This document shows, piece by piece, positions 1 through 64,000 of a stretch of DNA of 64,000 nt. Below the pieces are notes generated by a model that was given only the letters and a program-made list of their open reading frames with translations, searched no databases and had not been told where the DNA came from. The translations under genes were made by a program, and so were the position numbers. Source of the DNA: Maridesulfovibrio ferrireducens (lineage in GTDB: Bacteria > Desulfobacterota > Desulfovibrionia > Desulfovibrionales > Desulfovibrionaceae); NCBI RefSeq assembly GCF_016342405.1, contig NZ_JAEINN010000017.1:1-64000 (forward strand), in the 5' to 3' direction. The first letter of the stretch is position 1. Each line of letters opens with the position of its first letter.

Positions 1-2
1 AT

Positions 3-608
3 GGAAAATGCCAAAAGGCAAAGCAATATAGCAGATTTAATTTCATTTGTAAGGTGCAGCTATTTCTACGCTTACTTAGGTTTAACAGGTTGAAAGAATA
101 TATTTTGACTAACGCAAAAAAAATGGCTTCTGGTGAATTATTTTCTTTTTTAAAATCATTTGTGCGAGTTCTAATTGAAGCTATCATACAGTGTCTTACC
201 AGTGTTTTTCGCATGATATGGAGAGTCGTAAAAGAAGCTTTTGTTATTTTAACAAACTCCTTTAGCGTATTGAGCGATCCTAAAAAAAGTATTGCCGAGA
301 AAGGCGATGCTATCTTGAACATTGCAGCAACCTCTGTAGCTGGTATTGCTGGAATTTATATAGAGGAAGCCATCAATAGTGCGGGTATTCCAGAGCCATT
401 TTCAATAATTCTAGCTTCGATTGCATCAGCCGTAGTGCTTAGTGGAATGGTGTATTTACTTAAGAAAATGGATATTCTTAATGTGAATCATGGCATTAGG
501 CGCAAAAGAATTGACGAACTTTTTGATCAACTCAATGATCGTGTTAGCGCTGAAGTTGAATATGCAGAAAAAGAGTCACAGCTGACCCTATCGCAAGCAC
601 CCATATAG
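3..608 (+). CDS. Membrane protein of unknown function, 5' part missing
   Basis: The reading frame is open to the left edge of the window, so the real start probably lies outside. An internal GTG at 54 is the only start candidate inside, and the residues before it look codable. The visible part has hydrophobic stretches in the first third, a glycine/alanine-rich pair of membrane segments (about residues 90-105 and 115-135 from the GTG) and a charged C-terminal tail. I do not recognise the family. Similar membrane tails occur on proteins of integrated elements, which would fit its place inside the genomic island, but that is inference. A short open stretch in frame 1 (1-93) stops early and is not the gene. 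Confidence 0.5.
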   Translation, partial: GKCQKAKQYSRFNFICKVQLFLRLLRFNRLKEYILTNAKKMASGELFSFLKSFVRVLIEAIIQCLTSVFRMIWRVVKEAFVILTNSFSVLSDPKKSIAEKGDAILNIAATSVAGIAGIYIEEAINSAGIPEPFSIILASIASAVVLSGMVYLLKKMDILNVNHGIRRKRIDELFDQLNDRVSAEVEYAEKESQLTLSQAPI

Positions 609-686
609 TTTAGGTCTGTGTATTTATAACATTTTAAAATACGGAACTTGGGTAAGATTTTAACCTTTTTTAATGGATAACGGTTA

Positions 687-2969
687 ATGTATTTTTCGAA
701 AAGATTAAAGCAATTCTTTATAACTCCTGCTATTGCGGGAGTTATTGCGTTAAGCATCCTTATATATGTTGCTTTAACCCTTATTTCCGTGTCTGAAGCA
801 ACTTCCATGTACGATGGATTTTTGTTTTGGCTAAACTGCGTTTTTATTCTTGAAATCTTTTTAAGGGCGTTCACTTTTCGGAAATTTACTAACTACATAA
901 AAGCCCATACCCTAGATGCCATTGCAGTTTTTCCATGGGATATTGTTATTTTCTACGCCACAGGCCATGCCGTCAGCAGTAATTTGCTAGTTGTCATACG
1001 ACTGGTTAGACTTTTCCGCATAGGTAGTTTTCTTTCACTATGGCGAGATTCCCTCAAAAGTCGTATTGCATACACGATCAAAAAACAGATAGAGCAGAGC
1101 CTTTTTAGACAGTGTCTTATTCTTCTGGGAGCCATTGTTTCCCTTACTATTATTTTTGGATTCATGTTCAGAATAATTGGATACAATAGAGAAGGAACGA
1201 GTCTTTTTTATATGGCTTTTATGGCCCTTCTCGATCCAGGAACTTCCATGGAAGTTGCCGGTAATAGTCTTATCATTCAAGTTGTTTTCAATTTTCTCAC
1301 CATGCTGGGAATCATTCTGTTCAACGGCCTGACTATCGGAATTATCGTGGCTAAGGTAGAGTCATATTTGAACAGAGTTCAAGATGGATATGGAGACGTT
1401 GTTGAAAAAAATCATACTCTTATGCTGGGTTGGAATCTACTGGGCCAACAATTACTTGAGGAAATAAATGACTACGCTAAACACGAGAGTAAACACAAAC
1501 AAAAGATTGTTATTGTAACTGAGCAGATAGACAAACTTTCCAACTTTCTTAAGTCTGGAGACTATAAATATTTAGATTTAATTAAGCGCAAAGGAGTTTA
1601 TTTTGAGAGTAGTACTTTAGAGTTGGTCGATATTTCACATGCTTCTAAGGTGATTATTTTAAACGAAACTAGTGATATTTCATTGCCCTTGCAGTTTAGG
1701 AAGTCGGATGTATTTAAAGGTTGTCTAGCCGTTAAATCGGCTCTTTCAAGTCTCGAAAACAAACCACTCTGTTATTATGAAAGCACTTGCAGGACTAACC
1801 GGAGGCGGCTGATTCCATATTTAGCAGATAACTTCCTTGAATTTAATAGTGCTAAGTATTCTGCACTACTACTTACCACATTGCTTTTCCACAAACATTA
1901 TTATGATATACTGATTGAGCTTTTTGGTTTTTCAAATGATGAATTTCATTTTGTCAAAGCTTCTGAATATAATGCGACTGGAAAAACTTTTTCTGAAGTT
2001 TTGGTAGCTAGTAAAAAGGTCACTCCTGTCGGTATTGTTGAAGAAAATGGTCATCTGGAAATACTTCCAGCCGCACACTATGAGCTTGCTGCTGAAGACT
2101 CGTTAATCTTGTTAGCTGAAAGTAGACATGCCTTGTTTGATGAGAAGCTGGAGGAATCGTGGACAGATGAACTGGACATTAAAATTAAAAATTTTACTGC
2201 TAGCAATCAAGGTTATCAATTAGAACGGCAGAAAATAGTTGTCATCGGTGTGAACGAAACTCTTCCTAATCTATTAAACGAACTAAGTCTGTGGAATACA
2301 TATGTAGATATTATCACAACTAATGAAGGTATAAAAATAGCAGCTGATTATCTAGCTGACATACCCGTTAAACATAAGCATGTTGAATTCTACACTGGAG
2401 ATATTTCTGATTATGATCTGAAAAATTGCTTCGGTACAATCATACTGGCTGACGATGAGCATGTTCTTAATGTGGGGGCAGAAACTGGAGATACTGATTC
2501 GCTTTTCAAGCTTTTCGATATTAAATCCAGACTTACGGAACATCCTGTAATAGCTGAAGTGATTAATCCAAGTGAAGAATCCTTATTTCAAAAAATAGAC
2601 GGCGTTAAATACATAGTAGGCACCAATATTCTTTCAAAAATACTCAATATGTCATTGGTTTATCCAGATGCAATGAGATTCTTTGATGAATTGATATCTC
2701 TCAATGGTGGAAGTCTTAACTTTGCAAGGCTTAGCGATATGTTGAAAAAGGAGGATGTCGACAGTTTATCTTTTGTCGATTTCTTTCACCATTTTTATCA
2801 GACCAAAGGATGTATCGCCATCGGAATTGTAAGAGTTGAAGGTCCTCCGCTGGTTAATCCGCTGCGGACCGAGCAGTTAAAGCAGCCAGAGTATTCAAAT
2901 TTCAATTTAGTAGATGGTAAATTGCAAATGTATCCAGATGATGAGATTGTTTTTCTTGAGAAGCATTAG
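687..2969 (+). CDS. CASTOR/POLLUX-like ion channel with RCK-type regulatory domains
   Basis: Predicted membrane ion channel of 760 residues. Residues 1-150 carry S1-S4-like segments including an arginine-spaced helix (RLVRLFRIGSF, about 105-115) as in voltage-sensor channels. A pore region follows with the DPG-type loop (LLDPGTSMEVAG, about 181-192) and a last membrane helix to about 225. After that comes the motif HTLMLGWN (243-250), which opens the TrkA-N/RCK-like domain in the CASTOR/POLLUX family. Further Rossmann-like strands (for example around KIVVIGVN) suggest two nucleotide-binding regulatory repeats. It sits 76 bases upstream of the defence helicase on the same strand. Whether it belongs to that system is unproven. 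Ion selectivity cannot be read from the sequence. Confidence 0.75.
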   Translation: MYFSKRLKQFFITPAIAGVIALSILIYVALTLISVSEATSMYDGFLFWLNCVFILEIFLRAFTFRKFTNYIKAHTLDAIAVFPWDIVIFYATGHAVSSNLLVVIRLVRLFRIGSFLSLWRDSLKSRIAYTIKKQIEQSLFRQCLILLGAIVSLTIIFGFMFRIIGYNREGTSLFYMAFMALLDPGTSMEVAGNSLIIQVVFNFLTMLGIILFNGLTIGIIVAKVESYLNRVQDGYGDVVEKNHTLMLGWNLLGQQLLEEINDYAKHESKHKQKIVIVTEQIDKLSNFLKSGDYKYLDLIKRKGVYFESSTLELVDISHASKVIILNETSDISLPLQFRKSDVFKGCLAVKSALSSLENKPLCYYESTCRTNRRRLIPYLADNFLEFNSAKYSALLLTTLLFHKHYYDILIELFGFSNDEFHFVKASEYNATGKTFSEVLVASKKVTPVGIVEENGHLEILPAAHYELAAEDSLILLAESRHALFDEKLEESWTDELDIKIKNFTASNQGYQLERQKIVVIGVNETLPNLLNELSLWNTYVDIITTNEGIKIAADYLADIPVKHKHVEFYTGDISDYDLKNCFGTIILADDEHVLNVGAETGDTDSLFKLFDIKSRLTEHPVIAEVINPSEESLFQKIDGVKYIVGTNILSKILNMSLVYPDAMRFFDELISLNGGSLNFARLSDMLKKEDVDSLSFVDFFHHFYQTKGCIAIGIVRVEGPPLVNPLRTEQLKQPEYSNFNLVDGKLQMYPDDEIVFLEKH

Positions 2970-3044
2970 TATTGGAAAAAGTAATGGTGGGTGTAGTATA
3001 GCCCTTTTAAATTAGTAAAATATGAAGATCAGTGTAGATAACAA

Positions 3045-6000
3045 ATGCTTATAGACAACAAATCAAATGGTAGAGTCGGAGATGAGCTTCAAGCAGTAAT
3101 GAAACTTGATTCAAAGCTTTCCATCTTGTCTGCCCTATTTTCTTTGTATGGATTTTCTGAATTGCAGGAGAGTCTAGGTAAAATAGATTCAGTTCGGTTG
3201 CTATTGCCTAGCGAGGATGCAAAGGCGGTAGGAGTAATCGGAAGTGAGAATGATAGGAGGTTTAGGAATAAACTCAACCTTTCCAGTGTGGCTAAAGATT
3301 GTGCCAGTTGGATACACAAGAAAGCTGAAGTAAGATCACTTCGTTCCCCCATTGGGCAAAATCTTTTTCACATTCAGAATGGGGTGGAAGATTCCATCGC
3401 CATACATGGGAGCTCGCCTTTTACCACTGACGGACTCGGATTTAACCCAACCTCTGGTTTTGCAATCAACACTCTTTTCAGCTCGGCCAATGAAACCCGA
3501 AGCCTTTTGAACTGGTTCAATTCGATTTGGAATAATCAGGATGAAGTAAACGATATAAAAAAACAATTTCTTTCAGATCTGGAATCTTTATACTCGGATA
3601 ATTCTGTTAATTTACTTTATTTTTTTGTTTTATATAACATCTTTACTGAGTTTATTGAGGAACTTGACGAAGAGAATATAATCAAAACCAAGACAGGCAT
3701 CAAAGACACGATTGTTTGGAATAAGCTTTATAAATTTCAAAGTGATGGAGTTCTTGGGGCGATAGACAAGATCGAAAAGTACAACGGTTGCATTATTGCG
3801 GACAGTGTTGGACTTGGTAAGACTTTTGAAGCTTTGGCAGTCATCAAGTATTATGAGCTCAGGAATGATCGTGTTCTAGTTTTATGTCCAAAGAAGCTTC
3901 GTGATAATTGGACTCTTTATACTGTCAATGACAAGCGGAACATTTTTGCTTCTGATAGATTTAATTACGATGTTTTAAACCATACAGATTTATCCAGAAT
4001 AAGCGGGCTATCAGGAGAAATTAACCTGGCTACGTTGAACTGGGGGAATTATGACCTCGTAGTTATCGATGAATCCCACAACTTTCGTAATAATCCTCCG
4101 AAAAAGGGGAGTGTTACCAGATATTCGCGGCTTATGAGTGATATAGTTAGAGCTGGTGTTAAAACTAAGGTTCTTATGCTCTCTGCTACTCCGGTTAATA
4201 ACCGTATGACAGATCTCAAGAATCAGGTTGCCTTCATAACCGAGGGTGATGATATGGCTCTGAAAGAACACGGCATTAACAGCGTAGAAGAATCGCTCAG
4301 GCGGGCTCAAACTAGGTTTAATCAGTGGCAGAAGTTGGATGAAGAAAATCGTACAACTGAAGCCCTGCTTGAAACTCTCAATTTTGATTATTTTAGGCTT
4401 CTTGATCTTTTGACTATAGCTAGGTCACGCAGACATATTGAGAAATATTACGACATATCTGAAATAGGTCGGTTCCCTGAGCGTGTAAAACCTATCAACA
4501 TCAAAGCTGAGATCGACACGAAAGGTCTGTTTCCACCGCTTGAAGATGTGAACCGTAGTATTCGTAAATTAAACCTAAGTGCTTACTCTCCACTAAAATA
4601 CGTTCTGTCGGAAAAGCGTGAGGAGTACAGTCGTAAATATGATATGCAGCTTTCCGGTGGGTCCGTATTCAAACAGATTGACCGTGAGGCCAGTCTTATA
4701 CATTTAATGCGTGTAAACCTCTTTAAACGTATGGAGAGTTCAATCAATTCCTTTGGGATGACTCTGGGGAAGTTGCTTAACCATGTGCAGGATATCATTC
4801 GACGCATAGACCAGCATGACCCAGCAGGTATTGAAGAGCTTTCTATTGAAGATATTGAAGTTGATTCCATAGAATTTGATACATACCTTATCGGTAACAA
4901 GGTAAAAGTGCTTATTCAGGATATTGACCGGATTCGCTGGAAACAGGAGTTGGAAGAGGACAAAGATCTTCTTAAACAATTACTTGAGGAAACAGGACAT
5001 GTTGACCCTGAAGATGATGCCAAACTTTTAGAACTGAAAAAGGCTATTTCAAATAAAGTCATATCACCCATTAATCCGGGAAATTTGAAGGTAATAGTCT
5101 TCACTGCCTTTGCGGATACTGCCAATTATCTTTATTCCCATCTTTCTGACTGGGCAATGGACAAACATGGTATCCATTCTGCTCTTGTAAGCGGCGGTTC
5201 CGGTGGCAACAAAACAACTATGCCGGGAATTAGAAAAGATCTTTCTTCGATCCTTACTTCATTCTCTCCTGTTTCCAAGGAGCGAAGCAAGGTGGACGAG
5301 AACTTGTCCGATGAAATTGATCTGCTCATTGCAACGGATTGTATCTCGGAAGGTCAGAATCTTCAGGATTGTGATTATCTGGTTAACTACGATATCCATT
5401 GGAATCCTGTCAGAATAATACAACGTTTTGGACGTGTTGACCGTCTCGGTTCACGCAATGAAGCAATTCAATTAGTTAATTTTTGGCCAAATCTTGAACT
5501 GGATGAATATATCAATCTGGAAGCACGTGTTTCAGGTCGTATGGTTCTGTTGGATATTTCAGCTACCGGTGAAGAAAATATTATAGAACAGAACTCCACC
5601 GGCCAAATGAACGATCTTGAATATCGCCGCAGGCAACTTGAACGTCTTCAAAAAGAAGTGGTCGATATTGAGGATCTGGGTGATAATATATCCATCACCG
5701 ACTTAACCTTAAACGATTTCCGTATGGATCTGACCGGTTACCTTAAAGAACACTTAGCCGAACTTGAAGCCAAAACAATTGGAACCTTTGCTGTAATCAG
5801 AGCTGACGAAGAGCTGAAGCCAGGAGTTATCTTCTGTTTGAGAAGCGAGAATCCAAAAGTGGTTACGGATAAGACTTATGCACTTTCTCCGCATTATCTT
5901 GTTTATGTTTCCGAAAACAGTGAAGTTATTCTGAACTACACACAAGCCAAGAAGGCCCTCGACTTTTTAAGAAAAGGAGCCGAAAAGGGCAAAGATCTTG

Positions 6001-6236
6001 ATTTAGAAGCTATGAAGCTTTTTAATCGTTTGACAAAGAAAGGTCGGAATATGTCTGCTTACCAGGATCTGCTTGGAAAGGCGGTGGCAACTATAACAGG
6101 TAAGGCTGAAGAACATGGCACTGCCAGTCTGTTCTCCCGTGGAGGCACTGCCATATCCAAGGATACTTTTAAAGGTATTGATGACTTTGAAGTTGTAGCC
6201 TATCTGATCATTCTGGATACAGAGGAAAGTGTATGA
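3045..6236 (+). CDS. SNF2/DEAD-type helicase with degenerate PLD-like N-terminus (defence)
   Basis: Superfamily 2 DNA translocase of 1063 residues. The N-terminus contains IHGSSPFTTDGL (about 122-133), which resembles the end of a phospholipase-D-like domain found in restriction-associated helicases, but no clear HKD motif remains. Walker A is DSVGLGKT (about 252-259), Walker B is VIDESHNFRN (about 337-346), motif III is LSATPVNNR (about 378), and motifs V-VI are ATDCISEGQNLQ...QRFGRVDRLGS (about 763-805). It begins the defence cluster, and its stop overlaps the start of the DUF4391 gene (ATGA), so the two are translationally coupled. Helicases of this kind accompany type III-like modification genes; it probably translocates on or remodels invading DNA. 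Confidence 0.85.
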   Translation: MLIDNKSNGRVGDELQAVMKLDSKLSILSALFSLYGFSELQESLGKIDSVRLLLPSEDAKAVGVIGSENDRRFRNKLNLSSVAKDCASWIHKKAEVRSLRSPIGQNLFHIQNGVEDSIAIHGSSPFTTDGLGFNPTSGFAINTLFSSANETRSLLNWFNSIWNNQDEVNDIKKQFLSDLESLYSDNSVNLLYFFVLYNIFTEFIEELDEENIIKTKTGIKDTIVWNKLYKFQSDGVLGAIDKIEKYNGCIIADSVGLGKTFEALAVIKYYELRNDRVLVLCPKKLRDNWTLYTVNDKRNIFASDRFNYDVLNHTDLSRISGLSGEINLATLNWGNYDLVVIDESHNFRNNPPKKGSVTRYSRLMSDIVRAGVKTKVLMLSATPVNNRMTDLKNQVAFITEGDDMALKEHGINSVEESLRRAQTRFNQWQKLDEENRTTEALLETLNFDYFRLLDLLTIARSRRHIEKYYDISEIGRFPERVKPINIKAEIDTKGLFPPLEDVNRSIRKLNLSAYSPLKYVLSEKREEYSRKYDMQLSGGSVFKQIDREASLIHLMRVNLFKRMESSINSFGMTLGKLLNHVQDIIRRIDQHDPAGIEELSIEDIEVDSIEFDTYLIGNKVKVLIQDIDRIRWKQELEEDKDLLKQLLEETGHVDPEDDAKLLELKKAISNKVISPINPGNLKVIVFTAFADTANYLYSHLSDWAMDKHGIHSALVSGGSGGNKTTMPGIRKDLSSILTSFSPVSKERSKVDENLSDEIDLLIATDCISEGQNLQDCDYLVNYDIHWNPVRIIQRFGRVDRLGSRNEAIQLVNFWPNLELDEYINLEARVSGRMVLLDISATGEENIIEQNSTGQMNDLEYRRRQLERLQKEVVDIEDLGDNISITDLTLNDFRMDLTGYLKEHLAELEAKTIGTFAVIRADEELKPGVIFCLRSENPKVVTDKTYALSPHYLVYVSENSEVILNYTQAKKALDFLRKGAEKGKDLDLEAMKLFNRLTKKGRNMSAYQDLLGKAVATITGKAEEHGTASLFSRGGTAISKDTFKGIDDFEVVAYLIILDTEESV

Positions 6237-6988
6237 TCGACGCTCTGTTTCAGAACATAGGGTTTCCGCAAGCATGTCATCTGGGAAAAAAAGTATTCAA
6301 AAAAATGTTCGCGGAGAACGCTTTCCTGACTGCAGCGGATAAAAAATCTCTTCAACAGGATGTCGAGGGTATAATCTGGCAGTATACCCTCAAACCTGCC
6401 ACAATCCCAATCAGCTCATATGAGGATGTGGAACGGGAATATCTGGAAATCGCGGTCCTTGAAATAGCCATGCGTAATCGCAAATCATGCAACCGTCTGG
6501 CTGAGGTCGTTCACCGGGCTATTCCGTATCCTCTTTTGCTTATCTTCACATATAATAATGAATGTTGCCTGAGTGTTGCTCCTAAGCGCTTTAGCAAATC
6601 GGAAAAAGGCGTAATTGTAGCTGATGAACATTTCATTACCGACTGGATCAATCTACAGTCCCCTGCTGATATCGATCAAAGCTTTCTGGACAGTTTGACC
6701 TTGAACGGGTTACCTCATACACACTTTCTTGCTTTCTATTCCGCCTGGCTAGACCGCTTTATAGCCTATGATTGCGCCCAGTTGTCCGGTTTATTCCGAG
6801 TTGAAAGTAAGGCAACAGACCCGGAAGAGAGGCGGCAACGGCTTGCCTCCTGTCATGAACTGGAATTGAATATTGCCGAATTACGGTCCATGCTTAAAAA
6901 AGAAAGCCAGTTTAACCGTAAGGTTGAATTGAATACTAGAATAAAAAATACAGAAAAGAAGTTGCGTCAGTTGGCCGCAACTCTTTGA
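6233..6988 (+). CDS. DUF4391 family protein (defence cluster)
   Basis: A 251-residue soluble protein of the DUF4391 type, recognised from its N-terminal pattern (MIDALFQNIGFP, then an 'IIWQYTLKPATIPI' block) and its charged coiled-coil C-terminus (about 205-250). The function is unknown. Members are usually found between an SNF2-type helicase and a Mod methyltransferase in type III-like restriction loci, which is exactly its place here. It overlaps the helicase stop by four bases and lies 18 bases before the methyltransferase. The context suggests an adaptor or accessory subunit; no catalytic motif is visible. Confidence 0.75.
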   Translation: MIDALFQNIGFPQACHLGKKVFKKMFAENAFLTAADKKSLQQDVEGIIWQYTLKPATIPISSYEDVEREYLEIAVLEIAMRNRKSCNRLAEVVHRAIPYPLLLIFTYNNECCLSVAPKRFSKSEKGVIVADEHFITDWINLQSPADIDQSFLDSLTLNGLPHTHFLAFYSAWLDRFIAYDCAQLSGLFRVESKATDPEERRQRLASCHELELNIAELRSMLKKESQFNRKVELNTRIKNTEKKLRQLAATL

Positions 6989-7006
6989 TTCACAGGATGA
7001 ATATAT

Positions 7007-8929
7007 ATGCAGAAGCTTGATCCGAATACAGATGGGAAAACCATGGACATTGTGACAGAAAATATTTCCAAGCTTAAAGAACTGTTCCCTGAAGCTTTCA
7101 CCGAGGGTAAAGTTGATTTCGACGCTTTAAAAGAAGTCCTAGGCGAGTACGTTGAGGACCGTGAAGAGCGTTACAGCTTCACATGGAACGGTAAGTCCAA
7201 GGCAAGGATGCTGGCCCAGAACCCCAGTACTGGTACGCTTCGTCCTTGTCCTGAAGAATCCGTTAATTTTGATACTACGCAGAACCTCTTTATTGAAGGT
7301 GATAATCTTGAGGTTTTGAAACTTTTGCAGAAGAGTTATTACGGAAAGATCAAAATGATTTACATTGATCCCCCGTATAATACTGGGAACGATTTTGTAT
7401 ATCCTGACAATTTCCAGGATAATATTCGTAACTATCTTGAGTTAACTGGACAAATTACTGCTGATGGATTCAAAATATCACCTAATTCTGAAACTAATGG
7501 GCGGTATCACACTGATTGGCTGAATATGATGTACCCAAGATTAGTATTAGCTAGAAACCTGCTAATGGATAGCGGCTCGATTTGGATTTCTATCGATGAC
7601 CATGAATTAAGTAATCTGATAAACATGGCTCGTGATGTGTTTGGCGATGAAAACTTCGTTTCATGCTTTATTTGGCAAAAAAGAAAAACAAGAGAAAATA
7701 GAAAAGTATTCTCGGTAAATCATGATTATATTGTTTGTTTTGCAAAGAATATCAAACTTTTTGAAACAACAAGAAAGTTATTACCATTAACAGAAGAGGC
7801 TCGTGCTCGTTATAAAAATCCAGACAATGACTCTCGTGGTGATTGGCAATCCGTTGCTATTACCGCACAGGCTGGGCATGGGACTAAAAATCAGTTTTAT
7901 TCCATAACAACACCAAGTGGTAAAGTGGTTGAACTGCCGTCTGGTAATTGCTGGCGGTTTACTAAAGAAAAAGTTGAAAAGATGGCTGCAGATAATCGTA
8001 TATGGTTTGGTACGAATGGAGATAATGTTCCTAGACAAAAAGTCTTTCTTGATGAAATTGAGGCAGGGCTTACTCCGCATACCATGTGGCTAGCAGAGGA
8101 AGTAAATACTACTGACTATGCTAAGCGCAGGCTAAACGAAATGTTTGATGGAAAGGCTGTTTTTGAAACACCTAAACCTGTGGAATTAATAAAAAGAATT
8201 ATGCAAATATCTGATGATCCTGACGGTATCTTTTTAGATTTTTTTTCAGGATCATGCCCTACTGCCCATGCCTCCTTTGAATTGAACATTACAGATGATG
8301 GATCAAGAAAATTCATAATGGTTCAACTTCCTGAACCATGTTTAGAAAAAACAATTGCACACATAGCTGGCTACAAAACAATAGCTGAAATTGGCAAAGA
8401 ACGTATTCGCCGAGTAATAAAAAAAATAAAAGCCGAGCAGGAAGAAAAGAAAACTCAAGAAGCTACAACTCTTCCCGGTATGAGCGAAGAAACCCAACAG
8501 CTAGATCTTGGATTCAAAGTTCTTAAACTTGATTCTACGAACATAAAACCGTGGGAAGTAGATTTCGATAACTATGAATCCACTCTCGAAGACTACATAA
8601 CAAACATTAAATCAGATCGTAGCGAAGAGGATGTGCTTTACGAAATCCTCCTTAAATACGGCCTGGATCTGACCCTGCCTATTGAAGAGCGAATCATTGC
8701 AGATAAGAAGGTCTTTATTGTAGGATTGGGCGCACTGGTACTTTGCCTTGCGGACGGTATTACCCTAGATGTTGTTGAGGGCATTGCCGAACTTAAAGAA
8801 GAATTTTCCCCTGAAGACGATATGATGCGTGTTGTGTTTAAGGATAACGGCTTTGACAATGACGTTGTAAAGACCAACACTATTCAGATTTTGCGTCAGC
8901 ACGGCATCACTGACGTTAAGAGTTTGTAA
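7007..8929 (+). CDS. mod: Type III-like DNA methyltransferase (Mod), N6-adenine type
   Basis: A site-specific DNA adenine methyltransferase of 640 residues, which would protect host DNA and carry target recognition. The catalytic motif IV DPPY is at 121-124 (followed by NTGNDF) and the AdoMet-binding motif I appears later as DFFSGSCPTAHA (411-422). This motif order is that of the beta class typical of type III Mod subunits. The usual GSG of motif I reads GSC here. The region between (about 190-390) is the likely recognition domain and is more AT-rich with different codon use (7630-8400), as expected for a swapped specificity region. Residues 520-640 form an extra C-terminal domain. It is preceded by the DUF4391 gene and followed by the ATPase/HNH pair. 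Confidence 0.9.
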   Translation: MQKLDPNTDGKTMDIVTENISKLKELFPEAFTEGKVDFDALKEVLGEYVEDREERYSFTWNGKSKARMLAQNPSTGTLRPCPEESVNFDTTQNLFIEGDNLEVLKLLQKSYYGKIKMIYIDPPYNTGNDFVYPDNFQDNIRNYLELTGQITADGFKISPNSETNGRYHTDWLNMMYPRLVLARNLLMDSGSIWISIDDHELSNLINMARDVFGDENFVSCFIWQKRKTRENRKVFSVNHDYIVCFAKNIKLFETTRKLLPLTEEARARYKNPDNDSRGDWQSVAITAQAGHGTKNQFYSITTPSGKVVELPSGNCWRFTKEKVEKMAADNRIWFGTNGDNVPRQKVFLDEIEAGLTPHTMWLAEEVNTTDYAKRRLNEMFDGKAVFETPKPVELIKRIMQISDDPDGIFLDFFSGSCPTAHASFELNITDDGSRKFIMVQLPEPCLEKTIAHIAGYKTIAEIGKERIRRVIKKIKAEQEEKKTQEATTLPGMSEETQQLDLGFKVLKLDSTNIKPWEVDFDNYESTLEDYITNIKSDRSEEDVLYEILLKYGLDLTLPIEERIIADKKVFIVGLGALVLCLADGITLDVVEGIAELKEEFSPEDDMMRVVFKDNGFDNDVVKTNTIQILRQHGITDVKSL

Positions 8930-8944
8930 TTTAAGGAGACTGAA

Positions 8945-10279
8945 ATGGACCTCTCTGATTCTAAAAACTACATTGAATCAATTACGCTGACAAATTTTAG
9001 AAAATTCGAGGATCACAAGTTTGAATTTCATCCTCAAATGACAGCTCTTATTGGTAACAATGCCACGGGTAAGAGTTCAATTATTCGTGCTTTAGGTCTT
9101 TTGCTTAACACGTATCTTCTGCGCACAGACTACTATAAATCTTTTGGTGGAATCAAAGATGATGATGTGCGTACTACTTATTTTGAGCAGGAGGGACAGG
9201 TCTTTTCTGAACCCCAAATAGATCCTGAGGTGGAACTCTGCGCAAAGGGTTACCTCCACAATAAAGAAGTTGAATGGTCTCGTTACCTAAAAGATCGTGG
9301 GAAGTATGCCCATGAAGTTATTGATTTAGCAGTAAACAGCAGAGATCTTGTTTCCAAAGGTGATGATTGCGACCTTCCTTTAATTCTAAACTATGGTGTT
9401 GGAAGATTGTGGGAAAAGCTTAAACCAAAACAGAAAGAAATTGATAAAACAGGATCAAGACTTGCGACGTATGAGAACTGTCTTAATCCAAAGTCTGACC
9501 ACGAAAAAATGGTCAAGTGGTTTAAAAAACTGGAAATGTCTGCATGGCAAAAAAAGAGAACTATTTCTGGCCTTGAGTGTGTTAGAAAATCAGTAGTTTC
9601 TTGTATTCCTGGCGTTAATTGTTTTTATTTTGATGCAGGGTTTGATGAGTTAATGATTCAATTTGAAGACGGTCCACTTCAGCCTTTCAGTGTTCTTAGT
9701 GACGGCTACAGAAACATGATAGGCATGGTCGCCGATATGGCCCACAGAGCAGCCCGTCTGAACCCTCATATGGGAGAAAGCGCCAATCAATCGTCTGGTG
9801 TTGTCTTGATTGACGAGGTCGATTTGCACCTGCATCCGAAATGGCAAAGAAGCGTAATCGGAGATTTGAGAAAAACTTTTCCCAATATTCAGTTCATAAT
9901 AACAACGCATTCACCTTTTATTCTGCAGTCGCTGAGTGAGGGGAAGGTTATTGATCTTAATAAAATACAGGAAGACGATTGCTGTTACGATGCAGACCTA
10001 AACGCTCAATCCGTTGAAGACATTGTTGAGGATTTAATGGGTGTGGACGTTCCTCAACGAAGCAAGAAATTGCAGGAAATGTTCGATGCGGCTATTAAAT
10101 ACTACGATGTTCTTGAAAAATCGAAGGATGTTAGCCCAGAATACAAGGAAGAATTAAAAGCGAAGCTTGATGAACTTTCAGCTCCGTTTAGCGACAATAT
10201 TGCTTACCATGCCTTTCTAGAAAGAAAGAGAATTCTTGCAGGTATGTCCGATATGGATGGTGAAGAATGCGGCCTGTAG
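8945..10279 (+). CDS. AAA/ABC-type ATPase, PtuA-like (Septu/retron type)
   Basis: A 444-residue SMC/RecF/OLD-like ATPase. Walker A is GNNATGKSS (37-45) following TNFRKFEDHKFEF. A signature-like SDGYRNMIGMVADMAHRAARL lies near 255-275, Walker B is VVLIDEVDLHLHPKWQ (about 285-300) and the H-loop is IITTHSPFILQSL. The start is set by a strong AAGGAG eight bases before the ATG. Its end overlaps by 13 bases the following HNH-nuclease gene. This ATPase/HNH pairing is the hallmark of Septu PtuA-PtuB and of some retron effectors. ATP sensing or hydrolysis by the ATPase would control the nuclease. No reverse transcriptase or msr/msd region is seen, so a Septu-like reading is preferred. Confidence 0.82.
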   Translation: MDLSDSKNYIESITLTNFRKFEDHKFEFHPQMTALIGNNATGKSSIIRALGLLLNTYLLRTDYYKSFGGIKDDDVRTTYFEQEGQVFSEPQIDPEVELCAKGYLHNKEVEWSRYLKDRGKYAHEVIDLAVNSRDLVSKGDDCDLPLILNYGVGRLWEKLKPKQKEIDKTGSRLATYENCLNPKSDHEKMVKWFKKLEMSAWQKKRTISGLECVRKSVVSCIPGVNCFYFDAGFDELMIQFEDGPLQPFSVLSDGYRNMIGMVADMAHRAARLNPHMGESANQSSGVVLIDEVDLHLHPKWQRSVIGDLRKTFPNIQFIITTHSPFILQSLSEGKVIDLNKIQEDDCCYDADLNAQSVEDIVEDLMGVDVPQRSKKLQEMFDAAIKYYDVLEKSKDVSPEYKEELKAKLDELSAPFSDNIAYHAFLERKRILAGMSDMDGEECGL

Positions 10280-10953
10280 TGAGGGGGAGCATTCCCACAG
10301 AAGGTGAAGGTGAGGACATCACATTTACTAAATATTCTCAAGCTAGAGGCCCGCTGATTGAACGCCTTGGGCCATACTGTTCATATTGTGAAATACGTCT
10401 GGATTCAGCATTGGCTGTTGAACATATCCAGCCTAAGAAAAGAGAATATCATCCTGAATTAGAACTTGTATGGGATAACTTCTTACTTGCCTGCAGCAAT
10501 TGTAACTCAACGAAAGGTGATACAAACGTTGTCTTGGAAGATTACCATTGGCCTGATCAAGACAACACCTACCGATTGCTGCAATATTCTGAGGGAGGAC
10601 TTGTTCACCCTGCTGATGATCTTACTCCTGAAGAAACTCAGAAGGCTTGGAATATTATCAAGCTTACTGGTCTGGATAAGCGACCAACAGACATAAGAGA
10701 AGTAAAAGATAGAAGGCGCGATGCTAGACGTGAAGCTTGGGATACAGCACAAGATTCTAAAGCTGATTTGGAAGAATGTGACTGTGAACAAATGAGAAGA
10801 CAGGTTGTACGTAGCATGAACAGTTTTTGGAGTGTCTGGATGACTGTATTCAAAGATGATCCTGACATGTGCAGACGATTTATTGAAGCTTTACCGGGAA
10901 CTTGCAAGGAATGCTTTGACGGCCAAGACAGCTATAAACCTATCCCCCGCTAA
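10267..10953 (+). CDS. HNH endonuclease, PtuB-like
   Basis: A 228-residue HNH nuclease. The zinc-bound fold is visible as C38-x2-C41, VEHIQPKK with H53, NFLLACSNCN with C76 and C79, and the following STKGDTN, matching the HNH family attached to Septu and retron ATPases (TIGR02646-like). It starts inside the ATPase gene (13-base overlap), so the pair is coupled. It is the predicted toxic effector that nicks or cuts DNA when released by the ATPase. It lies 15 bases before the Res gene, which places this pair between the modification and restriction genes of the type III-like system. Confidence 0.85.
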   Translation: MRPVVRGSIPTEGEGEDITFTKYSQARGPLIERLGPYCSYCEIRLDSALAVEHIQPKKREYHPELELVWDNFLLACSNCNSTKGDTNVVLEDYHWPDQDNTYRLLQYSEGGLVHPADDLTPEETQKAWNIIKLTGLDKRPTDIREVKDRRRDARREAWDTAQDSKADLEECDCEQMRRQVVRSMNSFWSVWMTVFKDDPDMCRRFIEALPGTCKECFDGQDSYKPIPR

Positions 10954-10968
10954 GAAAGAATATTATTA

Positions 10969-13900
10969 ATGAAAATACAATTCAATCCAGATCTCGGTTA
11001 CCAGCATGAAGCAATTTCGGCCATAACTTCTATTTTTGAAGGGCAGGAGATTTGTCAGACCAACTTCACCGTTGCACCTTTGAAATCCTTTGGTGACGGA
11101 GCACTCCTTTCTCATTCTGAAATGAATGCCCTTGGTGTGGGTAATCGTCTCCGCCTTCTTGATGACGATATCCTTTCTAATATCAGAAAGGCCCAACTTA
11201 GAAATGGTCTTGCTCCTTCTGAAGATCTAGATTCTCTTAATTTCACTGTCGAGATGGAAACCGGAACTGGTAAAACTTATGTTTACTTACGTTCTATTTT
11301 CGAGCTGAATCAGTTGTATGGATTGACCAAATTCATAATTGTCGTTCCTTCTGTGGCAATTAAGGAAGGGGTGAATAAGTCACTTCAAATGATGGAAGAA
11401 CATTTCAGTGGTCTCTATGAGAATGTCCCTTTTGACTATTTCGTTTATGACTCCCAGAAACTAGGTCAGGTTCGCAACTTTGCCACGACTGATTCTATCC
11501 AGATCATGGTCATTAATATTGACGCGTTCAGGAAGAGTTTTAGCGATCCCACCAAAGAGAATAAAGCAAACATTATTCATCGTCCACATGACCGGATGAC
11601 AGGCTCTAAGCCTATTGAGTTCATTCAGGCAACGAATCCCATTGTTATTATAGATGAACCGCAGAGTGTTGATACAACTTCTAAGAGTAAGCAGGCTATT
11701 GAGTCGCTTAATCCTCTTTGTACTCTTCGGTATTCTGCAACTCACGTAGAGAAGTATCATATGCTCTACAGACTTGATTCCGTAGATGCTTATGAGCAGA
11801 AGTTGGTTAAACAGATTGAAGTCGCTGGAATTGAAGTTCAAGGCGGACATAATAAAGCTTATGTTAAGCTGTTGTCTGTCAATAATAAGAAGAGCCCAAT
11901 TACGGCGAGAATTGAACTGGATGTTCGTATGCGTAATGGTGAAGTCAAGCGCAAAACTAAAACCGTTAAAAGCGGTGATGATTTGCTAGATCTTTCAGGA
12001 GGGCGTGATGTTTACGATGGGTACATCATAAATGATATTTATTGTGAAGAAGCTAGCGAATATATCGATTTCACCAGTCAGGAGGATATTGTTACCCTCG
12101 GTCAAGCGGTTGGAGAGGTTGATCAGGATCAGTATAAAAGGCTGCAAATCCAGAAAACAATCGAAGAGCATTTGAATAAAGAAGTGCGATTGCGACCTCA
12201 GGGGATCAAGGTCCTAAGCCTTTTCTTTATTGATAAGGTTGTCAATTACCGAAGTTATGATGAGGACGGTAATCAGGTGAAGGGTAAATACGCTTTAATG
12301 TTTGAAGAGGAGTATCGAAAGGCTCTTCGCAAGCCTAAATATAACTCATTACTTGAGGGCATTGACCGGGAAACAGCTGCAGCAGGAGTTCACAACGGTT
12401 ATTTTGCGATTGATAGCAAGAAAGACGCTACCGGAGCACAACGACTTAAGGATTCAACTGGCGAAGGAAAGACTGTTGCCGACGAAAGCGCATACCAACT
12501 AATTATGCGTGATAAGGAAAAGCTCCTCAGCTTCGATTCAAAACTTAAATTTATCTTTTCGCATTCCGCTTTGAAAGAAGGTTGGGATAACCCTAACGTC
12601 TTTCAGATCTGTACTTTGAATGAGACTTCTTCAACCATGAAAAAACGTCAGGAAATTGGGCGTGGACTTCGAATTGCGGTTAATCAAGATGGCGAACGTG
12701 TCCATGGATTTGATGTTAATACTCTTACTGTTATGGCCAACGAATCATATGAAGACTTTGCCGCTCAACTCCAAAGCGAGATTGAAAAAGATGAGGGAAT
12801 CAAATTTGGAGTTGTAGAGAAACATATGTTTGCAAATGTTCTGGTCCTTGAAGAGAGCGGAGAAACACGCATGCTCGGCACAGGCGCATCAAAAGAATTA
12901 TTTAACCACCTCAAGAGTGTTGGATATATCGATGCCAGAGGAAATGTTCAAGATTCTTTGAAGATTGCCATTCAAGATAAAACAGTTGATTTGCCAGAAG
13001 CATACCGAGAACAATCTCCTCAGATTACAGGTGCTTTGAAAAAAGTGGCAGGCAAACTTAACGTTAAAAATGCCGATGATAAACGCATAATTTCTGTCAA
13101 ACAGGCTGTTCTTGAAAGTAAAGAATTTAAGGCACTGTGGGATCGGATTAAGTTCAAGACCACTTACCGGGTAGACTTTGATCCTCAAAAGTTAATTGAT
13201 AATTGTTCAAAGGAAATGGCCAATAACCTTGTCGTAGGTAAAGCGCGCTTTGTATACAGAAAAAGTAAGGCGGAGATTAATCGCGGTGGAGTGGATATGG
13301 AAGATCCGACACAAAGCTTGCATGTTTATGATGCCCGTGATTTTGAATTACCAGATTTATTAAGCTATCTTCAGAATGAAACTAATCTTACCCGCAAGAC
13401 TTTGGTAGCAATATTGAAGCAAAGTGAGACTCTGCCCAAATTCAAGAACAACCCTCAAAAATACATTGAGCAAGTGTCAGCAATCATCAAAAATCAGATG
13501 CGGATTTTCATTGTTGACGGCATTAAATATCAATTGATTGGTGATTCACACTTCTATGCTCAGGAACTATTTGAGGAAGAAGAGCTATATGGCTATCTAC
13601 ACAAGAACATGCTGGAAAGTTCTAAATCCGTATACGACCATGTAATCTATGATTCTACTGTTGAAGCAGAATTCGCAAAGCAATTTGAAAGTAGTGATGA
13701 TATTAAAGTTTACGCTAAGCTTCCTGGATGGTTTAAAATCGATACGCCTTTAGGCTCTTATAATCCAGATTGGGCTGTTCTTGTCGAAGTCGATGGGCAG
13801 GACCACTTATACTTTGTCGTGGAAACGAAAGGAACTCCTCTTGTTGGAGCTCTACGTTCAGCAGAGCAAGCTAAGATCAAGTGTGGTCAGGCTCATTTTG

Positions 13901-13977
13901 CCGCGATTGGGAATGACGTTGATTTCACTGTGGCTAATAGTTTTGAGACTTTTAGTGAATTATTGGCGCAGAAATAG
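10969..13977 (+). CDS. res: Type III-like restriction subunit (Res), DEAD helicase-nuclease
   Basis: A 1002-residue superfamily 2 helicase with a C-terminal nuclease. Walker A is ETGTGKT (about 97-103), motif II is IIDEPQS (DEPQ at 229-232, the usual type III Res variant), motif III is RYSATH, and motif VI appears in HSALKEGWDNPN...KKRQEIGRGLRI (about 530-570). Near the C-terminus STVEAEF...GSYNPDWAVL...YFVVETKG gives the PD-ExK-type endonuclease core. With Mod it should form a type III restriction complex that translocates and cuts unmodified DNA. Its stop is separated from the convergent 455-residue gene by only two bases, which leaves no room for a terminator between them. Confidence 0.9.
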   Translation: MKIQFNPDLGYQHEAISAITSIFEGQEICQTNFTVAPLKSFGDGALLSHSEMNALGVGNRLRLLDDDILSNIRKAQLRNGLAPSEDLDSLNFTVEMETGTGKTYVYLRSIFELNQLYGLTKFIIVVPSVAIKEGVNKSLQMMEEHFSGLYENVPFDYFVYDSQKLGQVRNFATTDSIQIMVINIDAFRKSFSDPTKENKANIIHRPHDRMTGSKPIEFIQATNPIVIIDEPQSVDTTSKSKQAIESLNPLCTLRYSATHVEKYHMLYRLDSVDAYEQKLVKQIEVAGIEVQGGHNKAYVKLLSVNNKKSPITARIELDVRMRNGEVKRKTKTVKSGDDLLDLSGGRDVYDGYIINDIYCEEASEYIDFTSQEDIVTLGQAVGEVDQDQYKRLQIQKTIEEHLNKEVRLRPQGIKVLSLFFIDKVVNYRSYDEDGNQVKGKYALMFEEEYRKALRKPKYNSLLEGIDRETAAAGVHNGYFAIDSKKDATGAQRLKDSTGEGKTVADESAYQLIMRDKEKLLSFDSKLKFIFSHSALKEGWDNPNVFQICTLNETSSTMKKRQEIGRGLRIAVNQDGERVHGFDVNTLTVMANESYEDFAAQLQSEIEKDEGIKFGVVEKHMFANVLVLEESGETRMLGTGASKELFNHLKSVGYIDARGNVQDSLKIAIQDKTVDLPEAYREQSPQITGALKKVAGKLNVKNADDKRIISVKQAVLESKEFKALWDRIKFKTTYRVDFDPQKLIDNCSKEMANNLVVGKARFVYRKSKAEINRGGVDMEDPTQSLHVYDARDFELPDLLSYLQNETNLTRKTLVAILKQSETLPKFKNNPQKYIEQVSAIIKNQMRIFIVDGIKYQLIGDSHFYAQELFEEEELYGYLHKNMLESSKSVYDHVIYDSTVEAEFAKQFESSDDIKVYAKLPGWFKIDTPLGSYNPDWAVLVEVDGQDHLYFVVETKGTPLVGALRSAEQAKIKCGQAHFAAIGNDVDFTVANSFETFSELLAQK

Positions 13978-13979
13978 TT

Positions 13980-15347
13980 TTATTTTGACCTGCTAGCTTT
14001 TAACCGCCGTTCGCATTCTGCCCCCGATAGAAGTTCTCCGTGTTTAATGCAGCAATCAGCGTGCTCGTAGTTTCTATAGACGTTGTCATATTCCAGCTGT
14101 GTATATAATTTTAGAGGTTTATTACTGTTTACTTGGAATTCTTCTACTCCTGTACGCCCTTGTTGCTGATATTCCGATAGGGTTTTTCCGTATAAATTTG
14201 AATTTAAAAAATCATGAATTGCTTCATTGGCAGTTTTTTTAAAATAATTTATTTGATCCCATATGTATAACCCAATTGTGCGCGTTTCGTTTGTTTCTCT
14301 ATATGCAAGTACATGATTTGTGATATTTTCTTTTTGATTAAGTTGTTCTTGAAATTTGGTCAGTTGCTGGTGTAAAGGGTAAACTGTGTTTATGTAGCTG
14401 TCTACGATGGATCTCATAGTGGTAAGGATTGTTTTAGTTGAAAATTTTTCATGAGAAGGGTTTAATCCATACAAAATGTTATACTTGTAAAATTCTATAG
14501 TGTGGTTCGGTGGTCCGTGTCTTTTTTGATAATTTTCGATGTCTTTTCTGCATTTAACTATAGCTTTTTTGGGTGTAAAATCTTTAGCACTAAAATCAAC
14601 ACCAACTACTATTTCGTAACTATTAATTAACTTGTCAATTTCCTGATGGCATAGTGTTGCAGTATTAGGTTCTTTTTTTAGAGTTTTAATGAATTTATGA
14701 TCAGTTTCCGTGTGGTTTTTACGTAGAAATAATTCAGGATTATTAGATCTTAATAAACTAAAGTTGGATTTGATCATTTCAGCAGGGGAAGCAATACAGA
14801 AGAGTTCATGAGCAAGTAAGCCATACGTATACGATATAGCGTGCAAAATATTTATTCCAGCTTTAAATTCATCACTCCAATCCTGAATGGATGGTATAGG
14901 AAATCTTATGTCCCAAATGTATGTGTCGTATTCAGGATGTTTTTCATTGTGTAGTTCTATTACGGCGGCGGTCATAAGTAATTTAAAATCACATTTGTTG
15001 CATTTTGCATTGTAGAAAAAAGGTGATGGTAGATCTCTATACGTCGCCTTGTGGGCGTTATTATAGGGGCAAAGTTTTGTCTTGCAATATCTTTCTAATG
15101 CTGGGTCTATCTTGAGTTTTTCTTCTCGTAGTTTTCTCCATTTTGAAATAAATGCAAATTCTGGGGTTTCTTCAAAGTTTACTACTCCTGCGATAACCAA
15201 GTCATTGAAGTATTTCCTCTTTATATATTCGACACGCCAGAAATTTTTTACATGGTTCTCTGAAAAGTCATTAAATTCAGTTTCAGGGTCGTATTTATCA
15301 ACAAGTTTTTTTAACCTTTTAAGATCCTTTTCTGTCTTTTTGTTCAT
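13980..15347 (-). CDS. Uncharacterised 455-residue protein of the island
   Basis: I do not recognise the family. The protein is soluble and lysine-rich. An early zinc-ribbon-like part has cysteines in CKTKLCPYN and YNAKCNKCDF (about residues 86-120), with another Cys cluster near the C-terminus (ADCCIKHGELLSGAECERR). The central part is helical and rich in His and Asn. The region is distinctly AT-rich, more so than the restriction genes. It is transcribed towards the res gene and lies between it and the integrase, so it is probably cargo of the island. A role in defence or in element maintenance is possible but there is no motif evidence. Confidence 0.7.
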   Translation of the reverse strand: MNKKTEKDLKRLKKLVDKYDPETEFNDFSENHVKNFWRVEYIKRKYFNDLVIAGVVNFEETPEFAFISKWRKLREEKLKIDPALERYCKTKLCPYNNAHKATYRDLPSPFFYNAKCNKCDFKLLMTAAVIELHNEKHPEYDTYIWDIRFPIPSIQDWSDEFKAGINILHAISYTYGLLAHELFCIASPAEMIKSNFSLLRSNNPELFLRKNHTETDHKFIKTLKKEPNTATLCHQEIDKLINSYEIVVGVDFSAKDFTPKKAIVKCRKDIENYQKRHGPPNHTIEFYKYNILYGLNPSHEKFSTKTILTTMRSIVDSYINTVYPLHQQLTKFQEQLNQKENITNHVLAYRETNETRTIGLYIWDQINYFKKTANEAIHDFLNSNLYGKTLSEYQQQGRTGVEEFQVNSNKPLKLYTQLEYDNVYRNYEHADCCIKHGELLSGAECERRLKASRSK

Positions 15348-15403
15348 GACTGTCCTGGTTGGTAATGTGAACGTTTTGCTCTTTTAAGTTTGTCATTAAA
15401 ATA

Positions 15404-16567
15404 TTAATTGCTATTTATTTTTTTTATATTCACAACGTTGTCCTTCTCATCTTTCCTAATGCCCTCAAAAATATCCCCTGCAACATCCGAGGCGCGCTGT
15501 AGAGCATCATCTCTCAAATGAGCATATCGCTGGGTCATTGCGGAACTCTTGTGAGTCATGAGCTTCTGCAATGTATATAGGTCAACTTTTCCGGAACTGG
15601 CAAGCATAGAGGCGTATACATGCCGTAGGCCGTGAAGGGGGCGGAAGTCCTTCGGGAGTCCTGCCTCTTTTTTTATGATAGCTGTGGCCCTACGACAGTC
15701 CTTGCGTGCTCCGTCATCTGCTCCGGGGAAGACATAGTCGCTGGTGGAGCGTTCGTGGTTTTTGAGTACCTGTCGTGCTGCTTGATTGAGCGGAATTTTC
15801 TGGTCAACTCCGCTTTTTGGATCTTTCAGAGTGATAAATCCACGCTTGAAGTCGATATCCTTCCACCGGAGGCGGAAGAGTTCACCACGACGCATGCCGG
15901 TGTAGAGGGCCATCTGCATCAGGTTGGCGACCTGTTGGTTCGGTGATTCGTTAAGGACTTTGAGAAGAGCTTTAAGCTGCTCAGTGGTCAGGTCTTCGGT
16001 TTTAATATTATTTATCTTTGGCATTTCGAAATGGAGGCGTGAAGCGTCAATAGAAGGGCATAATCCTCTTTGAACACTATAGTTAATAATTCGTTTGAGA
16101 AGTACTATAGCGTGCTTTATAGTCGCAGGGGCAAGCCCTTTCTTTGTCAGTCTATGCCTAAGCCTATCTACATCCAAAGTGACAAGTTCTTGGTGTTGCT
16201 TTTTGCCAAAGTCTTTTTCAAGGTGTGCCTTCCATAGGTAGTAGTCGTTCCTGATGCTCTTATTTGCTTGCTTGGCTTCATAGAATGCGTCCCATAACTT
16301 TGAGATCGTGCCGGATTCTTCCTGAATTTTATCGTCGCGGATTTCTTTACGTGATTTACGTTTACCTTCCAGTCGTTCAGCACGAATTCGGACAGCTCGG
16401 GCAGGAGTCATATCATCTTGAAATTGACGCCCAACTTTTTCTTCTAAAGTCTTTCCATCTTTTTTGAAGACGATATAGTAGATTTTTTCGATGGCATTGC
16501 CGGTTCCAGCTCGTTTGCCTTCTCTGTAGAAGACTCCTGGATAACTTGTGCGAATTCTTTTTGCCAT
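15404..16567 (-). CDS. int: Tyrosine-recombinase integrase of the genomic island
   Basis: A phage-type site-specific integrase of about 387 residues. The catalytic core shows TGMRRGELFRLRWKDI (first Arg), LHGLRHVYASMLASSG (HxxR) and HKSSAMTQRYAHL (His and nucleophilic Tyr). The N-terminal part is an arm-binding plus SAM-like core-binding domain (about 60-160). I prefer the ATG at 16567 (MAKRIRTSYPGVFYREG), the usual start of this type. An upstream in-frame start at 16624 would add 19 unusual residues. The gene lies about 220 bases from a tRNA 3' fragment, the expected arrangement for an integrase at its attachment site, so it is the likely enzyme that inserted the island. Confidence 0.92.
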   Translation of the reverse strand: MAKRIRTSYPGVFYREGKRAGTGNAIEKIYYIVFKKDGKTLEEKVGRQFQDDMTPARAVRIRAERLEGKRKSRKEIRDDKIQEESGTISKLWDAFYEAKQANKSIRNDYYLWKAHLEKDFGKKQHQELVTLDVDRLRHRLTKKGLAPATIKHAIVLLKRIINYSVQRGLCPSIDASRLHFEMPKINNIKTEDLTTEQLKALLKVLNESPNQQVANLMQMALYTGMRRGELFRLRWKDIDFKRGFITLKDPKSGVDQKIPLNQAARQVLKNHERSTSDYVFPGADDGARKDCRRATAIIKKEAGLPKDFRPLHGLRHVYASMLASSGKVDLYTLQKLMTHKSSAMTQRYAHLRDDALQRASDVAGDIFEGIRKDEKDNVVNIKKINSN

Positions 16568-16645
16568 GCTCTTATCGTCCGTGTTGAAATTATGGATTAT
16601 GATTGGTTGTAAAAATGAAACCATATAAACATAGGTCTTGCAAGG

Positions 16646-16680
16646 TTTTCCAACCGTATGTCCAACCTAAGGTTGGAAAA
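16646..16680. promoter_or_regulatory. Inverted repeat upstream of the integrase
   Basis: TTTTCCAACC (16646-16655) is mirrored by GGTTGGAAAA (16671-16680), with a further TCCAACC at 16661-16667 that can pair with the right arm over a 3-base loop. It lies between the integrase start and the attachment site, so an arm-type integrase or excisionase site, or an operator for int, is plausible. This is inference from position and symmetry. Confidence 0.45.
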
Positions 16681-16783
16681 TGAGTGTAAAGGGATGCAAA
16701 GTAAAGAAAAGATTAGTGTATTTAAATAGCTGAATTTGTTACTGTATGACAGTGTATGAAAATAGATGAAAAAAATGGTTCAC

Positions 16784-16831
16784 AGATTCCTAATCTTGGT
16801 GCCACAGGTTCGATTCCTGTCGGGGTCACCA
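16784..16831 (+). other. 3' fragment of tRNA-Arg(CCU): island attachment site
   Basis: The sequence holds the 3' half of a tRNA only: half of an anticodon stem (AGA), loop TTCCTAA with anticodon CCT, TCTTG, a five-base variable region, T-arm ACAGG-TTCGATT-CCTGT, acceptor strand CGGGGTC, discriminator A and CCA. No matching 5' strand (GACCCCG) or D-arm lies upstream, and the 5' anticodon stem breaks down before AGA. This is the usual trace of integration into a tRNA gene: the complete gene should lie at the other end of the island, left of the window. Identity with attP probably begins near 16784. It is not a functional tRNA. Confidence 0.85.
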
Positions 16832-16845
16832 TCTTGAATTATATT

Positions 16846-16880
16846 AAAGGGTTAACTCATATTTTGAGTTGACCCTTTTC
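16846..16880 (+). terminator. Terminator hairpin after the tRNA fragment
   Basis: A 14-base stem (AAAGGGTTAACTCA at 16846-16859 with TGAGTTGACCCTTT at 16865-16878, one G-T pair) and a TATTT loop, followed by T residues. It was probably the natural terminator of the tRNA gene before the island separated it from the 5' half. Confidence 0.8.
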
Positions 16881-17009
16881 TGCGTTTATTTGCGGTTTTT
16901 TTGGGGTGCTGCCAACCGGGGATGCCAACCTGTTTAAGTGAGAATGATTGTGATAATTGATATCGTAATAGAGTTGATTGTTCTGTTGACCGAATTACCA
17001 ATCCGATAA

Positions 17010-18806
17010 TTACCATGGGTCCATCATGAATAACTGTCCACTGTTGTCTTCATCATGTAGTAAAAGAACAATTTCATCGTCTTCAAAACTGAATTTATTA
17101 CCGTCTTCCATGGTTGGAAGTTCTGAATCTATCAAAGTGATAATTTGTTGAATTCCAAAATTAGCATATTCTCTGATTGTTTTTGTTAACAAAAGTTTTT
17201 TTCTATCATCAAGAGATTCAAATGCACCGTCATGAAAAACAAAGCGAGGAAATTTTTGGGTGGAGTAGGCTCTAAGAATCGACATATCAAATGCTATTGA
17301 TAATAGTTTTTTGTAGGTGTTTCCGTCTCCAGCTCCAGTTTCTTTTCCTGCTTGGTCAAGGATTGCTACATTAAATTCTATATGACCATACTTGTTAACT
17401 GGAGTGGTTAGTAGTGCTTTTCTCGAAATTACAGTTTCGATAATTTCATTGTAATATATTCTGATTTTTGAAAATAGACTATTTTTATCTTCATCTTGAT
17501 ATTTTACATCGGCTTCAATGTTTGTTCGCAAATTCTTAAGTTCATCGTGTATGTTGGAGATCTTTTTGTCGATTGCTGATATTTCTTCAGCAGTTTTCTT
17601 TTGTCTTTTAAGAATTTCCACGTCAGCAGCAAGTAATGTTATTTCTTTGTTTGTTTTTTTGAACTTGTTAAATACATCTGTATCTTTCAAAAACTGAAGA
17701 GCTTGGCTTCGTTCTTTGTTTAATTGGGATATTGTTTGGTTAATACTTGTAAGCTCTGTTTCAAGTTCTTCTTTTTCTTCTTGAAGATAAGTGAGTCGCT
17801 CTTCTGTTATAGCTTTATTGAATTCGATTAATTGCTTAAAGTTATTTTTAATTTGTCCTTTAAAAAAAATGCCAGCTTCTTCAAAAAGTGCGCTTGCGTC
17901 ATCTGGGGAAAAGGTTATTTGACCTTCCTTTAAGGAGTCCACTACTTTACGCCAATTAGCACTTTTAATATACCGTTCTGAATTTAGGGAAACCAACCGG
18001 GATTCAATACCATTTACTAACTTTGATGTTTGATCCTTGTCTTCCTCTGTGAAGTCAAAGGATTCAAGTGATTTTTGTTTGTCTTGAAGCTCATTTCCTT
18101 TAAGTAGTAAAAGCCCACTTATTTTAGACATATCTGCTGGTTTTCCACCAATCTCTTTAAGTAAATCTTTTTTGTTTTTTTCTTCATTTTCAAGTTTGGA
18201 TTCACTAACATAATGTTGTTCGATCTCTTTGCCATCGAATCCCATTATGCTTGCGATAAATGGTTTCCAGTCGGAATGTTTAGATTGAAACTTTCTTAAT
18301 TGGAAAATATCATTGTAATCTTCTTGAGTCCGCAAAAGATATCCTAGAATCATTCGATAATGCCAAGTCGAAAGAGATTGTAGATTGAGTATTCCATCAA
18401 GTAGTTGCTTAGATTTGTCAAAAGGCAGGTTTAGGTGGTCCCACTGGTCGTCATCTAATTCTGAAAAGTCCATAAATTTTTTAGTATGCCTTTTCATGCT
18501 TATTTTTGAGCTGTTTTTGACATCTCTGCGGATGGTTAAGTAGCTACCATCAAGTAATTCAATTTCCAGTAGGAAACCAAAATGTTCAAATCTATCGTAG
18601 TATTTGAAAAGAAAGAAATGCTTGTTCTTCTTTTTTAGTAAACAGTAGTCAATAAGTTTTCCTGCAAGACTCTTCCCTAGGTTATGTACATCCTTATTTT
18701 GATTTTTAGCTAACCTAATTTCTCCAAGGATTACATTAAGTCCTTGGTTAAAAAAGATTTCTTTAAAGATGAGAGGTTCATTGGAGTATAGTTTAGATAG
18801 CTTCAT
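17010..18806 (-). CDS. ABC-3C system ATPase, DUF2326 family
   Basis: A 598-residue SMC/Rad50-like ATPase of the DUF2326 type. The N-terminus has GLNVILGEIRLAKNQNKDVHNLGKS (split across about residues 23-47): a P-loop with the family's long insertion before GKS. The middle (about 210-440) is coiled coil. The C-terminal lobe has the signature-like GAGDGNTYKKLLSIAFDMSIL and Walker B FPRFVFHDGAFESLDDRKK, then IQQIITLIDSEL. It is the last gene of a three-gene minus-strand operon and overlaps the 83-residue gene by 14 bases. This is the ABC component of an ABC-three-component system, a predicted conflict module in which the ATPase gates the effector subunit. Confidence 0.85.
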   Translation of the reverse strand: MKLSKLYSNEPLIFKEIFFNQGLNVILGEIRLAKNQNKDVHNLGKSLAGKLIDYCLLKKKNKHFFLFKYYDRFEHFGFLLEIELLDGSYLTIRRDVKNSSKISMKRHTKKFMDFSELDDDQWDHLNLPFDKSKQLLDGILNLQSLSTWHYRMILGYLLRTQEDYNDIFQLRKFQSKHSDWKPFIASIMGFDGKEIEQHYVSESKLENEEKNKKDLLKEIGGKPADMSKISGLLLLKGNELQDKQKSLESFDFTEEDKDQTSKLVNGIESRLVSLNSERYIKSANWRKVVDSLKEGQITFSPDDASALFEEAGIFFKGQIKNNFKQLIEFNKAITEERLTYLQEEKEELETELTSINQTISQLNKERSQALQFLKDTDVFNKFKKTNKEITLLAADVEILKRQKKTAEEISAIDKKISNIHDELKNLRTNIEADVKYQDEDKNSLFSKIRIYYNEIIETVISRKALLTTPVNKYGHIEFNVAILDQAGKETGAGDGNTYKKLLSIAFDMSILRAYSTQKFPRFVFHDGAFESLDDRKKLLLTKTIREYANFGIQQIITLIDSELPTMEDGNKFSFEDDEIVLLLHDEDNSGQLFMMDPW

Positions 18807-19044
18807 GATTCACCACATATTCGATAATGTCGTTTTTAGGGTAGTATTTTATTATACCAAGGATGTAGAGTAAATTTAATGCGGGAATAAATAAAAAATC
18901 TCCGCCAATGACTTTTTGTTTTATGTGTGTTCTTAAATCTTCATATTTTTCTGTACGAGTTTTGGATATTTTTTTGAGTATTAAGTACGATGTATTGATT
19001 ACCGTTTTGTCTGGATGGCTATTTTTGCTAGGATTTAATTTCAT
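18793..19044 (-). CDS. ABC-3C middle component
   Basis: A small protein of 83 residues between the effector and the ATPase genes, overlapping both (17 and 14 bases). It is rich in Lys and Ile, with the pattern of a winged-helix-like domain (HIKQKVIGGDFLFIPALNLLYILGIIKYYPKNDIIEYV). Size, position and the turn 'ALNLLYILGII' match the short middle components of ABC-three-component systems. The assigned role, bridging effector and ATPase, comes from knowledge of the family and is not read from motifs. Confidence 0.78.
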   Translation of the reverse strand: MKLNPSKNSHPDKTVINTSYLILKKISKTRTEKYEDLRTHIKQKVIGGDFLFIPALNLLYILGIIKYYPKNDIIEYVVNHEAI

Positions 19045-19981
19045 CGCTCATTCCTATGTCGCAGTTCCAGTACATATAGAATAAAATGACTCTAGTAAGT
19101 CTTTTGTACTTTCTCAGCACAATATCTCTCGAAAATAAAAGATCGATTAAGTATTCAATAATATCGTCGAAGTTTTGGTATTTTTTTCTTTTTGAAATAA
19201 TTTTAAATTGAAATTCTTCAGAAACGCTTTCGTACAGAGTTTTTAGTTCTATATTTTCTGGCTGAGATAAAAAACCGTATATGTTTTTGACTTCTTTTAA
19301 ATATCGTTGCCTCATCATTAAGGCATATTCACTCGACATGTTGTTGATTGTATTTTTTTGTTCATAGCTCGTTCTGGGAACAGGCTCTGGTAAAGTGTAT
19401 TCCCTTTGAGATAGTTGTTGTCCTAATTCTTCAATTATTACTGAAAGGTCATCTGGACTAACTATTAATGGAGAGTCGACAGGATCAATCTCTGCTATTT
19501 TTGGAACGTGGGGAAACCTTTTTAAATACATCTCCAGTTGTTCACTGCCGCATAATGAAATTGAATCTTTCTTTAACTTACATTCGAGTGCTAGATAATT
19601 AATTATTTTACTATCAGTGTTTCCTGTTAATTTTCTGTTTGCAAAAAGTACATAGTGGTTAAGCTCACCACTTTTGACGAGTTTTTTAATTCTTATGGCT
19701 TCTTTTACAATAGTGCTTTCTGAATTATCAGGAGAGAAAAAATCTGATTCTGTAAAAGATTTGTTTATGCCATATGTATGTTTGGCTTGAATGATAGTAG
19801 TTCCAGTCCATGGAGATGAGTTGCTTGGGTATATGTTCGCTGTACCATCGAACCTTGCATCTCTTCCTCCGTCAGGTCCTGTGGCGAATCCTCTTGTGGA
19901 TATACCAAATAGCTCTTGACAGATTAGGACTATGAGTCTTTCAAATTGTTCCCAGCTAAGATCTTCGTAAGCATATTTCAC
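19028..19981 (-). CDS. ABC-3C effector: Mrr-like restriction endonuclease plus C-terminal domain
   Basis: A 317-residue protein. Residues 1-170 form an Mrr-like PD-(D/E)xK nuclease: WEQFERLIVLICQELFG (first helix), TGPDGGRDARFDG with the catalytic Asp, and TTIIQAKHTYG with the Q-A-K triad variant used by Mrr nucleases. The C-terminal third (about 200-317) is helical and should be the part that binds the middle component. It is the first gene of the operon, followed by the two overlapping partner genes. It is predicted to attack DNA when the ATPase senses infection. Confidence 0.82.
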   Translation of the reverse strand: MKYAYEDLSWEQFERLIVLICQELFGISTRGFATGPDGGRDARFDGTANIYPSNSSPWTGTTIIQAKHTYGINKSFTESDFFSPDNSESTIVKEAIRIKKLVKSGELNHYVLFANRKLTGNTDSKIINYLALECKLKKDSISLCGSEQLEMYLKRFPHVPKIAEIDPVDSPLIVSPDDLSVIIEELGQQLSQREYTLPEPVPRTSYEQKNTINNMSSEYALMMRQRYLKEVKNIYGFLSQPENIELKTLYESVSEEFQFKIISKRKKYQNFDDIIEYLIDLLFSRDIVLRKYKRLTRVILFYMYWNCDIGMSDEIKS

Positions 19982-20104
19982 TTGAGTAAACTCATATGTC
20001 TATTAAGTTTGTTTGCGATTCTGGTTTTTCTATATTTAAAAATTTGGTGGTTGTCAGCAAAGTTGTGATTTTTATTTTATGAATTAAAAATGCACACCAC
20101 CATT

Positions 20105-20288
20105 TGATCCCCAGAATCATCAAAAAAATCAACAAATAAAAACTCCCACCCCCGTGACCACCACCCACACCACAGGATAACCTCCAAATTTAACAACATA
20201 CTAAATTTGAAGGAGATTCTGATGGTTATTAATAGCGATCCACTGTTTAATCTTATCTACGCATATACACGGAAACAAGCTGTCGAAG
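20105..20288 (+). repeat. Direct repeat, copy A (promoter and start of DUF6573-like gene)
   Basis: About 180 bases that recur at 21018-21189 with many substitutions. Both copies begin TGATCCCCAGAATCATCAAAAAA, continue through a C-rich stretch with CCCGTGACCA and an AAATTTGA/AAATCTGA ribosome-binding region, and run into the coding sequence LIYAYTRKQAVE. The duplicated unit therefore includes the upstream region and first 20 or so codons of one gene. Confidence 0.8.
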
Positions 20289-20563
20289 ATGGCAATTTAA
20301 TTGATGTTACAGCGCAAGCGAAGGAATCAGGATTCAAGGTTCCAGTCTGCGTATCATTAAATCTACACGCAAAATACATCACACCACCCAGCGGACTTGA
20401 AGGTGAAGGGCAGAGCACTACAGTTATGGGATTATTCAGGATCATCTGCTGAATCCAAAAGGTTGGCCCAGCTTTTCAATTTTCGCCGATAGTGATACTG
20501 TGATGCCAGTCTGATTAAAGTATTTCACGATATTGGCTTTGTTGGTGAGGATAAAAAAATATG
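20222..20563 (+). pseudogene. DUF6573-like gene, frameshifted
   Basis: Starts at ATG 20222 after a GAAGGAG site. The first 60 residues (PLFNLIYAYTRKQAVEDGNLIDVTAQAKESGFKVPV) match the DUF6573-type proteins of delta-proteobacteria as I know them. The frame then stops at 20452 just after GQSTTVMG, where the family normally continues. Fragments resembling continuation occur in other frames (WPSFSIFADSDTV and LIKVFHDIGFVGEDKK), ending at 20563. At least two frameshifts are needed, so I call it broken. A short functional protein of 76 residues ending at 20452 cannot be excluded. Confidence 0.55.
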
Positions 20564-20980
20564 ATGAAAATGGTAATAAAATGGCAACGGTTAGTGAATG
20601 ACGCTGGCGAAACATGCGAACGTTGTTCGTGCACTGGAGAAGCGACCGAAGCCGCTTTTGACAAGCTCAGGCTAGGCTTGCGTGAAATTGGAATAAAAGT
20701 GCAGCTCGAAACAATAAGCATTGATCAGAATAATTTTTTTGCTAACCCAATTGATTCTAACAGAATATTAATTGATGACATTTCTCTGGAAGAATGGCTT
20801 GATGGAATCATAGGCTCCAGCAAATGTTGTGGGCCATGCGGAGATTCTGAATGCCGAACTCTTATAGTCGCCGGACAATCGTATGAGGCGATTCCTGAAC
20901 AACTCATCATCCGGGCAGGTCTTCTAGCTGCAGCTGCGAAGTTTAAGGGAATTAAGCTTATTGACGACCTGCGTCATTGA
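20564..20980 (+). CDS. DUF2703 family protein
   Basis: A protein of about 138 residues with the DUF2703 layout: IKWQRLVNDAGETCERCSCTGEA (conserved Trp and Cys pair), a middle ILIDDISLEEWL block, KCCGPCGDSECRTL and YEAIPEQLIIRAGLLAA. It has seven or more cysteines and probably binds a metal. The family is of unknown function and often sits with metal or metalloid resistance genes. I chose ATG 20564; the ATG three bases earlier is equally possible. The gene is intact while both flanking DUF6573-like copies are broken, so it may be the selected part of this patch. Confidence 0.75.
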   Translation: MKMVIKWQRLVNDAGETCERCSCTGEATEAAFDKLRLGLREIGIKVQLETISIDQNNFFANPIDSNRILIDDISLEEWLDGIIGSSKCCGPCGDSECRTLIVAGQSYEAIPEQLIIRAGLLAAAAKFKGIKLIDDLRH

Positions 20981-21017
20981 TTTTAGCTGTGTAATCAGCA
21001 TTAGTACACTCACAGTC

Positions 21018-21189
21018 TGATCCCCAGAATCATCAAAAAAGTCACACCGCCCCCGTGACCAACTCCCCCTCCATAGAACAACCCCCACTCCTAACAAAAT
21101 TCTAAATCTGAAAAAGATTCGGATGGCTAATAATAGCAATCCAATATTTAATCTTATCTACGCATATACACGGAAACAGGCTGTCGAAG
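21018..21189 (+). repeat. Direct repeat, copy B
   Basis: Second copy of the unit at 20105-20288, in the same orientation. It diverges in the C-rich middle but is nearly identical in the segment coding for FNLIYAYTRKQAVE. The two copies flank the DUF2703 gene, which is the structure expected after a tandem duplication or a recombination between paralogues. Confidence 0.8.
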
Positions 21190-21224
21190 GTAAAGTTGAG
21201 AGCTATGAACGTCTTGCTTTGTAA
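21123..21224 (+). pseudogene. Truncated second copy of the DUF6573-like gene
   Basis: The ATG at 21123 opens a frame for 33 residues, of which the first 21 (MANNSNPIFNLIYAYTRKQAV split at the GKVES junction) match the first copy. It then runs into unrelated sequence and stops at 21224. This is a 5' remnant and not a functional gene. Confidence 0.7.
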
Positions 21225-21259
21225 CCGTAAGATTCTTAATTTTATAATCAACCAAGAAA

Positions 21260-21292
21260 GGCCAGCCCCTCTGTGGAAGGGCTGGCCTATTC
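21260..21292 (+). terminator. Strong hairpin terminator
   Basis: GGCCAGCCC (21260-21268) pairs with GGGCTGGCC (21279-21287), followed by TATTCTCTTTT. It lies between the DUF6573 remnant and the convergent exported-protein gene and marks the right border of the decayed patch. Confidence 0.8.
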
Positions 21293-21319
21293 TCTTTTAA
21301 ATCTGCTTGAGATTATTTT

Positions 21320-21826
21320 TTAATTATTTTTTGAAAAGTCGTCAGTTTTTCTTAGGGGCGTATAATACCAGCCGACCTTTCCTGCTCTTGTTTTGCGATT
21401 GAATTTAAACTTTATGATTAGACCTTCCATGCTGTGATTGCACTTGGTTATTTTCCAGTCTCCTTCTTCAGTTCTTTTTACTGGATCGACAATATATCCT
21501 TTTAGCAGGTTGAAGCAATATTCTTCAAATTCTTCAATAGGTAGGGTTTCCGGCAAAGTGAAAGTCAGGATGTTGCAGTACATTTTTTGATCTATAAAGC
21601 CAAAATATTGCACAACTGGGGAGACTAATTTTTCGATATTTAGCTCACAGCCACCAGTGTATTTGTAATAAGATATTCCGTTTTTTTCTTTATGTTTTAG
21701 AAATGTACCTTCTTGATTGAGCAGATCAACTTTTTGACCGTAAGGCGGGAATTGGCAATTAAATTCAGAAGCCATCGCGGGGAGAGCTAAAAGCAAGATA
21801 AAACAAATGATGAGTATTTTTTTCAT
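21320..21826 (-). CDS. Exported protein of unknown function
   Basis: A 168-residue protein with a clean signal peptide (MKKILIICFILLLALPAMA, cleavage before SEF), so it acts in the periplasm. The mature part has three or four cysteines and mixed beta-type sequence with no recognised domain. It begins 19 bases after the HATPase-GNAT gene on the same strand and is probably co-transcribed with it. No function is assigned. Confidence 0.75.
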   Translation of the reverse strand: MKKILIICFILLLALPAMASEFNCQFPPYGQKVDLLNQEGTFLKHKEKNGISYYKYTGGCELNIEKLVSPVVQYFGFIDQKMYCNILTFTLPETLPIEEFEEYCFNLLKGYIVDPVKRTEEGDWKITKCNHSMEGLIIKFKFNRKTRAGKVGWYYTPLRKTDDFSKNN

Positions 21827-21844
21827 GTGATTATTATTCCTTTT

Positions 21845-23356
21845 TTATTGTAGAGATTTAATACGTTCAAGTTCTGCTTTAATGTAATTGAAAACTTTTT
21901 TGGTTTTGTCCCCGTAGGTTCGAATAGCATCCATATCGAGTCTTACATTCAGCCATTGCAAAGTTATGCGGTCACTGCCGTTGTGGATGTGCGGCATGGT
22001 TCCGGCAAAAGAAAATCCTTTTTTTTCCAGTTCTTCAACCAAATATGGGGATGAAGGGGTGTCAGTCGGAAGCATGGCATACACTGCGTCTTTGCGATTA
22101 TCCTTGCATTGTTGAAATGCTTTTGTGATCTCGCTGATACTTGTTTCACCTATCGTGTTGATAACAATGAAAGAAACGTTAAGTTCGTCAGGAAGGTCAA
22201 CTATATCGGTTGAACTCTCGCCTGAGAGGGGGGAGTTGTTAGGTTTGCCGAATTCTCTCGGTATTTTCATCCATTGATATATTTCACGCACCATTTCCTG
22301 ATGATGCCGAGGGATGTATATAGTTTTGAGGGTGTGGTCAAAAGCCTGGTAATGGGTGACGGTTGAAACTTTATTTTGTTTAGTGGTTGCCAGCTCTTTT
22401 GCTTGTATTCCTGAAGCGGCAATACCTAAAAGCAGTCCGCACGGAGCCGATCCAAAGTGTTCCTGCATGGCCTTCTGGGAAAAGGTATGAGTGGTTACAG
22501 AGCAGTCAAAAACTCCTAAGTCTCCATTGTATCTGGTTGCAGCTAGAGCTACTTTTCCCAATTTTTTGGTTACTTGCGGGCATCTGTATGTGGGGTCAAC
22601 AAAGGATAAGCCGACTTCAGGAACTTTTACAGCAGGGTCGTGATATTTGAGTCCTATGTGACCGATGATGATATTTCGATCGGTATCAATTGTTATTATC
22701 GATTTGAATTCGCCGGATTCAACTTTTTCTGTAAGTGCCTCAGCGTCGTAGAGAAATTTTTCCTGAGTATAACCGTAGCATTTCCAGGCCAGCCTGCACA
22801 CAGCAGGCAATTCTTCCGGCCTGCTTAAACGGGTGATTGAATTTTTTACGGTTTCCCGATTTTTGCTTCTTTTTACTGGCCCGCTTTTGCGTAGTTCGTC
22901 CGGCAGAGCTCCATTAGTAAGCTTTTTGCTTAACCGGGTTTCCTTGCCTTCGCGTCCATGCACAAACATCTCAACCGAATCGACTCCTTTGTTCATGAGA
23001 CGCATTCCAAGGCCGGGGTTGCTCATGCTTTCCAGATTGTCTGTCGTATATTTTTTTGCTTGGCTGAGATCAAACGGGATGCCTTTATCTCGAATTGATA
23101 TTATTAACTGATCTCTTTCAACAAAAAACTCCAGATGAATACGTTCTTCTTCTCCCGGTGTTCCTGAAAAGTGGTCCACAGCATTTGAGGTGGCCTCTTC
23201 TACAGCCAATTGCAGATTATAGTTGGTTGTTTCGTCAAAGGAAAGGATTTGGCCCAGCTGCTCGACGCATTTAACTGCCGAACGAATCATTATACGGTGA
23301 ACAGGGATGCTTAGTTGGGCTAGAAATAGTTTTGGTGTCGAAGTTATACTTGTCAT
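21845..23356 (-). CDS. HATPase (anti-sigma-type kinase)-GNAT acetyltransferase fusion
   Basis: The N-terminal domain (about 1-150) is an RsbW/SpoIIAB-like ATPase: LQLAVEEATSNAVDH (N box), IISIRDKGIPFD (G1 box) and NPGLGMRLMNKGVDSV (G2 box). After a linker, residues about 170-330 look like a GNAT domain (ITRLSRPEELPAVCRLAWKCYGYT, then ...DPTYRCPQVTKKLGKVALAA as the CoA-binding turn). A third region of about 150 residues is unassigned. I chose ATG 23356 (MTSITSTPKLF); an upstream in-frame start at 23458 would add 34 basic residues. It may act as a switch kinase in a partner-switching pathway; no STAS or PP2C partner is adjacent. Confidence 0.8.
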   Translation of the reverse strand: MTSITSTPKLFLAQLSIPVHRIMIRSAVKCVEQLGQILSFDETTNYNLQLAVEEATSNAVDHFSGTPGEEERIHLEFFVERDQLIISIRDKGIPFDLSQAKKYTTDNLESMSNPGLGMRLMNKGVDSVEMFVHGREGKETRLSKKLTNGALPDELRKSGPVKRSKNRETVKNSITRLSRPEELPAVCRLAWKCYGYTQEKFLYDAEALTEKVESGEFKSIITIDTDRNIIIGHIGLKYHDPAVKVPEVGLSFVDPTYRCPQVTKKLGKVALAATRYNGDLGVFDCSVTTHTFSQKAMQEHFGSAPCGLLLGIAASGIQAKELATTKQNKVSTVTHYQAFDHTLKTIYIPRHHQEMVREIYQWMKIPREFGKPNNSPLSGESSTDIVDLPDELNVSFIVINTIGETSISEITKAFQQCKDNRKDAVYAMLPTDTPSSPYLVEELEKKGFSFAGTMPHIHNGSDRITLQWLNVRLDMDAIRTYGDKTKKVFNYIKAELERIKSLQ

Positions 23357-23698
23357 ATTCTTATATCGCTTGGGCTTGCTTCTAGAGTGTGAGTACTCCA
23401 ATCTGTTTTTCTTATGGTAAGTAAAAGCAACATTAAGCATATAATATTCAATTATCAAGTATAGTTATAATAAATATATTATTACAATTTTATATGGTTT
23501 GGATGTTTGGAGTGTGGCTATAATTTGGGTAGTAGTGACTATTTCGCCGTAACTTTATCATCTATTTTTACAACGAAGGGTGTGTCTTTTTCAGAGGATT
23601 GACAGTGGTTCTCTAAAGCTACTATTAAACTTTTAATTGTAATATATATTTTATATTAAACTTAACTAATAAACGTCTAAATTTAAATAGGATTAATT

Positions 23699-24742
23699 AT
23701 GGATAGTTTAGGTTTTTTAGAAGTACATGCCGTTGACCATTGCAATCACAATTGCCGTTGGTGTCACAACTATTCTCCTTTTTCTCCTAAAAAAGAATAT
23801 GAAGCTAAAGATTATTTTGAAGGATTAGATGTTCTGCAAAAAAATAAAGTTATCCCGCAAGTTATTTCTATAATGGGAGGAGAGCCTTTTCTGCATTCCA
23901 ATCTCACAAAATTCGCATTTCACCTTTTCGAACGATACAGAAAGCGGTTAATGATCACTACGAATGGTTTTTGGCTCTCTATCGAAGCTGTTAAGGCATA
24001 TGATACTCTTTGGAAAATGATTTCGGTTCTTAAAGTCTCTCGGTATCCAACGATTGAAAAACGTCTTGGCGGTGCTGAAGAAGAAAAAAAAGTTGTAGAT
24101 TTTATTAAAAAAACTTATCCGCATTTGCATGTAATGTTTCCACAAAAAGCCATTTTTAATAAGCTTGAGTTTTTTGAAAAACCCGTTGAAGTGAAACGAT
24201 ATTGCGGTAATTCTTCTTGTATAGCACTTCTTCCGAATATGAAAATGGCTCGCTGCGGGGCGGGTGCATATGCCCATCTCGCACCTGAAGGGGTGCTGCC
24301 TGAAGGATTTAAAAAATGTACACAGATGTTTTATGACTTGCAAAATTTTAAGCCGTCCAGTTTTAAGCTTTGGTATAATCTTTATCCCTTAGAGGCTTGT
24401 AGTTATTGCAGTTTTTCAGAAAATGATATCCAAGTTAGCTGGAAAGTTGAGAAGGGGCGGACACCATTTAATGATGATTACGACTTTGAATATTTTTGTA
24501 ATTTAGGCAAGGCTATGATCATTCAAAATAATATTCCGGCAGCCAAACAGCAAATCCGGTATTTATTTGAGAGGTTTGGGGAAAAAGCAGAGATCTCCGT
24601 GTTGGCAGGTATTGCCTCCATTAATTCCGGTAATCTTCAGGAGGGGTTAAGTTCTTTTGCAGAGGCCCTTGAATTAGATTCTGATAATGCTGAAGCTAGA
24701 AAATTTTTACATCAAGTGCGTGAGCAAGTAGTTCAAAAATGA
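23699..24742 (+). CDS. Radical SAM protein with C-terminal TPR
   Basis: A 347-residue protein. The [4Fe-4S] motif CNHNCRWC (CxxxCxxC, about 14-21) is followed by ISIMGGEPF (GGE AdoMet motif) and ITTNGFW, so the radical SAM core is complete. A second Cys group (RYCGNSSC, RCGAGAY, CSYCSF) in the middle could hold an auxiliary cluster as in SPASM-type enzymes. Residues 270-340 form two tetratricopeptide-like helices (ISVLAGIASINSGNLQEGLSSFAEALELDSDNAEA). The substrate is unknown. The gene stands alone, divergent from the HATPase-GNAT gene across about 340 bases and convergent with a glycosyltransferase. Confidence 0.85.
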   Translation: MDSLGFLEVHAVDHCNHNCRWCHNYSPFSPKKEYEAKDYFEGLDVLQKNKVIPQVISIMGGEPFLHSNLTKFAFHLFERYRKRLMITTNGFWLSIEAVKAYDTLWKMISVLKVSRYPTIEKRLGGAEEEKKVVDFIKKTYPHLHVMFPQKAIFNKLEFFEKPVEVKRYCGNSSCIALLPNMKMARCGAGAYAHLAPEGVLPEGFKKCTQMFYDLQNFKPSSFKLWYNLYPLEACSYCSFSENDIQVSWKVEKGRTPFNDDYDFEYFCNLGKAMIIQNNIPAAKQQIRYLFERFGEKAEISVLAGIASINSGNLQEGLSSFAEALELDSDNAEARKFLHQVREQVVQK

Positions 24743-24765
24743 TCATGTCTCTTAAATATTAATTG

Positions 24766-24832
24766 GATTCCTACCGGGTTAGCCATAGTAAATAAAAGGT
24801 TTATACTCAAATGAGTGTAAACCTTTTTTATT
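24766..24832 (+). terminator. Repeated terminator, copy 1 (with tRNA-3'-end-like flank)
   Basis: The stem AAAGGTTTATACTC / GAGTGTAAACCTTT (24795-24826) with an AAAT loop is followed by T runs on both strands, so it can end transcription of the radical SAM gene and of the convergent glycosyltransferase. The flank before it (ATTCCTACCGGGTTAGCCATAGTAAATAAA) is shared with copy 2 and resembles a T-arm/acceptor end with CCA. The T-G wobble in the stem is the same in all three copies. Confidence 0.85.
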
Positions 24833-24861
24833 GTTTTTAACTGTATGTTCAATCGGTTCTT

Positions 24862-25890
24862 TTAATAGTTTCCATCTAGTTTATCAATGACAGAATCAGG
24901 GTTTGATGCTTTGACCAGTTTGATGAGAATGCTCTTGTTTATGCGATCTATTTCAATTCCGCTTTTAGAGGCAAGGCGCAGTGTTTTGCGGATATCTGAT
25001 TGCACATGGGTGATTTTGGAGGAGTATTCCCGGTCAAGGGAGAATGAAATATTATCGTTGTTGGTTGTGGCAATATATTTACGGGGAACACGCAGGCTTC
25101 GGAGTTTGTAGTGATACATCATGGTATTGATCTGAAATTGCCCAGCATATCGCTTATGCGAATGCTGTCTTTCTAATTTTGATTTGACATATGCTTTGTT
25201 GTCCTCTGCACTGAAATCATCATGAGTGCCCCATTCAAAATCGTTTACGTAAAGTCTTTTTCTGTTCTGGAGGTCGGTACGCAGGCTGTAGTCACCGTCT
25301 TCTGCGCCGTAAGAACCGTAATCTTCGTTCCACATTCCGATATTTTTGAAAGACAGGCCGTCCATAAAGAACAATCCACCAGGATGCGATCCTTTTCTGT
25401 CAGATCTGTCTAGAAGGTCATTGCCGTACATGGTGGGTACTTTTGCGTAATGCTCTTTGGTTGAAAAAATTGGATATGAAAGTATGCTGATATCTTTATG
25501 TTTTCTAGCTTTCTCACGCATGGTTTGCAGCCAGCCGTCTTTTGAAAAAAAGATATCGTTATCAAGTCTTAGGTAAAACGGAGCGGTGAATTGTGACCAG
25601 ATATGGTTCACAGCAACAGCAGGTCCCATATTGCGTGTGAACCTATAAGCGTAATGCACAAGTCCTTTTTCTCGCAACCGGCACAAAAGTTCCCATGTGT
25701 CGTCAGTGCTGGCATTGTCCACTACGCAAAGTGTAAAATCACATCCGGCATGTTTCCATATGGATTCGATTGTTCTGAGAGTGTGTTTACTTCTGTTGAA
25801 TGCGGTTATGGCAATACATACATCACCGTTTGGAACAGAACGTGACATGGCGTTGGCTGCGAGAATCTGTTTATTATTAATTAGGTTCAT
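24862..25890 (-). CDS. Family 2 glycosyltransferase
   Basis: A 342-residue GT-A fold enzyme. The start of the domain is CIAITAFNRSKHTLRTIESIW (about 26-46), VVDNASTDDTWELL gives the nucleotide-sugar loop, and LRLDNDIFF (about 118-126) holds the DxD-type metal site. GAEDGDYSLR is the acceptor-side ED motif. No membrane segment is seen, so it is probably a cytoplasmic enzyme adding a sugar to a surface glycan or protein. It is a single gene read from its own promoter. The residues before MSRSVPNGD may be an over-long N-terminus. Confidence 0.87.
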   Translation of the reverse strand: MNLINNKQILAANAMSRSVPNGDVCIAITAFNRSKHTLRTIESIWKHAGCDFTLCVVDNASTDDTWELLCRLREKGLVHYAYRFTRNMGPAVAVNHIWSQFTAPFYLRLDNDIFFSKDGWLQTMREKARKHKDISILSYPIFSTKEHYAKVPTMYGNDLLDRSDRKGSHPGGLFFMDGLSFKNIGMWNEDYGSYGAEDGDYSLRTDLQNRKRLYVNDFEWGTHDDFSAEDNKAYVKSKLERQHSHKRYAGQFQINTMMYHYKLRSLRVPRKYIATTNNDNISFSLDREYSSKITHVQSDIRKTLRLASKSGIEIDRINKSILIKLVKASNPDSVIDKLDGNY

Positions 25891-26275
25891 AGCTATCTGG
25901 TTAAATTTAATAAAAAATTAAAAAAAAACTTGGTCACATGCGTCGAAAATACTCCTGTTTAGATAAACATTATCATAGCGAAGAAGTGTCTATAAAACTA
26001 GAAGTTATTTAGTGTATATATTGTTGTTCCGATGAAAAAGAAGGAAGAAGGCGATTGACTTATTATAAGGCATACTCAGCAGTATGAGAGGCGGGGCGTG
26101 AAAATTAAATATGATGTAAAATATGAGATTACAAAGTTGCTTGGTATTATACTTCACTTAGAAAAAAGCATGGGCTTTAGGTTCGGTTCCTACCTGGCTA
26201 GTCATGGTAAATAAAAAGGTTTATACTCAAAAGAGTGTAAACCTTTTATTTTTTTATTTAATCCCAATTGTTAGG
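25891..26275. other. Intergenic region with repeated terminator, copy 2
   Basis: No gene is seen. The left part should hold the promoter of the glycosyltransferase gene. 26215-26246 is the second copy of the 14-base-stem hairpin (AAAGGTTTATACTC / GAGTGTAAACCTTT), which ends the YczE operon on the minus strand. Immediately upstream, GGTTCGGTTCCTACCTGGC at 26180-26198 followed by TAGTCATGGTAAATAAA resembles copy 1 and looks like a decayed tRNA T-arm and acceptor end. Confidence 0.7.
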
Positions 26276-26914
26276 TTAACACCATGAATTAAGTATATGA
26301 ATTTTGTTGTTATATAATTTAACCAGATAGCCTACTAACAGAGCGGCAATGACTGTTCCTTCACGTATTCCTTCCAGTCTGTTCATTAAAATAAAAGAAC
26401 TTATTATTCCGATGGCAACCATTGAGCTATCAAGACCTATCTTTATTTTGCCGAATTCTTTTTTGAAAGTATCCGTAATTACAATCGTTAACCCTTCACC
26501 GGGAAGGTATGTAAGGTTTGCTTTTACCAATAGAAAAATACCGAATGCGATGACAATGCAACTTAGTAAGCTACATATAATCTGCCACACGTAGGTTGAA
26601 GCATTGAGTCCGGATATAAGATATAAGGCAAAGTCAATATAAAATCCGAAGAGAGTTACTGCTACCAGTTGTGAGAAATGCAGAAGAGTGTATTTTTTTC
26701 GTAAAATCAAAAACTGCGCGATAACGAAAAGAGTATTCATGAAAATGGTCAGTTCGCCCAGAGTATAGTTGGATTGTAGGCTATATACATATGGAATGCA
26801 TGATATAGGAGAAACTCCTAAGTTGGCTTTGACTGATAAAGCCACGCCTAGCGCCATTATAAAAATTCCTAAGATTGCTATAAAAAATCTTTTGATGATA
26901 TTAATTTTTGACAT
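26276..26914 (-). CDS. YczE/YitT-like integral membrane protein
   Basis: A 212-residue protein with about five hydrophobic segments, beginning RFFIAILGIFIMALGVALSVKANLGVSPISCIPYVYS. This is the typical opening of the YczE (DUF6198) family, and the same 'G.A..VKANL...PGEG' pattern recurs near residues 125-145, reflecting an internal repeat. The substrate of the family is unknown. It follows the MarR regulator gene by 25 bases on the same strand, so it is probably an export or efflux-like target controlled by that regulator. Confidence 0.83.
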   Translation of the reverse strand: MSKINIIKRFFIAILGIFIMALGVALSVKANLGVSPISCIPYVYSLQSNYTLGELTIFMNTLFVIAQFLILRKKYTLLHFSQLVAVTLFGFYIDFALYLISGLNASTYVWQIICSLLSCIVIAFGIFLLVKANLTYLPGEGLTIVITDTFKKEFGKIKIGLDSSMVAIGIISSFILMNRLEGIREGTVIAALLVGYLVKLYNNKIHILNSWC

Positions 26915-26939
26915 GTATTTATCTCAAAAAGACAGCATA

Positions 26940-27413
26940 TTAAGTGTCTTTGTGTTCGTTGGCAGATATATGAGAATATAAATTGTCTACCATTTTATTA
27001 AGCATCCCCATAAACAGTAGCCGCTCTTTTTCATCAAAGTCTTTAAAAAGAACTTCGTTATGGTTTTTGAGGATACCTATAATGTTAGTCTGTAAAGATT
27101 TAGCTTTGTCTGTAGGATAAACTAGCTTTCGCCGACGGTCTTCTCGGTCTTCTTTGCGGTAGACAAGTCCTTTTTTTTCAAGGTCTTGTAGTGCTCTGGC
27201 TGTTGCAGCCCGATCAATCTGTAGATAATTTGTTAAATCTTCCTGAACAATCCCTTCGTTGCACAGTATTTTCATTAAGAAAGGGATTTTACCTCGTCCT
27301 ATATCTATTTGAGACAACGGTCCCGATAGATAGGTCATACTAAGGCGATGTATTATGGATAATCTTCGTCCTGGTGAATTTTGGTCAAATTTTTGTATTT
27401 GTTCTAAAGCCAT
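26940..27413 (-). CDS. MarR family transcriptional regulator
   Basis: A protein of about 157 residues with the winged helix-turn-helix of MarR proteins: PFLMKILCNEGIVQEDLTNYLQIDRAATARALQDLEKKGLVYRKEDREDRRRKLVYPTDKAKSL in the middle, with the DRRxxxxxLT-type wing. It acts as a dimeric repressor in the cytoplasm. I chose ATG 27413 (MALEQIQKF); an earlier in-frame start at 27455 would run through the probable operator. Two near-perfect palindromes sit just upstream, which suggests autoregulation together with the downstream YczE-like gene. Confidence 0.88.
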   Translation of the reverse strand: MALEQIQKFDQNSPGRRLSIIHRLSMTYLSGPLSQIDIGRGKIPFLMKILCNEGIVQEDLTNYLQIDRAATARALQDLEKKGLVYRKEDREDRRRKLVYPTDKAKSLQTNIIGILKNHNEVLFKDFDEKERLLFMGMLNKMVDNLYSHISANEHKDT

Positions 27414-27428
27414 GGGTACCTCAATTAG

Positions 27429-27455
27429 TTGACAGGTCAATTGTTGACTGGTCAA
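27429..27455. promoter_or_regulatory. Two tandem palindromes, probable MarR operator
   Basis: TTGACAGGTCAA (27429-27440) and TTGACTGGTCAA (27444-27455) are each palindromic (TTGAC-NN-GTCAA) and are centred 15 bases apart, directly before the marR-type start codon. The placement suits a repressor that covers its own promoter. Confidence 0.7.
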
Positions 27456-27581
27456 TAAAATTTGCGGCCTTGGTTGTCAAGGAGCTTGATTGTCTTTGGG
27501 GTGTTTAAGAAGAGGGGAGATGAGGTCTTATCTTTTATCGATAGGTATGAAACTGGAATGACGTGGTACTTATTGAAATAA

Positions 27582-27618
27582 AAAGGTTTATACTCAAACG
27601 AGTGTAAACCTTTTTATT
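27582..27618 (-). terminator. Repeated terminator, copy 3 (end of iron operon)
   Basis: Third copy of the hairpin AAAGGTTTATACTC / GAGTGTAAACCTTT (27582-27613) with an AAAC loop, 16 bases after the last gene of the minus-strand iron operon. T runs exist on both strands. The long tRNA-like flank of copies 1 and 2 is absent here. Confidence 0.85.
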
Positions 27619-27633
27619 GTGAGTTCAGAGCGT

Positions 27634-28347
27634 TTATGCCGTCTCAACAAGAATAGCTTCGGCTTGATCAGAACGTAAGTGCAGGCGCAAACCTTCATTG
27701 CTGAGAATAATTACATGATTGTTGTGGCTCATGCGGAAATCTTTTGCCGGTTCAACGTTTTCAAGTCTGATATTTATTCCGGGTTTGATTCCGAAGAATG
27801 ATAATTTTTCCGCAACTCTGGGGCTGCCGAGGATAGATTTTGTTTCAAAAGTTTCTCTTTTGCCACAGGTTGCAAGCTGACATTCTTCCTTGCCGCATAC
27901 TCCCCATACTTTAGCTGCCATGCCTTCAGTTATATGAGTACTTTTTCCGTCCACTACTACGTGGTAATTCATAGAAGGAAGGCACCGGATAAATTCAATA
28001 TTATCCCCTTCGTTTAAACCTAGAGTTTTAAGGCTGCTTTCCAGACAGGATGCCGCTGTGAGTCCTTCGATGTGGCCTTTTTCGCCTTTTCTCATTTCAA
28101 ATACCGGAGTTTTATGTCCGTCATCGTGATGAATTATTATTTTTGAAGCCATTCCGGCAGCAAGTAGGACTTCACCTTTCGGGCCTTTGACTCTTACCGG
28201 GCAAAGTACAGAATCTTCAGACATAATTTTCAGTTCACAGCCTGGGCGCAGCCCCATGCGTTCCAGTCGGTTTTTAAGATTTTCTCTAGTGATAGTTTTC
28301 AGAATCAACGGTGTTTCAATGGGGGCTTTAGTGAGAGGAGTGGACAT
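27634..28347 (-). CDS. Triple FeoA-domain protein
   Basis: A protein of about 237 residues made of three SH3-like FeoA modules. The first is TITRENLKNRLERMGLRPGCELKIMS (about 15-85), the second has LESSLKTLGLNEGDNIEFIR (about 90-160) and the third has SPRVAEKLSFFGIKPGINIRLENVEP (about 180-237). Between the second and third lies a CGKEECQLATCGKR cysteine group. FeoA modules regulate or assist ferrous iron transporters. The start ATG 28347 shares one base with the stop of the P-type ATPase gene (TAATG-type coupling); a longer in-frame start at 28389 would overlap it. It is the last gene of the iron operon and may regulate the ATPase as FeoA does FeoB. Confidence 0.82.
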   Translation of the reverse strand: MSTPLTKAPIETPLILKTITRENLKNRLERMGLRPGCELKIMSEDSVLCPVRVKGPKGEVLLAAGMASKIIIHHDDGHKTPVFEMRKGEKGHIEGLTAASCLESSLKTLGLNEGDNIEFIRCLPSMNYHVVVDGKSTHITEGMAAKVWGVCGKEECQLATCGKRETFETKSILGSPRVAEKLSFFGIKPGINIRLENVEPAKDFRMSHNNHVIILSNEGLRLHLRSDQAEAILVETA

Positions 28348-30476
28348 TATAGCGCCTCGTTTAATGGTTCTTTGGGGTTGGATTCGCAAGGTGAAGATGA
28401 TGTTTTCAGGGCTGCATATCCTAGAATTCCCACTGTGCTTAAATTATGAGCCATTGCCGCTGTCAGTGTCGATATTTTACCTGTTCCTGCCAGAAGAAGG
28501 GTGGCAGAATTGATTGCAACAGCCGACCACAGGCAGGAGGTGAGAGTCTCGCGGTTATTGATCGCAATAAGGCGGGCTTTCAAAAGTGTTCTCATGTCTT
28601 CATCCATCATAACGACCTGTGCGGACTCGCGCGCAAGGTCGGCCCCTGAGGGCATACATATTCCGACATCCGCACATATTAATGCAGGAGTATCGTTGAC
28701 GCCGTCTCCAGCGAATCCTACTTTTGCACCGCGGTCTTTGAGTCTTTTTACAATGGTGGCTTTGTCCTCGGGCTTAAGTTCCCAATGGACAGAATCAACG
28801 GCGGGAAGTTGTGCTGCGAGCGCCAATGCTGTCGAGCGATGATCTCCGGTAAGAATTTCGATATGTTTGATTCCAGCGGCTTTGAATCCTGCAAGGGTTT
28901 CCGCTGCTTCGGGGCGCAGTTCATCGCGCATGGCGATGATTCCGATAAGTTTTTCATTCATTGCTACAAATAGAAGGTTTTTACCCTCATTACGTAACTG
29001 ACGTGAAGTCTCTTCCATGGATGTGCAGTCTACGAGTTCATCTTCTTCTATAAAGTGCTGGCTTCCGACAAGTATTCTTTTTCCGTCAACATATGCGGAA
29101 ACACCGTGGGCAACAATAAAGTCGACCCCGCTTACTTTCGGTAGTGATATGTCGCGGTCCTTGGCTTCTTTAACGACCGCTTTGGCAACGGGGTGGGCAT
29201 AATGTTCTTCGGCTCCGGCAGCAATAGAAAGAAGTTCTTTTTCAGAAAAGGCAGGTATGGGTACAATGTCGGTAATTTTCAGAATTCCTTGGGTCAGGGT
29301 TCCGGTTTTGTCGAATACAAGGGTGTCAATGGCTGCTAGATTTTCTAAAGCCTGACCTCCTTTCAGCAGAACTCCTGCCTGACTGGCTGTATACATGCTT
29401 GTTCTGGTAGCAATAGGAGTGGAGAGTTTGATTGCGCACGAGTAGTCAACTGTGAGAACTGCCGCGGCCCGGGCTGCATCCTGTGTGAAAGCATATACTC
29501 CCAGACCAAGAGCGAAGGTGAGCGGAACCAGTTTGTCTGCGAGTTCTGAGGATTTAAGCTGAGTTTTGGATTGCGAACGTAATGATGTTTCCAGAAAACG
29601 GTTGATCCGTGCCATACCCGTTTCGGAGCCGACTTTGTCAGCCCTGATTTTTAGAGTACCTTCTTCAACCACTGTGCCGGAAAGGGTGACATCACCGGGT
29701 TGCAGATGTACAGGAACAGATTCGCCTGTGATGGAGCTTTGATTAACTGAGCCGTCACCTTCGACAATGGTTCCTTCCACGGGGATCATTTCTCCGGGAC
29801 CGCAGACTACAATTTCACCGACTTGCAGTTCTGTAAAATTAATTTCAATTTCCCGTCCGTCCCGTTCAATCCATATCTTTTCTATCTGTGGCTTGAGGAG
29901 CGTTTTTAATAGATCGGTTGATTTTTGCTCAGATTGGTCTTCAAGGTATTCACCTAAACTAAGTAAGGCTCCTATAGAGTTGGAAGTGAAATATTCTCCG
30001 CGAAGCAGCGAGAGGGTTTTGACCGTTCCATCCAGAACTTCAATTTTGACACCGCGGGTGAACAGAGTTTGGATTGCAGTAACAATTCCCGGAATTGCAA
30101 GGCCCCAGCTTGTAGCCATCTGTACAGGGCCGGGAAGTATTGGGATAGCCGCTGCGACTGCTGTTTTAGCTCCAACATCGAAAAGATCCACGCTGTGGTT
30201 TTTTTTATTACGATTCAAGAAAGCTTCATTCGGGATTTGTTTAAGTGCCGCAATAATTGATGTTCTGGTGGCATCGGTTCCATCATAATCAACGACTATG
30301 CAAAATGCGGGACCGTTGACTCTTACGGCTGTAACTCCAGAAAGAGATTCCACTCCGGCTTGCAGGTAATTAAGGTCCAGATCCGGGGCGAGCATTATGA
30401 TTGAACGCAGTCTTATTCTATAGGGAAGTTCGTGGACAATTTCAAAACGGCTGGTCCTGAGCGGCATGCGAGTCAT
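28347..30476 (-). CDS. P1B-type metal ATPase with SCA motif (P1B-6-like, FezB-like)
   Basis: A 709-residue heavy-metal P-type ATPase of the inner or an organelle membrane. An N-terminal HMA_2-like domain (about 8-75) has LPYRIRLR in place of a CxxC metal site. SSITGESVPV (actuator, about 250), the membrane motif VDYSCAIKLSTP (about 340-351), phosphorylated Asp in VFDKTGTLT (about 388), EEHYAHPVAKA and AGDGVNDTPAL are all intact. The usual CPC is SCA, which I associate with the P1B-6 class found in iron loci and required for ferrosome formation in Desulfovibrio magneticus (FezB). It overlaps its neighbours on both sides. Iron transport into a compartment is the favoured role. Confidence 0.88.
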   Translation of the reverse strand: MTRMPLRTSRFEIVHELPYRIRLRSIIMLAPDLDLNYLQAGVESLSGVTAVRVNGPAFCIVVDYDGTDATRTSIIAALKQIPNEAFLNRNKKNHSVDLFDVGAKTAVAAAIPILPGPVQMATSWGLAIPGIVTAIQTLFTRGVKIEVLDGTVKTLSLLRGEYFTSNSIGALLSLGEYLEDQSEQKSTDLLKTLLKPQIEKIWIERDGREIEINFTELQVGEIVVCGPGEMIPVEGTIVEGDGSVNQSSITGESVPVHLQPGDVTLSGTVVEEGTLKIRADKVGSETGMARINRFLETSLRSQSKTQLKSSELADKLVPLTFALGLGVYAFTQDAARAAAVLTVDYSCAIKLSTPIATRTSMYTASQAGVLLKGGQALENLAAIDTLVFDKTGTLTQGILKITDIVPIPAFSEKELLSIAAGAEEHYAHPVAKAVVKEAKDRDISLPKVSGVDFIVAHGVSAYVDGKRILVGSQHFIEEDELVDCTSMEETSRQLRNEGKNLLFVAMNEKLIGIIAMRDELRPEAAETLAGFKAAGIKHIEILTGDHRSTALALAAQLPAVDSVHWELKPEDKATIVKRLKDRGAKVGFAGDGVNDTPALICADVGICMPSGADLARESAQVVMMDEDMRTLLKARLIAINNRETLTSCLWSAVAINSATLLLAGTGKISTLTAAMAHNLSTVGILGYAALKTSSSPCESNPKEPLNEAL

Positions 30477-30733
30477 TTTGTAATCCTTTTGGGAGTTTTA
30501 TAGGCCGCGCAATGCATTATTGTGAATCCTACAAAAGCAACAGAGGCCCAGATATGCAAGGGTTTGGCTCCTTTGAATTTTAGAATGCCGGAAGTGAAGG
30601 TTACTCCCAGTGAAGCGACCATTCCGACTTTAGCGGCAGTTTTGGAGAGATTCGGTTCCAGAGGACAGCTGTCTCCGCATGGGCGTTTTTTGATTTTCTT
30701 AATTTTTGCAGGTGTTGTGTTCATGATTTCCAT
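30473..30733 (-). CDS. Small membrane protein of the iron operon
   Basis: An 86-residue protein with a basic N-terminus (KIKKIKKRPCGDSCPLEPN, including a CxxxC pair) and two hydrophobic segments (AAKVGMVASLGVTFTSGIL and PLHIWASVAFVGFTIMHCA). It overlaps the ATPase start by four bases (ATGA), so the products are probably made in fixed ratio. The start may be the ATG at 30733 or the one nine bases further in (30724). The family is not recognised. Membership in the operon suggests a partner or anchor of the ATPase. A strong hairpin lies just before its start codon. Confidence 0.72.
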   Translation of the reverse strand: MEIMNTTPAKIKKIKKRPCGDSCPLEPNLSKTAAKVGMVASLGVTFTSGILKFKGAKPLHIWASVAFVGFTIMHCAAYKTPKRITK

Positions 30734-30737
30734 TGTG

Positions 30738-30770
30738 CTTTCGGGTTCCGCTTAAAGCGGAACCCGAAAG
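30738..30770 (-). promoter_or_regulatory. Perfect 16-base hairpin inside the operon
   Basis: CTTTCGGGTTCCGCTT (30738-30753) and AAGCGGAACCCGAAAG (30755-30770) form a perfect palindrome with one central base, a very stable hairpin within the mRNA. No T run follows on the minus strand, and it sits five bases before the start codon of the small membrane protein. It may hide that start, stabilise the upstream mRNA or act as an attenuator. Its exact role is not readable. Confidence 0.65.
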
Positions 30771-30787
30771 TTTATAATATATTTATA

Positions 30788-31141
30788 CTATTTAGATTGG
30801 CTGACTTCAGCTTTAATGTCCTGAATTTTTTCCTTTGCTTCTTCAATTCCACCTTGGATAGCAGTCCATATCCGCACTGATCCTGAAACGACTGCTTTCT
30901 GTACCTTGGGATTTGAGGCAACAAGAGCGACTCCTGCTCCGATAGCAATACCTTTGAGGTAGCGGGAATCAGTAACGTTTACCCAGCTTTTCAGGCGGGA
31001 GGGTGCATTTTCAGCCTGAATTGGTTGAACGGGCTGAATCTGCTGAACAGGCTGCTGAACTGGAACAACCTGATTGGGATAAGCAGTCACAGGTGGGGCC
31101 TGATAATAGTATGTGTAATCGCTGTTATAATCTTGACTCAT
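30788..31141 (-). CDS. Pro/Gln/Tyr-rich membrane-associated protein (DUF5132-like)
   Basis: A 117-residue protein. Residues 1-45 are low complexity (Tyr, Pro, Gln, Val; VQQPVQQIQPVQPIQ). Residues about 62-85 form a short hydrophobic segment YLKGIAIGAGVALVASNP, followed by an amphipathic charged helix (AIQGGIEEAKEKIQDIKAEV). The KGxxxGAG segment and charged tail resemble the DUF5132 type found beside P1B ATPases. The preceding, longer protein has the same layout, so the two are paralogous. The start codon shares a base with the stop of that gene. A coat or scaffold role on a metal-storage membrane is possible (inference). Confidence 0.75.
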   Translation of the reverse strand: MSQDYNSDYTYYYQAPPVTAYPNQVVPVQQPVQQIQPVQPIQAENAPSRLKSWVNVTDSRYLKGIAIGAGVALVASNPKVQKAVVSGSVRIWTAIQGGIEEAKEKIQDIKAEVSQSK

Positions 31142-31872
31142 TATACTGTTCCTTTATCTTCTTTGGTTTTAGCTGTTTGTGCTGCTTTGTATTCTTGTTC
31201 TGCTTTGAGATCTTCTTGTTTTTCCTGTTCTTCAGCGGACATTTCATCGGATTTTCCGAAGATGCTTCCTACGCCTGAAGTAAAGACGGATCTGACTGTT
31301 TCGCTTGTGCATACAAAGGTTATTCCTGCTCCAACAAGCAGTCCTTTCCAAAAGCTGTCATCAATGCCGTTGAAAAAGCTGAGAAAGTTGGAAGGGTCAG
31401 CGTTGCCGTCAGCGGTATCTTTAACCAGATTTACAAATTGTTTGATCTGTTCGTCTGCTGCCGGAGGGGCGGAAAGTGGAACCTGCTGCGGAATAGGTTG
31501 CTGGTAGGGCTGTTGAATAGGCTGAGCATACATTGGCTGCTGGTATACAGGCTGTCCGTAAACGGGCTGCTGAATAGGCTGTCCGTAGACAGGTTGCTGG
31601 ATTGGCTGTGCGTAAACAGGCTGTTGGATTGGTTGCTGCACTGGCTGCTGGATTGGTTGTCCATAGACTGGCTGTCCCTGAATATCCGTCTGAGCATATC
31701 CGGTTGACACGGGAGATCCCTGATAAGGATCGCCGGGCATAGTGTAGGAATAATGAGGCTGTCCCATATCCGGTCCCATTACCGGCTGTGCGGTGTAGGG
31801 CTGTTGTGGAATGGTTGTTTCTTCATGTGAATGCTGATCCGGTGCCGGCTGAATAGTCTGTTCTGTAGTCAT
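31141..31872 (-). CDS. Gln/Pro-rich repeat protein with membrane segment
   Basis: A 243-residue protein. About residues 60-130 are made of degenerate repeats of the unit QPVYGQPIQ / QPVQQPIQ. A helical part follows (EQIKQFVNLVKDTADGNADPSNFLSFF), then one hydrophobic segment FWKGLLVGAGITFVCTSETV (about 172-191) and a highly charged tail. The KGxxxGAG segment is shared with the following 117-residue protein. Such low-complexity extensions can mediate condensation or coating. Base composition of the repeat is GC-richer than its surroundings. It belongs to the iron operon; function not established. Confidence 0.78.
   Translation of the reverse strand: MTTEQTIQPAPDQHSHEETTIPQQPYTAQPVMGPDMGQPHYSYTMPGDPYQGSPVSTGYAQTDIQGQPVYGQPIQQPVQQPIQQPVYAQPIQQPVYGQPIQQPVYGQPVYQQPMYAQPIQQPYQQPIPQQVPLSAPPAADEQIKQFVNLVKDTADGNADPSNFLSFFNGIDDSFWKGLLVGAGITFVCTSETVRSVFTSGVGSIFGKSDEMSAEEQEKQEDLKAEQEYKAAQTAKTKEDKGTV
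31500..31690 (-). repeat. Coding tandem repeats (QPVYGQPIQ type)
   Basis: On the plus strand, short units such as GGCTGCTGGATTGGCTG and GGCTGTCCGTAAACGGG recur about nine times at 27-30 base steps with substitutions. They encode the Gln/Pro/Tyr repeats of the 243-residue protein. This explains the repetition; it is not a CRISPR array, since there are no unique spacers. Confidence 0.8.
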
Positions 31873-31916
31873 TGTTTTCTCCTGTTTTATTCTTTTAATT
31901 ATTTTTAATATGAGGT

Positions 31917-32225
31917 TTAGTTCATCAGTTTTCCGTAAAGACCTGTGATAATCTCAACCTTTTTAATTTTGTCTTTTCCCTGAATCAGTTCTTCGATGAT
32001 TTCAGGAGATATTTCGTCTGTATTGTATTCGATGACCACAGATCTGGCGGTCATATTAACCCTTGCGGCAAGAATTGCTTTCGGTAATTCTTGATGCTCT
32101 TTCATGGCTTTTAATGCCGCGGGTTTGGTAAGGATCAGCGGGCTGAATTTTACCCTTATGCGACCCGGAACGTGGTGAGCCACATCCAGATAGTTTTCGA
32201 GATCAATCAGCTTATGAAAGTTCAT
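31917..32225 (-). CDS. HMA_2-like domain protein (FezC-like candidate)
   Basis: A 102-residue single-domain protein with the ferredoxin-like HMA_2 pattern: DVAHHVPGRIRVKFSPLI, then ARVNMTARSVVIEYNTDEISPEIIEELI. The PGRIRVK motif replaces the CxxC metal site and is shared with the N-terminal domains of both ATPases in this operon. It overlaps the upstream CPC-type ATPase gene by 14 bases. It may be a free version of that regulatory domain or the equivalent of a Fez accessory protein. It has no Cys, so direct soft-metal binding is unlikely. Confidence 0.78.
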   Translation of the reverse strand: MNFHKLIDLENYLDVAHHVPGRIRVKFSPLILTKPAALKAMKEHQELPKAILAARVNMTARSVVIEYNTDEISPEIIEELIQGKDKIKKVEIITGLYGKLMN

Positions 32226-34410
32226 TCGTTTTTCCTGCTTCTATCATTAATGGTTTGGGGGAGTGGGCCAGAAGTCTTGACGAGTTGGCAATAACTCCCA
32301 TTGTGTGAGCTATATGGAGGAATCCAGCCATAACTGGAGTGAGTACTCCAGTGGCTCCCATGATAACTCCGACTATGTTTGAGCCTGTTGCCAGCCAGAA
32401 GTTCTGGTAAGCTATTTTTACTGTGTCCTGGCTGAGTTTATGTACAAAGGTCAGCCCGTTCAAATCGTCATTAACAAGAGTTATATCCGCGGCTTCTACT
32501 GCTACTTCGGCGCCTCCTGTTCCCATGGCTATTCCAACATCTGCTTGTGCGAGTGCCAGTGCGTCATTTATACCGTCTCCCACCATCAGTACTTTTTTGT
32601 TTTTATCTTGAAGAGTGCGCACCAGTGTTGCTTTTTCTTCGGGCATGGCCGAGGCATGTATTTCCGGTATGTGTAGAACTTTCGCTAAGTGTTCGGCTGT
32701 TGCGGGTTCGTCTCCGGTAACCAGAACAGTCTTTTCAATTCCATTCGCCCTTAAGGATTTAAGAGCGGCAGCAGCCTCGGGTCTGATTGTATTTGCAAAA
32801 GCCATAATACCGACAGGTTCTCTATCTTTAACAACATAAATGACAGTCAGCCCTTTACGTTTAAGAGTAGAAACATGGCTGCTCAGTTTGCCGATGCGCA
32901 CGTCAAATTGTTCTGTGAGTTTTTTGTTACCGACCAATATTTCAGTTGAAGCTCCGACAGCAGAAGGAAGTTCAGCCCGCATTCCTTTACCCAGGAAATA
33001 TTCGCAGACAGTATGGGTCAGGGGAGATATGTTTCTTTTTTGCGCAGCACTTTTGATTGCTTGAGCCAGCGGATGGTGGTTGTGGGTTTCGACAGAAAGA
33101 GCATAATTTAGAATTTCATCTTCGGAAGTACCTTTGATCGCATAAATATGTTCAAGGGACGGTTCGTTTCCGGTAAGGGTTCCGGTTTTGTCAAAGCAGG
33201 CAATTTCACAATGTCCCACTTCTTCAAGATACCTTCCTCCTTTGATGAGGATGTTGTGTCTTGCCGCAGTGTTGATGGCTGCGCTGATAGGAGTTGAAGC
33301 TGAAAGTACGGTGGCACATGGACAGGCCATGACCAGAAGCACGGTGAACGCTCTCCACGGACTGGCTGTTAGCAGCAAGGTGCCGATAGTTGCTCCCAGA
33401 CCTATTTTGACTAAGCGTACTGAAAGTTTGTCTGCTACTAATTCAATGTCGGTTTTATTTTCAAGAGAGTCTTCTACTTTATGAAGAATTCTAGCGAGAT
33501 AAGTACTGTCTCCAACTTCTTCTGCTTTGACGTAGATTACGCCTTCACGCACGAATGTTCCGGCGAAAACCTTGTCCTCGGTTTTTTTGTGTATAAAGTC
33601 GGCTCTTCCTGTGATCGGGGCTTCGTTTATTAATCCCTGACCATCCACAATGAGCCCGTCAATGCAGATTTTTTCTCCGGTGTGCAGGACAACCACATCT
33701 CCTTTTTGAAGTTGATTTATTTCAACTTCAACCTCCACTTCATCTTTCAGTACAAAAGTATGATGGGAAGTCTTATCAAGAATGCCTGAAATAGCACGGC
33801 GGGAACGTTCTGTAATCCAAGCGGTCAGAAGTTCTGCTCCGGCATTGATCCAGAGTATTTCAAAGGCAGTCATGGCCTCTCCGGCAACAACCGCAGCAAT
33901 AATGCCGCCGGCAAGAATCCCTTCAAGTCCAAATTTTCTGTCTTTGATTTTTTTGAATGCTTCTTTTACCAGCGGAGCGGCAGCAATTACAGTGATAAAT
34001 CCCAGAGGACTTAAAAGCGTTTGAGCAATGGTCAATCCCAGTAGGGATTCGCTTATTAATACAGCGCCACCTACTGCGGAGATGAAGGAGAAAGATCTTA
34101 AAGCGTTGCGGACTTCGGGGCAGCACCCTTTTTCTTTGTTATTTACCGGGCAATTTTTTTTGTAATTAATTCCGAGAAGATCATGAATTGTTCTGGTTAA
34201 CAGTTCAGGGGAAAGGACGTGGTCATTGTAGTTTATAATTACACAGGAACATTTTTTATTGATTCTTGTGTGGTTGACCCCTTCAAGGGTTTCTAGATTT
34301 TTTTCAAGAGAACTGGAAAGTAGATGGTTATTTTTTAGAATCGAAATTTTTAGTCGGATTCTTCCCGGTATCGAGTGTTGTACTTTTGTCTTATTGTGTC
34401 TTGTTTTCAC
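32212..34410 (-). CDS. P1B-type metal ATPase, CPC motif, altered actuator loop
   Basis: A 732-residue heavy-metal P-type ATPase and the first gene of the operon. The N-terminal HMA_2-like domain has HSIPGRIRLKIS. A VNNKEKGCCPEVR patch follows. The ion-binding motif is MACPCATVLSASTP (about 360), the phosphorylated Asp is in FDKTGTLTGNE (about 407), and NHHPLAQA and VGDGINDALAL are intact. The actuator motif, normally TGES, reads ITGRADF (about 266), so the Glu needed for fast dephosphorylation is Arg. This may slow or decouple the cycle. Two such ATPases in one operon is unusual. The promoter at 34492-34520 and an iron-box-like element lie upstream. Confidence 0.88.
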   Translation of the reverse strand: MKTRHNKTKVQHSIPGRIRLKISILKNNHLLSSSLEKNLETLEGVNHTRINKKCSCVIINYNDHVLSPELLTRTIHDLLGINYKKNCPVNNKEKGCCPEVRNALRSFSFISAVGGAVLISESLLGLTIAQTLLSPLGFITVIAAAPLVKEAFKKIKDRKFGLEGILAGGIIAAVVAGEAMTAFEILWINAGAELLTAWITERSRRAISGILDKTSHHTFVLKDEVEVEVEINQLQKGDVVVLHTGEKICIDGLIVDGQGLINEAPITGRADFIHKKTEDKVFAGTFVREGVIYVKAEEVGDSTYLARILHKVEDSLENKTDIELVADKLSVRLVKIGLGATIGTLLLTASPWRAFTVLLVMACPCATVLSASTPISAAINTAARHNILIKGGRYLEEVGHCEIACFDKTGTLTGNEPSLEHIYAIKGTSEDEILNYALSVETHNHHPLAQAIKSAAQKRNISPLTHTVCEYFLGKGMRAELPSAVGASTEILVGNKKLTEQFDVRIGKLSSHVSTLKRKGLTVIYVVKDREPVGIMAFANTIRPEAAAALKSLRANGIEKTVLVTGDEPATAEHLAKVLHIPEIHASAMPEEKATLVRTLQDKNKKVLMVGDGINDALALAQADVGIAMGTGGAEVAVEAADITLVNDDLNGLTFVHKLSQDTVKIAYQNFWLATGSNIVGVIMGATGVLTPVMAGFLHIAHTMGVIANSSRLLAHSPKPLMIEAGKTNELS

Positions 34411-34455
34411 TTGTCAGGTCCTGTTTTCAGTCGGAAAAAATCTGACTGCCCTTGT

Positions 34456-34520
34456 TTGAGATTGAAAATGAAACTCAACTTCACAGAAGGCTAAATACAA
34501 ATACAGAATCTCTTTGTCAA
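34456..34520 (-). promoter_or_regulatory. Promoter of the iron operon with Fur-box-like site
   Basis: On the minus strand TTGACA (34515-34520) is followed after 17 bases by TATTTA (34492-34497), a good sigma-70 match. Just downstream, 34462-34477 reads TTGAAAATGAAACTCA on the plus strand, the 16-base element also found before the fur-type gene and before feoA. The wider site is bracketed by TTGAG and CTCAA (34456-34478). Repression by a Fur-type protein when iron is plentiful is the likely control. Confidence 0.65.
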
Positions 34521-34632
34521 CGATAAATTTATTTTTAATACAACAAAGCTTTTTTAATTTTAGATAAGTAAGGAGGCTGGTTAGTCTTGAGGATGGAGGG
34601 CTTTATCCGGATTTTAAAGAGAGCGAATGAGT

Positions 34633-34672
34633 AAACCTGCGCTGATTGGAATTTCAAACGCAGGTTTTTTAT
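34633..34672 (-). terminator. Hairpin after the glycine-rich membrane protein gene
   Basis: AAACCTGCG (34633-34641) pairs with CGCAGGTTT (34659-34667) over a 17-base loop. The T run is strong on the plus strand and weak on the minus strand, yet the only adjacent gene end is that of the minus-strand gene at 34675. It may be a bidirectional or insulating terminator. Confidence 0.6.
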
Positions 34673-34674
34673 AT

Positions 34675-34998
34675 TCAGGATTCAATTTTTTTTGTTAAAT
34701 TTGTTCCAATAGATTTATCCCACATGATTTTTGTTCCTGTGGCTATTGCGGTAAAGCCTATAATTCCGGCAAGTCCACCAATTCCGAGCAAACCTACGAT
34801 GGCTATTCCAGTACCTGTAGCCAATCCCGTTCCAGCTGATTCTGTTGCTACAGCTTTTATTACTTCACGGCTTGTCATTTTGCCTTCTTTAACTGCGATT
34901 GTTCCGCGTACAGCGGTTACAGTTCCGCTGATCAAAGCTCCGGTGACTGCCATGGAGGCTGTTGCGATAGGAAGTATTCTTGTTGTGGGCGTAGTCAT
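34675..34998 (-). CDS. Glycine-rich hydrophobic membrane protein
   Basis: A 107-residue protein with two hydrophobic regions. The second is strongly glycine-patterned (GTGLATGTGIAIVGLLGIGGLAGIIG, about 58-83), reminiscent of the glycine-repeat segments of small magnetosome and organelle membrane proteins. The N-terminus is Thr-rich (MTTPTTRILPIATAS). It lies between the iron operon and the divergent fur-type gene, with its own upstream region containing a CAATTG-spaced element. Its role is unknown; a small integral protein of an iron-storage membrane is a reasonable inference. Confidence 0.7.
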   Translation of the reverse strand: MTTPTTRILPIATASMAVTGALISGTVTAVRGTIAVKEGKMTSREVIKAVATESAGTGLATGTGIAIVGLLGIGGLAGIIGFTAIATGTKIMWDKSIGTNLTKKIES

Positions 34999-35076
34999 GA
35001 TTAGCTCCTTTGTTAAGATCCATGAATTAATTATCCGTTTTAAATATTACTAGTTACAGATAAGTTTGGAAAACAG

Positions 35077-35095
35077 TTCAATTGAGTATCAATTG
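35077..35095. promoter_or_regulatory. Possible regulator site before the glycine-rich protein gene
   Basis: TTCAATTGAGTATCAATTG holds two CAATTG units and has partial dyad symmetry, about 80 bases before the minus-strand start. It resembles the AT-rich iron boxes nearby only loosely, so the link to Fur is weak. Confidence 0.35.
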
Positions 35096-35141
35096 CAAAT
35101 TAGGATGTTGTTTTGAGCTTGCGAATTCGTTCGTTGAGGTA

Positions 35142-35199
35142 TTGACAATTTGTTTTATTTGATAATAGTCATGAATCTCATTCTCAACAAGAAGGGGGA
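35142..35199 (+). promoter_or_regulatory. Promoter region and Fur-box-like site of the fur-type gene
   Basis: TTGACA lies at 35142-35147, with AT-rich TGATAATAG 13-20 bases later as a poorly spaced -10. 35172-35187 (TGAATCTCATTCTCAA, minus strand TTGAGAATGAGATTCA) matches the 16-base element of the feoA and ATPase promoters. A strong GGGGGAG ribosome-binding site precedes ATG 35203. Autoregulation is likely. Confidence 0.6.
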
Positions 35200-35202
35200 G
35201 AC

Positions 35203-35634
35203 ATGACAAGTCCTCAACATATTTTTTTAAAATATTTGTCAAAAAAAGGCATGGCTGCAACTGAACAGCGCAGGGTTGTGTTGGAGATTTTTCTCAAGAG
35301 TAAAGGGCATTTTTCTTATAAAGAACTTTATATTCAGGTCCGTGAAGCAGATTCGAGTATAAGTTCGGTTACGGTCTACAGAACAGTCAAACTTCTTGCT
35401 AAGTGCGGTATTGCCGGGTCCATTGATTTCGGGGACGGGATCACTCGTTATGAATGCAGGTATAACAGGCCTCATCATGATCATCTCGTCTGCACAAAAT
35501 GCGGTAAGAAGATAGGGGTGGTCGATGACAGTATTGAAAATTTGCAGGAGTTGCTGGCTGAAAAGCATGGGTTCAGTATAAAAAGACACAAGATGATTCT
35601 TTTTGGAATTTGTTCTGATTGTCGCGATAGTTAA
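35203..35634 (+). CDS. fur: Fur-family metalloregulator
   Basis: A 143-residue dimeric repressor. The N-terminal winged helix shows MAATEQRRVVLEIFLKSKGHFSYKELYIQVREADSSISSVTVYRTVKLLAKCGIA (DNA-recognition helix SSVTVYRTVKLL). The C-terminal domain has the metal site HHDHLVCTKCGK and a second Cys pair in CSDC, both typical of Fur and its relatives. It lies between the glycine-rich membrane protein gene (divergent) and the small membrane protein gene, within the iron locus. It probably controls the ATPase operon and feoAB through the shared 16-base element. Which metal it senses cannot be fixed from sequence, but context favours iron. Confidence 0.88.
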   Translation: MTSPQHIFLKYLSKKGMAATEQRRVVLEIFLKSKGHFSYKELYIQVREADSSISSVTVYRTVKLLAKCGIAGSIDFGDGITRYECRYNRPHHDHLVCTKCGKKIGVVDDSIENLQELLAEKHGFSIKRHKMILFGICSDCRDS

Positions 35635-35746
35635 CTTTGGCTGTGCAATTAATTTTCAATTGCGATGTTTGCAATAATAGTCACGGAATATGTAGTAACG
35701 TTTTTATGAATTGATCATAAAATTTAAATAGTAGGAGGATAGTGGT

Positions 35747-35968
35747 ATGAATTTAGGTAGATTTTTATTGGTTTCAACAACTGCGACGATTGTAGGTGTT
35801 GCTGCTTACGCTATTTTTAAAGCGGGCGGCGTTAAGCCTGCAATGATAGAAGCCGTTAAAGGGACTATCAAAGCCGGGGACTGGACGGCAGAGAAGTATG
35901 TTAGCGCAAAGCAGGAGGTCACACGGCTGGTAGATGAGGCTAAGGCTGATATGGCTGAAGGAGCTTAG
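35747..35968 (+). CDS. Small membrane-anchored protein of the iron locus
   Basis: A 73-residue protein with one N-terminal hydrophobic segment (FLLVSTTATIVGVAAYAIFKAGG) and a charged amphipathic helix (MIEAVKGTIKAGDWTAEKYVSAKQEVTRLVDEAKADMA). The layout, a short membrane helix then a charged helix, is similar to the ends of the two Pro/Gln-rich proteins. A strong AGGAGGA site precedes the ATG. It is a single gene about 110 bases downstream of the fur-type gene. Function unknown. Confidence 0.72.
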   Translation: MNLGRFLLVSTTATIVGVAAYAIFKAGGVKPAMIEAVKGTIKAGDWTAEKYVSAKQEVTRLVDEAKADMAEGA

Positions 35969-36001
35969 ACCTGATAATTCGGTGTGCTCAGGGTTATTTT
36001 T

Positions 36002-37018
36002 TTATATTCGAGAAGGACTTATTACTTTATCTCTTCCTGTGTTTTTTGCGAAATAGAGAGCTTTGTCTGCGGTTTCTACAAGTCGGACCGCTTCGGTTTC
36101 AGGGTTTTTGGCCTGATGATTCAGTCTGGAAATACCAATACTAAGGCTGCTTCTGCCAATGCTTAATTCCGCAAATCGTAGCCGTATTCGTTCCGCGACC
36201 TGTTCACAGCGGTATGAATCAATACCCACGAGAATTGCACCGAATTCATCTCCTCCGAAGCGGAAGGGGAAGTCCGTTCCTGTTCGAACTGAAGAGTTGA
36301 TAATTTGTCCCAATTGAGCCAGTAGCCTATCTCCTTCCATGTGGCCTAACTGGTCGTTGACTTCTTTAAAGTGATCGCAGTCAATCATCATAAGGTGCAG
36401 GGGGGTCTTGCAGGATATGCACTTAGAGCAGGATTCAACGATTTTAAGTTCAAAAAAACGTTTGTTGAACAGCCCGGTCAGGTAGTCAGTGTATGAAAGA
36501 AGGTTGAGCTTTTCTTTATCTTTGTAAGTTTCTGTAAGGCTTTTGGTTAGACTGTATTCTCTTCTGGCAACAGAGTGCGCCAGCCAGTTGAGGTTCTGTT
36601 GAAGACGTACAAGTTCATCTCCAGTGATACTGCTGTTTTTTTCGAAATAATCCATACGGTGATTCAGCTTTCCACGTTTGAGGTCCACGCAGAATTTATT
36701 CATTTCGCGCAGTTTTCTGTTAACCAGCCACTCATTAAGCCAATTGGCGATGGGGGAACAAAATGCAACGCACAGGCTGAAGTGCAGGCTCATATACATG
36801 AGTAATTCTTTTCTGTCGGCAAATTCTATTAGAACCAGCAGAAATCCGGCTGGAAGGATTAAAAGTAAAAAAATAGCAATTAATGCACGATTTTTTAAAC
36901 TGGCCTTTGTAAACTTTAATCCAGTTCGGAGCAGATAGCCTCCAATGCTGGAGTTTTTTAAGGTTGTCAGTATGTTGTTTAGAAATCTTAGGTTCTCTTT
37001 ATAAGATATATTATTCAT
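36002..37018 (-). CDS. Membrane-anchored GGDEF diguanylate cyclase
   Basis: A 338-residue protein with two N-terminal membrane segments (about 40-62 and 70-90), a short HAMP-like helical linker (WLVNRKLREMNKFCVDLKRG...) and a C-terminal GGDEF domain: LTGLFNKRFFE, MIDCDHFKEVNDQLGHMEGDRLLAQLG and the active site RFGGDEF. The product-inhibition RxxD motif is not canonical (RTGTD), so feedback control may be weak. It is predicted to make cyclic di-GMP at the membrane. It is read towards the small membrane protein gene and does not obviously belong to the iron functions. Confidence 0.88.
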   Translation of the reverse strand: MNNISYKENLRFLNNILTTLKNSSIGGYLLRTGLKFTKASLKNRALIAIFLLLILPAGFLLVLIEFADRKELLMYMSLHFSLCVAFCSPIANWLNEWLVNRKLREMNKFCVDLKRGKLNHRMDYFEKNSSITGDELVRLQQNLNWLAHSVARREYSLTKSLTETYKDKEKLNLLSYTDYLTGLFNKRFFELKIVESCSKCISCKTPLHLMMIDCDHFKEVNDQLGHMEGDRLLAQLGQIINSSVRTGTDFPFRFGGDEFGAILVGIDSYRCEQVAERIRLRFAELSIGRSSLSIGISRLNHQAKNPETEAVRLVETADKALYFAKNTGRDKVISPSRI

Positions 37019-37139
37019 TGCTGATCCTGCGCTGATGGGTGTTCTCTATTGTGTTTCCAGTTGTTCATAGTGGTTGGTCTAATGAAATTAATAATCAATA
37101 TCAAGTAAAAGTTTGTGGTGAAAAATTTAAGTTTTATTG

Positions 37140-37200
37140 TTGACAAGAAAAAACTAGCTGGCTAGTAATTGATTTCGAAATTCATTCTCATAATCATCAA
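37140..37200 (+). promoter_or_regulatory. feoAB promoter with Fur-box-like site
   Basis: TTGACA (37140-37145) and TAGTAA (37163-37168) are 17 bases apart. Directly downstream, 37176-37191 reads CGAAATTCATTCTCAT (minus strand ATGAGAATGAATTTCG), the third copy of the 16-base iron element, followed by ATAATCATCAA. The feoA start is at 37224. Confidence 0.7.
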
Positions 37201-37223
37201 AGCAAGGTTTAGGCGGAGAAAAA

Positions 37224-37568
37224 ATGTTTAATAAGTTCGATTTTCTTAACGGCGGAATCTCTTCCGGCAAGAGAGAGCAGCGGCGTAGGCATGGAGGCAG
37301 AGGCGGGCCCGGTAAAAAATGCATTATGCGCGGTAAAAGTGTTCTGGATATTGCTGTGGGTGGTAAGGCTAAAATAAGAAGACATTTTTCATGCGGCGCA
37401 GTGCGGCAGCGTCTGCTTGATCTGGGTTTTATTCCAGGCCGTGAGGTTGAGGTGATCAGGGTTGCAACTCTCGGGTGTCCGCTTGAGCTTAAGGTTGCCG
37501 GATATTGCGTTACCCTGCGTCGTACTGAGGCGTATGAAATTGAGGTGGAAGATGAGTTTAGAGGTTAA
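37224..37568 (+). CDS. feoA: FeoA-type protein with basic N-terminal extension
   Basis: A 114-residue protein. Residues 40-114 are the SH3-like FeoA domain (VLDIAVGGKAKIRRHFSCGAVRQRLLDLGFIPGREVEVIRVATLGCPLELKVAGYCVTLRRTEAYEIEV). The first 35 residues form a basic, glycine-rich extension (GKREQRRRHGGRGGPGKKC) not usual for FeoA. It is the first gene of feoAB, and its end overlaps the feoB start by 17 bases. It supports or regulates ferrous iron uptake by FeoB in the cytoplasm and is under the iron-box promoter at 37140-37200. Confidence 0.9.
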   Translation: MFNKFDFLNGGISSGKREQRRRHGGRGGPGKKCIMRGKSVLDIAVGGKAKIRRHFSCGAVRQRLLDLGFIPGREVEVIRVATLGCPLELKVAGYCVTLRRTEAYEIEVEDEFRG

Positions 37569-40086
37569 TAGCAAAGGCAAGGCAGCCAAAGATAATTTCC
37601 TTATTGCGCTGGCCGGGCAGCAAAATGCCGGTAAATCTACAACGTATAACATGCTTACCGGAGCAAATCAGCATGTGGCTAATTATCCGGGGGTAACCGT
37701 TGATAAAAAAGTCGGCAGCTATCGTGAAGGAAAGACTCGTTATGAAATTGTCGACCTTCCCGGTACATACAGCCTGACTTCGTTTTCACTCGAGGAAAGG
37801 GTGTCGCGTGATTTTTTTCTTGAGGAAAAGCCTGACGTAGTGGTTAATGTCGTGGATGCAACTGCTTTGCGCCGCAGTCTGTATTTTACTTTTCAGGTTT
37901 TGGAGATGGATTTTCCGGTTACTATTGCCCTGAATATGATGGATGTTGCTGAAAGTCAGGGGTTAACCATTGATTTGCAGGAACTAAGTTCGCGGCTCGG
38001 GGTGGATGTTGTCGCCACTGTGGGACGTAAGGGTAAAGGGAAGCAGGCACTGAAAGCCGCAATTCGTAAGTCAGTCAATCAGGAAGCTTATAATCGTCCT
38101 GTTACAATTGACTACGGTGAGCTTGAAGAGCATTTGCAGGAACTTGAAAAAAAGCTGGCTGAAGATGCCTTTTTAGGGGGGCTTTATCCGTTACGCTGGC
38201 TGGCAATCAAGCTGCTTGAAAATGATCCTGAAGTGTGCAGGCTTGTTGAATCAAAACATTTTAAAGGGTCAGAAATAATTGAAAATTCTATTTCGCGCCG
38301 TGATAGTTTTGAAGAAGCCTTGGATATTGATACGGGAGACTACATTGTCGCCTGCCGGGACAGGGTTGCAGGTGAGATTGTAGATGCATGTGTTCAGAAA
38401 GAGGATAGTTCGAAACAGCCTGTTTCCGAACGTATTGATAGATGGGTACTCAACCGTGCAATGGCTCCCTTTTTTCTTCTTGCTACAGTCTTTATTATTT
38501 ATGAGCTTTCTATTGTTCAGGGGTATAAGCTTACTATTTATACTTGGCCTTTGCTGGCAAAATTCAGGGATATTATCGCCAGCTTTTTACCTTCGGCAGG
38601 ATTGATTGAGGATTCTTTGCTGAGGTCCATGGGGCTGTGGATGGTGGATAGTGCCAACACTCTTTTAAACTATGTGCCGATCTTTTTTATTCTTTTTGCG
38701 CTTATAGCCATCCTGGAAGACTCCGGCTACATGGCTCGCATTGCTTTTATTTTAGACCGCATATTTCATAGTTTCGGTTTGCATGGACAATCAACACTTC
38801 CATTTATTCTGGGTGGAGTTTTTGCCGGAGGATGTGCTGTTCCGGGGATTATGTCCACCAAAGGTATTCCCGATGAAAGGTCGCGGCTGGCAACGATTTT
38901 AACGGTTCCGTTTATGAATTGTCTGGCAAAAATTCCCCTTTATACCTTGCTGGTGAATATTTATTTTGCCGAGCATAAATCATGGGCAATGTTCTTTATC
39001 GGCACCATCACAATCATAATGGCTATGATTATTGCTAAGGTTTTGACCTCAACAATCCTTAAGGGACGTGAGACCGCTCCGTTTATTATGGAAATGCCCA
39101 ATTACCATGCACCTACATTGTTCGGAGTCGCGCAACGCTCAATTGAACGTACATGGGAATACATCAAAAAAGTCGGGTCCATTGTTGTAGCCGTTTCCTT
39201 GTGTGTGTTTTCCTTGTTGCAATTCCCGGGGCTTAGTGAAGAGCGTATGGATTATTATAACGCTGAAATGAGTAAAGCCGCGGCTGTTTTTGATGCCAAA
39301 GTTTCAGGCACTACCTACGCCGAGGTAGGCGAGTCTGGAAAAATGCTTGCTTTGCTTAATTTCTACGATAATTACAAACGCGCTCGGATGAATTCATCAG
39401 GTAAGAGTGGGGCCGCTTCAGTTGATGCTAAATTCAAAGCTGATAATCCAGAATTGTTCACTGTGCTGAAACCGCATAGCAATAAAGATGCAAAGATAGT
39501 TAACCGTGCTTTGCGTAAGGTTTCATCCAAACGTAAAAGTTTGCGGCGCAAAATAAAGGAAGAGAAAATTAAGACTTCTTTTTTTGGTATGATTGGAAGA
39601 TCTCTTGAACCTGTAACCCAATTGGCCGGATTTGACTGGAAGGTGAATATTGCTTTGATCAGTTCTTTTGCCGCTCGTGAATCCTCTGTGGCAACAATGG
39701 GAGTTTTATATCAGCAAGGGGCGGATGAAAATCAGACACTTGAACAGAGAATGGATAATGAGAGTAAGTCTTCTGGAATGACTCCATTGCATGCTCTCGC
39801 AATTATTATTTTCTTTGCTCTTTACCCTCCATGTCTTGCCGCTACGATTATGGTGAAGGTTCAAACCGGGTCATGGAAATGGATGGTCTTTTCCATTGTT
39901 TTCCCCACGACGATTGGTTTTGCGGCGGCTTCAGCTGTGTTCACTGTGGGGAATGCGGTGGGGGCCAGCGGTATAGTTATGATGAAAGGGTTTTACCTTG
40001 TCTGCCTTGGAATAGCGTTTTTGATAGCACTTCAGAGTAAGCTCTCTTCAGATAAGATAGCAACACGCCACGTGTATCAGGCATAA
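37552..40086 (+). CDS. feoB: Ferrous iron transporter FeoB
   Basis: An inner-membrane Fe(II) permease of about 844 residues. The N-terminal G domain has GQQNAGKST (22-30), NYPGVTVDKKVG, VDLPGTYSL and NMMD. The membrane part contains the paired Gate motifs around FILGGVFAGGCAVPGIMSTK, TVPFMNCLAKIPLY and ARESSVATMGVLYQ. I chose ATG 37552 (MSLEVNSKG); the longer frame from 37462 only reads through feoA out of frame. It is longer than the common 770 residues because of a hydrophilic insert of about 120 residues (roughly 575-690) between membrane segments. FeoB-type uptake would supply iron for hydrogenase and cytochromes and for storage. Confidence 0.93.
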   Translation: MSLEVNSKGKAAKDNFLIALAGQQNAGKSTTYNMLTGANQHVANYPGVTVDKKVGSYREGKTRYEIVDLPGTYSLTSFSLEERVSRDFFLEEKPDVVVNVVDATALRRSLYFTFQVLEMDFPVTIALNMMDVAESQGLTIDLQELSSRLGVDVVATVGRKGKGKQALKAAIRKSVNQEAYNRPVTIDYGELEEHLQELEKKLAEDAFLGGLYPLRWLAIKLLENDPEVCRLVESKHFKGSEIIENSISRRDSFEEALDIDTGDYIVACRDRVAGEIVDACVQKEDSSKQPVSERIDRWVLNRAMAPFFLLATVFIIYELSIVQGYKLTIYTWPLLAKFRDIIASFLPSAGLIEDSLLRSMGLWMVDSANTLLNYVPIFFILFALIAILEDSGYMARIAFILDRIFHSFGLHGQSTLPFILGGVFAGGCAVPGIMSTKGIPDERSRLATILTVPFMNCLAKIPLYTLLVNIYFAEHKSWAMFFIGTITIIMAMIIAKVLTSTILKGRETAPFIMEMPNYHAPTLFGVAQRSIERTWEYIKKVGSIVVAVSLCVFSLLQFPGLSEERMDYYNAEMSKAAAVFDAKVSGTTYAEVGESGKMLALLNFYDNYKRARMNSSGKSGAASVDAKFKADNPELFTVLKPHSNKDAKIVNRALRKVSSKRKSLRRKIKEEKIKTSFFGMIGRSLEPVTQLAGFDWKVNIALISSFAARESSVATMGVLYQQGADENQTLEQRMDNESKSSGMTPLHALAIIIFFALYPPCLAATIMVKVQTGSWKWMVFSIVFPTTIGFAAASAVFTVGNAVGASGIVMMKGFYLVCLGIAFLIALQSKLSSDKIATRHVYQA

Positions 40087-40112
40087 TTTTAAATAAGAAT
40101 CAGGAGAATGTT

Positions 40113-40433
40113 ATGAGGAAAATGACAGCTAAAATTATTATGGTAGGTCTTATCGTCTTGTCCGCTTCCGCAGCTTTTGCCCATTCACCGCTTTGCAGCT
40201 GCTTTGATAATGGTGACGGCACAGTGCTTTGTGAAGGTGGTTTTTCAGACGGATCTTCAGCTTCTGGAGTTCGGATATTTGTTAAGAGTGAATCAGAAGA
40301 AGTTCTTAGCAAAGGGACAATGAATGAGAGTAGTGAGTTTGAGTTTAAGAAGCCTGAAGGGGCATACACAGTAACTTTTGATGGAGGTGAAGGACATTCT
40401 ATTGTAATCGATGGTTCTGATATTGTAGAATAA
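40113..40433 (+). CDS. Exported protein of the feo cluster
   Basis: A 106-residue protein with a signal peptide (MRKMTAKIIMVGLIVLSASAAFA, cleavage before HSPLC). The mature part is short, with a HSPLCSCFDNGDGTVLCEGGFSDG cysteine group and a beta-rich, carboxypeptidase-regulatory-like fold (GVRIFVKSESEEVLSKGTMNESSEFEFKKPEGAYTVTFDGGEGH). It follows feoB by 26 bases with an AGGAG site, so it is probably in the same operon. It may bind a metal in the periplasm. No precise function is known to me. Confidence 0.78.
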   Translation: MRKMTAKIIMVGLIVLSASAAFAHSPLCSCFDNGDGTVLCEGGFSDGSSASGVRIFVKSESEEVLSKGTMNESSEFEFKKPEGAYTVTFDGGEGHSIVIDGSDIVE

Positions 40434-40501
40434 ATTGTAAAATAGTTTTTGTTTTAGTTAAGTGATGTATGTGAATTAGATCTTATTTATAGGTTTTTAC
40501 A

Positions 40502-40522
40502 ACTCTCTTTGATAAAGAGAGT
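40502..40522. promoter_or_regulatory. Short perfect inverted repeat before the DUF4198 gene
   Basis: ACTCTCTTT and AAAGAGAGT are separated by GAT (40502-40522), 25 bases before ATG 40547. No T run follows, so an operator or a leader hairpin is more likely than a terminator. Confidence 0.4.
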
Positions 40523-40546
40523 CAAAGTCATAATCAGGAGTGATAG

Positions 40547-41374
40547 ATGAAGTTTAAGGTAGTATTTTTAAATCTGTTGGCAATTGTTGCATTTGCTATC
40601 CCTGCGTTCGCACATTTTCAGATGGTATACACCCCTGAAATTGCAGTAAATAAGGGTGATCAGACTCAGCTCAAATTGGTCTTTACTCATCCGTTTGAGG
40701 CCGGACATACCATGGATATGGGAGTTCCTGAAGAATTCTATATGCTGCATCAGAAAGGGGAAGAAGGAAAAACTAAAAAAGTTGACCTCAAATCCTATCT
40801 CAAACCAATCACATGGAAGAGTTTGACTAATTCCGGAAAGGCTTATGAAGCAAATCTGCCAAAGAAAATTGTCCGTTCCATGGGTGACTATACTTTAGTG
40901 CTGGTTCCTGCTCCTTATTTTGAGTCAGAAGAAGATGTTTACATTCAGCAGATTACCAAGACTTACATGAATGTCGGTGGAATGCCCGGTAACTGGTCTG
41001 TTCCAGCCGGACTTAAGACTGAGTGGATTCCTCTCGTAAAGCCTTATGCTATGTGGACAGGTATGACCTTTAAAGCTCAGCTTCTGTCAAGCGGAAAGCC
41101 TGTGCCGAATGCCGATGTTGAAGTTGAATACATGAATCATGCTCCTGAAATGAAGAAAAACGGATTTGCTAAAAAAGCAAACTCCGAAGCTCCACAGGAC
41201 GCTTTTGTGACAATGGGTATTAAAACAGATGCTCAGGGTTACATTGAATTTGCAGTTCCTAAAGCTGGCTGGTGGGGATTTTGTGCCCTTGGTTCCGGTC
41301 CAGACAAAGAGTTTAAAGGTAAAGAACTCTCTCAGGATGCTGTAATTTGGTTAAAAGCTGTTGATATGAAATAG
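40547..41374 (+). CDS. DUF4198-type periplasmic protein
   Basis: A 275-residue protein with a signal peptide (ending IPAFA, then HFQMVYTPE). It resembles the DUF4198 group of periplasmic metal-associated proteins (related to nickel/cobalt-uptake accessory proteins): an N-terminal His right after cleavage, FTHPFEAGHTMDM, and a C-terminal immunoglobulin-like part (LSSGKPVPNADVEVEYMNH...GYIEFAVPKAGWWGFCALG). It closes the feo region; a terminator follows at 41402-41436. A periplasmic iron-binding or delivery role is inferred from the neighbours. Confidence 0.82.
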   Translation: MKFKVVFLNLLAIVAFAIPAFAHFQMVYTPEIAVNKGDQTQLKLVFTHPFEAGHTMDMGVPEEFYMLHQKGEEGKTKKVDLKSYLKPITWKSLTNSGKAYEANLPKKIVRSMGDYTLVLVPAPYFESEEDVYIQQITKTYMNVGGMPGNWSVPAGLKTEWIPLVKPYAMWTGMTFKAQLLSSGKPVPNADVEVEYMNHAPEMKKNGFAKKANSEAPQDAFVTMGIKTDAQGYIEFAVPKAGWWGFCALGSGPDKEFKGKELSQDAVIWLKAVDMK

Positions 41375-41401
41375 TATGGTATAAAAGTTTGTAAATTCAT
41401 G

Positions 41402-41438
41402 CGCCCGAAAAGGATAATTCCTTTTCGGGCGTATGTTT
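41402..41438 (+). terminator. Terminator after the DUF4198 gene
   Basis: CGCCCGAAAAGG (41402-41413) pairs perfectly with CCTTTTCGGGCG (41420-41431) around ATAATT, followed by TATGTTTGT. It separates the feo region from the next gene. Confidence 0.8.
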
Positions 41439-41492
41439 GTCAGGGCGCGAAGCTCTTTAATTTATGTCTTTATTTTATAGAAGGATTGTCAA

Positions 41493-42152
41493 ATGATTCA
41501 AAATAACAATCAAATTATAGCTCTTACTGACGATCATACACTTTATAATGATTCAGAACAGATTTCCGGTTTAAATATTGAACACTATTCATGCGTGAAC
41601 AGTTTTTTTAGTGCAATGCTTAAGAATAACTATTCCGGAATTATTCTGAATATGCATAAAGTAATGAAAACTCCTTGTAGCGAAAGAAATAAGATTTTAT
41701 CTTTATCGGCGGATCTTCCCACTATGCGCTCTATAGAGAGAGGGAAGTCTCCAATTTTCATAGATGATTCGGATCTTTTTAAATGCAGTTGCCAGAAGCA
41801 TAGTTGTTTACTCTCCCGACCATCCTGCCCTATTACTGTAAGTATTCCTGTAAAAATAGGCTCCGACAATGATCCGGCAATGGCAAAACCAGTTGCCGGA
41901 ATTATCCATGATATATGTGAAAGAGGATGTACTTTTCATACCGATGAAGATCTTACAAATTATGATTTTCTTTATTTAAAGATCGAATCTCTTGCAAATA
42001 GACTTCCTATATATTCAGGTGTTTGCAAGTCTATCTCAGGCGGAAGTTGTTTATGTGGATATAATGTCAGATTTTTAGATATTAAAGAGGATCAGCTTTT
42101 GGAATTGCAAGATATATATACTAATACGAATCCCACAATAGAGAGATCTTGA
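41493..42152 (+). CDS. Probable PilZ-type protein with pseudo-receiver N-terminus
   Basis: A 219-residue cytoplasmic protein. The N-terminal 60 residues have the look of a degenerate receiver-like fold (QIIALTDDHTLYNDSEQISGLNIEHY...YSGIILNM). The C-terminal 110 residues follow the PilZ layout (TVSIPVKIG...GIIHDICERGCTFHTDED...FLYLKIE...YNVRFLDI), although the arginine pair normally binding cyclic di-GMP is not obvious. A cysteine-rich stretch (CSCQKHSCLLSRPSC) lies in between. It stands alone between two terminators. Confidence 0.6.
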   Translation: MIQNNNQIIALTDDHTLYNDSEQISGLNIEHYSCVNSFFSAMLKNNYSGIILNMHKVMKTPCSERNKILSLSADLPTMRSIERGKSPIFIDDSDLFKCSCQKHSCLLSRPSCPITVSIPVKIGSDNDPAMAKPVAGIIHDICERGCTFHTDEDLTNYDFLYLKIESLANRLPIYSGVCKSISGGSCLCGYNVRFLDIKEDQLLELQDIYTNTNPTIERS

Positions 42153-42221
42153 AACATTAAAGAGTGTGACGAGATATTTATCATAACTGCTGAATAAGCA
42201 GGGTTAAAACGATTAACAAAT

Positions 42222-42258
42222 AAAAAGGTTAGCTAAATTAATAGCTAACCTTTTTTAT
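42222..42258. terminator. Bidirectional terminator
   Basis: AAAAAGGTTAGCTA and TAGCTAACCTTTTT form a long stem around AATTAA, with T runs in both directions. It serves the PilZ-like gene and the convergent hydrogenase maturation operon. Confidence 0.85.
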
Positions 42259-42293
42259 TTTAGTCCTTGAAATTTCATCTGGTAATTATTTAT

Positions 42294-43496
42294 CTATAAA
42301 TTAAACGGGGCGATAATCCGTTCCAAAACACCTTGTACTTTTGAAATGGCAACACCGTAGTTTGTTATTGGTACGTTTCTGCGTTTACATTCGTTAATTC
42401 GTCTCAGCATTTCCGTGCGGTTGAGCATGCATGCCCCACAGTGAATAACAAGCTTATATCTTTCAAGATCTGTCGGGAAATCATGTCCTGAGTAAGTCTC
42501 GAAGTTAATGCTTTTATCAGTGTACTGACGAATCCAGTTCGGGATTTTTACCCGTCCGATGTCGTCCTCTACCGGGTGATGAGAGCACGCCTCACCTATA
42601 AGAACAATATCTCCGTCTTCCAGAGTATCAATGGCATCTGCGCCTTTGATGAGGCTTGGTAAGTCGCCTTTGTAGCGGGCAAATAAAGTTGAAAAGGTGG
42701 TTAACGGGATTTTGTCGGGAACATCATTTGCAACGCTGAGAACGACTTGTGAGTCCGTAATAACCAGCGCAGGCTGATGGTTTAAATTTTGTAAAGCTTT
42801 CTCAATTTCATGTTCTTTAATAGTCACCGCGACGGCGTTATAGTCCAGAATCTCACGTAACACTTGAACTTGTGGAAGAATAAGACGTCCTTTCGGAGCA
42901 GATAGATCAATCGGAACCACGCAGACAACCCAATCTCCTTCATTGAAAAGATCACCCGCAAGAACAGGATCACGTTTCATTTCATCAGGAGCCAAGTCAA
43001 TGATGGCATTTTTAATTTCTTGAATGTTGAAGCTATTTGTCGCGGAAACTTCTAAAAATGGAAAATTATTTTCATGGCAATAGCTGATATCTTTCGCGGA
43101 AGGGGGTCTAAGGTCGTTTTTGTTGAAAATCGTAATGAACGGAATTTTCAGGTCACAGATCTCACTTATAATATTTTTTTCATAATCCGTGATTCCTTCT
43201 TCTCCGATTACAACAATTGCGACATCAGACCGCCAGAGAACTTTCTGTGTAGCTTTGATCCTGAGTTCACCCAGTTCTCCTGAGTCATCAAGACCTGCTG
43301 TGTCGTAGAAGGTTACCGGACCTAGTGGCAGCAGTTCATAATGTTTGGCAACGGCATCTGTTGTTGTTCCCGGTTGATCCGAAACAATAGATATATCCTG
43401 ATCCACAATTGCGTTTATCAGAGAAGATTTCCCGGCATTGCGCCTTCCAGCCAGAGTTATAACAAGCCTGACTCCGCGTGGTGCTTTATTGGACAT
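42294..43496 (-). CDS. hydF: [FeFe] hydrogenase maturation GTPase HydF
   Basis: A 400-residue GTPase and scaffold on which the 2Fe subcluster of the H-cluster is assembled before transfer to HydA. The P-loop is LAGRRNAGKSSLINA, switch II is FYDTAGLDD, and the NKxD motif is FNKND. The C-terminal cluster-binding residues are visible in GEACSHHPVEDD and, about 50 residues later, VIHCGACMLNR. It is the last gene of the hyd operon and its start overlaps hydE by 11 bases. Length and motifs are normal. Confidence 0.93.
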   Translation of the reverse strand: MSNKAPRGVRLVITLAGRRNAGKSSLINAIVDQDISIVSDQPGTTTDAVAKHYELLPLGPVTFYDTAGLDDSGELGELRIKATQKVLWRSDVAIVVIGEEGITDYEKNIISEICDLKIPFITIFNKNDLRPPSAKDISYCHENNFPFLEVSATNSFNIQEIKNAIIDLAPDEMKRDPVLAGDLFNEGDWVVCVVPIDLSAPKGRLILPQVQVLREILDYNAVAVTIKEHEIEKALQNLNHQPALVITDSQVVLSVANDVPDKIPLTTFSTLFARYKGDLPSLIKGADAIDTLEDGDIVLIGEACSHHPVEDDIGRVKIPNWIRQYTDKSINFETYSGHDFPTDLERYKLVIHCGACMLNRTEMLRRINECKRRNVPITNYGVAISKVQGVLERIIAPFNL

Positions 43497-44493
43497 TTTT
43501 ATTCCTTTTAGAAAAGCCTTTTGATGATGAAGGTATGAGGTTTAAATATCTGATTGTGCTTTCAGCTTGTGATAGCGAATCGGAAACATCGATTGCCACT
43601 GAATTTTTACCCGGATAAATATTGTAATCCGCGCGATGTGCGGAAGGTGTGACAGAAGGCATTATTACATTACATCCTCTGCTGAGTCCTATTTCTCTAC
43701 CTTTCGCGTCAAAAGAATCTAGAGCTGATGTGGCTGGAATATTGGATTCAGGATTTAAAATGCGGAGCAGGGCAGTCACACGGTAAGACAGCAATAAGTC
43801 TCCGGGAGCAGCATCGGCAAAAGGGGTATCCGGATGAGGAACAAAAGGTCCGGCTGCTATCATGTCCAGCTTAAGATCTGTCAGAAAAAGGATGTCTTTC
43901 AAAAGAGATTCAACGTTTGAATCAGGCAATCCTACAATGATGCCGGACCCTATTTCGTATCCCATACCGTGTAATGATTTTATTCTGTTAAGCCTTTCAT
44001 TAAATTCTTCGCCGCTTCTGATTTTTTTGTATAATTTAGGATTTGAAGTTTCGATTTTAATCAGGCATCGGTCAGCCCCGCACTCAAACCAATAACCGTA
44101 TTCATCAAGGTCGCGGTCTCCGATTGACAGAGTCACAGCCACATCATGGCGATTTTTAATATCTTTAACCAGTTCGCCAATTTGATCTTTTGAATAGCAG
44201 AAATCATCGCCAGACTGTAAAACAATTGTTCGCGCTCCGTTTAGCGCTGCTGTTTCAGATGCTTCCATAATTGTAGGCAGATCAAGTCGATAACGATTGA
44301 TTTTTGAGTTAGGAGCTCTGAGTCCGCAATAAAAACATTTTTTGTTGCAAACATTCGAAAATTCTACAATTGCGCGAAGGTATACTTCATTTTTAAATAC
44401 TTTTTCCCTTACCTGATCGGCAAGTGTGAAAAGTTCATCATCATTCTGACCCTTAAGATAGTTTAGAATTTTTAGCTCGCTGAGTGCATACAT
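43486..44493 (-). CDS. hydE: [FeFe] hydrogenase maturation radical SAM enzyme HydE
   Basis: A 335-residue radical SAM enzyme that takes part in building the dithiomethylamine-bridged 2Fe subcluster. The [4Fe-4S] motif is CNKKCFYCG (CxxxCxxC, about 53-61), followed by RTIVLQSGDD and the conserved SGIIVGLPDSNVESLLKDI barrel strand. It lies between an uncharacterised gene (four bases away) and hydF (overlapping). It is a standard member of the maturation set, acting in the cytoplasm. Confidence 0.92.
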   Translation of the reverse strand: MYALSELKILNYLKGQNDDELFTLADQVREKVFKNEVYLRAIVEFSNVCNKKCFYCGLRAPNSKINRYRLDLPTIMEASETAALNGARTIVLQSGDDFCYSKDQIGELVKDIKNRHDVAVTLSIGDRDLDEYGYWFECGADRCLIKIETSNPKLYKKIRSGEEFNERLNRIKSLHGMGYEIGSGIIVGLPDSNVESLLKDILFLTDLKLDMIAAGPFVPHPDTPFADAAPGDLLLSYRVTALLRILNPESNIPATSALDSFDAKGREIGLSRGCNVIMPSVTPSAHRADYNIYPGKNSVAIDVSDSLSQAESTIRYLNLIPSSSKGFSKRNKNVQ

Positions 44494-44497
44494 ATAA

Positions 44498-45070
44498 CTA
44501 TGATCCTGATAAATTCATTGATCGGGCGCATTCATTTATTAAACGGAATGCGGCAATTTCTTTCTTTGTTGAAGAGGATGGAGGCCGGCCGGATTTTGTC
44601 CATTCGATTAGTTTTTCCACATCAGCTTCAACCATTCCCCAGAAACCTTCAGGCGCATGCGGTTCTGCGTGGGCATATTGACCGAAACAGATTGTATTAT
44701 CCACGACAATGACAGGTGTACACGGCAGGTTGCGGGCCGGATGTATCCGTAGTTTCTCCGGGTATTTTTTTTTAAGATCAGTAAGAAAGGTATGTGAAAC
44801 TTTAATTTCTTCTTCCGTTGCCTGGCGTGAAATGCCGAATCTTAGAGCGCCGAGAAAAGATTCTTTCCAACTGAAATCAAGTTCCGGTTCTATGGCAATA
44901 ATATCAAGTCGCTGGAATTCCGGTTTATTCAGAGCTGTATCCAGCCCTGCCTGATGCCGTTCAGATTTTGCAAAGGGGCCGTAAACCGCTCCATTAAGAA
45001 TTATCCTGCGGGAGGCTGAATAAAAAAGGTCAGGAATATTCAACCCGTCAGTTCCTGCAAAAATTTTCAT
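44498..45070 (-). CDS. Uncharacterised protein inside the hyd maturation operon
   Basis: A 190-residue soluble protein. It opens MKIFAGTDGLNIPDLFYSASRRIILNGAVYGPFA and contains a VIVVDNTICFGQYAHAEPHAPEGFWG block and a C-terminal helical part. I do not recognise a characterised family, and no metal-binding motif beyond scattered His and Cys is visible. Its position between hydG and hydE, with four bases to hydE, strongly suggests a role linked to [FeFe] hydrogenase maturation, perhaps restricted to this bacterial group. Confidence 0.75.
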   Translation of the reverse strand: MKIFAGTDGLNIPDLFYSASRRIILNGAVYGPFAKSERHQAGLDTALNKPEFQRLDIIAIEPELDFSWKESFLGALRFGISRQATEEEIKVSHTFLTDLKKKYPEKLRIHPARNLPCTPVIVVDNTICFGQYAHAEPHAPEGFWGMVEADVEKLIEWTKSGRPPSSSTKKEIAAFRLINECARSMNLSGS

Positions 45071-45194
45071 TTTTATTTAATCCTGCTGAGTTCATCAGGC
45101 ATGAAGCCGTGATTAGAAGGTTGAGCGTGGACATCTTATGAGCCGCACGCTCACCTTCTATAAGTTCATATTGGTTGAAGTTCCGGTTTCGCTT

Positions 45195-46622
45195 TTACAG
45201 GTAAAGATCTCTTTCGCCTGCTGCCATGCGAGTGACTCTGTCAGTCAGCAAATTTCTCCGCTCAGGGTCGGCATAGCTTGCAAGTTCCTTACGGATAAGT
45301 TCCTCACCGATTTTTTTTGTTTCTTCGGAGGCATAATCTTCCAGGTATTCTTTGAAAGTAAGCAGCCCGTTAGGCAGGCAGAATTTTTGAATAAAACCTG
45401 TTTTCGCAAGCTCCATAAAATGTTCCCCGGTGCGTCCGAGACGATAACAGGCCGTACACCATGAAGGAACATAGTTCTGATCACCACTGATAAGGCTGCG
45501 GATAACTTCGTCAAGACTGCGACTGTCGCCAACGCAGAATTGCTGAACATCAGGGCGGTCATATTGAGGATCGCTGTAAGCTCCTGGGTAGGTCCTGGAA
45601 CCGGCTGATATTTGTGAAACACCTACTTCGAGTAGTTCTTTGCGAAATTCGGCATTTTCACGGGTGGTCAGGATAAGCCCGGTATACGGAACAGCAAGGC
45701 GAAGTACGGCTACGATTTTTTTAAAATTATGGTTGGAAGACAGATAAGGAGGGTTATAAGCCAGATCTGAACCCTGAGCCGGTTCAAGTCTGGGGAATGA
45801 AATAGTGTGCGGTCCGACTCCGCAGTCTTTTTCAAGCTGTTTAGCGTGATAAAGAAGTCCCATGACTTCAAAGATAGGATCAAATAAGCCAAACAGTGCG
45901 CCCATTCCTACGTCATCTATGCCTGCTTCCTGCGCGCGATGCATGGCATAAAGTCTCCATAGATAATCTGTTTTTTTGCCGGCTATATGTACTTTTTTGT
46001 ATGTTTCCTGATGGTATGATTCTTGGAAACATTGATAGGTACCAATGCCGACATCATGGAGCGCTTTAAACCCTTTAACATCCAGAGGAGCGCAGTTTAT
46101 ATTTACCCTGCGAATTTCTCCGCTTATATCTGATGTTACAGAATAAACATCGCGTACGGTTTGAGCTATCCATTCTGCATTATATTTTGGATGTTCTCCG
46201 TAAACTAGCAGAAGCCGTTTGTGCCCAATTTTTTCCAGAACTTCTACTTCTTTGTGAATTTCTTCAGGGCTTAGTGTTCTGCGTTCAAGGTCTGTATTTT
46301 TTGCATTGAATCCGCAATAAGCACACTGATTGACACATTCGTTAGAAATATACAGCGGGGCAAAAAGAACCAGACGGTTACCATAGATTCCTTTTTTGAC
46401 TTCCATGGCTGTCTCAAAAATTTCATTATCCAGATCTTTATCTGTATTTTTAAGCAGCACTGCCGCTTCAAATGGCGTAAGGCCTTTTCTTTCTTTTGCT
46501 TTGGCAAGAATATCCCGAACCTGAGCAGGGGCGGGGTTGGTTGCTTTTTCCATTTCAGACCAAATAAGTTCTTCATCAATAAAAGATTTCAGATCGTTTC
46601 CTGAAGTATTATTATTTTTCAT
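45195..46622 (-). CDS. hydG: [FeFe] hydrogenase maturation radical SAM enzyme HydG
   Basis: A 475-residue radical SAM tyrosine lyase that supplies the CO and CN ligands of the H-cluster. The SAM cluster motif is ECVNQCAYCGFN (CxxxCxxC, about 84-94). The C-terminal auxiliary-cluster motif is SWCTACYRLGRTG with a third Cys in QKFCLPNG 22 residues later. The length is that of the family. It follows the small regulator gene by 15 bases and is part of the hydAB maturation operon. Confidence 0.94.
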   Translation of the reverse strand: MKNNNTSGNDLKSFIDEELIWSEMEKATNPAPAQVRDILAKAKERKGLTPFEAAVLLKNTDKDLDNEIFETAMEVKKGIYGNRLVLFAPLYISNECVNQCAYCGFNAKNTDLERRTLSPEEIHKEVEVLEKIGHKRLLLVYGEHPKYNAEWIAQTVRDVYSVTSDISGEIRRVNINCAPLDVKGFKALHDVGIGTYQCFQESYHQETYKKVHIAGKKTDYLWRLYAMHRAQEAGIDDVGMGALFGLFDPIFEVMGLLYHAKQLEKDCGVGPHTISFPRLEPAQGSDLAYNPPYLSSNHNFKKIVAVLRLAVPYTGLILTTRENAEFRKELLEVGVSQISAGSRTYPGAYSDPQYDRPDVQQFCVGDSRSLDEVIRSLISGDQNYVPSWCTACYRLGRTGEHFMELAKTGFIQKFCLPNGLLTFKEYLEDYASEETKKIGEELIRKELASYADPERRNLLTDRVTRMAAGERDLYL

Positions 46623-46637
46623 GACTCTGTCCTAATT

Positions 46638-46880
46638 TTAAACAAGTAGTGATTTAACTTTAACACCCTCAAGCATACCGAGCTTTCCCGTCAAAGAGCC
46701 AACTTCATCGGTGGTCGCTTCTATAATGATACCGATAACGTTTACATCTTTTTCACGGAAAGGAAGCCCCATACGGCCGACAATTATATTACCATGCTCA
46801 CTGAGAGTCTGATTTACTTTCGGTGCAGCTTTAAATCTGTTTTTAACGGTTATTCCAATGATTCCTAGCCGTTTATTCAT
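46638..46880 (-). CDS. TM1266-type iron-only hydrogenase system regulator
   Basis: A protein of about 80 residues with a single ACT/NikR-like ferredoxin fold: RLGIIGITVKNRFKAAPKVNQTLSEHGNIIVGRMGLPF...VNVIGIIIEATTDEVGSLTGKLGMLEGVKVKSLLV. It matches the TM1266 family, a putative regulator found with [FeFe] hydrogenase genes. I prefer ATG 46880 (MNKRLGII); an in-frame start at 46901 gives seven unusual residues. It is placed directly before hydG. Confidence 0.87.
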   Translation of the reverse strand: MNKRLGIIGITVKNRFKAAPKVNQTLSEHGNIIVGRMGLPFREKDVNVIGIIIEATTDEVGSLTGKLGMLEGVKVKSLLV

Positions 46881-46901
46881 GCAGTTTCTCCGGTCTACCA
46901 A

Positions 46902-47166
46902 TGACTCGCAGGTAGAGAAATATTTCAGATAGTAATCTGCAATGATTTATGAAGGCGGGTGTTCTGGGCGGTAAACCGGCTTGAAACCGGCAGAGTCCAG
47001 AAGACTCGACCCCGGGATCAGGAAAAACCCTTTCCGCAGGCAGACTCTTCGACTGAAAATTTATTAAATACAACTCAGTGCAGTGTTCATACAAACTATT
47101 ACAAGCAAGCGCCGACCCTTGGAGCAGATTCTTCCTAGCCGCAGGCAAACGCTGTTTTTTTATAAA
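46902..47166 (-). repeat. Intergenic repeats and hairpins in the hyd operon
   Basis: The 265-base space between hydB and the TM1266-type gene holds no gene. On the minus strand there are two TGCCTGCGG boxes (47034-47044 and 47139-47149 as CCGCAGGCA), each beginning a structured segment. The inner one has hairpins GGAAA/TTTCC, GAGTC-TTCTG-GACTC and CCGG-TTTCAAG-CCGG. Boxes of the type TTTGCCTGCGG are familiar between genes in Desulfovibrio. They may shape differential expression of structural and maturation genes by RNA processing. Confidence 0.6.
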
Positions 47167-47505
47167 TTAGAAATTAAACTTATACCCTTTTCCTTTGAGG
47201 GCGCTTAGTTTTGCACTGCGATCTATATAATGAGTATGAAGCAACTCATGCGATTTATGTCCACAAGGACCATCATGCAGAAATCCATTTTTTTTGTTAT
47301 AGATTTTTGCAATCATAGGATTGTTCTGAGATTTTCTATATTTGTAGATTTTAGAGTTTGCATCTGCTGCGTAAACAGATTTTTGCCTTAAGCCTACAAA
47401 ACTCATAACCGAGGCTATAGCTTCGGTCGCAATGTTCATGCTGAGCACTGCGTAACCGGTCATTACACCACAAGCTTTTAAAAAACTGCGTCTTTTCATT
47501 TTCAT
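47167..47505 (-). CDS. hydB: [FeFe] hydrogenase small subunit HydB with Tat signal
   Basis: A 112-residue small subunit. The Tat signal RRSFLKACGVMTGYAVL lies at residues 4-20 and would export the folded hydrogenase, together with the signal-less large subunit, to the periplasm. The mature part has the family's YRKSQNNPMIAKIY and HDGPCGHKSHELLHTHY segments. It begins 13 bases after hydA, matching the hydAB order of periplasmic Desulfovibrio hydrogenases. Confidence 0.93.
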   Translation of the reverse strand: MKMKRRSFLKACGVMTGYAVLSMNIATEAIASVMSFVGLRQKSVYAADANSKIYKYRKSQNNPMIAKIYNKKNGFLHDGPCGHKSHELLHTHYIDRSAKLSALKGKGYKFNF

Positions 47506-47518
47506 ATCTCAGTTCTCC

Positions 47519-48862
47519 TTATGCCTTGATTTTGCGGACTCTGAACCGCTTATTAATCTGAGCAACAGTACTTCTGAACAATGAAGCCTGAATTTCTGGG
47601 TCAAGAGGTTGACCTCCTCCATTCACGCAGCCACCAGGGCAAGTCATGATTTCAATGAAGTGATAAGGAGATTTTCCGGCTCTTACTTCATCACACAACT
47701 TTGCAGCATTTTTCAGTCCGCTTGCTACTGCTACTTTAACAACTCCGAAGTTAGGAACTTTGATATCAGCCGTATTGATACCCTCGTGAGTCCGTACAAC
47801 TTTAATTTCCGGGTTCTTCAGCTTTTCACCAGACAGTTCTTCGTAGGCCAGTCTAAGCGCGGCTTCCATAACTCCGCCGCTATTGCCGAAAATAGTAGCA
47901 GCACCTGTTGATTCTCCCAAAACTGGATCAGGATCTTCATCAGGCAGATTGTTGAAGTCGATACCGGCAGCTTTAATCATATATGCCAGTTCCCTGGTGT
48001 TGATTGTAGCATCAATATCACTGAAGCCGCTGTCAGTTAATTCAGGACGAATGCCTTCGTATTTTTTGGCAATACAAGGCATAATTGATACAGTATAAAT
48101 CTTTTTAGGACTGGTGCCGGTTTCTTTAGCTCCGTATGTTTTGCATAGAGGCCCAAGCATACCGATTGGAGATTTACAGCTTGAAAGATTGGGCATCAGG
48201 TCTGGATAATAAGTTTCAGCAAACTTTATCCATCCCGGGCAGCAGGAAGTGAACTGCGGCAGAGGACGAGCATCTTTCTGTCCCTGTTCCTTCACTCGGT
48301 GGATAAGCTCAGTGCCTTCTTCCATGATGGTAAGGTCGGCAGCAAATTCAGTATCCCAAATGTAGTTGAAGCCGAGTTTTCTGAGAGCCGCGTGCATTTT
48401 TCCGCCGACATATGTGCCGGTAGCTGCTCCGAAACATTCCCCTAGGCCATAGCGTACAGAAGGGGCGGGCATTGAAACAACAACAGTATCGGGATCTTTG
48501 AGCTTTTCGAAAAGCTCATCAACAAAAGAAACGCCTTCACTAATTGCCCCATAAGGACAATTGGTCAAGCACTGTCCACAGTTCATGCAGGCAACAGGAT
48601 CAACTATCCGATGAATTCCATCGTCGTTGATAGACTGAATTGCTCCTGTGGCACAGACTTCATCACAAGCGCCACAGCCTTGACATTTGTCCTCATCAAC
48701 CATCACAAAAGTAATTCTGTCCGGGTCAGCTCCTTTCGGCGGAGCGTAATTCCGATACATGACACCTTCGATAAGCCTCATACTTCCCTCCACATCCGAG
48801 TGAATTGCAGATAGATCAGCCGGAGCCACAGCCGGTCCTGATTTGGGCGTACATCCTGACAT
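47519..48862 (-). CDS. hydA: Periplasmic [FeFe] hydrogenase large subunit HydA
   Basis: A 447-residue catalytic subunit that oxidises or produces H2 in the periplasm. Two 4Fe-4S ferredoxin motifs, CQGCGACDEVC and CMNCGQCLTNC, lie at about 62-105. The H-cluster motifs are TSCCPGW (about 203-209), MPCIAKKYE (about 260) and MTCPGGCVNGGGQP (about 405). There is no own signal peptide; it should be carried out by HydB. The first 30 residues before the ferredoxin part are longer than usual. The start is supported by AAGGAGGA upstream. It is the first gene of the hyd operon and needs the iron supplied by the neighbouring loci. Confidence 0.95.
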   Translation of the reverse strand: MSGCTPKSGPAVAPADLSAIHSDVEGSMRLIEGVMYRNYAPPKGADPDRITFVMVDEDKCQGCGACDEVCATGAIQSINDDGIHRIVDPVACMNCGQCLTNCPYGAISEGVSFVDELFEKLKDPDTVVVSMPAPSVRYGLGECFGAATGTYVGGKMHAALRKLGFNYIWDTEFAADLTIMEEGTELIHRVKEQGQKDARPLPQFTSCCPGWIKFAETYYPDLMPNLSSCKSPIGMLGPLCKTYGAKETGTSPKKIYTVSIMPCIAKKYEGIRPELTDSGFSDIDATINTRELAYMIKAAGIDFNNLPDEDPDPVLGESTGAATIFGNSGGVMEAALRLAYEELSGEKLKNPEIKVVRTHEGINTADIKVPNFGVVKVAVASGLKNAAKLCDEVRAGKSPYHFIEIMTCPGGCVNGGGQPLDPEIQASLFRSTVAQINKRFRVRKIKA

Positions 48863-49190
48863 AGGATATCCTCCTTAGTTAAACTAATGTACAGTTTGTC
48901 TGAACTACGGGATACATAGTGCAAAATAGTAACACAAATCAACAATTATTATAAAATAGTTGTATCAAAAAGTGTGTGCTAAAAAAGAACACGCTTTGTT
49001 TTGATAAGTGTAGGTTTAATTTTATTAGATTGTGTATAGGGGTATTCTTAAATAAAAGCAGTATATTATGTTGTTTTTGGTGAGGTTGCGAAAAAAAAGA
49101 GATCTTGGAAAAAGTTGTAGGCATTGATTGCTGAATAGATATAATGCTATATAAATTGGTATAGAATTATATTTTTACGAGGAGAAGGGG
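48863..49190. other. Divergent promoter region, hyd operon and hemerythrin
   Basis: A 328-base AT-rich region with no gene of its own. It must contain the hydA promoter on the minus strand and the hemerythrin promoter on the plus strand, the latter with a GAGGAGAAGGGG ribosome-binding site. I see no clear regulator site or RNA structure. Confidence 0.5.
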
Positions 49191-49658
49191 ATGATCAACA
49201 TATGGAAGCAGGAATATTTATTAGATCTAGATACTATCGATGAGCAGCACAAAATGTTTTTTGAAATGACAGGGCGGATTGTCCAGCTTGCAGAGACTGT
49301 GAGTGAGGCTCATTCAGTTGAAAAAATTATTCAGGCTATCGGAGTCCTGCGGACATACGCTTTTTTGCATTTTAAAACAGAAGAAGAATTACTGCTTAAG
49401 TATGTTTTTCCTGGGTATTTACAGCATATTTCTTTTCATAATTTATATCTTGAAAATATGATTAATTTTGAAAAAGAGTTCAAGGTTTTGTTTAAAAAGA
49501 AAAAAGACGGCGAAGATACAAACTTAGCTATGGCCGAATATTTAACTCACATGGCAGATTATGTAGCCAACTGGTGGGTAGAGCATATTGTGAAGCAAGA
49601 TTCAGTTTATGCAAAATTTATTCTGGAGCAACGTAAAAAGAAGAGGGCGAGTGTTTAA
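49191..49658 (+). CDS. Bacteriohemerythrin
   Basis: A 155-residue four-helix di-iron protein that binds O2 reversibly. The ligands follow the family pattern: WKQEYLLDLDTIDEQHK (first His with a preceding Asp/Glu), HFKTEEELL (His and Glu), HISFHNLY (two His), and WWVEHIVKQDSVYA (final His and Asp). The protein is cytoplasmic and stands alone. Next to an O2-sensitive hydrogenase operon it may act as an oxygen scavenger or sensor, though it is not in that operon. Confidence 0.9.
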   Translation: MINIWKQEYLLDLDTIDEQHKMFFEMTGRIVQLAETVSEAHSVEKIIQAIGVLRTYAFLHFKTEEELLLKYVFPGYLQHISFHNLYLENMINFEKEFKVLFKKKKDGEDTNLAMAEYLTHMADYVANWWVEHIVKQDSVYAKFILEQRKKKRASV

Positions 49659-49824
49659 GCTCTTCCCAGTGTCCATTCTCTTTCCGGTAATGGTAAGATT
49701 TTTTAAGTGGGCCTTACTGCAAAGGTTCTACAGCTTTTTAATCTTAGCAAGTTGGACAGTATTTTTGACATATATCCATCAGTTGAAGATGCTTTAAAGA
49801 ATTAGTTCTTTTATGGAGTTTATT

Positions 49825-49873
49825 AAAAAAAGAAGCCCCAGAACAAAATATATGTTCTGGGCTTCTTTTTTAA
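49825..49873. terminator. Bidirectional terminator
   Basis: GAAGCCCCAGAACA and TGTTCTGGGCTTC pair with one bulged C, with A and T runs on both sides, so it ends both the hemerythrin transcript and the convergent cytochrome operon. Confidence 0.85.
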
Positions 49874-49906
49874 TCTAATATTCTTAATTTGTAGTATTTA
49901 TTATCA

Positions 49907-50710
49907 CTACCAAGGAATCAGGTGGGCATTCATAAGTCCTCCGATCACTAAGTAAACTCCAAGTGTCACTCCTCCTAATCCAACCAGATAAGAAAGGGTT
50001 GTAAGTATGGGATTTGAATCTTTTATGATAAGATCATCCAACTGCCCACTGGCTTCAAGATTTTCAAGCCATTCAGATCGTTCTATTTGAACTGTTTCAT
50101 AGTCGGCATCTCCGCCCCACATTGCTTGATCCATGGGGAAACTGTGCTTACGCAGGACAACAACTCCAAAATGAATAAGGAATATGTAACCCATAGCCAG
50201 AATTGCTTCCAGTCTGTGCATCCAAAGTGCAATGTTGAGTTCTGAACCGTCTATATATCTGGCTGTTTCAATCGGATCGAACAATAAAAGACCAGTTCGT
50301 CCAAGTAGAACCATTCCCCAGAATACGGCCCAATAATCAAATTTTTCCCAGTATGCCCATCTACCGAATCTTGGTAACTTACCGCCCATCATCCAGCGCA
50401 GATGTCCAAAGAACTCCTTGAAGTCCCGCAGATGCGGAATAAGGGAATCCTGTCTTTCTACTTTTCCGGCAAGTACCAGAAACAGCGCATAGATTACGTG
50501 ACAGATAAACAGCAGCAGCATTGCAACGCCGACTACCTTGTGTATCTCCAGACAATTTACGTAGCCGCCGAAGGGTGCTCCGAGAGCTTTCCCGAACAAA
50601 GTAGTGGAGTACATTCTGGCCATGCCGGTTACAGCCTGAGTCATGAATGTCACTATAAGAAGCAAGTGGAAGGTTTTCTGAATCGGAGTGAATCGTCTAA
50701 TCCTCATCAT
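49907..50710 (-). CDS. Membrane cytochrome b subunit (FdnI/cytochrome b561-like)
   Basis: A 267-residue inner-membrane protein with five or so hydrophobic segments. Likely haem-b ligands are in QKTFHLLLIVTFMTQ, NCLEIHKVVGVAMLLLFICHVIYA and the MHRLEAILAMGYIFLIHFGVV segment, as in formate dehydrogenase gamma subunits. It is the last gene of a three-gene operon with two multiheme cytochromes, overlapping the triheme gene by 14 bases. It would pass electrons between the menaquinone pool and the periplasmic cytochromes. No catalytic subunit is encoded nearby. Confidence 0.85.
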   Translation of the reverse strand: MMRIRRFTPIQKTFHLLLIVTFMTQAVTGMARMYSTTLFGKALGAPFGGYVNCLEIHKVVGVAMLLLFICHVIYALFLVLAGKVERQDSLIPHLRDFKEFFGHLRWMMGGKLPRFGRWAYWEKFDYWAVFWGMVLLGRTGLLLFDPIETARYIDGSELNIALWMHRLEAILAMGYIFLIHFGVVVLRKHSFPMDQAMWGGDADYETVQIERSEWLENLEASGQLDDLIIKDSNPILTTLSYLVGLGGVTLGVYLVIGGLMNAHLIPW

Positions 50711-51383
50711 CCACCTCCTTTTTAGGCTTCTTGGTGAACATATCTCGTATCACCCATATTCCGGTGTGTGACAGGAAGAATCCTAGAGTGATCAGCACCA
50801 ATAACAACATTGCCCATGACGAGTAGTAAAACTTCGGAAAGTCCGAAAGAGTCGCCTTGGCAAAGGGGTTAGGCTCATGCACCAGATATCTGGCGAATGA
50901 TGCACCGGCACCGATATGACACTTGGCACACACATAGGCATGTCTGCGGATCGGGTTCAGTTGCGAATAATAATAATTTATTCCTGAAATAGGTTCCCCT
51001 CCATGACATTGTCTGCAGGTGATATCCGCTTTGGTCACATGGCGATTATTTTTGGATTCCTCTACGTGACAATCGGCACAGCGTTTGTATCTGTAGTCTG
51101 GTATTCCGGCATGTGCATCAATTTTAAAACTGACGTTTCCCGGTCGATTGATATCCACGTTTCCTTGGGAATATCCAATGATATCCTCAGGTATTTTGTT
51201 CCATTGAATGAATGGAGAACCTCGGCCCGGCCTGACTTCATATTCATCATTGTAATAGCCCGTGCTGGATTCTCTGTCTTGGTAACGGTATGAACCTGAC
51301 GTGACTTCCTCCTGCGCCCATGAAGGCGCAGCGAGGAGAAGTCCCGTAAGGAGCAGGGCGTATAATATCAGTTTACGTTGCAT
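50697..51383 (-). CDS. Membrane-anchored triheme cytochrome c
   Basis: A protein of about 228 residues with a signal peptide (QRKLILYALLLTGLLLAAPSWA, cleavage before QEE), three haem-c sites (CADCH, CRQCH, CAKCH at about 105-165) and a C-terminal membrane helix (SWAMLLLVLITLGFFLSHTGIWVI) with a charged tail KKPKKEVDDED. It bridges the octaheme lipoprotein and the cytochrome b, whose genes flank it closely or overlap. The start may be ATG 51383 or the in-frame ATG six bases upstream. Confidence 0.87.
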   Translation of the reverse strand: MQRKLILYALLLTGLLLAAPSWAQEEVTSGSYRYQDRESSTGYYNDEYEVRPGRGSPFIQWNKIPEDIIGYSQGNVDINRPGNVSFKIDAHAGIPDYRYKRCADCHVEESKNNRHVTKADITCRQCHGGEPISGINYYYSQLNPIRRHAYVCAKCHIGAGASFARYLVHEPNPFAKATLSDFPKFYYSSWAMLLLVLITLGFFLSHTGIWVIRDMFTKKPKKEVDDED

Positions 51384-51392
51384 GACCACCCC

Positions 51393-52679
51393 CTATTTGT
51401 AGGCGTTCATGGGCTCCACGACTTTGCCTTGAGGCTTAGGCACTGAAGACAGAATCTTGAAACGTTTTTGCAACTCGGCAAGATTTTCATCTTTGTGGCG
51501 ATGGCAATTCTGACATGAGTTAGGAATTGCCGGATTTTCAAGAGTACCGGAAGGTAGCAGTGTCTTGAAAACATGACTGTGAATGTCTCTTGATTCCGCA
51601 CTCTTGGCAATTCTCGGCATATGGCAGCCGATGCAGTTTGCGAATGAGTGAATTGAATGTGCCATGTTCTGGTTTGCCTGTTTATGACAGGTTAGACAGG
51701 ATGAAGAACCCTGACCCTTGGTCTGGAAACGGGTCGTAGGCATTCCTAGTTGATGAACAAAATGACATGAGGTGCAGGTTACGCCTTCTCTGCGATGTTC
51801 AGATTTAAGCCAGTCAATGTATTGCTGGTGATGTCCTTTAGAGAATTCATTAGGATACATATGTTTTTTGTCACCTGCGGCGAAGGATGTTGAGGTGTAA
51901 TATGTTTCGAGTGCCTTGCCGGGGGTGTAACCTACGGGCCAGCCGGCTCCCTTCGCCATCGTGGATGATCCTCTGTTATGACAGCTTCCGCAAATTTGTA
52001 CGGCTACTCCGCGAGGCAGTTTTGCAGGGTTCACGATGGTTTCGCGCTTTTCAAATACTGCGGTTTTTGGCAAAGCCACATGCCATGAACCGGCTCCATG
52101 ACAGGATTCACAGCCAACGCCCGGTTCTGTGAAGGTGCTTTTGGACATATCGTCCATATCCAGCTTTGTTCCGGTTGTGTGGCATCCACCGCATTTGAGC
52201 AACCATGGGCGCTTGTCCCAATCTGCTTCATGGTAGTTTACCCATCGACCGGTTTCGGTATTAAACTGGATGGGTGAAATATATAAAATTCCGTCTTTCT
52301 TAACAATATAACGTTGTTTCCACTCGTTACCGAGTGTGTATAAGATATCGTTTTTTGTAGGGAAATAAATCTGATCTACAGGAGCTTTTAATTTACCCGC
52401 ATCAGCGAGTTTCTGAAAATCGGCCTTAATGCCTTTATCATTAATATCAACGATAAAGGCATCTACATTGCTCTTAGCATTTTGAGCCATGCGGCTGTGG
52501 TTAGTTGCTTTCCATGAGTCATAATGCTCAAGATGACAGGTTTTACAGGTTTCTGATCCAACGAAGGTTTTGGGTTCTGATGTTATTTTGGCTACATCCA
52601 CCACGGGCTCATTGGTTGTACATCCCCCAAAGGTCATTAATGTCACAACTACAATTAACAGTTTATAGAGTCTCTTCAT
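51393..52679 (-). CDS. Octaheme cytochrome c lipoprotein
   Basis: A 428-residue protein with a lipoprotein signal (VVTLMTFGGC, lipid-attached Cys about residue 20) and eight CxxCH haem sites: CKTCH, CGGCH, CESCH, CGSCH, CTSCH, CLTCH, CIGCH, CQNCH. It resembles multiheme proteins of the octaheme or nitrite-reductase-related type but lacks a visible catalytic CxxCK. It is the first gene of the cytochrome operon. It probably works as an electron carrier in the periplasm, attached to a membrane, receiving electrons from hydrogenase or passing quinol electrons outwards. Confidence 0.88.
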   Translation of the reverse strand: MKRLYKLLIVVVTLMTFGGCTTNEPVVDVAKITSEPKTFVGSETCKTCHLEHYDSWKATNHSRMAQNAKSNVDAFIVDINDKGIKADFQKLADAGKLKAPVDQIYFPTKNDILYTLGNEWKQRYIVKKDGILYISPIQFNTETGRWVNYHEADWDKRPWLLKCGGCHTTGTKLDMDDMSKSTFTEPGVGCESCHGAGSWHVALPKTAVFEKRETIVNPAKLPRGVAVQICGSCHNRGSSTMAKGAGWPVGYTPGKALETYYTSTSFAAGDKKHMYPNEFSKGHHQQYIDWLKSEHRREGVTCTSCHFVHQLGMPTTRFQTKGQGSSSCLTCHKQANQNMAHSIHSFANCIGCHMPRIAKSAESRDIHSHVFKTLLPSGTLENPAIPNSCQNCHRHKDENLAELQKRFKILSSVPKPQGKVVEPMNAYK

Positions 52680-52998
52680 TTGCCCTGCTCCTGTTACGGT
52701 TCATAATAATAGCACCTTATAAGCTCTATACCATACCTTTTGTGGTTTTGGTTTTTTTTTGATTTAAAATATGAGCGCGCGAGGTGGGGCAATTTTTCAT
52801 GAAAAGGTCTGTTAACTCGGGGATATTTGACAGAAGTAGACAGCTTGTTGTTGTAAATAGTATTATTTGGTATTGTTCGAAGTGGTATGAATTCTGTTTT
52901 AAATCCACTTGACTCTCTGAAATGGATTGGTAAATAACAGGGCAGTACTCAATTTGTTAATATGAAATAGTCTTTTAATGATATGGAGGATATATCTT

Positions 52999-53490
52999 AT
53001 GCCGTCTTTTGATGTTGTCAGTGAAGTTGATTTGCAGGAAGTGGATAATGCCGTAAATAATGTGATTAAAGAAATTGATACTAGGTATGATTTTCGCGGG
53101 GTTTCAACAGAACTTTCTTTTAATAAAAAAGATAAAGTTATCAATCTGCTAACCGGCGATGATATGAAAGTTAAAGCTGTCAGAGACATGCTGATTACTC
53201 ATTTCACAAGACGTAAAGTCGATTCCAGAGTAATTGAGTACGGTGAAGTTGAGCCTACTTCGAAAGGGCAGCTCAAACAGGCAATTAAGCTCAAAGAAGG
53301 AATTGATAAAGATACTGCTAAAAAGATCGTAAAGATGATTAAAGCCAGTAAGATAAAAGTTCAGGCAGCCATTCAGGATGAACAGGTCCGGGTAACCGGA
53401 AAGAAGTTAGATGATCTTCAGGCTGTTATGAGTCTTGTTAGAGAATGTGATCTGGATATGCCTTTTCAGTTTGTAAATATGAAAAGCTAG
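52999..53490 (+). CDS. yajQ: YajQ family nucleotide-binding protein
   Basis: A protein of about 163 residues with the YajQ pattern [34 protein letters not shown] at the start and [41 protein letters not shown] in the second half (two ferredoxin-like domains). Members bind nucleotides, reported to include cyclic di-GMP in some bacteria. The start ATG 52999 follows GGAGG; an in-frame ATG at 52978 is less likely. It is a single gene with its own terminator. Confidence 0.92.
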
Positions 53491-53517
53491 TTTTTTTAAG
53501 ATAATAAATTAATAAAT

Positions 53518-53560
53518 CGCCTGAGAGATGCTTTTATGAGCATTTTCAGGCGGTTTTTTG
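53518..53560. terminator. Terminator between yajQ and the orphan gene
   Basis: CGCCTGA (53518-53524) pairs with TCAGGCG (53546-53552), with an inner ATGC/GCAT pairing, followed by GTTTTTTG. It serves the plus-strand yajQ gene. Confidence 0.8.
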
Positions 53561-53567
53561 TTTGTTC

Positions 53568-54044
53568 TTATTTTTTGTTTTGCTCTGCATTGTGCATTTC
53601 ATAGCTGGTGACGGTTTCCATTATTTCCCGGCAGGTTTGTTCGCCTTGCCGTCTGACTATTTCCGGAGATGCGTTGATGTTAATGAGTCTGTCCAGTTCA
53701 ACTTTTTCAGGATAATCGTCTAAACATTCTTCGGCAACAGTCACTTTATCCGGTGTAAATTCCGTGGTATCCTGTGTTCTACAGCCTATTGATCTACTTA
53801 GGTGGTTAAGTGCAGCTATAACCAGTTCTCTTTCGCCGGCTTCATCAAGCAATGTAAAAAGCAAGTGCAACCGATCAACTGGATTTCGTTGATGATCTTC
53901 ATTAATTGGAGTTGAGCAATAGCGATTTATCTGGGTTTGTCCTCTGGAAAATATTTTTTGCAGACGGGTTGCCCCTAAAGATTCTCTTGCACATTGCATA
54001 ATTTCCCATGTTTCAGTCGCTGTGTTTTGTTTTTTATTTTTCAT
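53568..54044 (-). CDS. Uncharacterised protein, possible DNA-binding
   Basis: A 158-residue soluble protein. The N-terminal part (TWEIMQCARESLGATRLQKIFSRGQTQINRYCSTP) has the shape of a helix-turn-helix of the phage-regulator kind, followed by helical NPVDRLHLLFTLLDEAGERELVIAALNHLSRSIG. I recall similar proteins in other Desulfovibrio but no characterised family. The gene stands alone and is convergent with yajQ. A regulatory role is only a guess. Confidence 0.65.
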   Translation of the reverse strand: MKNKKQNTATETWEIMQCARESLGATRLQKIFSRGQTQINRYCSTPINEDHQRNPVDRLHLLFTLLDEAGERELVIAALNHLSRSIGCRTQDTTEFTPDKVTVAEECLDDYPEKVELDRLININASPEIVRRQGEQTCREIMETVTSYEMHNAEQNKK

Positions 54045-54506
54045 AAATGGCAGCCTTTTGAAATATTTTTATAATGCGTGGGATGAATTGTAATTTGTTT
54101 ACCCTCGCTTTTTTACATCTGATCGATCATTATTCAAAATATAAAATGTTTCGGAGAGCTTTAATAACCATAAAAATTTGTGATTTTCAATCAGAACATT
54201 CATGCTTGAGTGGTTTAAGTGGTTATAACAGCTATTAATTTCAAATATTTTTATGTATGGAGATGTGTTTCTGAGTAAATTTGAAATATAAAAGGCAACT
54301 TATTATTTTTTTTTGTTATAATGAACATGCCTTTTTATATGATTTGGTTGCTTAGACTGTGCCGTTTAATGTAAGATTGGGCCTTGATCGGTTTGTTTGA
54401 TGAGAATGTGATCCGGTTGTAAAATACGTTATTTGGTTGGAGCTGATGATATTGGTTGATGTGCTAGTCAGAACGTTCTGTAGAAAAATAAAAATAGGAG
54501 AAAAAA
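54045..54506. other. Long AT-rich intergenic region before the envelope operon
   Basis: About 460 bases with no gene on either strand. It contains the promoters of the orphan gene (minus) and of the envelope operon (plus). Near the right end an AGGAG site precedes ATG 54507. I see no convincing hairpin, repeat or regulator site. Confidence 0.5.
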
Positions 54507-55424
54507 ATGAGGAAAACAATTCTGCTTCTTATAGCGATGATCAGTTTTTTTGTTGTGCCGTCACTGGCGTTGGCAACAGACTTGCCGAGAGTCATGATTG
54601 TTGGTGAGGATATTGATAATGATACTATTCCTCGTGATTCCCGGGTTTTCAAACGGGTTTTGAATTCTATTTCTAATGAATTGGTAAATCGCGGTTTTGA
54701 TGTCCGTGATGAAACGGCTTTGACTCATCAGACTCATGTGCAGGGACGTATCAGACGTAATGATGCTGAACTGATTCAGATAGCGAAGGATGCAGGAATT
54801 GATGTCCTTGTAATTTTCAGTATTTATCCCAATGTAAAATCGAATGCTAACAGTGTCAGGGTTACAGCCCGCGTTGAAGGGCGCTTACTTTCCGTTTGGG
54901 ACGGCGCAAGAATGGGTAACTTTGAATCCGAGCCGCAACAGTACCAACTGGTACCTAGACCTTACAGCAGAAATGATGTGCTTGAAGCTGTCGGTAAACT
55001 TTCGAAAATTATCGGTGCTGATGTGGGCGCAGTCCTTGGTGACAGACTTGAGCAGTATCATCCGGAAGGTGGTTCTTCAGACGGCGGATCAGCTGGCGGT
55101 GTAAGTTCTGCAGGACGTCTTATGGAGTGGACTCTTATTTTTGACGGTTTCACTGATACCGATATGCTTGATGTCGAAGATTATATTACCATCTACACAG
55201 GGTATGACAGTCACAGGCCTAAGAGTAATGCTCTGAATACTTCATCTCACCATGAATATTGGTATAAATCTTCAATTGATTCCGCACATTTGAAGCGCAA
55301 TATGGTTCGTATGCTTAAGAAGATGAACATGAAAGGCCGCGTATATATCTCAGGAAATGAACTGAAGATTGTTAAGCAGCACAGCGTCAGGCAGCGCACA
55401 AAGAAGAGTAACGACGGCTGGTAA
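54507..55424 (+). CDS. Exported protein, first gene of envelope operon
   Basis: A 305-residue protein with a signal peptide (MRKTILLLIAMISFFVVPSLALA, cleavage before TDL). The first mature half (PRVMIVGEDIDNDTIPRDSRVFKRVLNSISNELVNRGFDVRDETAL...DAGIDVLVIFSIYPNV) resembles the CsgG/FlgO-like fold of outer-membrane-associated proteins that act on assembly. A Ser/Gly linker (about 193-205) leads to a C-terminal domain of unknown type. It is the first gene of a plus-strand run of exported proteins. Confidence 0.75.
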   Translation: MRKTILLLIAMISFFVVPSLALATDLPRVMIVGEDIDNDTIPRDSRVFKRVLNSISNELVNRGFDVRDETALTHQTHVQGRIRRNDAELIQIAKDAGIDVLVIFSIYPNVKSNANSVRVTARVEGRLLSVWDGARMGNFESEPQQYQLVPRPYSRNDVLEAVGKLSKIIGADVGAVLGDRLEQYHPEGGSSDGGSAGGVSSAGRLMEWTLIFDGFTDTDMLDVEDYITIYTGYDSHRPKSNALNTSSHHEYWYKSSIDSAHLKRNMVRMLKKMNMKGRVYISGNELKIVKQHSVRQRTKKSNDGW

Positions 55425-55455
55425 TCCGGCTGTAAAGTATTAAAGAGGTCTGTTT

Positions 55456-56565
55456 ATGTCCTTCTTGAAGTTATGCTCACAAATGATAGCGCTGACCCTT
55501 GTGGTTTTGCTTACGGCCTCTGTTGCTATGGCAGTGCAGGCAACCGGAGAAGGTATTGATCGCCATCAGGCGCTCAACTCCGCGCTTCGGACCGCTGTTG
55601 AGATGGAGATCGGAACAGCCATTGCGTCGGATACTCTCGTTGAGTCCGGTGTCCTTGTCCGTGACGAGATAGTCAGTCATTCCAGAGGTTATGTGACTTC
55701 GTTTGCAGTTATCAGCGAAGGCGCCACCGCACAAGATGGTTACACTATTACTATTGATGCAGATGTTAACCGGGAATTACTTTTTGATGATTACCGAACT
55801 ATCAGTATTCTCCAAAAAATGTCCGGTCATCCCCGGCTGCTTATATTCGGATCGGGTAGCGGGTTTAATTCCGTTCCTGCTGAATCGATGAAAAAACTGA
55901 TTCATTCAGTTGCACAGGTTTTCGGCCAGAAGTTTCAGTTTGAGGTAATCGACTGGCCTGTTGCCCGTGCAAAGTTCAGCAGTATTGAGGGGTCCATGAG
56001 TGTTAAAAAGGCTCTCAAGTATAATAATCTGCTTAAGGCAGACTATGTTGTTACTGTTGACCTTGATTTGCCTCCGAATAAAAAACCAACCATGCTGATG
56101 TCATGTGTTCGTATATCAGATCAACTTAAGATCGGTGAAGTCCGCAAAACTATCGCGACAGAAGTTGATTTGTCCGGCAAACCTGCTGTGCGTTACGAAA
56201 ATGCCGTGGATGCTGCGCGTCCGGAAGTCTACTGGGCATCAGTTTCCATTGCTAAAAAAATGCTTGAGTATATGGAAACCGAACTGGATCGCGGTGAAGG
56301 TTTTCGTTACGCAGTGACTTTTATCGGGTTTCCGGATGTTTCTGTTATAGGAACAGCCGTGGAAGATATGCCCGGTTTTGTCCGTAAGCATGTGAAGCGC
56401 CAGAGTACTAAAAACATGGAAATGGTTTACTGGTCGACACTTCCCTCTGACACCTTGATGAACAGGTTGGAGAGAACGTTGAGAGACATCGGTGTCGAAA
56501 AGTTTAAAAGTAAAAGAGATGGAAGAAATCTTAAATTCCTTTGGGTGAATCCTGAAGGATTTTAA
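55456..56565 (+). CDS. FlgT-like exported protein
   Basis: A 369-residue protein with a signal peptide (TLVVLLTASVAMA, then VQATGEGIDRHQALNSALRTAVEMEIGTAIASDTLVESGVLVRDEIVSHSRGYVTSFAVI). This N-terminal block is typical of FlgT-type and LPP20-related proteins that stabilise flagellar or envelope rings. The middle has an ABC-transporter-lipoprotein-like fold (RLLIFGSGSGFNSVPAESMKKLIHSVAQVF). It lies 31 bases after the previous gene and before the SLH lipoprotein. Confidence 0.78.
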   Translation: MSFLKLCSQMIALTLVVLLTASVAMAVQATGEGIDRHQALNSALRTAVEMEIGTAIASDTLVESGVLVRDEIVSHSRGYVTSFAVISEGATAQDGYTITIDADVNRELLFDDYRTISILQKMSGHPRLLIFGSGSGFNSVPAESMKKLIHSVAQVFGQKFQFEVIDWPVARAKFSSIEGSMSVKKALKYNNLLKADYVVTVDLDLPPNKKPTMLMSCVRISDQLKIGEVRKTIATEVDLSGKPAVRYENAVDAARPEVYWASVSIAKKMLEYMETELDRGEGFRYAVTFIGFPDVSVIGTAVEDMPGFVRKHVKRQSTKNMEMVYWSTLPSDTLMNRLERTLRDIGVEKFKSKRDGRNLKFLWVNPEGF

Positions 56566-56648
56566 TCGTAATTCTTTCCTCGTTTGTTTAAGTGTTTGTA
56601 AACCATGATTGTTGCTGAATTAGTCAGCCAGCAAGGAGGAACACCAAG

Positions 56649-57854
56649 ATGAGAAAATATGCGATATTTTTGGCGAGCCTGCTTTTAATTCTCTCCCTTG
56701 CGGGATGTGGAAAAAAAGTAACTCCGCAGCATATAGAAGACAATCCGGCCCATCATTATTTAATGGGCATGGAACTTATTGATCAGGGACAGCCGGATAA
56801 AGCTTTTGCCCGTTTTGAAAGGGCCGTGGTTCTGGATGAAGAATATGCACCTGCTATTGCCGGTAAAGCGCTTGTTTATGCTATACGTGCCGAGGCTGAA
56901 AGTGACGACGGATATAAATCTGCTGATTCAGAAAGGGCTATCGATCAATTAGATAAAGCTGTTTCGGAAGCAGGAGATAAGGATACTAAATTCAGAGTCT
57001 ATGTAACAGGGATCAGAGTTTACACTCATCTTGCAAGCAGAGGCTGGCTGAGCAGAGCGGAAGATCTTCATCATGACGCTAAAGCTATGGCGGAAGATGT
57101 TCAGGAAGATAATCTCATTTATTATAGAAACACCGAAGCTGTTGATTATTTTATGGGTGTAGCCTTCTTTAAAGGCGGAGAATTCCGTAAGTCCGAAGAT
57201 GCTCTCGGAGTTGTTCTGGCTGCGGCTCCCGGTAAGTGGCATGAAAAAGCCCGTGAACTTTCACGTCGCGTACAGAAAATTGTGCTTGCTATGCGCAATT
57301 ACACGTTGACCGATGTGGCAAAGAAGATAGCCGTAAAGGAAACTGTGGACAGGGCTGATGTCGCCGCTCTTTTAGTGGATGAACTTCATCTGGACAGACT
57401 TTTCGCAGGGCGTATTCCTGTACAGCAGGCTAACGGAATGAAGGCTGAATTTGTGCCTGCTGACGTTGTGAATCACATGTTTGAACCTGAAATTATGACT
57501 GTTCTCAAGTGGAAGGTCAGAGGGCTTGAACCTGCGTATGACCAGAAAAGTCAGGCATTTTTATTCTATCCGAACAAGGCTATGACTCGTAAGGAGTTGG
57601 CATTTGTATTGGAAGATGTTTTGATCAAATTGACTGGTGATGAATCCATGTCTTCGCAGCATTTAGGGCAGAGCAAGTCTCTTTATCCTGATGTTTCTCC
57701 CACTGGTGCTTGGTACAATGCGATCGTCACCGTGGTTAACAGAAATTTGATGGAGACTGAGCTTTCCGGTGAATTCCGTCCGGATGCCAATATGGATGGG
57801 GCAGATCTCATTCTCTCCCTGATGCGTCTTCGCAACGTTATGAATATTTATTAG
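56649..57854 (+). CDS. TPR and SLH-domain lipoprotein
   Basis: A 401-residue lipoprotein (signal LLLILSLAGC, lipidated Cys at about 20). Residues 35-190 are tetratricopeptide-like helices (HHYLMGMELIDQGQPDKAFARFERAVVLDEEYAPAIAGKALVYAI). The C-terminal region (about 270-400) has S-layer-homology-like segments (FYPNKAMTRKELAFVLEDVL, SLYPDVSPTGAWYNAIVTVVNRNLM), which could bind peptidoglycan-linked polymers. An AGGAGGA site precedes the ATG. It would tie the envelope module to the cell wall. Confidence 0.8.
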   Translation: MRKYAIFLASLLLILSLAGCGKKVTPQHIEDNPAHHYLMGMELIDQGQPDKAFARFERAVVLDEEYAPAIAGKALVYAIRAEAESDDGYKSADSERAIDQLDKAVSEAGDKDTKFRVYVTGIRVYTHLASRGWLSRAEDLHHDAKAMAEDVQEDNLIYYRNTEAVDYFMGVAFFKGGEFRKSEDALGVVLAAAPGKWHEKARELSRRVQKIVLAMRNYTLTDVAKKIAVKETVDRADVAALLVDELHLDRLFAGRIPVQQANGMKAEFVPADVVNHMFEPEIMTVLKWKVRGLEPAYDQKSQAFLFYPNKAMTRKELAFVLEDVLIKLTGDESMSSQHLGQSKSLYPDVSPTGAWYNAIVTVVNRNLMETELSGEFRPDANMDGADLILSLMRLRNVMNIY

Positions 57855-57867
57855 AGTGGAGGACATT

Positions 57868-58788
57868 ATGAAAAAAACAGTACTTGCCTTAATAGCGATC
57901 TGCATGGTCGCAAGCTCCGCTTTTGCACAAGATAAAATTGTGGAAGTAGTGAATCCTGATCATATTTTTGAGAAAGGTTATATTCAGGTTATCGGTGAGT
58001 CCGAAGCCGGACAGAGCCGCTATAGAGCTAAACGCGCCGCTGAAGTTGTAGCCCAGAAAAGGTTGCTTGAAATTTTTCAGGGGCTGACACTCAGCGGTAA
58101 AACGACTGTTCGCGACGGAATGCTTTCCAGCGAAACCATCAAAACAAAAGTTCAGGGAACTCTTCGCGGCGCAACTCCTTGCGGCGAAGCTTTTGACCGT
58201 ACCGAAGGCTATGCCCGTGTTTGTCTTAGATTGAATCTGCACGGAAATGATTCCGTTTACAGTTCTTTCCAAGATATTATTCTTAAAAGTCCGAAAGAGT
58301 TGAACCTTCGCGAAATGCCGACGTTTGCTCCGACTAAGATTCCTGCGGTTCTTCCGGTTCCGACTCCTGCTCCGGCTGAAAAGGTTGACGTTCCTGCTAT
58401 GCAGACCACTCCTCCTGTTGCCGCAGAGATTCAGACTGCTATTGTCGTACCTGTTGACGGAATAATTGTGGATGTCCGCAACTTCGATTTCAAACCAGCT
58501 TTGGTTAACCGCATTCTTACTGAAAAAAATGAAGTGCTTTTCGATCCTTCCAAGGTTTTGAATCAGGTGCTTATCGAAAGAGGATGCGGCGGATACACTA
58601 CTGATTTGCAGAAAGCCAAGGCTTTGCTTGAATCATGGGGAAGTAAGTCTCCGCTGATTCTTAATGGCAAAACTGTTCAAAACGTTACTGACGCAGTTGT
58701 CAGTTCTGATGATGCCACAGCTGTTTTCGCTTATGATCAGAAGTACAATATACTAGCACAGGCTCGCGTGGTTTTTGTTCTTAAATAG
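57868..58788 (+). CDS. LPP20-like exported protein
   Basis: A protein of about 306 residues with a signal peptide (MKKTVLALIAICMVASSAFA, then QDK). The N-terminal domain (GYIQVIGESEAGQSRYRAKRAAEVVAQKRLLEIFQGLTLSGKTTVRDGM) is of the LPP20/FlgP type. A proline-rich linker (about 145-185) leads to a C-terminal domain with the pattern DVRNFDFKPALVNRILTEKNEVLFDPSKVLNQVL. I chose ATG 57868 just after GGAGG; an in-frame start at 57856 overlaps that site. It is close to its neighbours on both sides. Confidence 0.8.
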   Translation: MKKTVLALIAICMVASSAFAQDKIVEVVNPDHIFEKGYIQVIGESEAGQSRYRAKRAAEVVAQKRLLEIFQGLTLSGKTTVRDGMLSSETIKTKVQGTLRGATPCGEAFDRTEGYARVCLRLNLHGNDSVYSSFQDIILKSPKELNLREMPTFAPTKIPAVLPVPTPAPAEKVDVPAMQTTPPVAAEIQTAIVVPVDGIIVDVRNFDFKPALVNRILTEKNEVLFDPSKVLNQVLIERGCGGYTTDLQKAKALLESWGSKSPLILNGKTVQNVTDAVVSSDDATAVFAYDQKYNILAQARVVFVLK

Positions 58789-58820
58789 AATCTGCGAACC
58801 TTATTGAAGGCGGTGATGCC

Positions 58821-60980
58821 GTGTTACGGAAAAAAGGATTACTTATTGCCGGATTGGTTGCGGCTATTATCTTAGCTGGCTCCATCGTGCTTGTTAGAGT
58901 CTATTTCGTTGACGCTGCGCAGAATTTGCTTTCAGAAATGACCGAAATGGGGGTTGTAATGGAGGATATCGAAATCCATTACAGCCCTTTGCCTTATCTT
59001 CTGGTTCATAATCTGGAAATTAACAGCGGTACTGATTCAGTCCGTATTCCCATGCTTGAGATTTATCCGGATATTCCGAGTTTGTTAGTTGGTAATATCA
59101 AGCTTCGTCATGTTATTTTGCAGGACCCAGACATTCAGACGGCGGCTCATCGCAGTGGTTCTGATTCTACCGGATTTGAAATGCCGGAAATTTTTCCAGC
59201 CCGGTTGGATGTTGTTTCCGGTAAGTTGCTTTTGACTAATGGATATCAAGGTACCCCTCTTACTGTTTCTGCCAGCATGGAGAAGGAAACCGGCGGTTTC
59301 TCTTTTAATGTAAGAAGCGCTTCTATCTCTGAACTTGGGTTTAAGTTTTCCGGCAAGATGGATATGCAGTCCGCATCGCCTTTGAAGCTTGGTTTACAGG
59401 CAACAGAATGTTCAATTGATCCTGCGGCTTTTTTAGGATTCCTCACAGGATTCGGATATCTTGGTAACAGTACCATTCCTGAGCTTGCCGATGCTGGAAA
59501 GTTTGAAACACGTAATCTTGATTTCAACGTGGACAGTGCAATGGGCACCATGTCGTTTCAGGCTGGCGAACTGGTGCTTGATCAGAGCAACGGGAAAAAT
59601 CTTTCAGTAAATATCGGACAGGGTGGTTCATATCAAATTTCAATTGAAGAAATTCATATTGATGCCGGAGAATTATATTCTATGGCTCAAAAAAGTGAAC
59701 GGGGACGTAATGCAACTCAGGCTCTGTGTGATTCTGCAAAGCTCAAATCAATAAAGCCTAAAGGGCAATTGATTTTAAAATCCGTTTCACTTTCGTCTCC
59801 GGCTTCATCTGTAAATACTTCCCGTTCAGCAGGTCTTTCCGGTAAAATGACTGTTTCTGCTAAAGATTTGGCGTTAATTCTGGAATCCAGTGAAGGAAAG
59901 AAGCAGGAACTTAATATTTCCGACATTGATGCTGATATCGAGATAAAGGACGGAAAGCCTGTTGTTTCTGTGCGGACATTTAATGTGGCCTCAGTTGCTG
60001 GTGGTGATTGTAATCTGCAAGCTTCATTTTCTTTTCCGTTCGAAATGAGGCAAGTCCGGTTTAAAGCCGAGGCCCGTGATTTCTCTCTTTTTGACTACAT
60101 GATTACAGGCGATGCTGAAAAAAAAAGTCCTTTAAAAACGCTGTTTGACACTCAGCTGGTAAATAAAGGAACAAAAATTTCAGCTTCCGGATATTTCAAT
60201 TCTCCTTACGATAAACGAGCCGGTCTTGAGGCTGTTTTATATTCTTTAAGCATTCGCAGTCCTGAACAGAGCGACACTGATTCTGTCGATAAAAACTTTG
60301 ATTTCAGCGTTCTGTTGGGTGGCACGCTGAACGGAAAAGCATCAATCCGCAGATTCTATTATAATGACTGGCCCTTTAGTGATGTTGCTGTTTATTTGCA
60401 AAGCGGAGCAACGAGAGCTGTTTTAAAAGCGAGTGGTAAACTTTTCCATCTAAATTTAAATGCCGATGCGGTCTTTTCAAAGGAAGAGTTGGCAGCGCAA
60501 TGCAGTGTTAAGGGTAGAGGCGACAGTCTTCCGAGTCTCATAGCCTGCTTTGCCGAGGACCTTTCTGTCTCGCTTCGCGGAAAAGTGTATCTTAACGCAA
60601 ATATTTTTGTGCAGGGAAAGAAGTCAAAAGAATTAGCCGAATCCGCGCAGGGAGGCGGAACTATTCTGGTTGATAGTCTCCAAATTTTAAATTTAGCAAA
60701 TATTGATCCGCGATTAGGTTTTTTTATTGATATACTTGATGCTGTTTCTAAAAAATCGGAAACGGGTGAAGGGTTGAATTTCAGCTCCGCACGTGTTCGC
60801 GCTGCAATTTCAGGAAAGAAAGTAATTATTGATTCCTTTTCACTTGAGGGCAATCTGTTGCAGGCCTGGGGTGAAGGAACTTATTTTTTGAATGATAACC
60901 GTTTGAAGTTAGACGGAAAAGTTCGTTCACTGCTTGGAACCATTAATACTGTTAATATCGACAGAAGGCTTAAGTCATAG
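58821..60980 (+). CDS. AsmA-like membrane-anchored protein
   Basis: A 719-residue protein with one N-terminal membrane segment (GLLIAGLVAAIILAGSIVLVRVYF) and a long beta-rich periplasmic part. The N-terminal block (DIEIHYSPLPYLLVHNLEINSGTDSVRIPMLEIYPDIPSLLVGNIKLRHVILQDPDI) and the C-terminal block (LNFSSARVRAAISGKKVIIDSFSLEGNLLQAWGEGTYFLNDNRLKLDGKV) are typical of the AsmA/repeating beta-groove lipid-transfer superfamily. The start is GTG 58821 with AAGGCGG upstream. It may move lipids between membranes. Confidence 0.8.
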   Translation: MLRKKGLLIAGLVAAIILAGSIVLVRVYFVDAAQNLLSEMTEMGVVMEDIEIHYSPLPYLLVHNLEINSGTDSVRIPMLEIYPDIPSLLVGNIKLRHVILQDPDIQTAAHRSGSDSTGFEMPEIFPARLDVVSGKLLLTNGYQGTPLTVSASMEKETGGFSFNVRSASISELGFKFSGKMDMQSASPLKLGLQATECSIDPAAFLGFLTGFGYLGNSTIPELADAGKFETRNLDFNVDSAMGTMSFQAGELVLDQSNGKNLSVNIGQGGSYQISIEEIHIDAGELYSMAQKSERGRNATQALCDSAKLKSIKPKGQLILKSVSLSSPASSVNTSRSAGLSGKMTVSAKDLALILESSEGKKQELNISDIDADIEIKDGKPVVSVRTFNVASVAGGDCNLQASFSFPFEMRQVRFKAEARDFSLFDYMITGDAEKKSPLKTLFDTQLVNKGTKISASGYFNSPYDKRAGLEAVLYSLSIRSPEQSDTDSVDKNFDFSVLLGGTLNGKASIRRFYYNDWPFSDVAVYLQSGATRAVLKASGKLFHLNLNADAVFSKEELAAQCSVKGRGDSLPSLIACFAEDLSVSLRGKVYLNANIFVQGKKSKELAESAQGGGTILVDSLQILNLANIDPRLGFFIDILDAVSKKSETGEGLNFSSARVRAAISGKKVIIDSFSLEGNLLQAWGEGTYFLNDNRLKLDGKVRSLLGTINTVNIDRRLKS

Positions 60981-60985
60981 AAGAT

Positions 60986-63343
60986 ATGAGTATGAAAAAG
61001 ATTATTTTTATTTTGGTTCCGGTTTTGGTTGTAATGATGATGGCCGGATGTATTCCAACAAAAACTAAACATCAGTCCGTTCAATACACTGAAGAGGACG
61101 CAATTCCGTATAGAATTGCAATTCTGCCTGCCCAGTATATGACGCATTCTGAAAATTCTACAGTCCACAAATCTATATTGATTGTAGATGATGATAGAAC
61201 CTTTGTGGCTGATATTGCTAGAAGTGCAATTTATAATCAGTTGGCAGGTAAGGGGTATTTACCTTTACAGAAAAGCGTTGTTGATAACGGTCTTTCCGGT
61301 CTCGGCAAAGACAGCGACTGGAAAACCATGAGCAGTGAGGAGCTGTGCAAAATTCTGAACGCTGACGGCATTGTAAGAATAAATATTTCAAGTGCGGATA
61401 TGATTACAGCCGTGGCTTTTGATCTTTTTCAGTTGGACGCAGAGGTTGAAATAGTTAATTCGGCTGACAAACTTGTCGGTAAGTGGAGCGAGAGTGCTTC
61501 CAAGCGCAGAGTATCTGTTCCAACGGGACTTTTTTCGCTTGCCGGAACGATTTTGGAAGAGGTTTTCTCTGATCCTGCCAGAAGGCAGATGCGCATGGTT
61601 ATTTATGACTGGGCTTGGAATTTGGCTCAGATGCTTCCTGATTGCCCTAAGGGGCCGAAACTTCCACAAGTTGTTTCTGTTGATACTAATGTAGATAATA
61701 AACTTTTCGGCGTCGGCAAAAGAATTGCCGTGCGGGTTGATGCTGAGCCGGGCTTAAAGTGTTCTTTTGATATCGGTGAATTTAAGAAAAATATTCCGTT
61801 GTCTCAGACATCCGAAGGCATTTATGAAGGTTTTTATGTGGTTCATGAAGGCGATAAAGGGGTAGATGAGACTCTTTTGATCAGGATGCGGAAATCGAAT
61901 GGTATAGAAAGGTTGTGGGTTGAAGCGGGGTCGCTTGTTACTGTTGATGGACAGCTGCCTCCTGTTCCTGAATTTGTTACAGGACGTGCCGGTAAAGAGG
62001 GTGTTGAACTAACTTGGGAAGTTCCGACGGCCTTAGATCTTGAAGATTTCGTGATTGAAAAGGGAATTGATCCGGTTGGCTTATTTGAAGTGGTCGGCAG
62101 AACACAGGGTGTTTCTTTTCTCGATAGTGAAGTTTTGCAAGGGGGGACCGTTTATTACCGAGTTCGTACTATGGACCGGGCCGGTAATCTGTCCGCGTCT
62201 GACGGTTTATTAAAAGTAGTCGTTCCGCAATTTGATGAGCGCGAACTTTTCGGGGAACTGAGAGGTGTTTTAGTTAAAGGTAATTATTTAATAAAATTTC
62301 CTGTTTCTGTGCCGCAGGGTGCAAGTTTTACCATACTTCCCGGTACAAAAATTAAATTTAGTGATGGATCACGGATGGATGTTGCGGGTGAGCTTAAGTC
62401 GCTCGGTGAAATTCGTTCTCCTGTAAAATTTGAATCAGCAAACACAGAAGGCATAAAAGTGCTTTCAGGCGGTAGTGCCGTCCTTTCGCTTTGTGATTTT
62501 TCCGGTTTTTCGCGGGCCGTTACAAACGGTGGAGGATATTCCGAAATCAGATCTTCAAGTTTTAGCGGTGGCGGCGGCAGTGAGTTCGCGGTGAAAGTTT
62601 CAAAGATGGGAAGATATGATTTTACGGGATTGCGTGTTTCCGGTGTGAAAATCGGGATTATATTAAGTTCCGGCAACGGTTCGGTTGTCCGCTCAAGCAT
62701 TAGTAATTGTACCACAGGGCTTGAATTTAACGGTGGCAACAGTAATATTCGGGAAAATAATATTTTTGATAATGATATCAATATACTTTCGCGTTCGAAG
62801 CTTGTGGTCGAAGAGAATTATTTCGGAACGGCTTCATCTGATAAAATGAAAGTGAAAGGAGATGTGCTTGTTAAGTCCATACTTGATGCACCATATCCTC
62901 ACGGGCGCAAAATTGTATTGATTGACGATAAAACCATCACTCCGAAGTTGCTGGAAGAAAGATTCAGCAAGCTCAAAGCAGAGGGCGTGCTCTCTTTTCA
63001 TAATCAGCAATACGGTGATGCTTATCAGAAGCTCGAACAGGCTTTAAAACTCAAAGATGATCGAGATATTTTTCTCTATCTTTCTTATACATTGCTGGCC
63101 CTTGGTGATGATGTCCGGCTGACAGAAGTTCTGAGCGAAGGACTTTCAAAGTTCCCGTATGATGTGCGATTGCATCAGCTTTATGTGCGGAGATTACTTA
63201 ATAAAGGCGAAATTGGGCAGGCCAGACAAGTTCTTGAAAGAGCTTTGACTCTCAGCCCGACAGACAGCAGCCTGCTTTATATGAAAGATTATCTGGATCA
63301 TATTGGTGGCAAGAAAGGGGCTGAAAAATCTGATGAAAAATGA
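60986..63343 (+). CDS. Multidomain lipoprotein: DUF799-like, FN3-like, beta-helix, TPR
   Basis: A 785-residue lipoprotein (signal VVMMMAGC, Cys about 22). Residues 38-230 resemble the DUF799/GNA1162 lipoprotein fold (RIAILPAQYMTHSENSTVHKSILIVDDDRTFVADIARSAIYNQLAGKGYLPL). About 325-415 is fibronectin-III-like (GVELTWEVPTALDLEDFVIEKG...VYYRVRTMDRAGNLSASDG). About 435-640 is a right-handed beta-helix (repeated G-rich turns, IRENNIFDNDINI). The last 120 residues are TPR-like. The combination is unusual. It follows the AsmA-like gene by five bases. Confidence 0.78.
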   Translation: MSMKKIIFILVPVLVVMMMAGCIPTKTKHQSVQYTEEDAIPYRIAILPAQYMTHSENSTVHKSILIVDDDRTFVADIARSAIYNQLAGKGYLPLQKSVVDNGLSGLGKDSDWKTMSSEELCKILNADGIVRINISSADMITAVAFDLFQLDAEVEIVNSADKLVGKWSESASKRRVSVPTGLFSLAGTILEEVFSDPARRQMRMVIYDWAWNLAQMLPDCPKGPKLPQVVSVDTNVDNKLFGVGKRIAVRVDAEPGLKCSFDIGEFKKNIPLSQTSEGIYEGFYVVHEGDKGVDETLLIRMRKSNGIERLWVEAGSLVTVDGQLPPVPEFVTGRAGKEGVELTWEVPTALDLEDFVIEKGIDPVGLFEVVGRTQGVSFLDSEVLQGGTVYYRVRTMDRAGNLSASDGLLKVVVPQFDERELFGELRGVLVKGNYLIKFPVSVPQGASFTILPGTKIKFSDGSRMDVAGELKSLGEIRSPVKFESANTEGIKVLSGGSAVLSLCDFSGFSRAVTNGGGYSEIRSSSFSGGGGSEFAVKVSKMGRYDFTGLRVSGVKIGIILSSGNGSVVRSSISNCTTGLEFNGGNSNIRENNIFDNDINILSRSKLVVEENYFGTASSDKMKVKGDVLVKSILDAPYPHGRKIVLIDDKTITPKLLEERFSKLKAEGVLSFHNQQYGDAYQKLEQALKLKDDRDIFLYLSYTLLALGDDVRLTEVLSEGLSKFPYDVRLHQLYVRRLLNKGEIGQARQVLERALTLSPTDSSLLYMKDYLDHIGGKKGAEKSDEK

Positions 63344-63396
63344 TGCAAACAGACGCAAGCCGCTTTTTAATCTGTATTAGAAGAAGAGATATTATT

Positions 63397-64000
63397 ATGA
63401 AAAAGTATAATTCAGTTTTATTTATATCTTTGCTTGCAGCAATTCTTTTTTGCGGTCCGGCAATGTCGGAATCAGCATCTGCCGCGTCGCGTATTCCGAT
63501 GACGGTTCAGCAATATTCGGCCTCGGATTTGGAAGATCAGGTTCAGGCGCAGTGGCATATTAATTATGCCAGCTATCTTATTGATATAGGTAAATATTTT
63601 GAAGCTATTGAGCAGTATGACACGGCTATTGATTATTCTCCGTTAGCTAAAACCCGCGCGCATGCCATGTTCGGCAAAGCAATGGTGCTTTCCACTTTTC
63701 TAGATGCTCCTGAAAAAGCGGCTGAAATATATAAAGAGGTTGGTAAAAAGTATCCGGAGCAAGCCGAAACCTCTCTTTATCGGCTCGGTTTTCTTTATTA
63801 TCAGATGAGTAAATACGAGCAGTCTCGCTCTGTATTCAAAGAGTACATAAAAAAATTCCCGGTGGGACGATTCAGGTATCAGGCGGAAGCTATAATTTCT
63901 ACAATGAAGGAACCTGTTAAGCCTGAGCCTGAAGTGAAACCCACTCCGGTCGGCGAAGAACCTGGTCTCAGAGTTTGTCTCAGCCGCAGGGTTAATTCGA
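63397..64000 (+). CDS. Exported TPR protein, cut by window edge
   Basis: The frame opens at ATG 63397 (no strong ribosome-binding site, AAGAAGAGAT upstream) and runs to the right edge; 201 residues are seen. A signal peptide (FISLLAAILFCGPAMS) is followed by three or four TPR-like helix pairs (HINYASYLIDIGKYFEAIEQYDTAIDYSP, KAAEIYKEVGKKYPEQAETSLYRLGFLYYQMSKYEQSRSVFKEYI). After a Pro/Glu linker, EPGLRVCLSRRVNS begins a new domain that may be SpoIID-like, but too little is visible. It continues the envelope operon. Confidence 0.75.
   Translation, partial: MKKYNSVLFISLLAAILFCGPAMSESASAASRIPMTVQQYSASDLEDQVQAQWHINYASYLIDIGKYFEAIEQYDTAIDYSPLAKTRAHAMFGKAMVLSTFLDAPEKAAEIYKEVGKKYPEQAETSLYRLGFLYYQMSKYEQSRSVFKEYIKKFPVGRFRYQAEAIISTMKEPVKPEPEVKPTPVGEEPGLRVCLSRRVNS

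Follow-up and report, generated by a model that had tools for sequence, protein, structure and literature searches.

Clade-wide absence of the actuator-loop glutamate in P1B-type ATPases usually encoded beside a Glu-intact pump

The glutamate of the actuator loop is regarded as a catalytic hallmark of P-type ATPases. The window, the whole 64-kb stretch of Maridesulfovibrio ferrireducens DNA analyzed here, encodes a P1B-type ATPase (hereafter the TGR ATPase) with an arginine in its place, which raises the question of whether this is a fault of one gene or a trait of a family, and of what such a protein might do. The gene and its main residues are located as follows.

32212..34410, minus strand: TGR ATPase (P1B-type, without the catalytic TGE glutamate, N-terminal HMA_2), a 732-aa ORF with a GTG start
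33604..33606, minus strand: Arg269 codon AGA, at the catalytic glutamate position (sequence and clade alignment)
33598..33600, minus strand: Asp271 codon, the clade-typical acid two residues past the lost glutamate
32791..32793, minus strand: Asn540 codon, at the aspartate of the P-domain D-x-x-R motif
33178..33192, minus strand: DKTGT, including phosphorylation residue Asp407, retained
33316..33324, minus strand: CPC metal-site motif, residues 363-365, retained
32305..32316, minus strand: HxxH (His699, His702) of the last transmembrane helix, His702 being clade-specific by column comparison

The actuator loop reads T-G-R-A-D in the ORF translation, within NEAPITGRADFIHKK, and Arg269 aligns gap-free opposite the catalytic glutamate of CopA and other P1B ATPases, which bears out the original prediction of a TGE-to-TGR change. 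The same alignment contains CPC, DKTGT, HHP, TGD and GDGIND. Pfam matches are E1-E2_ATPase, Hydrolase and HMA_2, and the match to TIGR01525 reaches 480.1 bits, above its cut-off of 346.25. Among P-type hallmarks, the DKTG aspartate, TGD, GDGxxND and the actuator domain were all found; the dephosphorylation glutamate of TGE(S) (here Arg269) and the aspartate of D-x-x-R (here Asn540) are both lacking, in this protein and in all 71 members of the clade defined below. The D-x-x-R motif of the P domain we take to be the "DPPR" of SERCA. The marks of P1B ATPases are complete (a CPx-type motif in M4, HMA_2, TIGR01525 above cut-off and the P1B fold). The protein lies outside P1B-6, the group of FezB, having CPC as do 71 of 71 clade members and sitting on a separate tree branch; a YSC-type metal motif is presumably the mark of P1B-6 ATPases.

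A structural model built from a 13-row alignment (mean pLDDT 78, pTM 0.61) had the P1B structures 4bbj and 4umw as its top Foldseek matches, and VIA-align superposed it on 7qbz (Z 29.1, rmsd 8.9, 605 aligned) and 4umw (Z 28.0, rmsd 7.6, 582 aligned). Neither Foldseek nor VIA-align told the E1 from the E2 state in this model, and loop 266-270 has a pLDDT below 50, too low to judge the geometry of Arg269 and Asp271.

An altered residue in one genome may stem from a sequencing error, a local mutation or a decaying gene, and orthologues carrying TGE would speak for such an origin. An initial search gave a homologue at E 0.001 in 55 of 58 genomes, and the 17 best loci (L001-L017) had arginine (16) or asparagine (1) at the glutamate position and never glutamate. 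Sampling was widened with an HMM built from 11 of these loci and run over 395 phylum and 348 class genomes, and with an extra scan of named genomes by the DNA patterns LVMACPCA and GDG[IV]NDAL, which bias the results and of which the best 80 loci were kept. All ORFs of the collected loci were searched with no catalytic-motif filter, yielding 297 matches at E 1e-60, of which 230 were non-identical. The clade comprises the 70 sequences above 600 bits plus L130, a TGR sequence of 489 bits that was added by hand and that nests within the clade in a loop-free tree; the 159 others are non-clade P-type ATPases.

The catalytic glutamate is found in 0 of the 71 distinct clade members and in 159 of the 159 other P-type ATPases, a split that chance comes nowhere near explaining. 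When the split is made by score only, with no hand-added L130, 70 of 70 sequences are without it and 159 of 160 have it. The clade has arginine at this position in 65 sequences, asparagine and cysteine in two each, and valine and glutamine in one each, within the triplets TGR (50), SGR (10), NGR (5), TGN (2), TGC (2), NGV (1) and TGQ (1). Members come from Desulfovibrio, Solidesulfovibrio, deltaproteobacterial and KSB3 assemblies, Pararhodospirillum, a Deferribacterales assembly and two Chromatiales-type records. The loss is thus an old, conserved trait of the whole clade and not a local mutation; the orthologue alignment called for by the original prediction returned the conserved arginine and no TGE, and its view that the enzyme is kept gains support from the clade-wide conservation. 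As six of the 71 sequences differ from arginine, perhaps only the absence of the glutamate matters.

A tree was made by a quick method, with no bootstrap, from 63 hand-chosen rows of the 230 (35 clade, 28 other), the loop columns having been removed. The clade forms a single branch (SH-aLRT 100) adjoining the P1B-6/FezB-like branch, and one label change explains the loss of the glutamate, with no regain among the members seen. Codons at position 269 are CGG (24), CGC (11), CGT (10), AGA (8), AGG (7), CGA (5) and non-Arg (6), and five of the six arginine codons are already present among the 11 close orthologues L001-L011. Since all six occur, arginine appears to be held at the protein level while the codon drifts. 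Pairwise dN/dS at unsaturated dS was 0.043-0.093 for the TGR ATPase and 0.044-0.073 for its FezB-like neighbor, based on 15 of 36 pairs among nine genomes, several pairs being saturated. Low dN/dS and the synonymous arginine codon changes rule out gene decay, and the clade-wide absence of glutamate (0 of 71) rules out sequencing error, local mutation and frameshift; we regard an origin by error or decay as refuted and its probability as negligible.

The original prediction also held that the other motifs are intact. CPC, DKTGT, HP and GDGxND are indeed present, but the D-x-x-R aspartate has been lost in 71 of 71 clade members, so that a second, otherwise near-universal acid is absent from the whole clade. 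Residue 540 is asparagine in 60 members, alanine, serine and histidine in three each, and threonine and phenylalanine in one each, and never aspartate; among the 159 other P-type ATPases it is aspartate in 153 and glutamate in two, with one threonine, one proline, one alanine and one gap. DKTG, Lys593, GDGxND and CPC are each kept in 71 of 71 clade members, HP and Glu184 in 69, and TGD (60) or SGD (10) in 70. His702 of the last helix is found in 71 of 71 and has an overlap of 0.00 with the residues of non-clade sequences in that column. From these columns, the phosphorylation and metal sites of the clade look to be under selection.

One further residue gives rise to the main rival explanation. 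Position 271 is acidic in 64 of the 71 clade members (Asp 33, Glu 31) and in 6 of the 159 others, giving a TGR-x-[D/E] motif, and the acid is present in 47 of the 48 members adjacent to a FezB-like gene. Catalysis may therefore have been relocated, with Asp/Glu271, perhaps positioned by Arg269, activating the water of a normal metal pump whose phosphatase loop has been rebuilt; residues i and i+2 can share a facing in an extended loop, and the remaining catalytic and metal residues are kept, the D-x-x-R aspartate excepted. A compensating acid in every member can be rejected. The seven sequences without it (V2, Q2, F2, M1) stand against relocated catalysis, as DKTG, CPC and Lys593 are nevertheless present in every clade member, and so does the accompanying loss of the D-x-x-R aspartate; the low-confidence model loop puts the geometry of a relocated acid beyond judgement. 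We consider relocated catalysis possible, though on the whole improbable.

The features flanking the gene are listed below.

27634..28389, minus strand: FeoA-domain protein following the FezB-like gene (Pfam FeoA, two stretches)
28347..30476, minus strand: partner ATPase of the P1B-6-like type that resembles FezB; its TGES is intact and its metal motif is YSC (ORF; TIGR01525)
30473..30733, minus strand: 86-aa FezC-like protein with a weak DUF4405 match (PF14358, E 5.8e-4, 20.8 bits, below the 26.7 cut-off)
30788..31141, minus strand: 117-aa Q/P-rich protein with a C-terminal hydrophobic segment (ORF; profile matches in 57 clade loci)
31141..31872, minus strand: 243-aa Q/P-repeat protein with a C-terminal hydrophobic segment (ORF; profile matches in 57 clade loci)
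31917..32225, minus strand: 102-aa HMA_2-domain protein overlapping the end of the TGR ATPase gene (Pfam PF19991, 34.3 bits)
34675..34998, minus strand: 107-aa MamC-like membrane protein, upstream (NCBIfam MamC, E 1.4e-9, 38.1 bits, below the cut-off of 100)

The locus resembles a ferrosome (fez) cluster, a label given by resemblance and not by comparison with reference FezA/B/C sequences. For ferrosomes, FezB is described as the putative ferrous iron transporter and FezC as a DUF4405-like cytochrome (PMC11334425), to which the 86-aa neighbor may correspond through its weak DUF4405 match, as context only. Glu252 of the FezB-like partner is invariant in a 12-row alignment. The MamC-like protein has profile matches in 55 clade loci. 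Profile matches of the 117-aa protein are composition-biased and shared with the 243-aa Q/P-repeat protein. PHROGs gave no match for four small neighbor proteins. No Fur box was found in the 64-kb window at up to three mismatches from the E. coli consensus, and a promoter scan gave 12 sites against a mean of 12.6 in shuffled sequences, hence no excess.

FezB and other P1B-6 ATPases belong to the same superfamily as the TGR ATPase, occupy the neighboring tree branch and share its cluster, and an R-I-R-L stretch near the N-terminus looks similar by eye in the two proteins of this locus. FezB-like proteins retain TGE and mostly have a YSC/FSC-type motif, whereas the TGR ATPase has CPC and has lost the glutamate; unlike the TGR ATPase, the FezB-like protein at this locus has no HMA_2 match. 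With CopA and ZntA (P1B-1/P1B-2), the TGR ATPase shares the fold (4bbj, 4umw, 7qbz), CPC, DKTGT, HP and GDGxND, but both have the TGE glutamate, CopA also has a D-x-x-R-type aspartate, and their last-helix residues differ.

The pairing with a FezB-like pump extends to other genomes. Of the 348 class genomes, 47 give a TGR ATPase match (E 1e-160; the loop was read in 46, G705 being left out), 48 have a FezB-like match (E 1e-200), and 45 have both (Fisher p 2e-50, relatedness ignored). The two genomes with the TGR ATPase but without FezB (G009, G624) are both less than 85% complete. Those with FezB but without the TGR ATPase are G499 and G017, whose ATPases score 670-680 bits and carry YSC and TGE, and G465, where FezB lies on a 3057-base contig. 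The FezB model (E 1e-190) has matches in 19 of the 395 phylum genomes, and 10 of these also have the TGR ATPase. The match exceeds 1000 bits in nine genomes, of which eight have the TGR ATPase; in the remaining one, G228, FezB sits on a contig of 5236 bases. The other eight phylum genomes that lack the TGR ATPase have ATPases of 637-702 bits with YSC and TGE (FezB proper or other P1B-6). As these 637-702-bit ATPases occur without it, the TGR ATPase is linked to a close FezB-like branch and not to all P1B-6-like pumps, which therefore generally need no TGR ATPase.

Strict dependence on FezB is rejected as well. The search covered 23 handles, which represent 22 distinct genomes since G337 and G730 are one and the same, and 10 of them carry the TGR ATPase but gave no FezB-like match at E 1e-130 (G285, G114, G137, G241, G449, G333, G387, G373, G728 and the incomplete G624).

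Gene order shows the association with pumps more directly. A FezB-like ATPase lies within 6 kb on the same strand in 48 of the 71 clade members. Fifty-one members have flanks of 4.5 kb or more on either side, and in 50 of these a Glu-intact P-type ATPase lies no more than 7 kb away, 47 times on the same strand. Such a neighbor occurs in 4 of 39 control loci, which are other P-type ATPases from the named-genome scan that satisfy the same flank requirement; these counts are not independent because many loci come from one family. The original prediction had likewise pointed to a partner ATPase nearby. The 20 members with shorter flanks were left out of this count, and a Glu-intact neighbor is visible in five of them. 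The one long-flank exception is L124 (TGC). The flanks of L036 and L120, which are short on one side, show no FezB-like gene, and each genome has its copy on another contig. In L213, L215, L217 and L219, and in the short-flank L218, the neighbor is a P2-like ATPase of 1010-1102 aa with Cation_ATPase_N and _C, and those of L218, L219 and L213 also match HMA_2 at 28-30 bits, at or just below the cut-off. The genomes of all five loci gave no FezB-like match at E 1e-130, so the association with pumps extends past ferrosome-type clusters.

The usual neighbor also fits a scaffold, and a third-ranked reading is that the TGR ATPase is a pseudoenzyme that does not cycle and serves as a structural or metal-binding part of a compartment membrane or of a complex with the neighboring pump. 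Both near-universal acids are absent, and TMEM94, a protein without TGES, reportedly has no detectable ATPase activity (PMC12134183). The trypanosome flippase-like protein Tb927.6.3550 is also reported to lack TGES (PMC6658743). Both resemble the TGR clade in this respect but are eukaryotic and belong to other P-type groups. The strict conservation of DKTG, Lys593, GDGxND and CPC throughout the clade would be puzzling in a protein that made no use of phosphorylation or metal binding, and we think a pseudoenzyme unlikely.

KdpB offers a precedent for what the loss may do. Glu161 of its TGES coordinates the water that hydrolyzes the phosphoaspartate (PMC9651954), and the E161Q variant (with S162A and KdpA Q116R) is described as having no ATPase activity and the highest phosphoenzyme level, an ADP-insensitive, trapped E2-P (PMC7535926). 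Ser162 phosphorylation and E161Q are both actuator-loop changes after which phosphorylation is possible and the phosphoenzyme is trapped (PMC9651954, PMC7535926). The KdpB cases are a modification and a laboratory mutation, whereas the TGR clade has an encoded, clade-wide residue change. By analogy, the TGR protein should form and hold E2P.

The reading we favor, tentatively and at a little under an even chance, is that these P1B ATPases bind metal and can still be phosphorylated, that their reset is slow or controlled, and that they work together with a normal pump. The clade gave up the E2P dephosphorylation glutamate in one change on the tree and also lacks the D-x-x-R aspartate, yet it retains the residues needed for phosphorylation by ATP and a Cys/His metal site that sets it apart. 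At the sequence level, the kept DKTG, Lys593 and GDGxND speak for a phosphorylation step still in use. Metal binding may still trigger phosphorylation of Asp407, and with E2P hydrolysis below the normal rate the protein would stay long in its phosphorylated state. Given that the usual neighbor is a canonical pump, this held state may act on that pump or be reset by it, the TGR ATPase serving as a metal-gated latch or regulatory partner. That the partners are of two unrelated kinds, FezB-like P1B-6 or P2-like, supports such a role. At the present locus the partner would be the FezB-like pump of the ferrosome-type cluster. The acid found at position 271 in most members could replace the lost base and permit normal turnover, which counts against this explanation. 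So do the six members without arginine, L124 with no pump beside it, L036 and L120 with their FezB-like gene on a different contig, and the YSC/TGE pumps of genomes that lack the TGR ATPase. The earlier interpretation is supported in part: the retained enzyme and the adjacent partner stand, the claim that every other motif is intact does not, and slow cycling, a sensor function and dependence on the partner are proposed roles.

A bolder proposal, which we hold to be rather doubtful, sees in the clade a previously unrecognized functional class of P-type ATPase. Its members would be companion subunits that become phosphorylated on metal binding, are not reset by their own actuator domain, and control the gating or timing of a canonical pump distinct from themselves. 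Their partners would come from two unrelated pump families (P1B-6 in ferrosome-type clusters and P2-like elsewhere, some with an HMA_2-like domain), and dephosphorylation might come from the A domain of the partner or from another protein. A text search of the literature, with partial coverage and with the primary ferrosome papers outside it, found no such bacterial clade described, the TGES-less cases it turned up being TMEM94 and the trypanosome protein, and the clade may already be described.

The TGR clade is a natural bacterial lineage, spread over several groups and under purifying selection, that dispenses with the actuator glutamate and keeps most of the phosphorylation site. It offers a natural system for studying either the reset of E2P without this glutamate or what use a pump without a reset may have. 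The clade further draws attention to a second ATPase in ferrosome-type iron clusters. Should the TGR ATPase control the pump beside it, it would act as a switch on iron storage organelles.

Two genomes (G003 and G007) each carry two genes for the TGR ATPase, the P1B-type ATPase without the catalytic TGE glutamate, on separate contigs. Two FezB-like ATPases, which are P1B-6-like with an intact TGE, lie downstream of the TGR ATPase at loci L169, L171, L172, L176, L179 and L181, and at L031 the second FezB-like ATPase has FAC in place of the YSC motif. Deep members of the clade (L215, L217, and L218) are accompanied by a P2-like (Cation_ATPase_N/C) ATPase and an S-adenosylmethionine synthetase, the latter called by Pfam for L218 and by eye for L215 and L217; the L218 locus also contains DUF5132 and HMA_2 proteins.

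The following features were recorded in and beside the ferrosome-like cluster of the window:

30788-31872, - strand: two adjacent Q/P-rich repeat proteins (repeats QPVYGQPIQQ...) with hydrophobic C-termini
34675-34998, - strand: MamC-like (magnetosome protein) small membrane protein, 38 bits, below cut-off
35203-35634, + strand: Fur-like regulator, divergent from the cluster, read by eye
37224-40086, + strand: FeoA/FeoB-like genes, after the Fur-like regulator, read by eye

At L208 (1452-3794), the TGR ATPase is flanked, as read by eye, by a cation-diffusion-facilitator-like gene and a FeoB-like gene; a search of its genome, G285, for a FezB-like match found none (E 1e-130).

The Q/P-rich pair had no matches in Pfam, NCBIfam, or PHROGs. 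Each protein's profile has matches in 57 loci; these matches are composition-biased and shared by the two profiles.

The MamC-like gene is the first of the window cluster, and its protein's profile has matches in 55 clade loci. Its presence there raises the possibility that genes of the ferrosome type and those of the magnetosome are connected.
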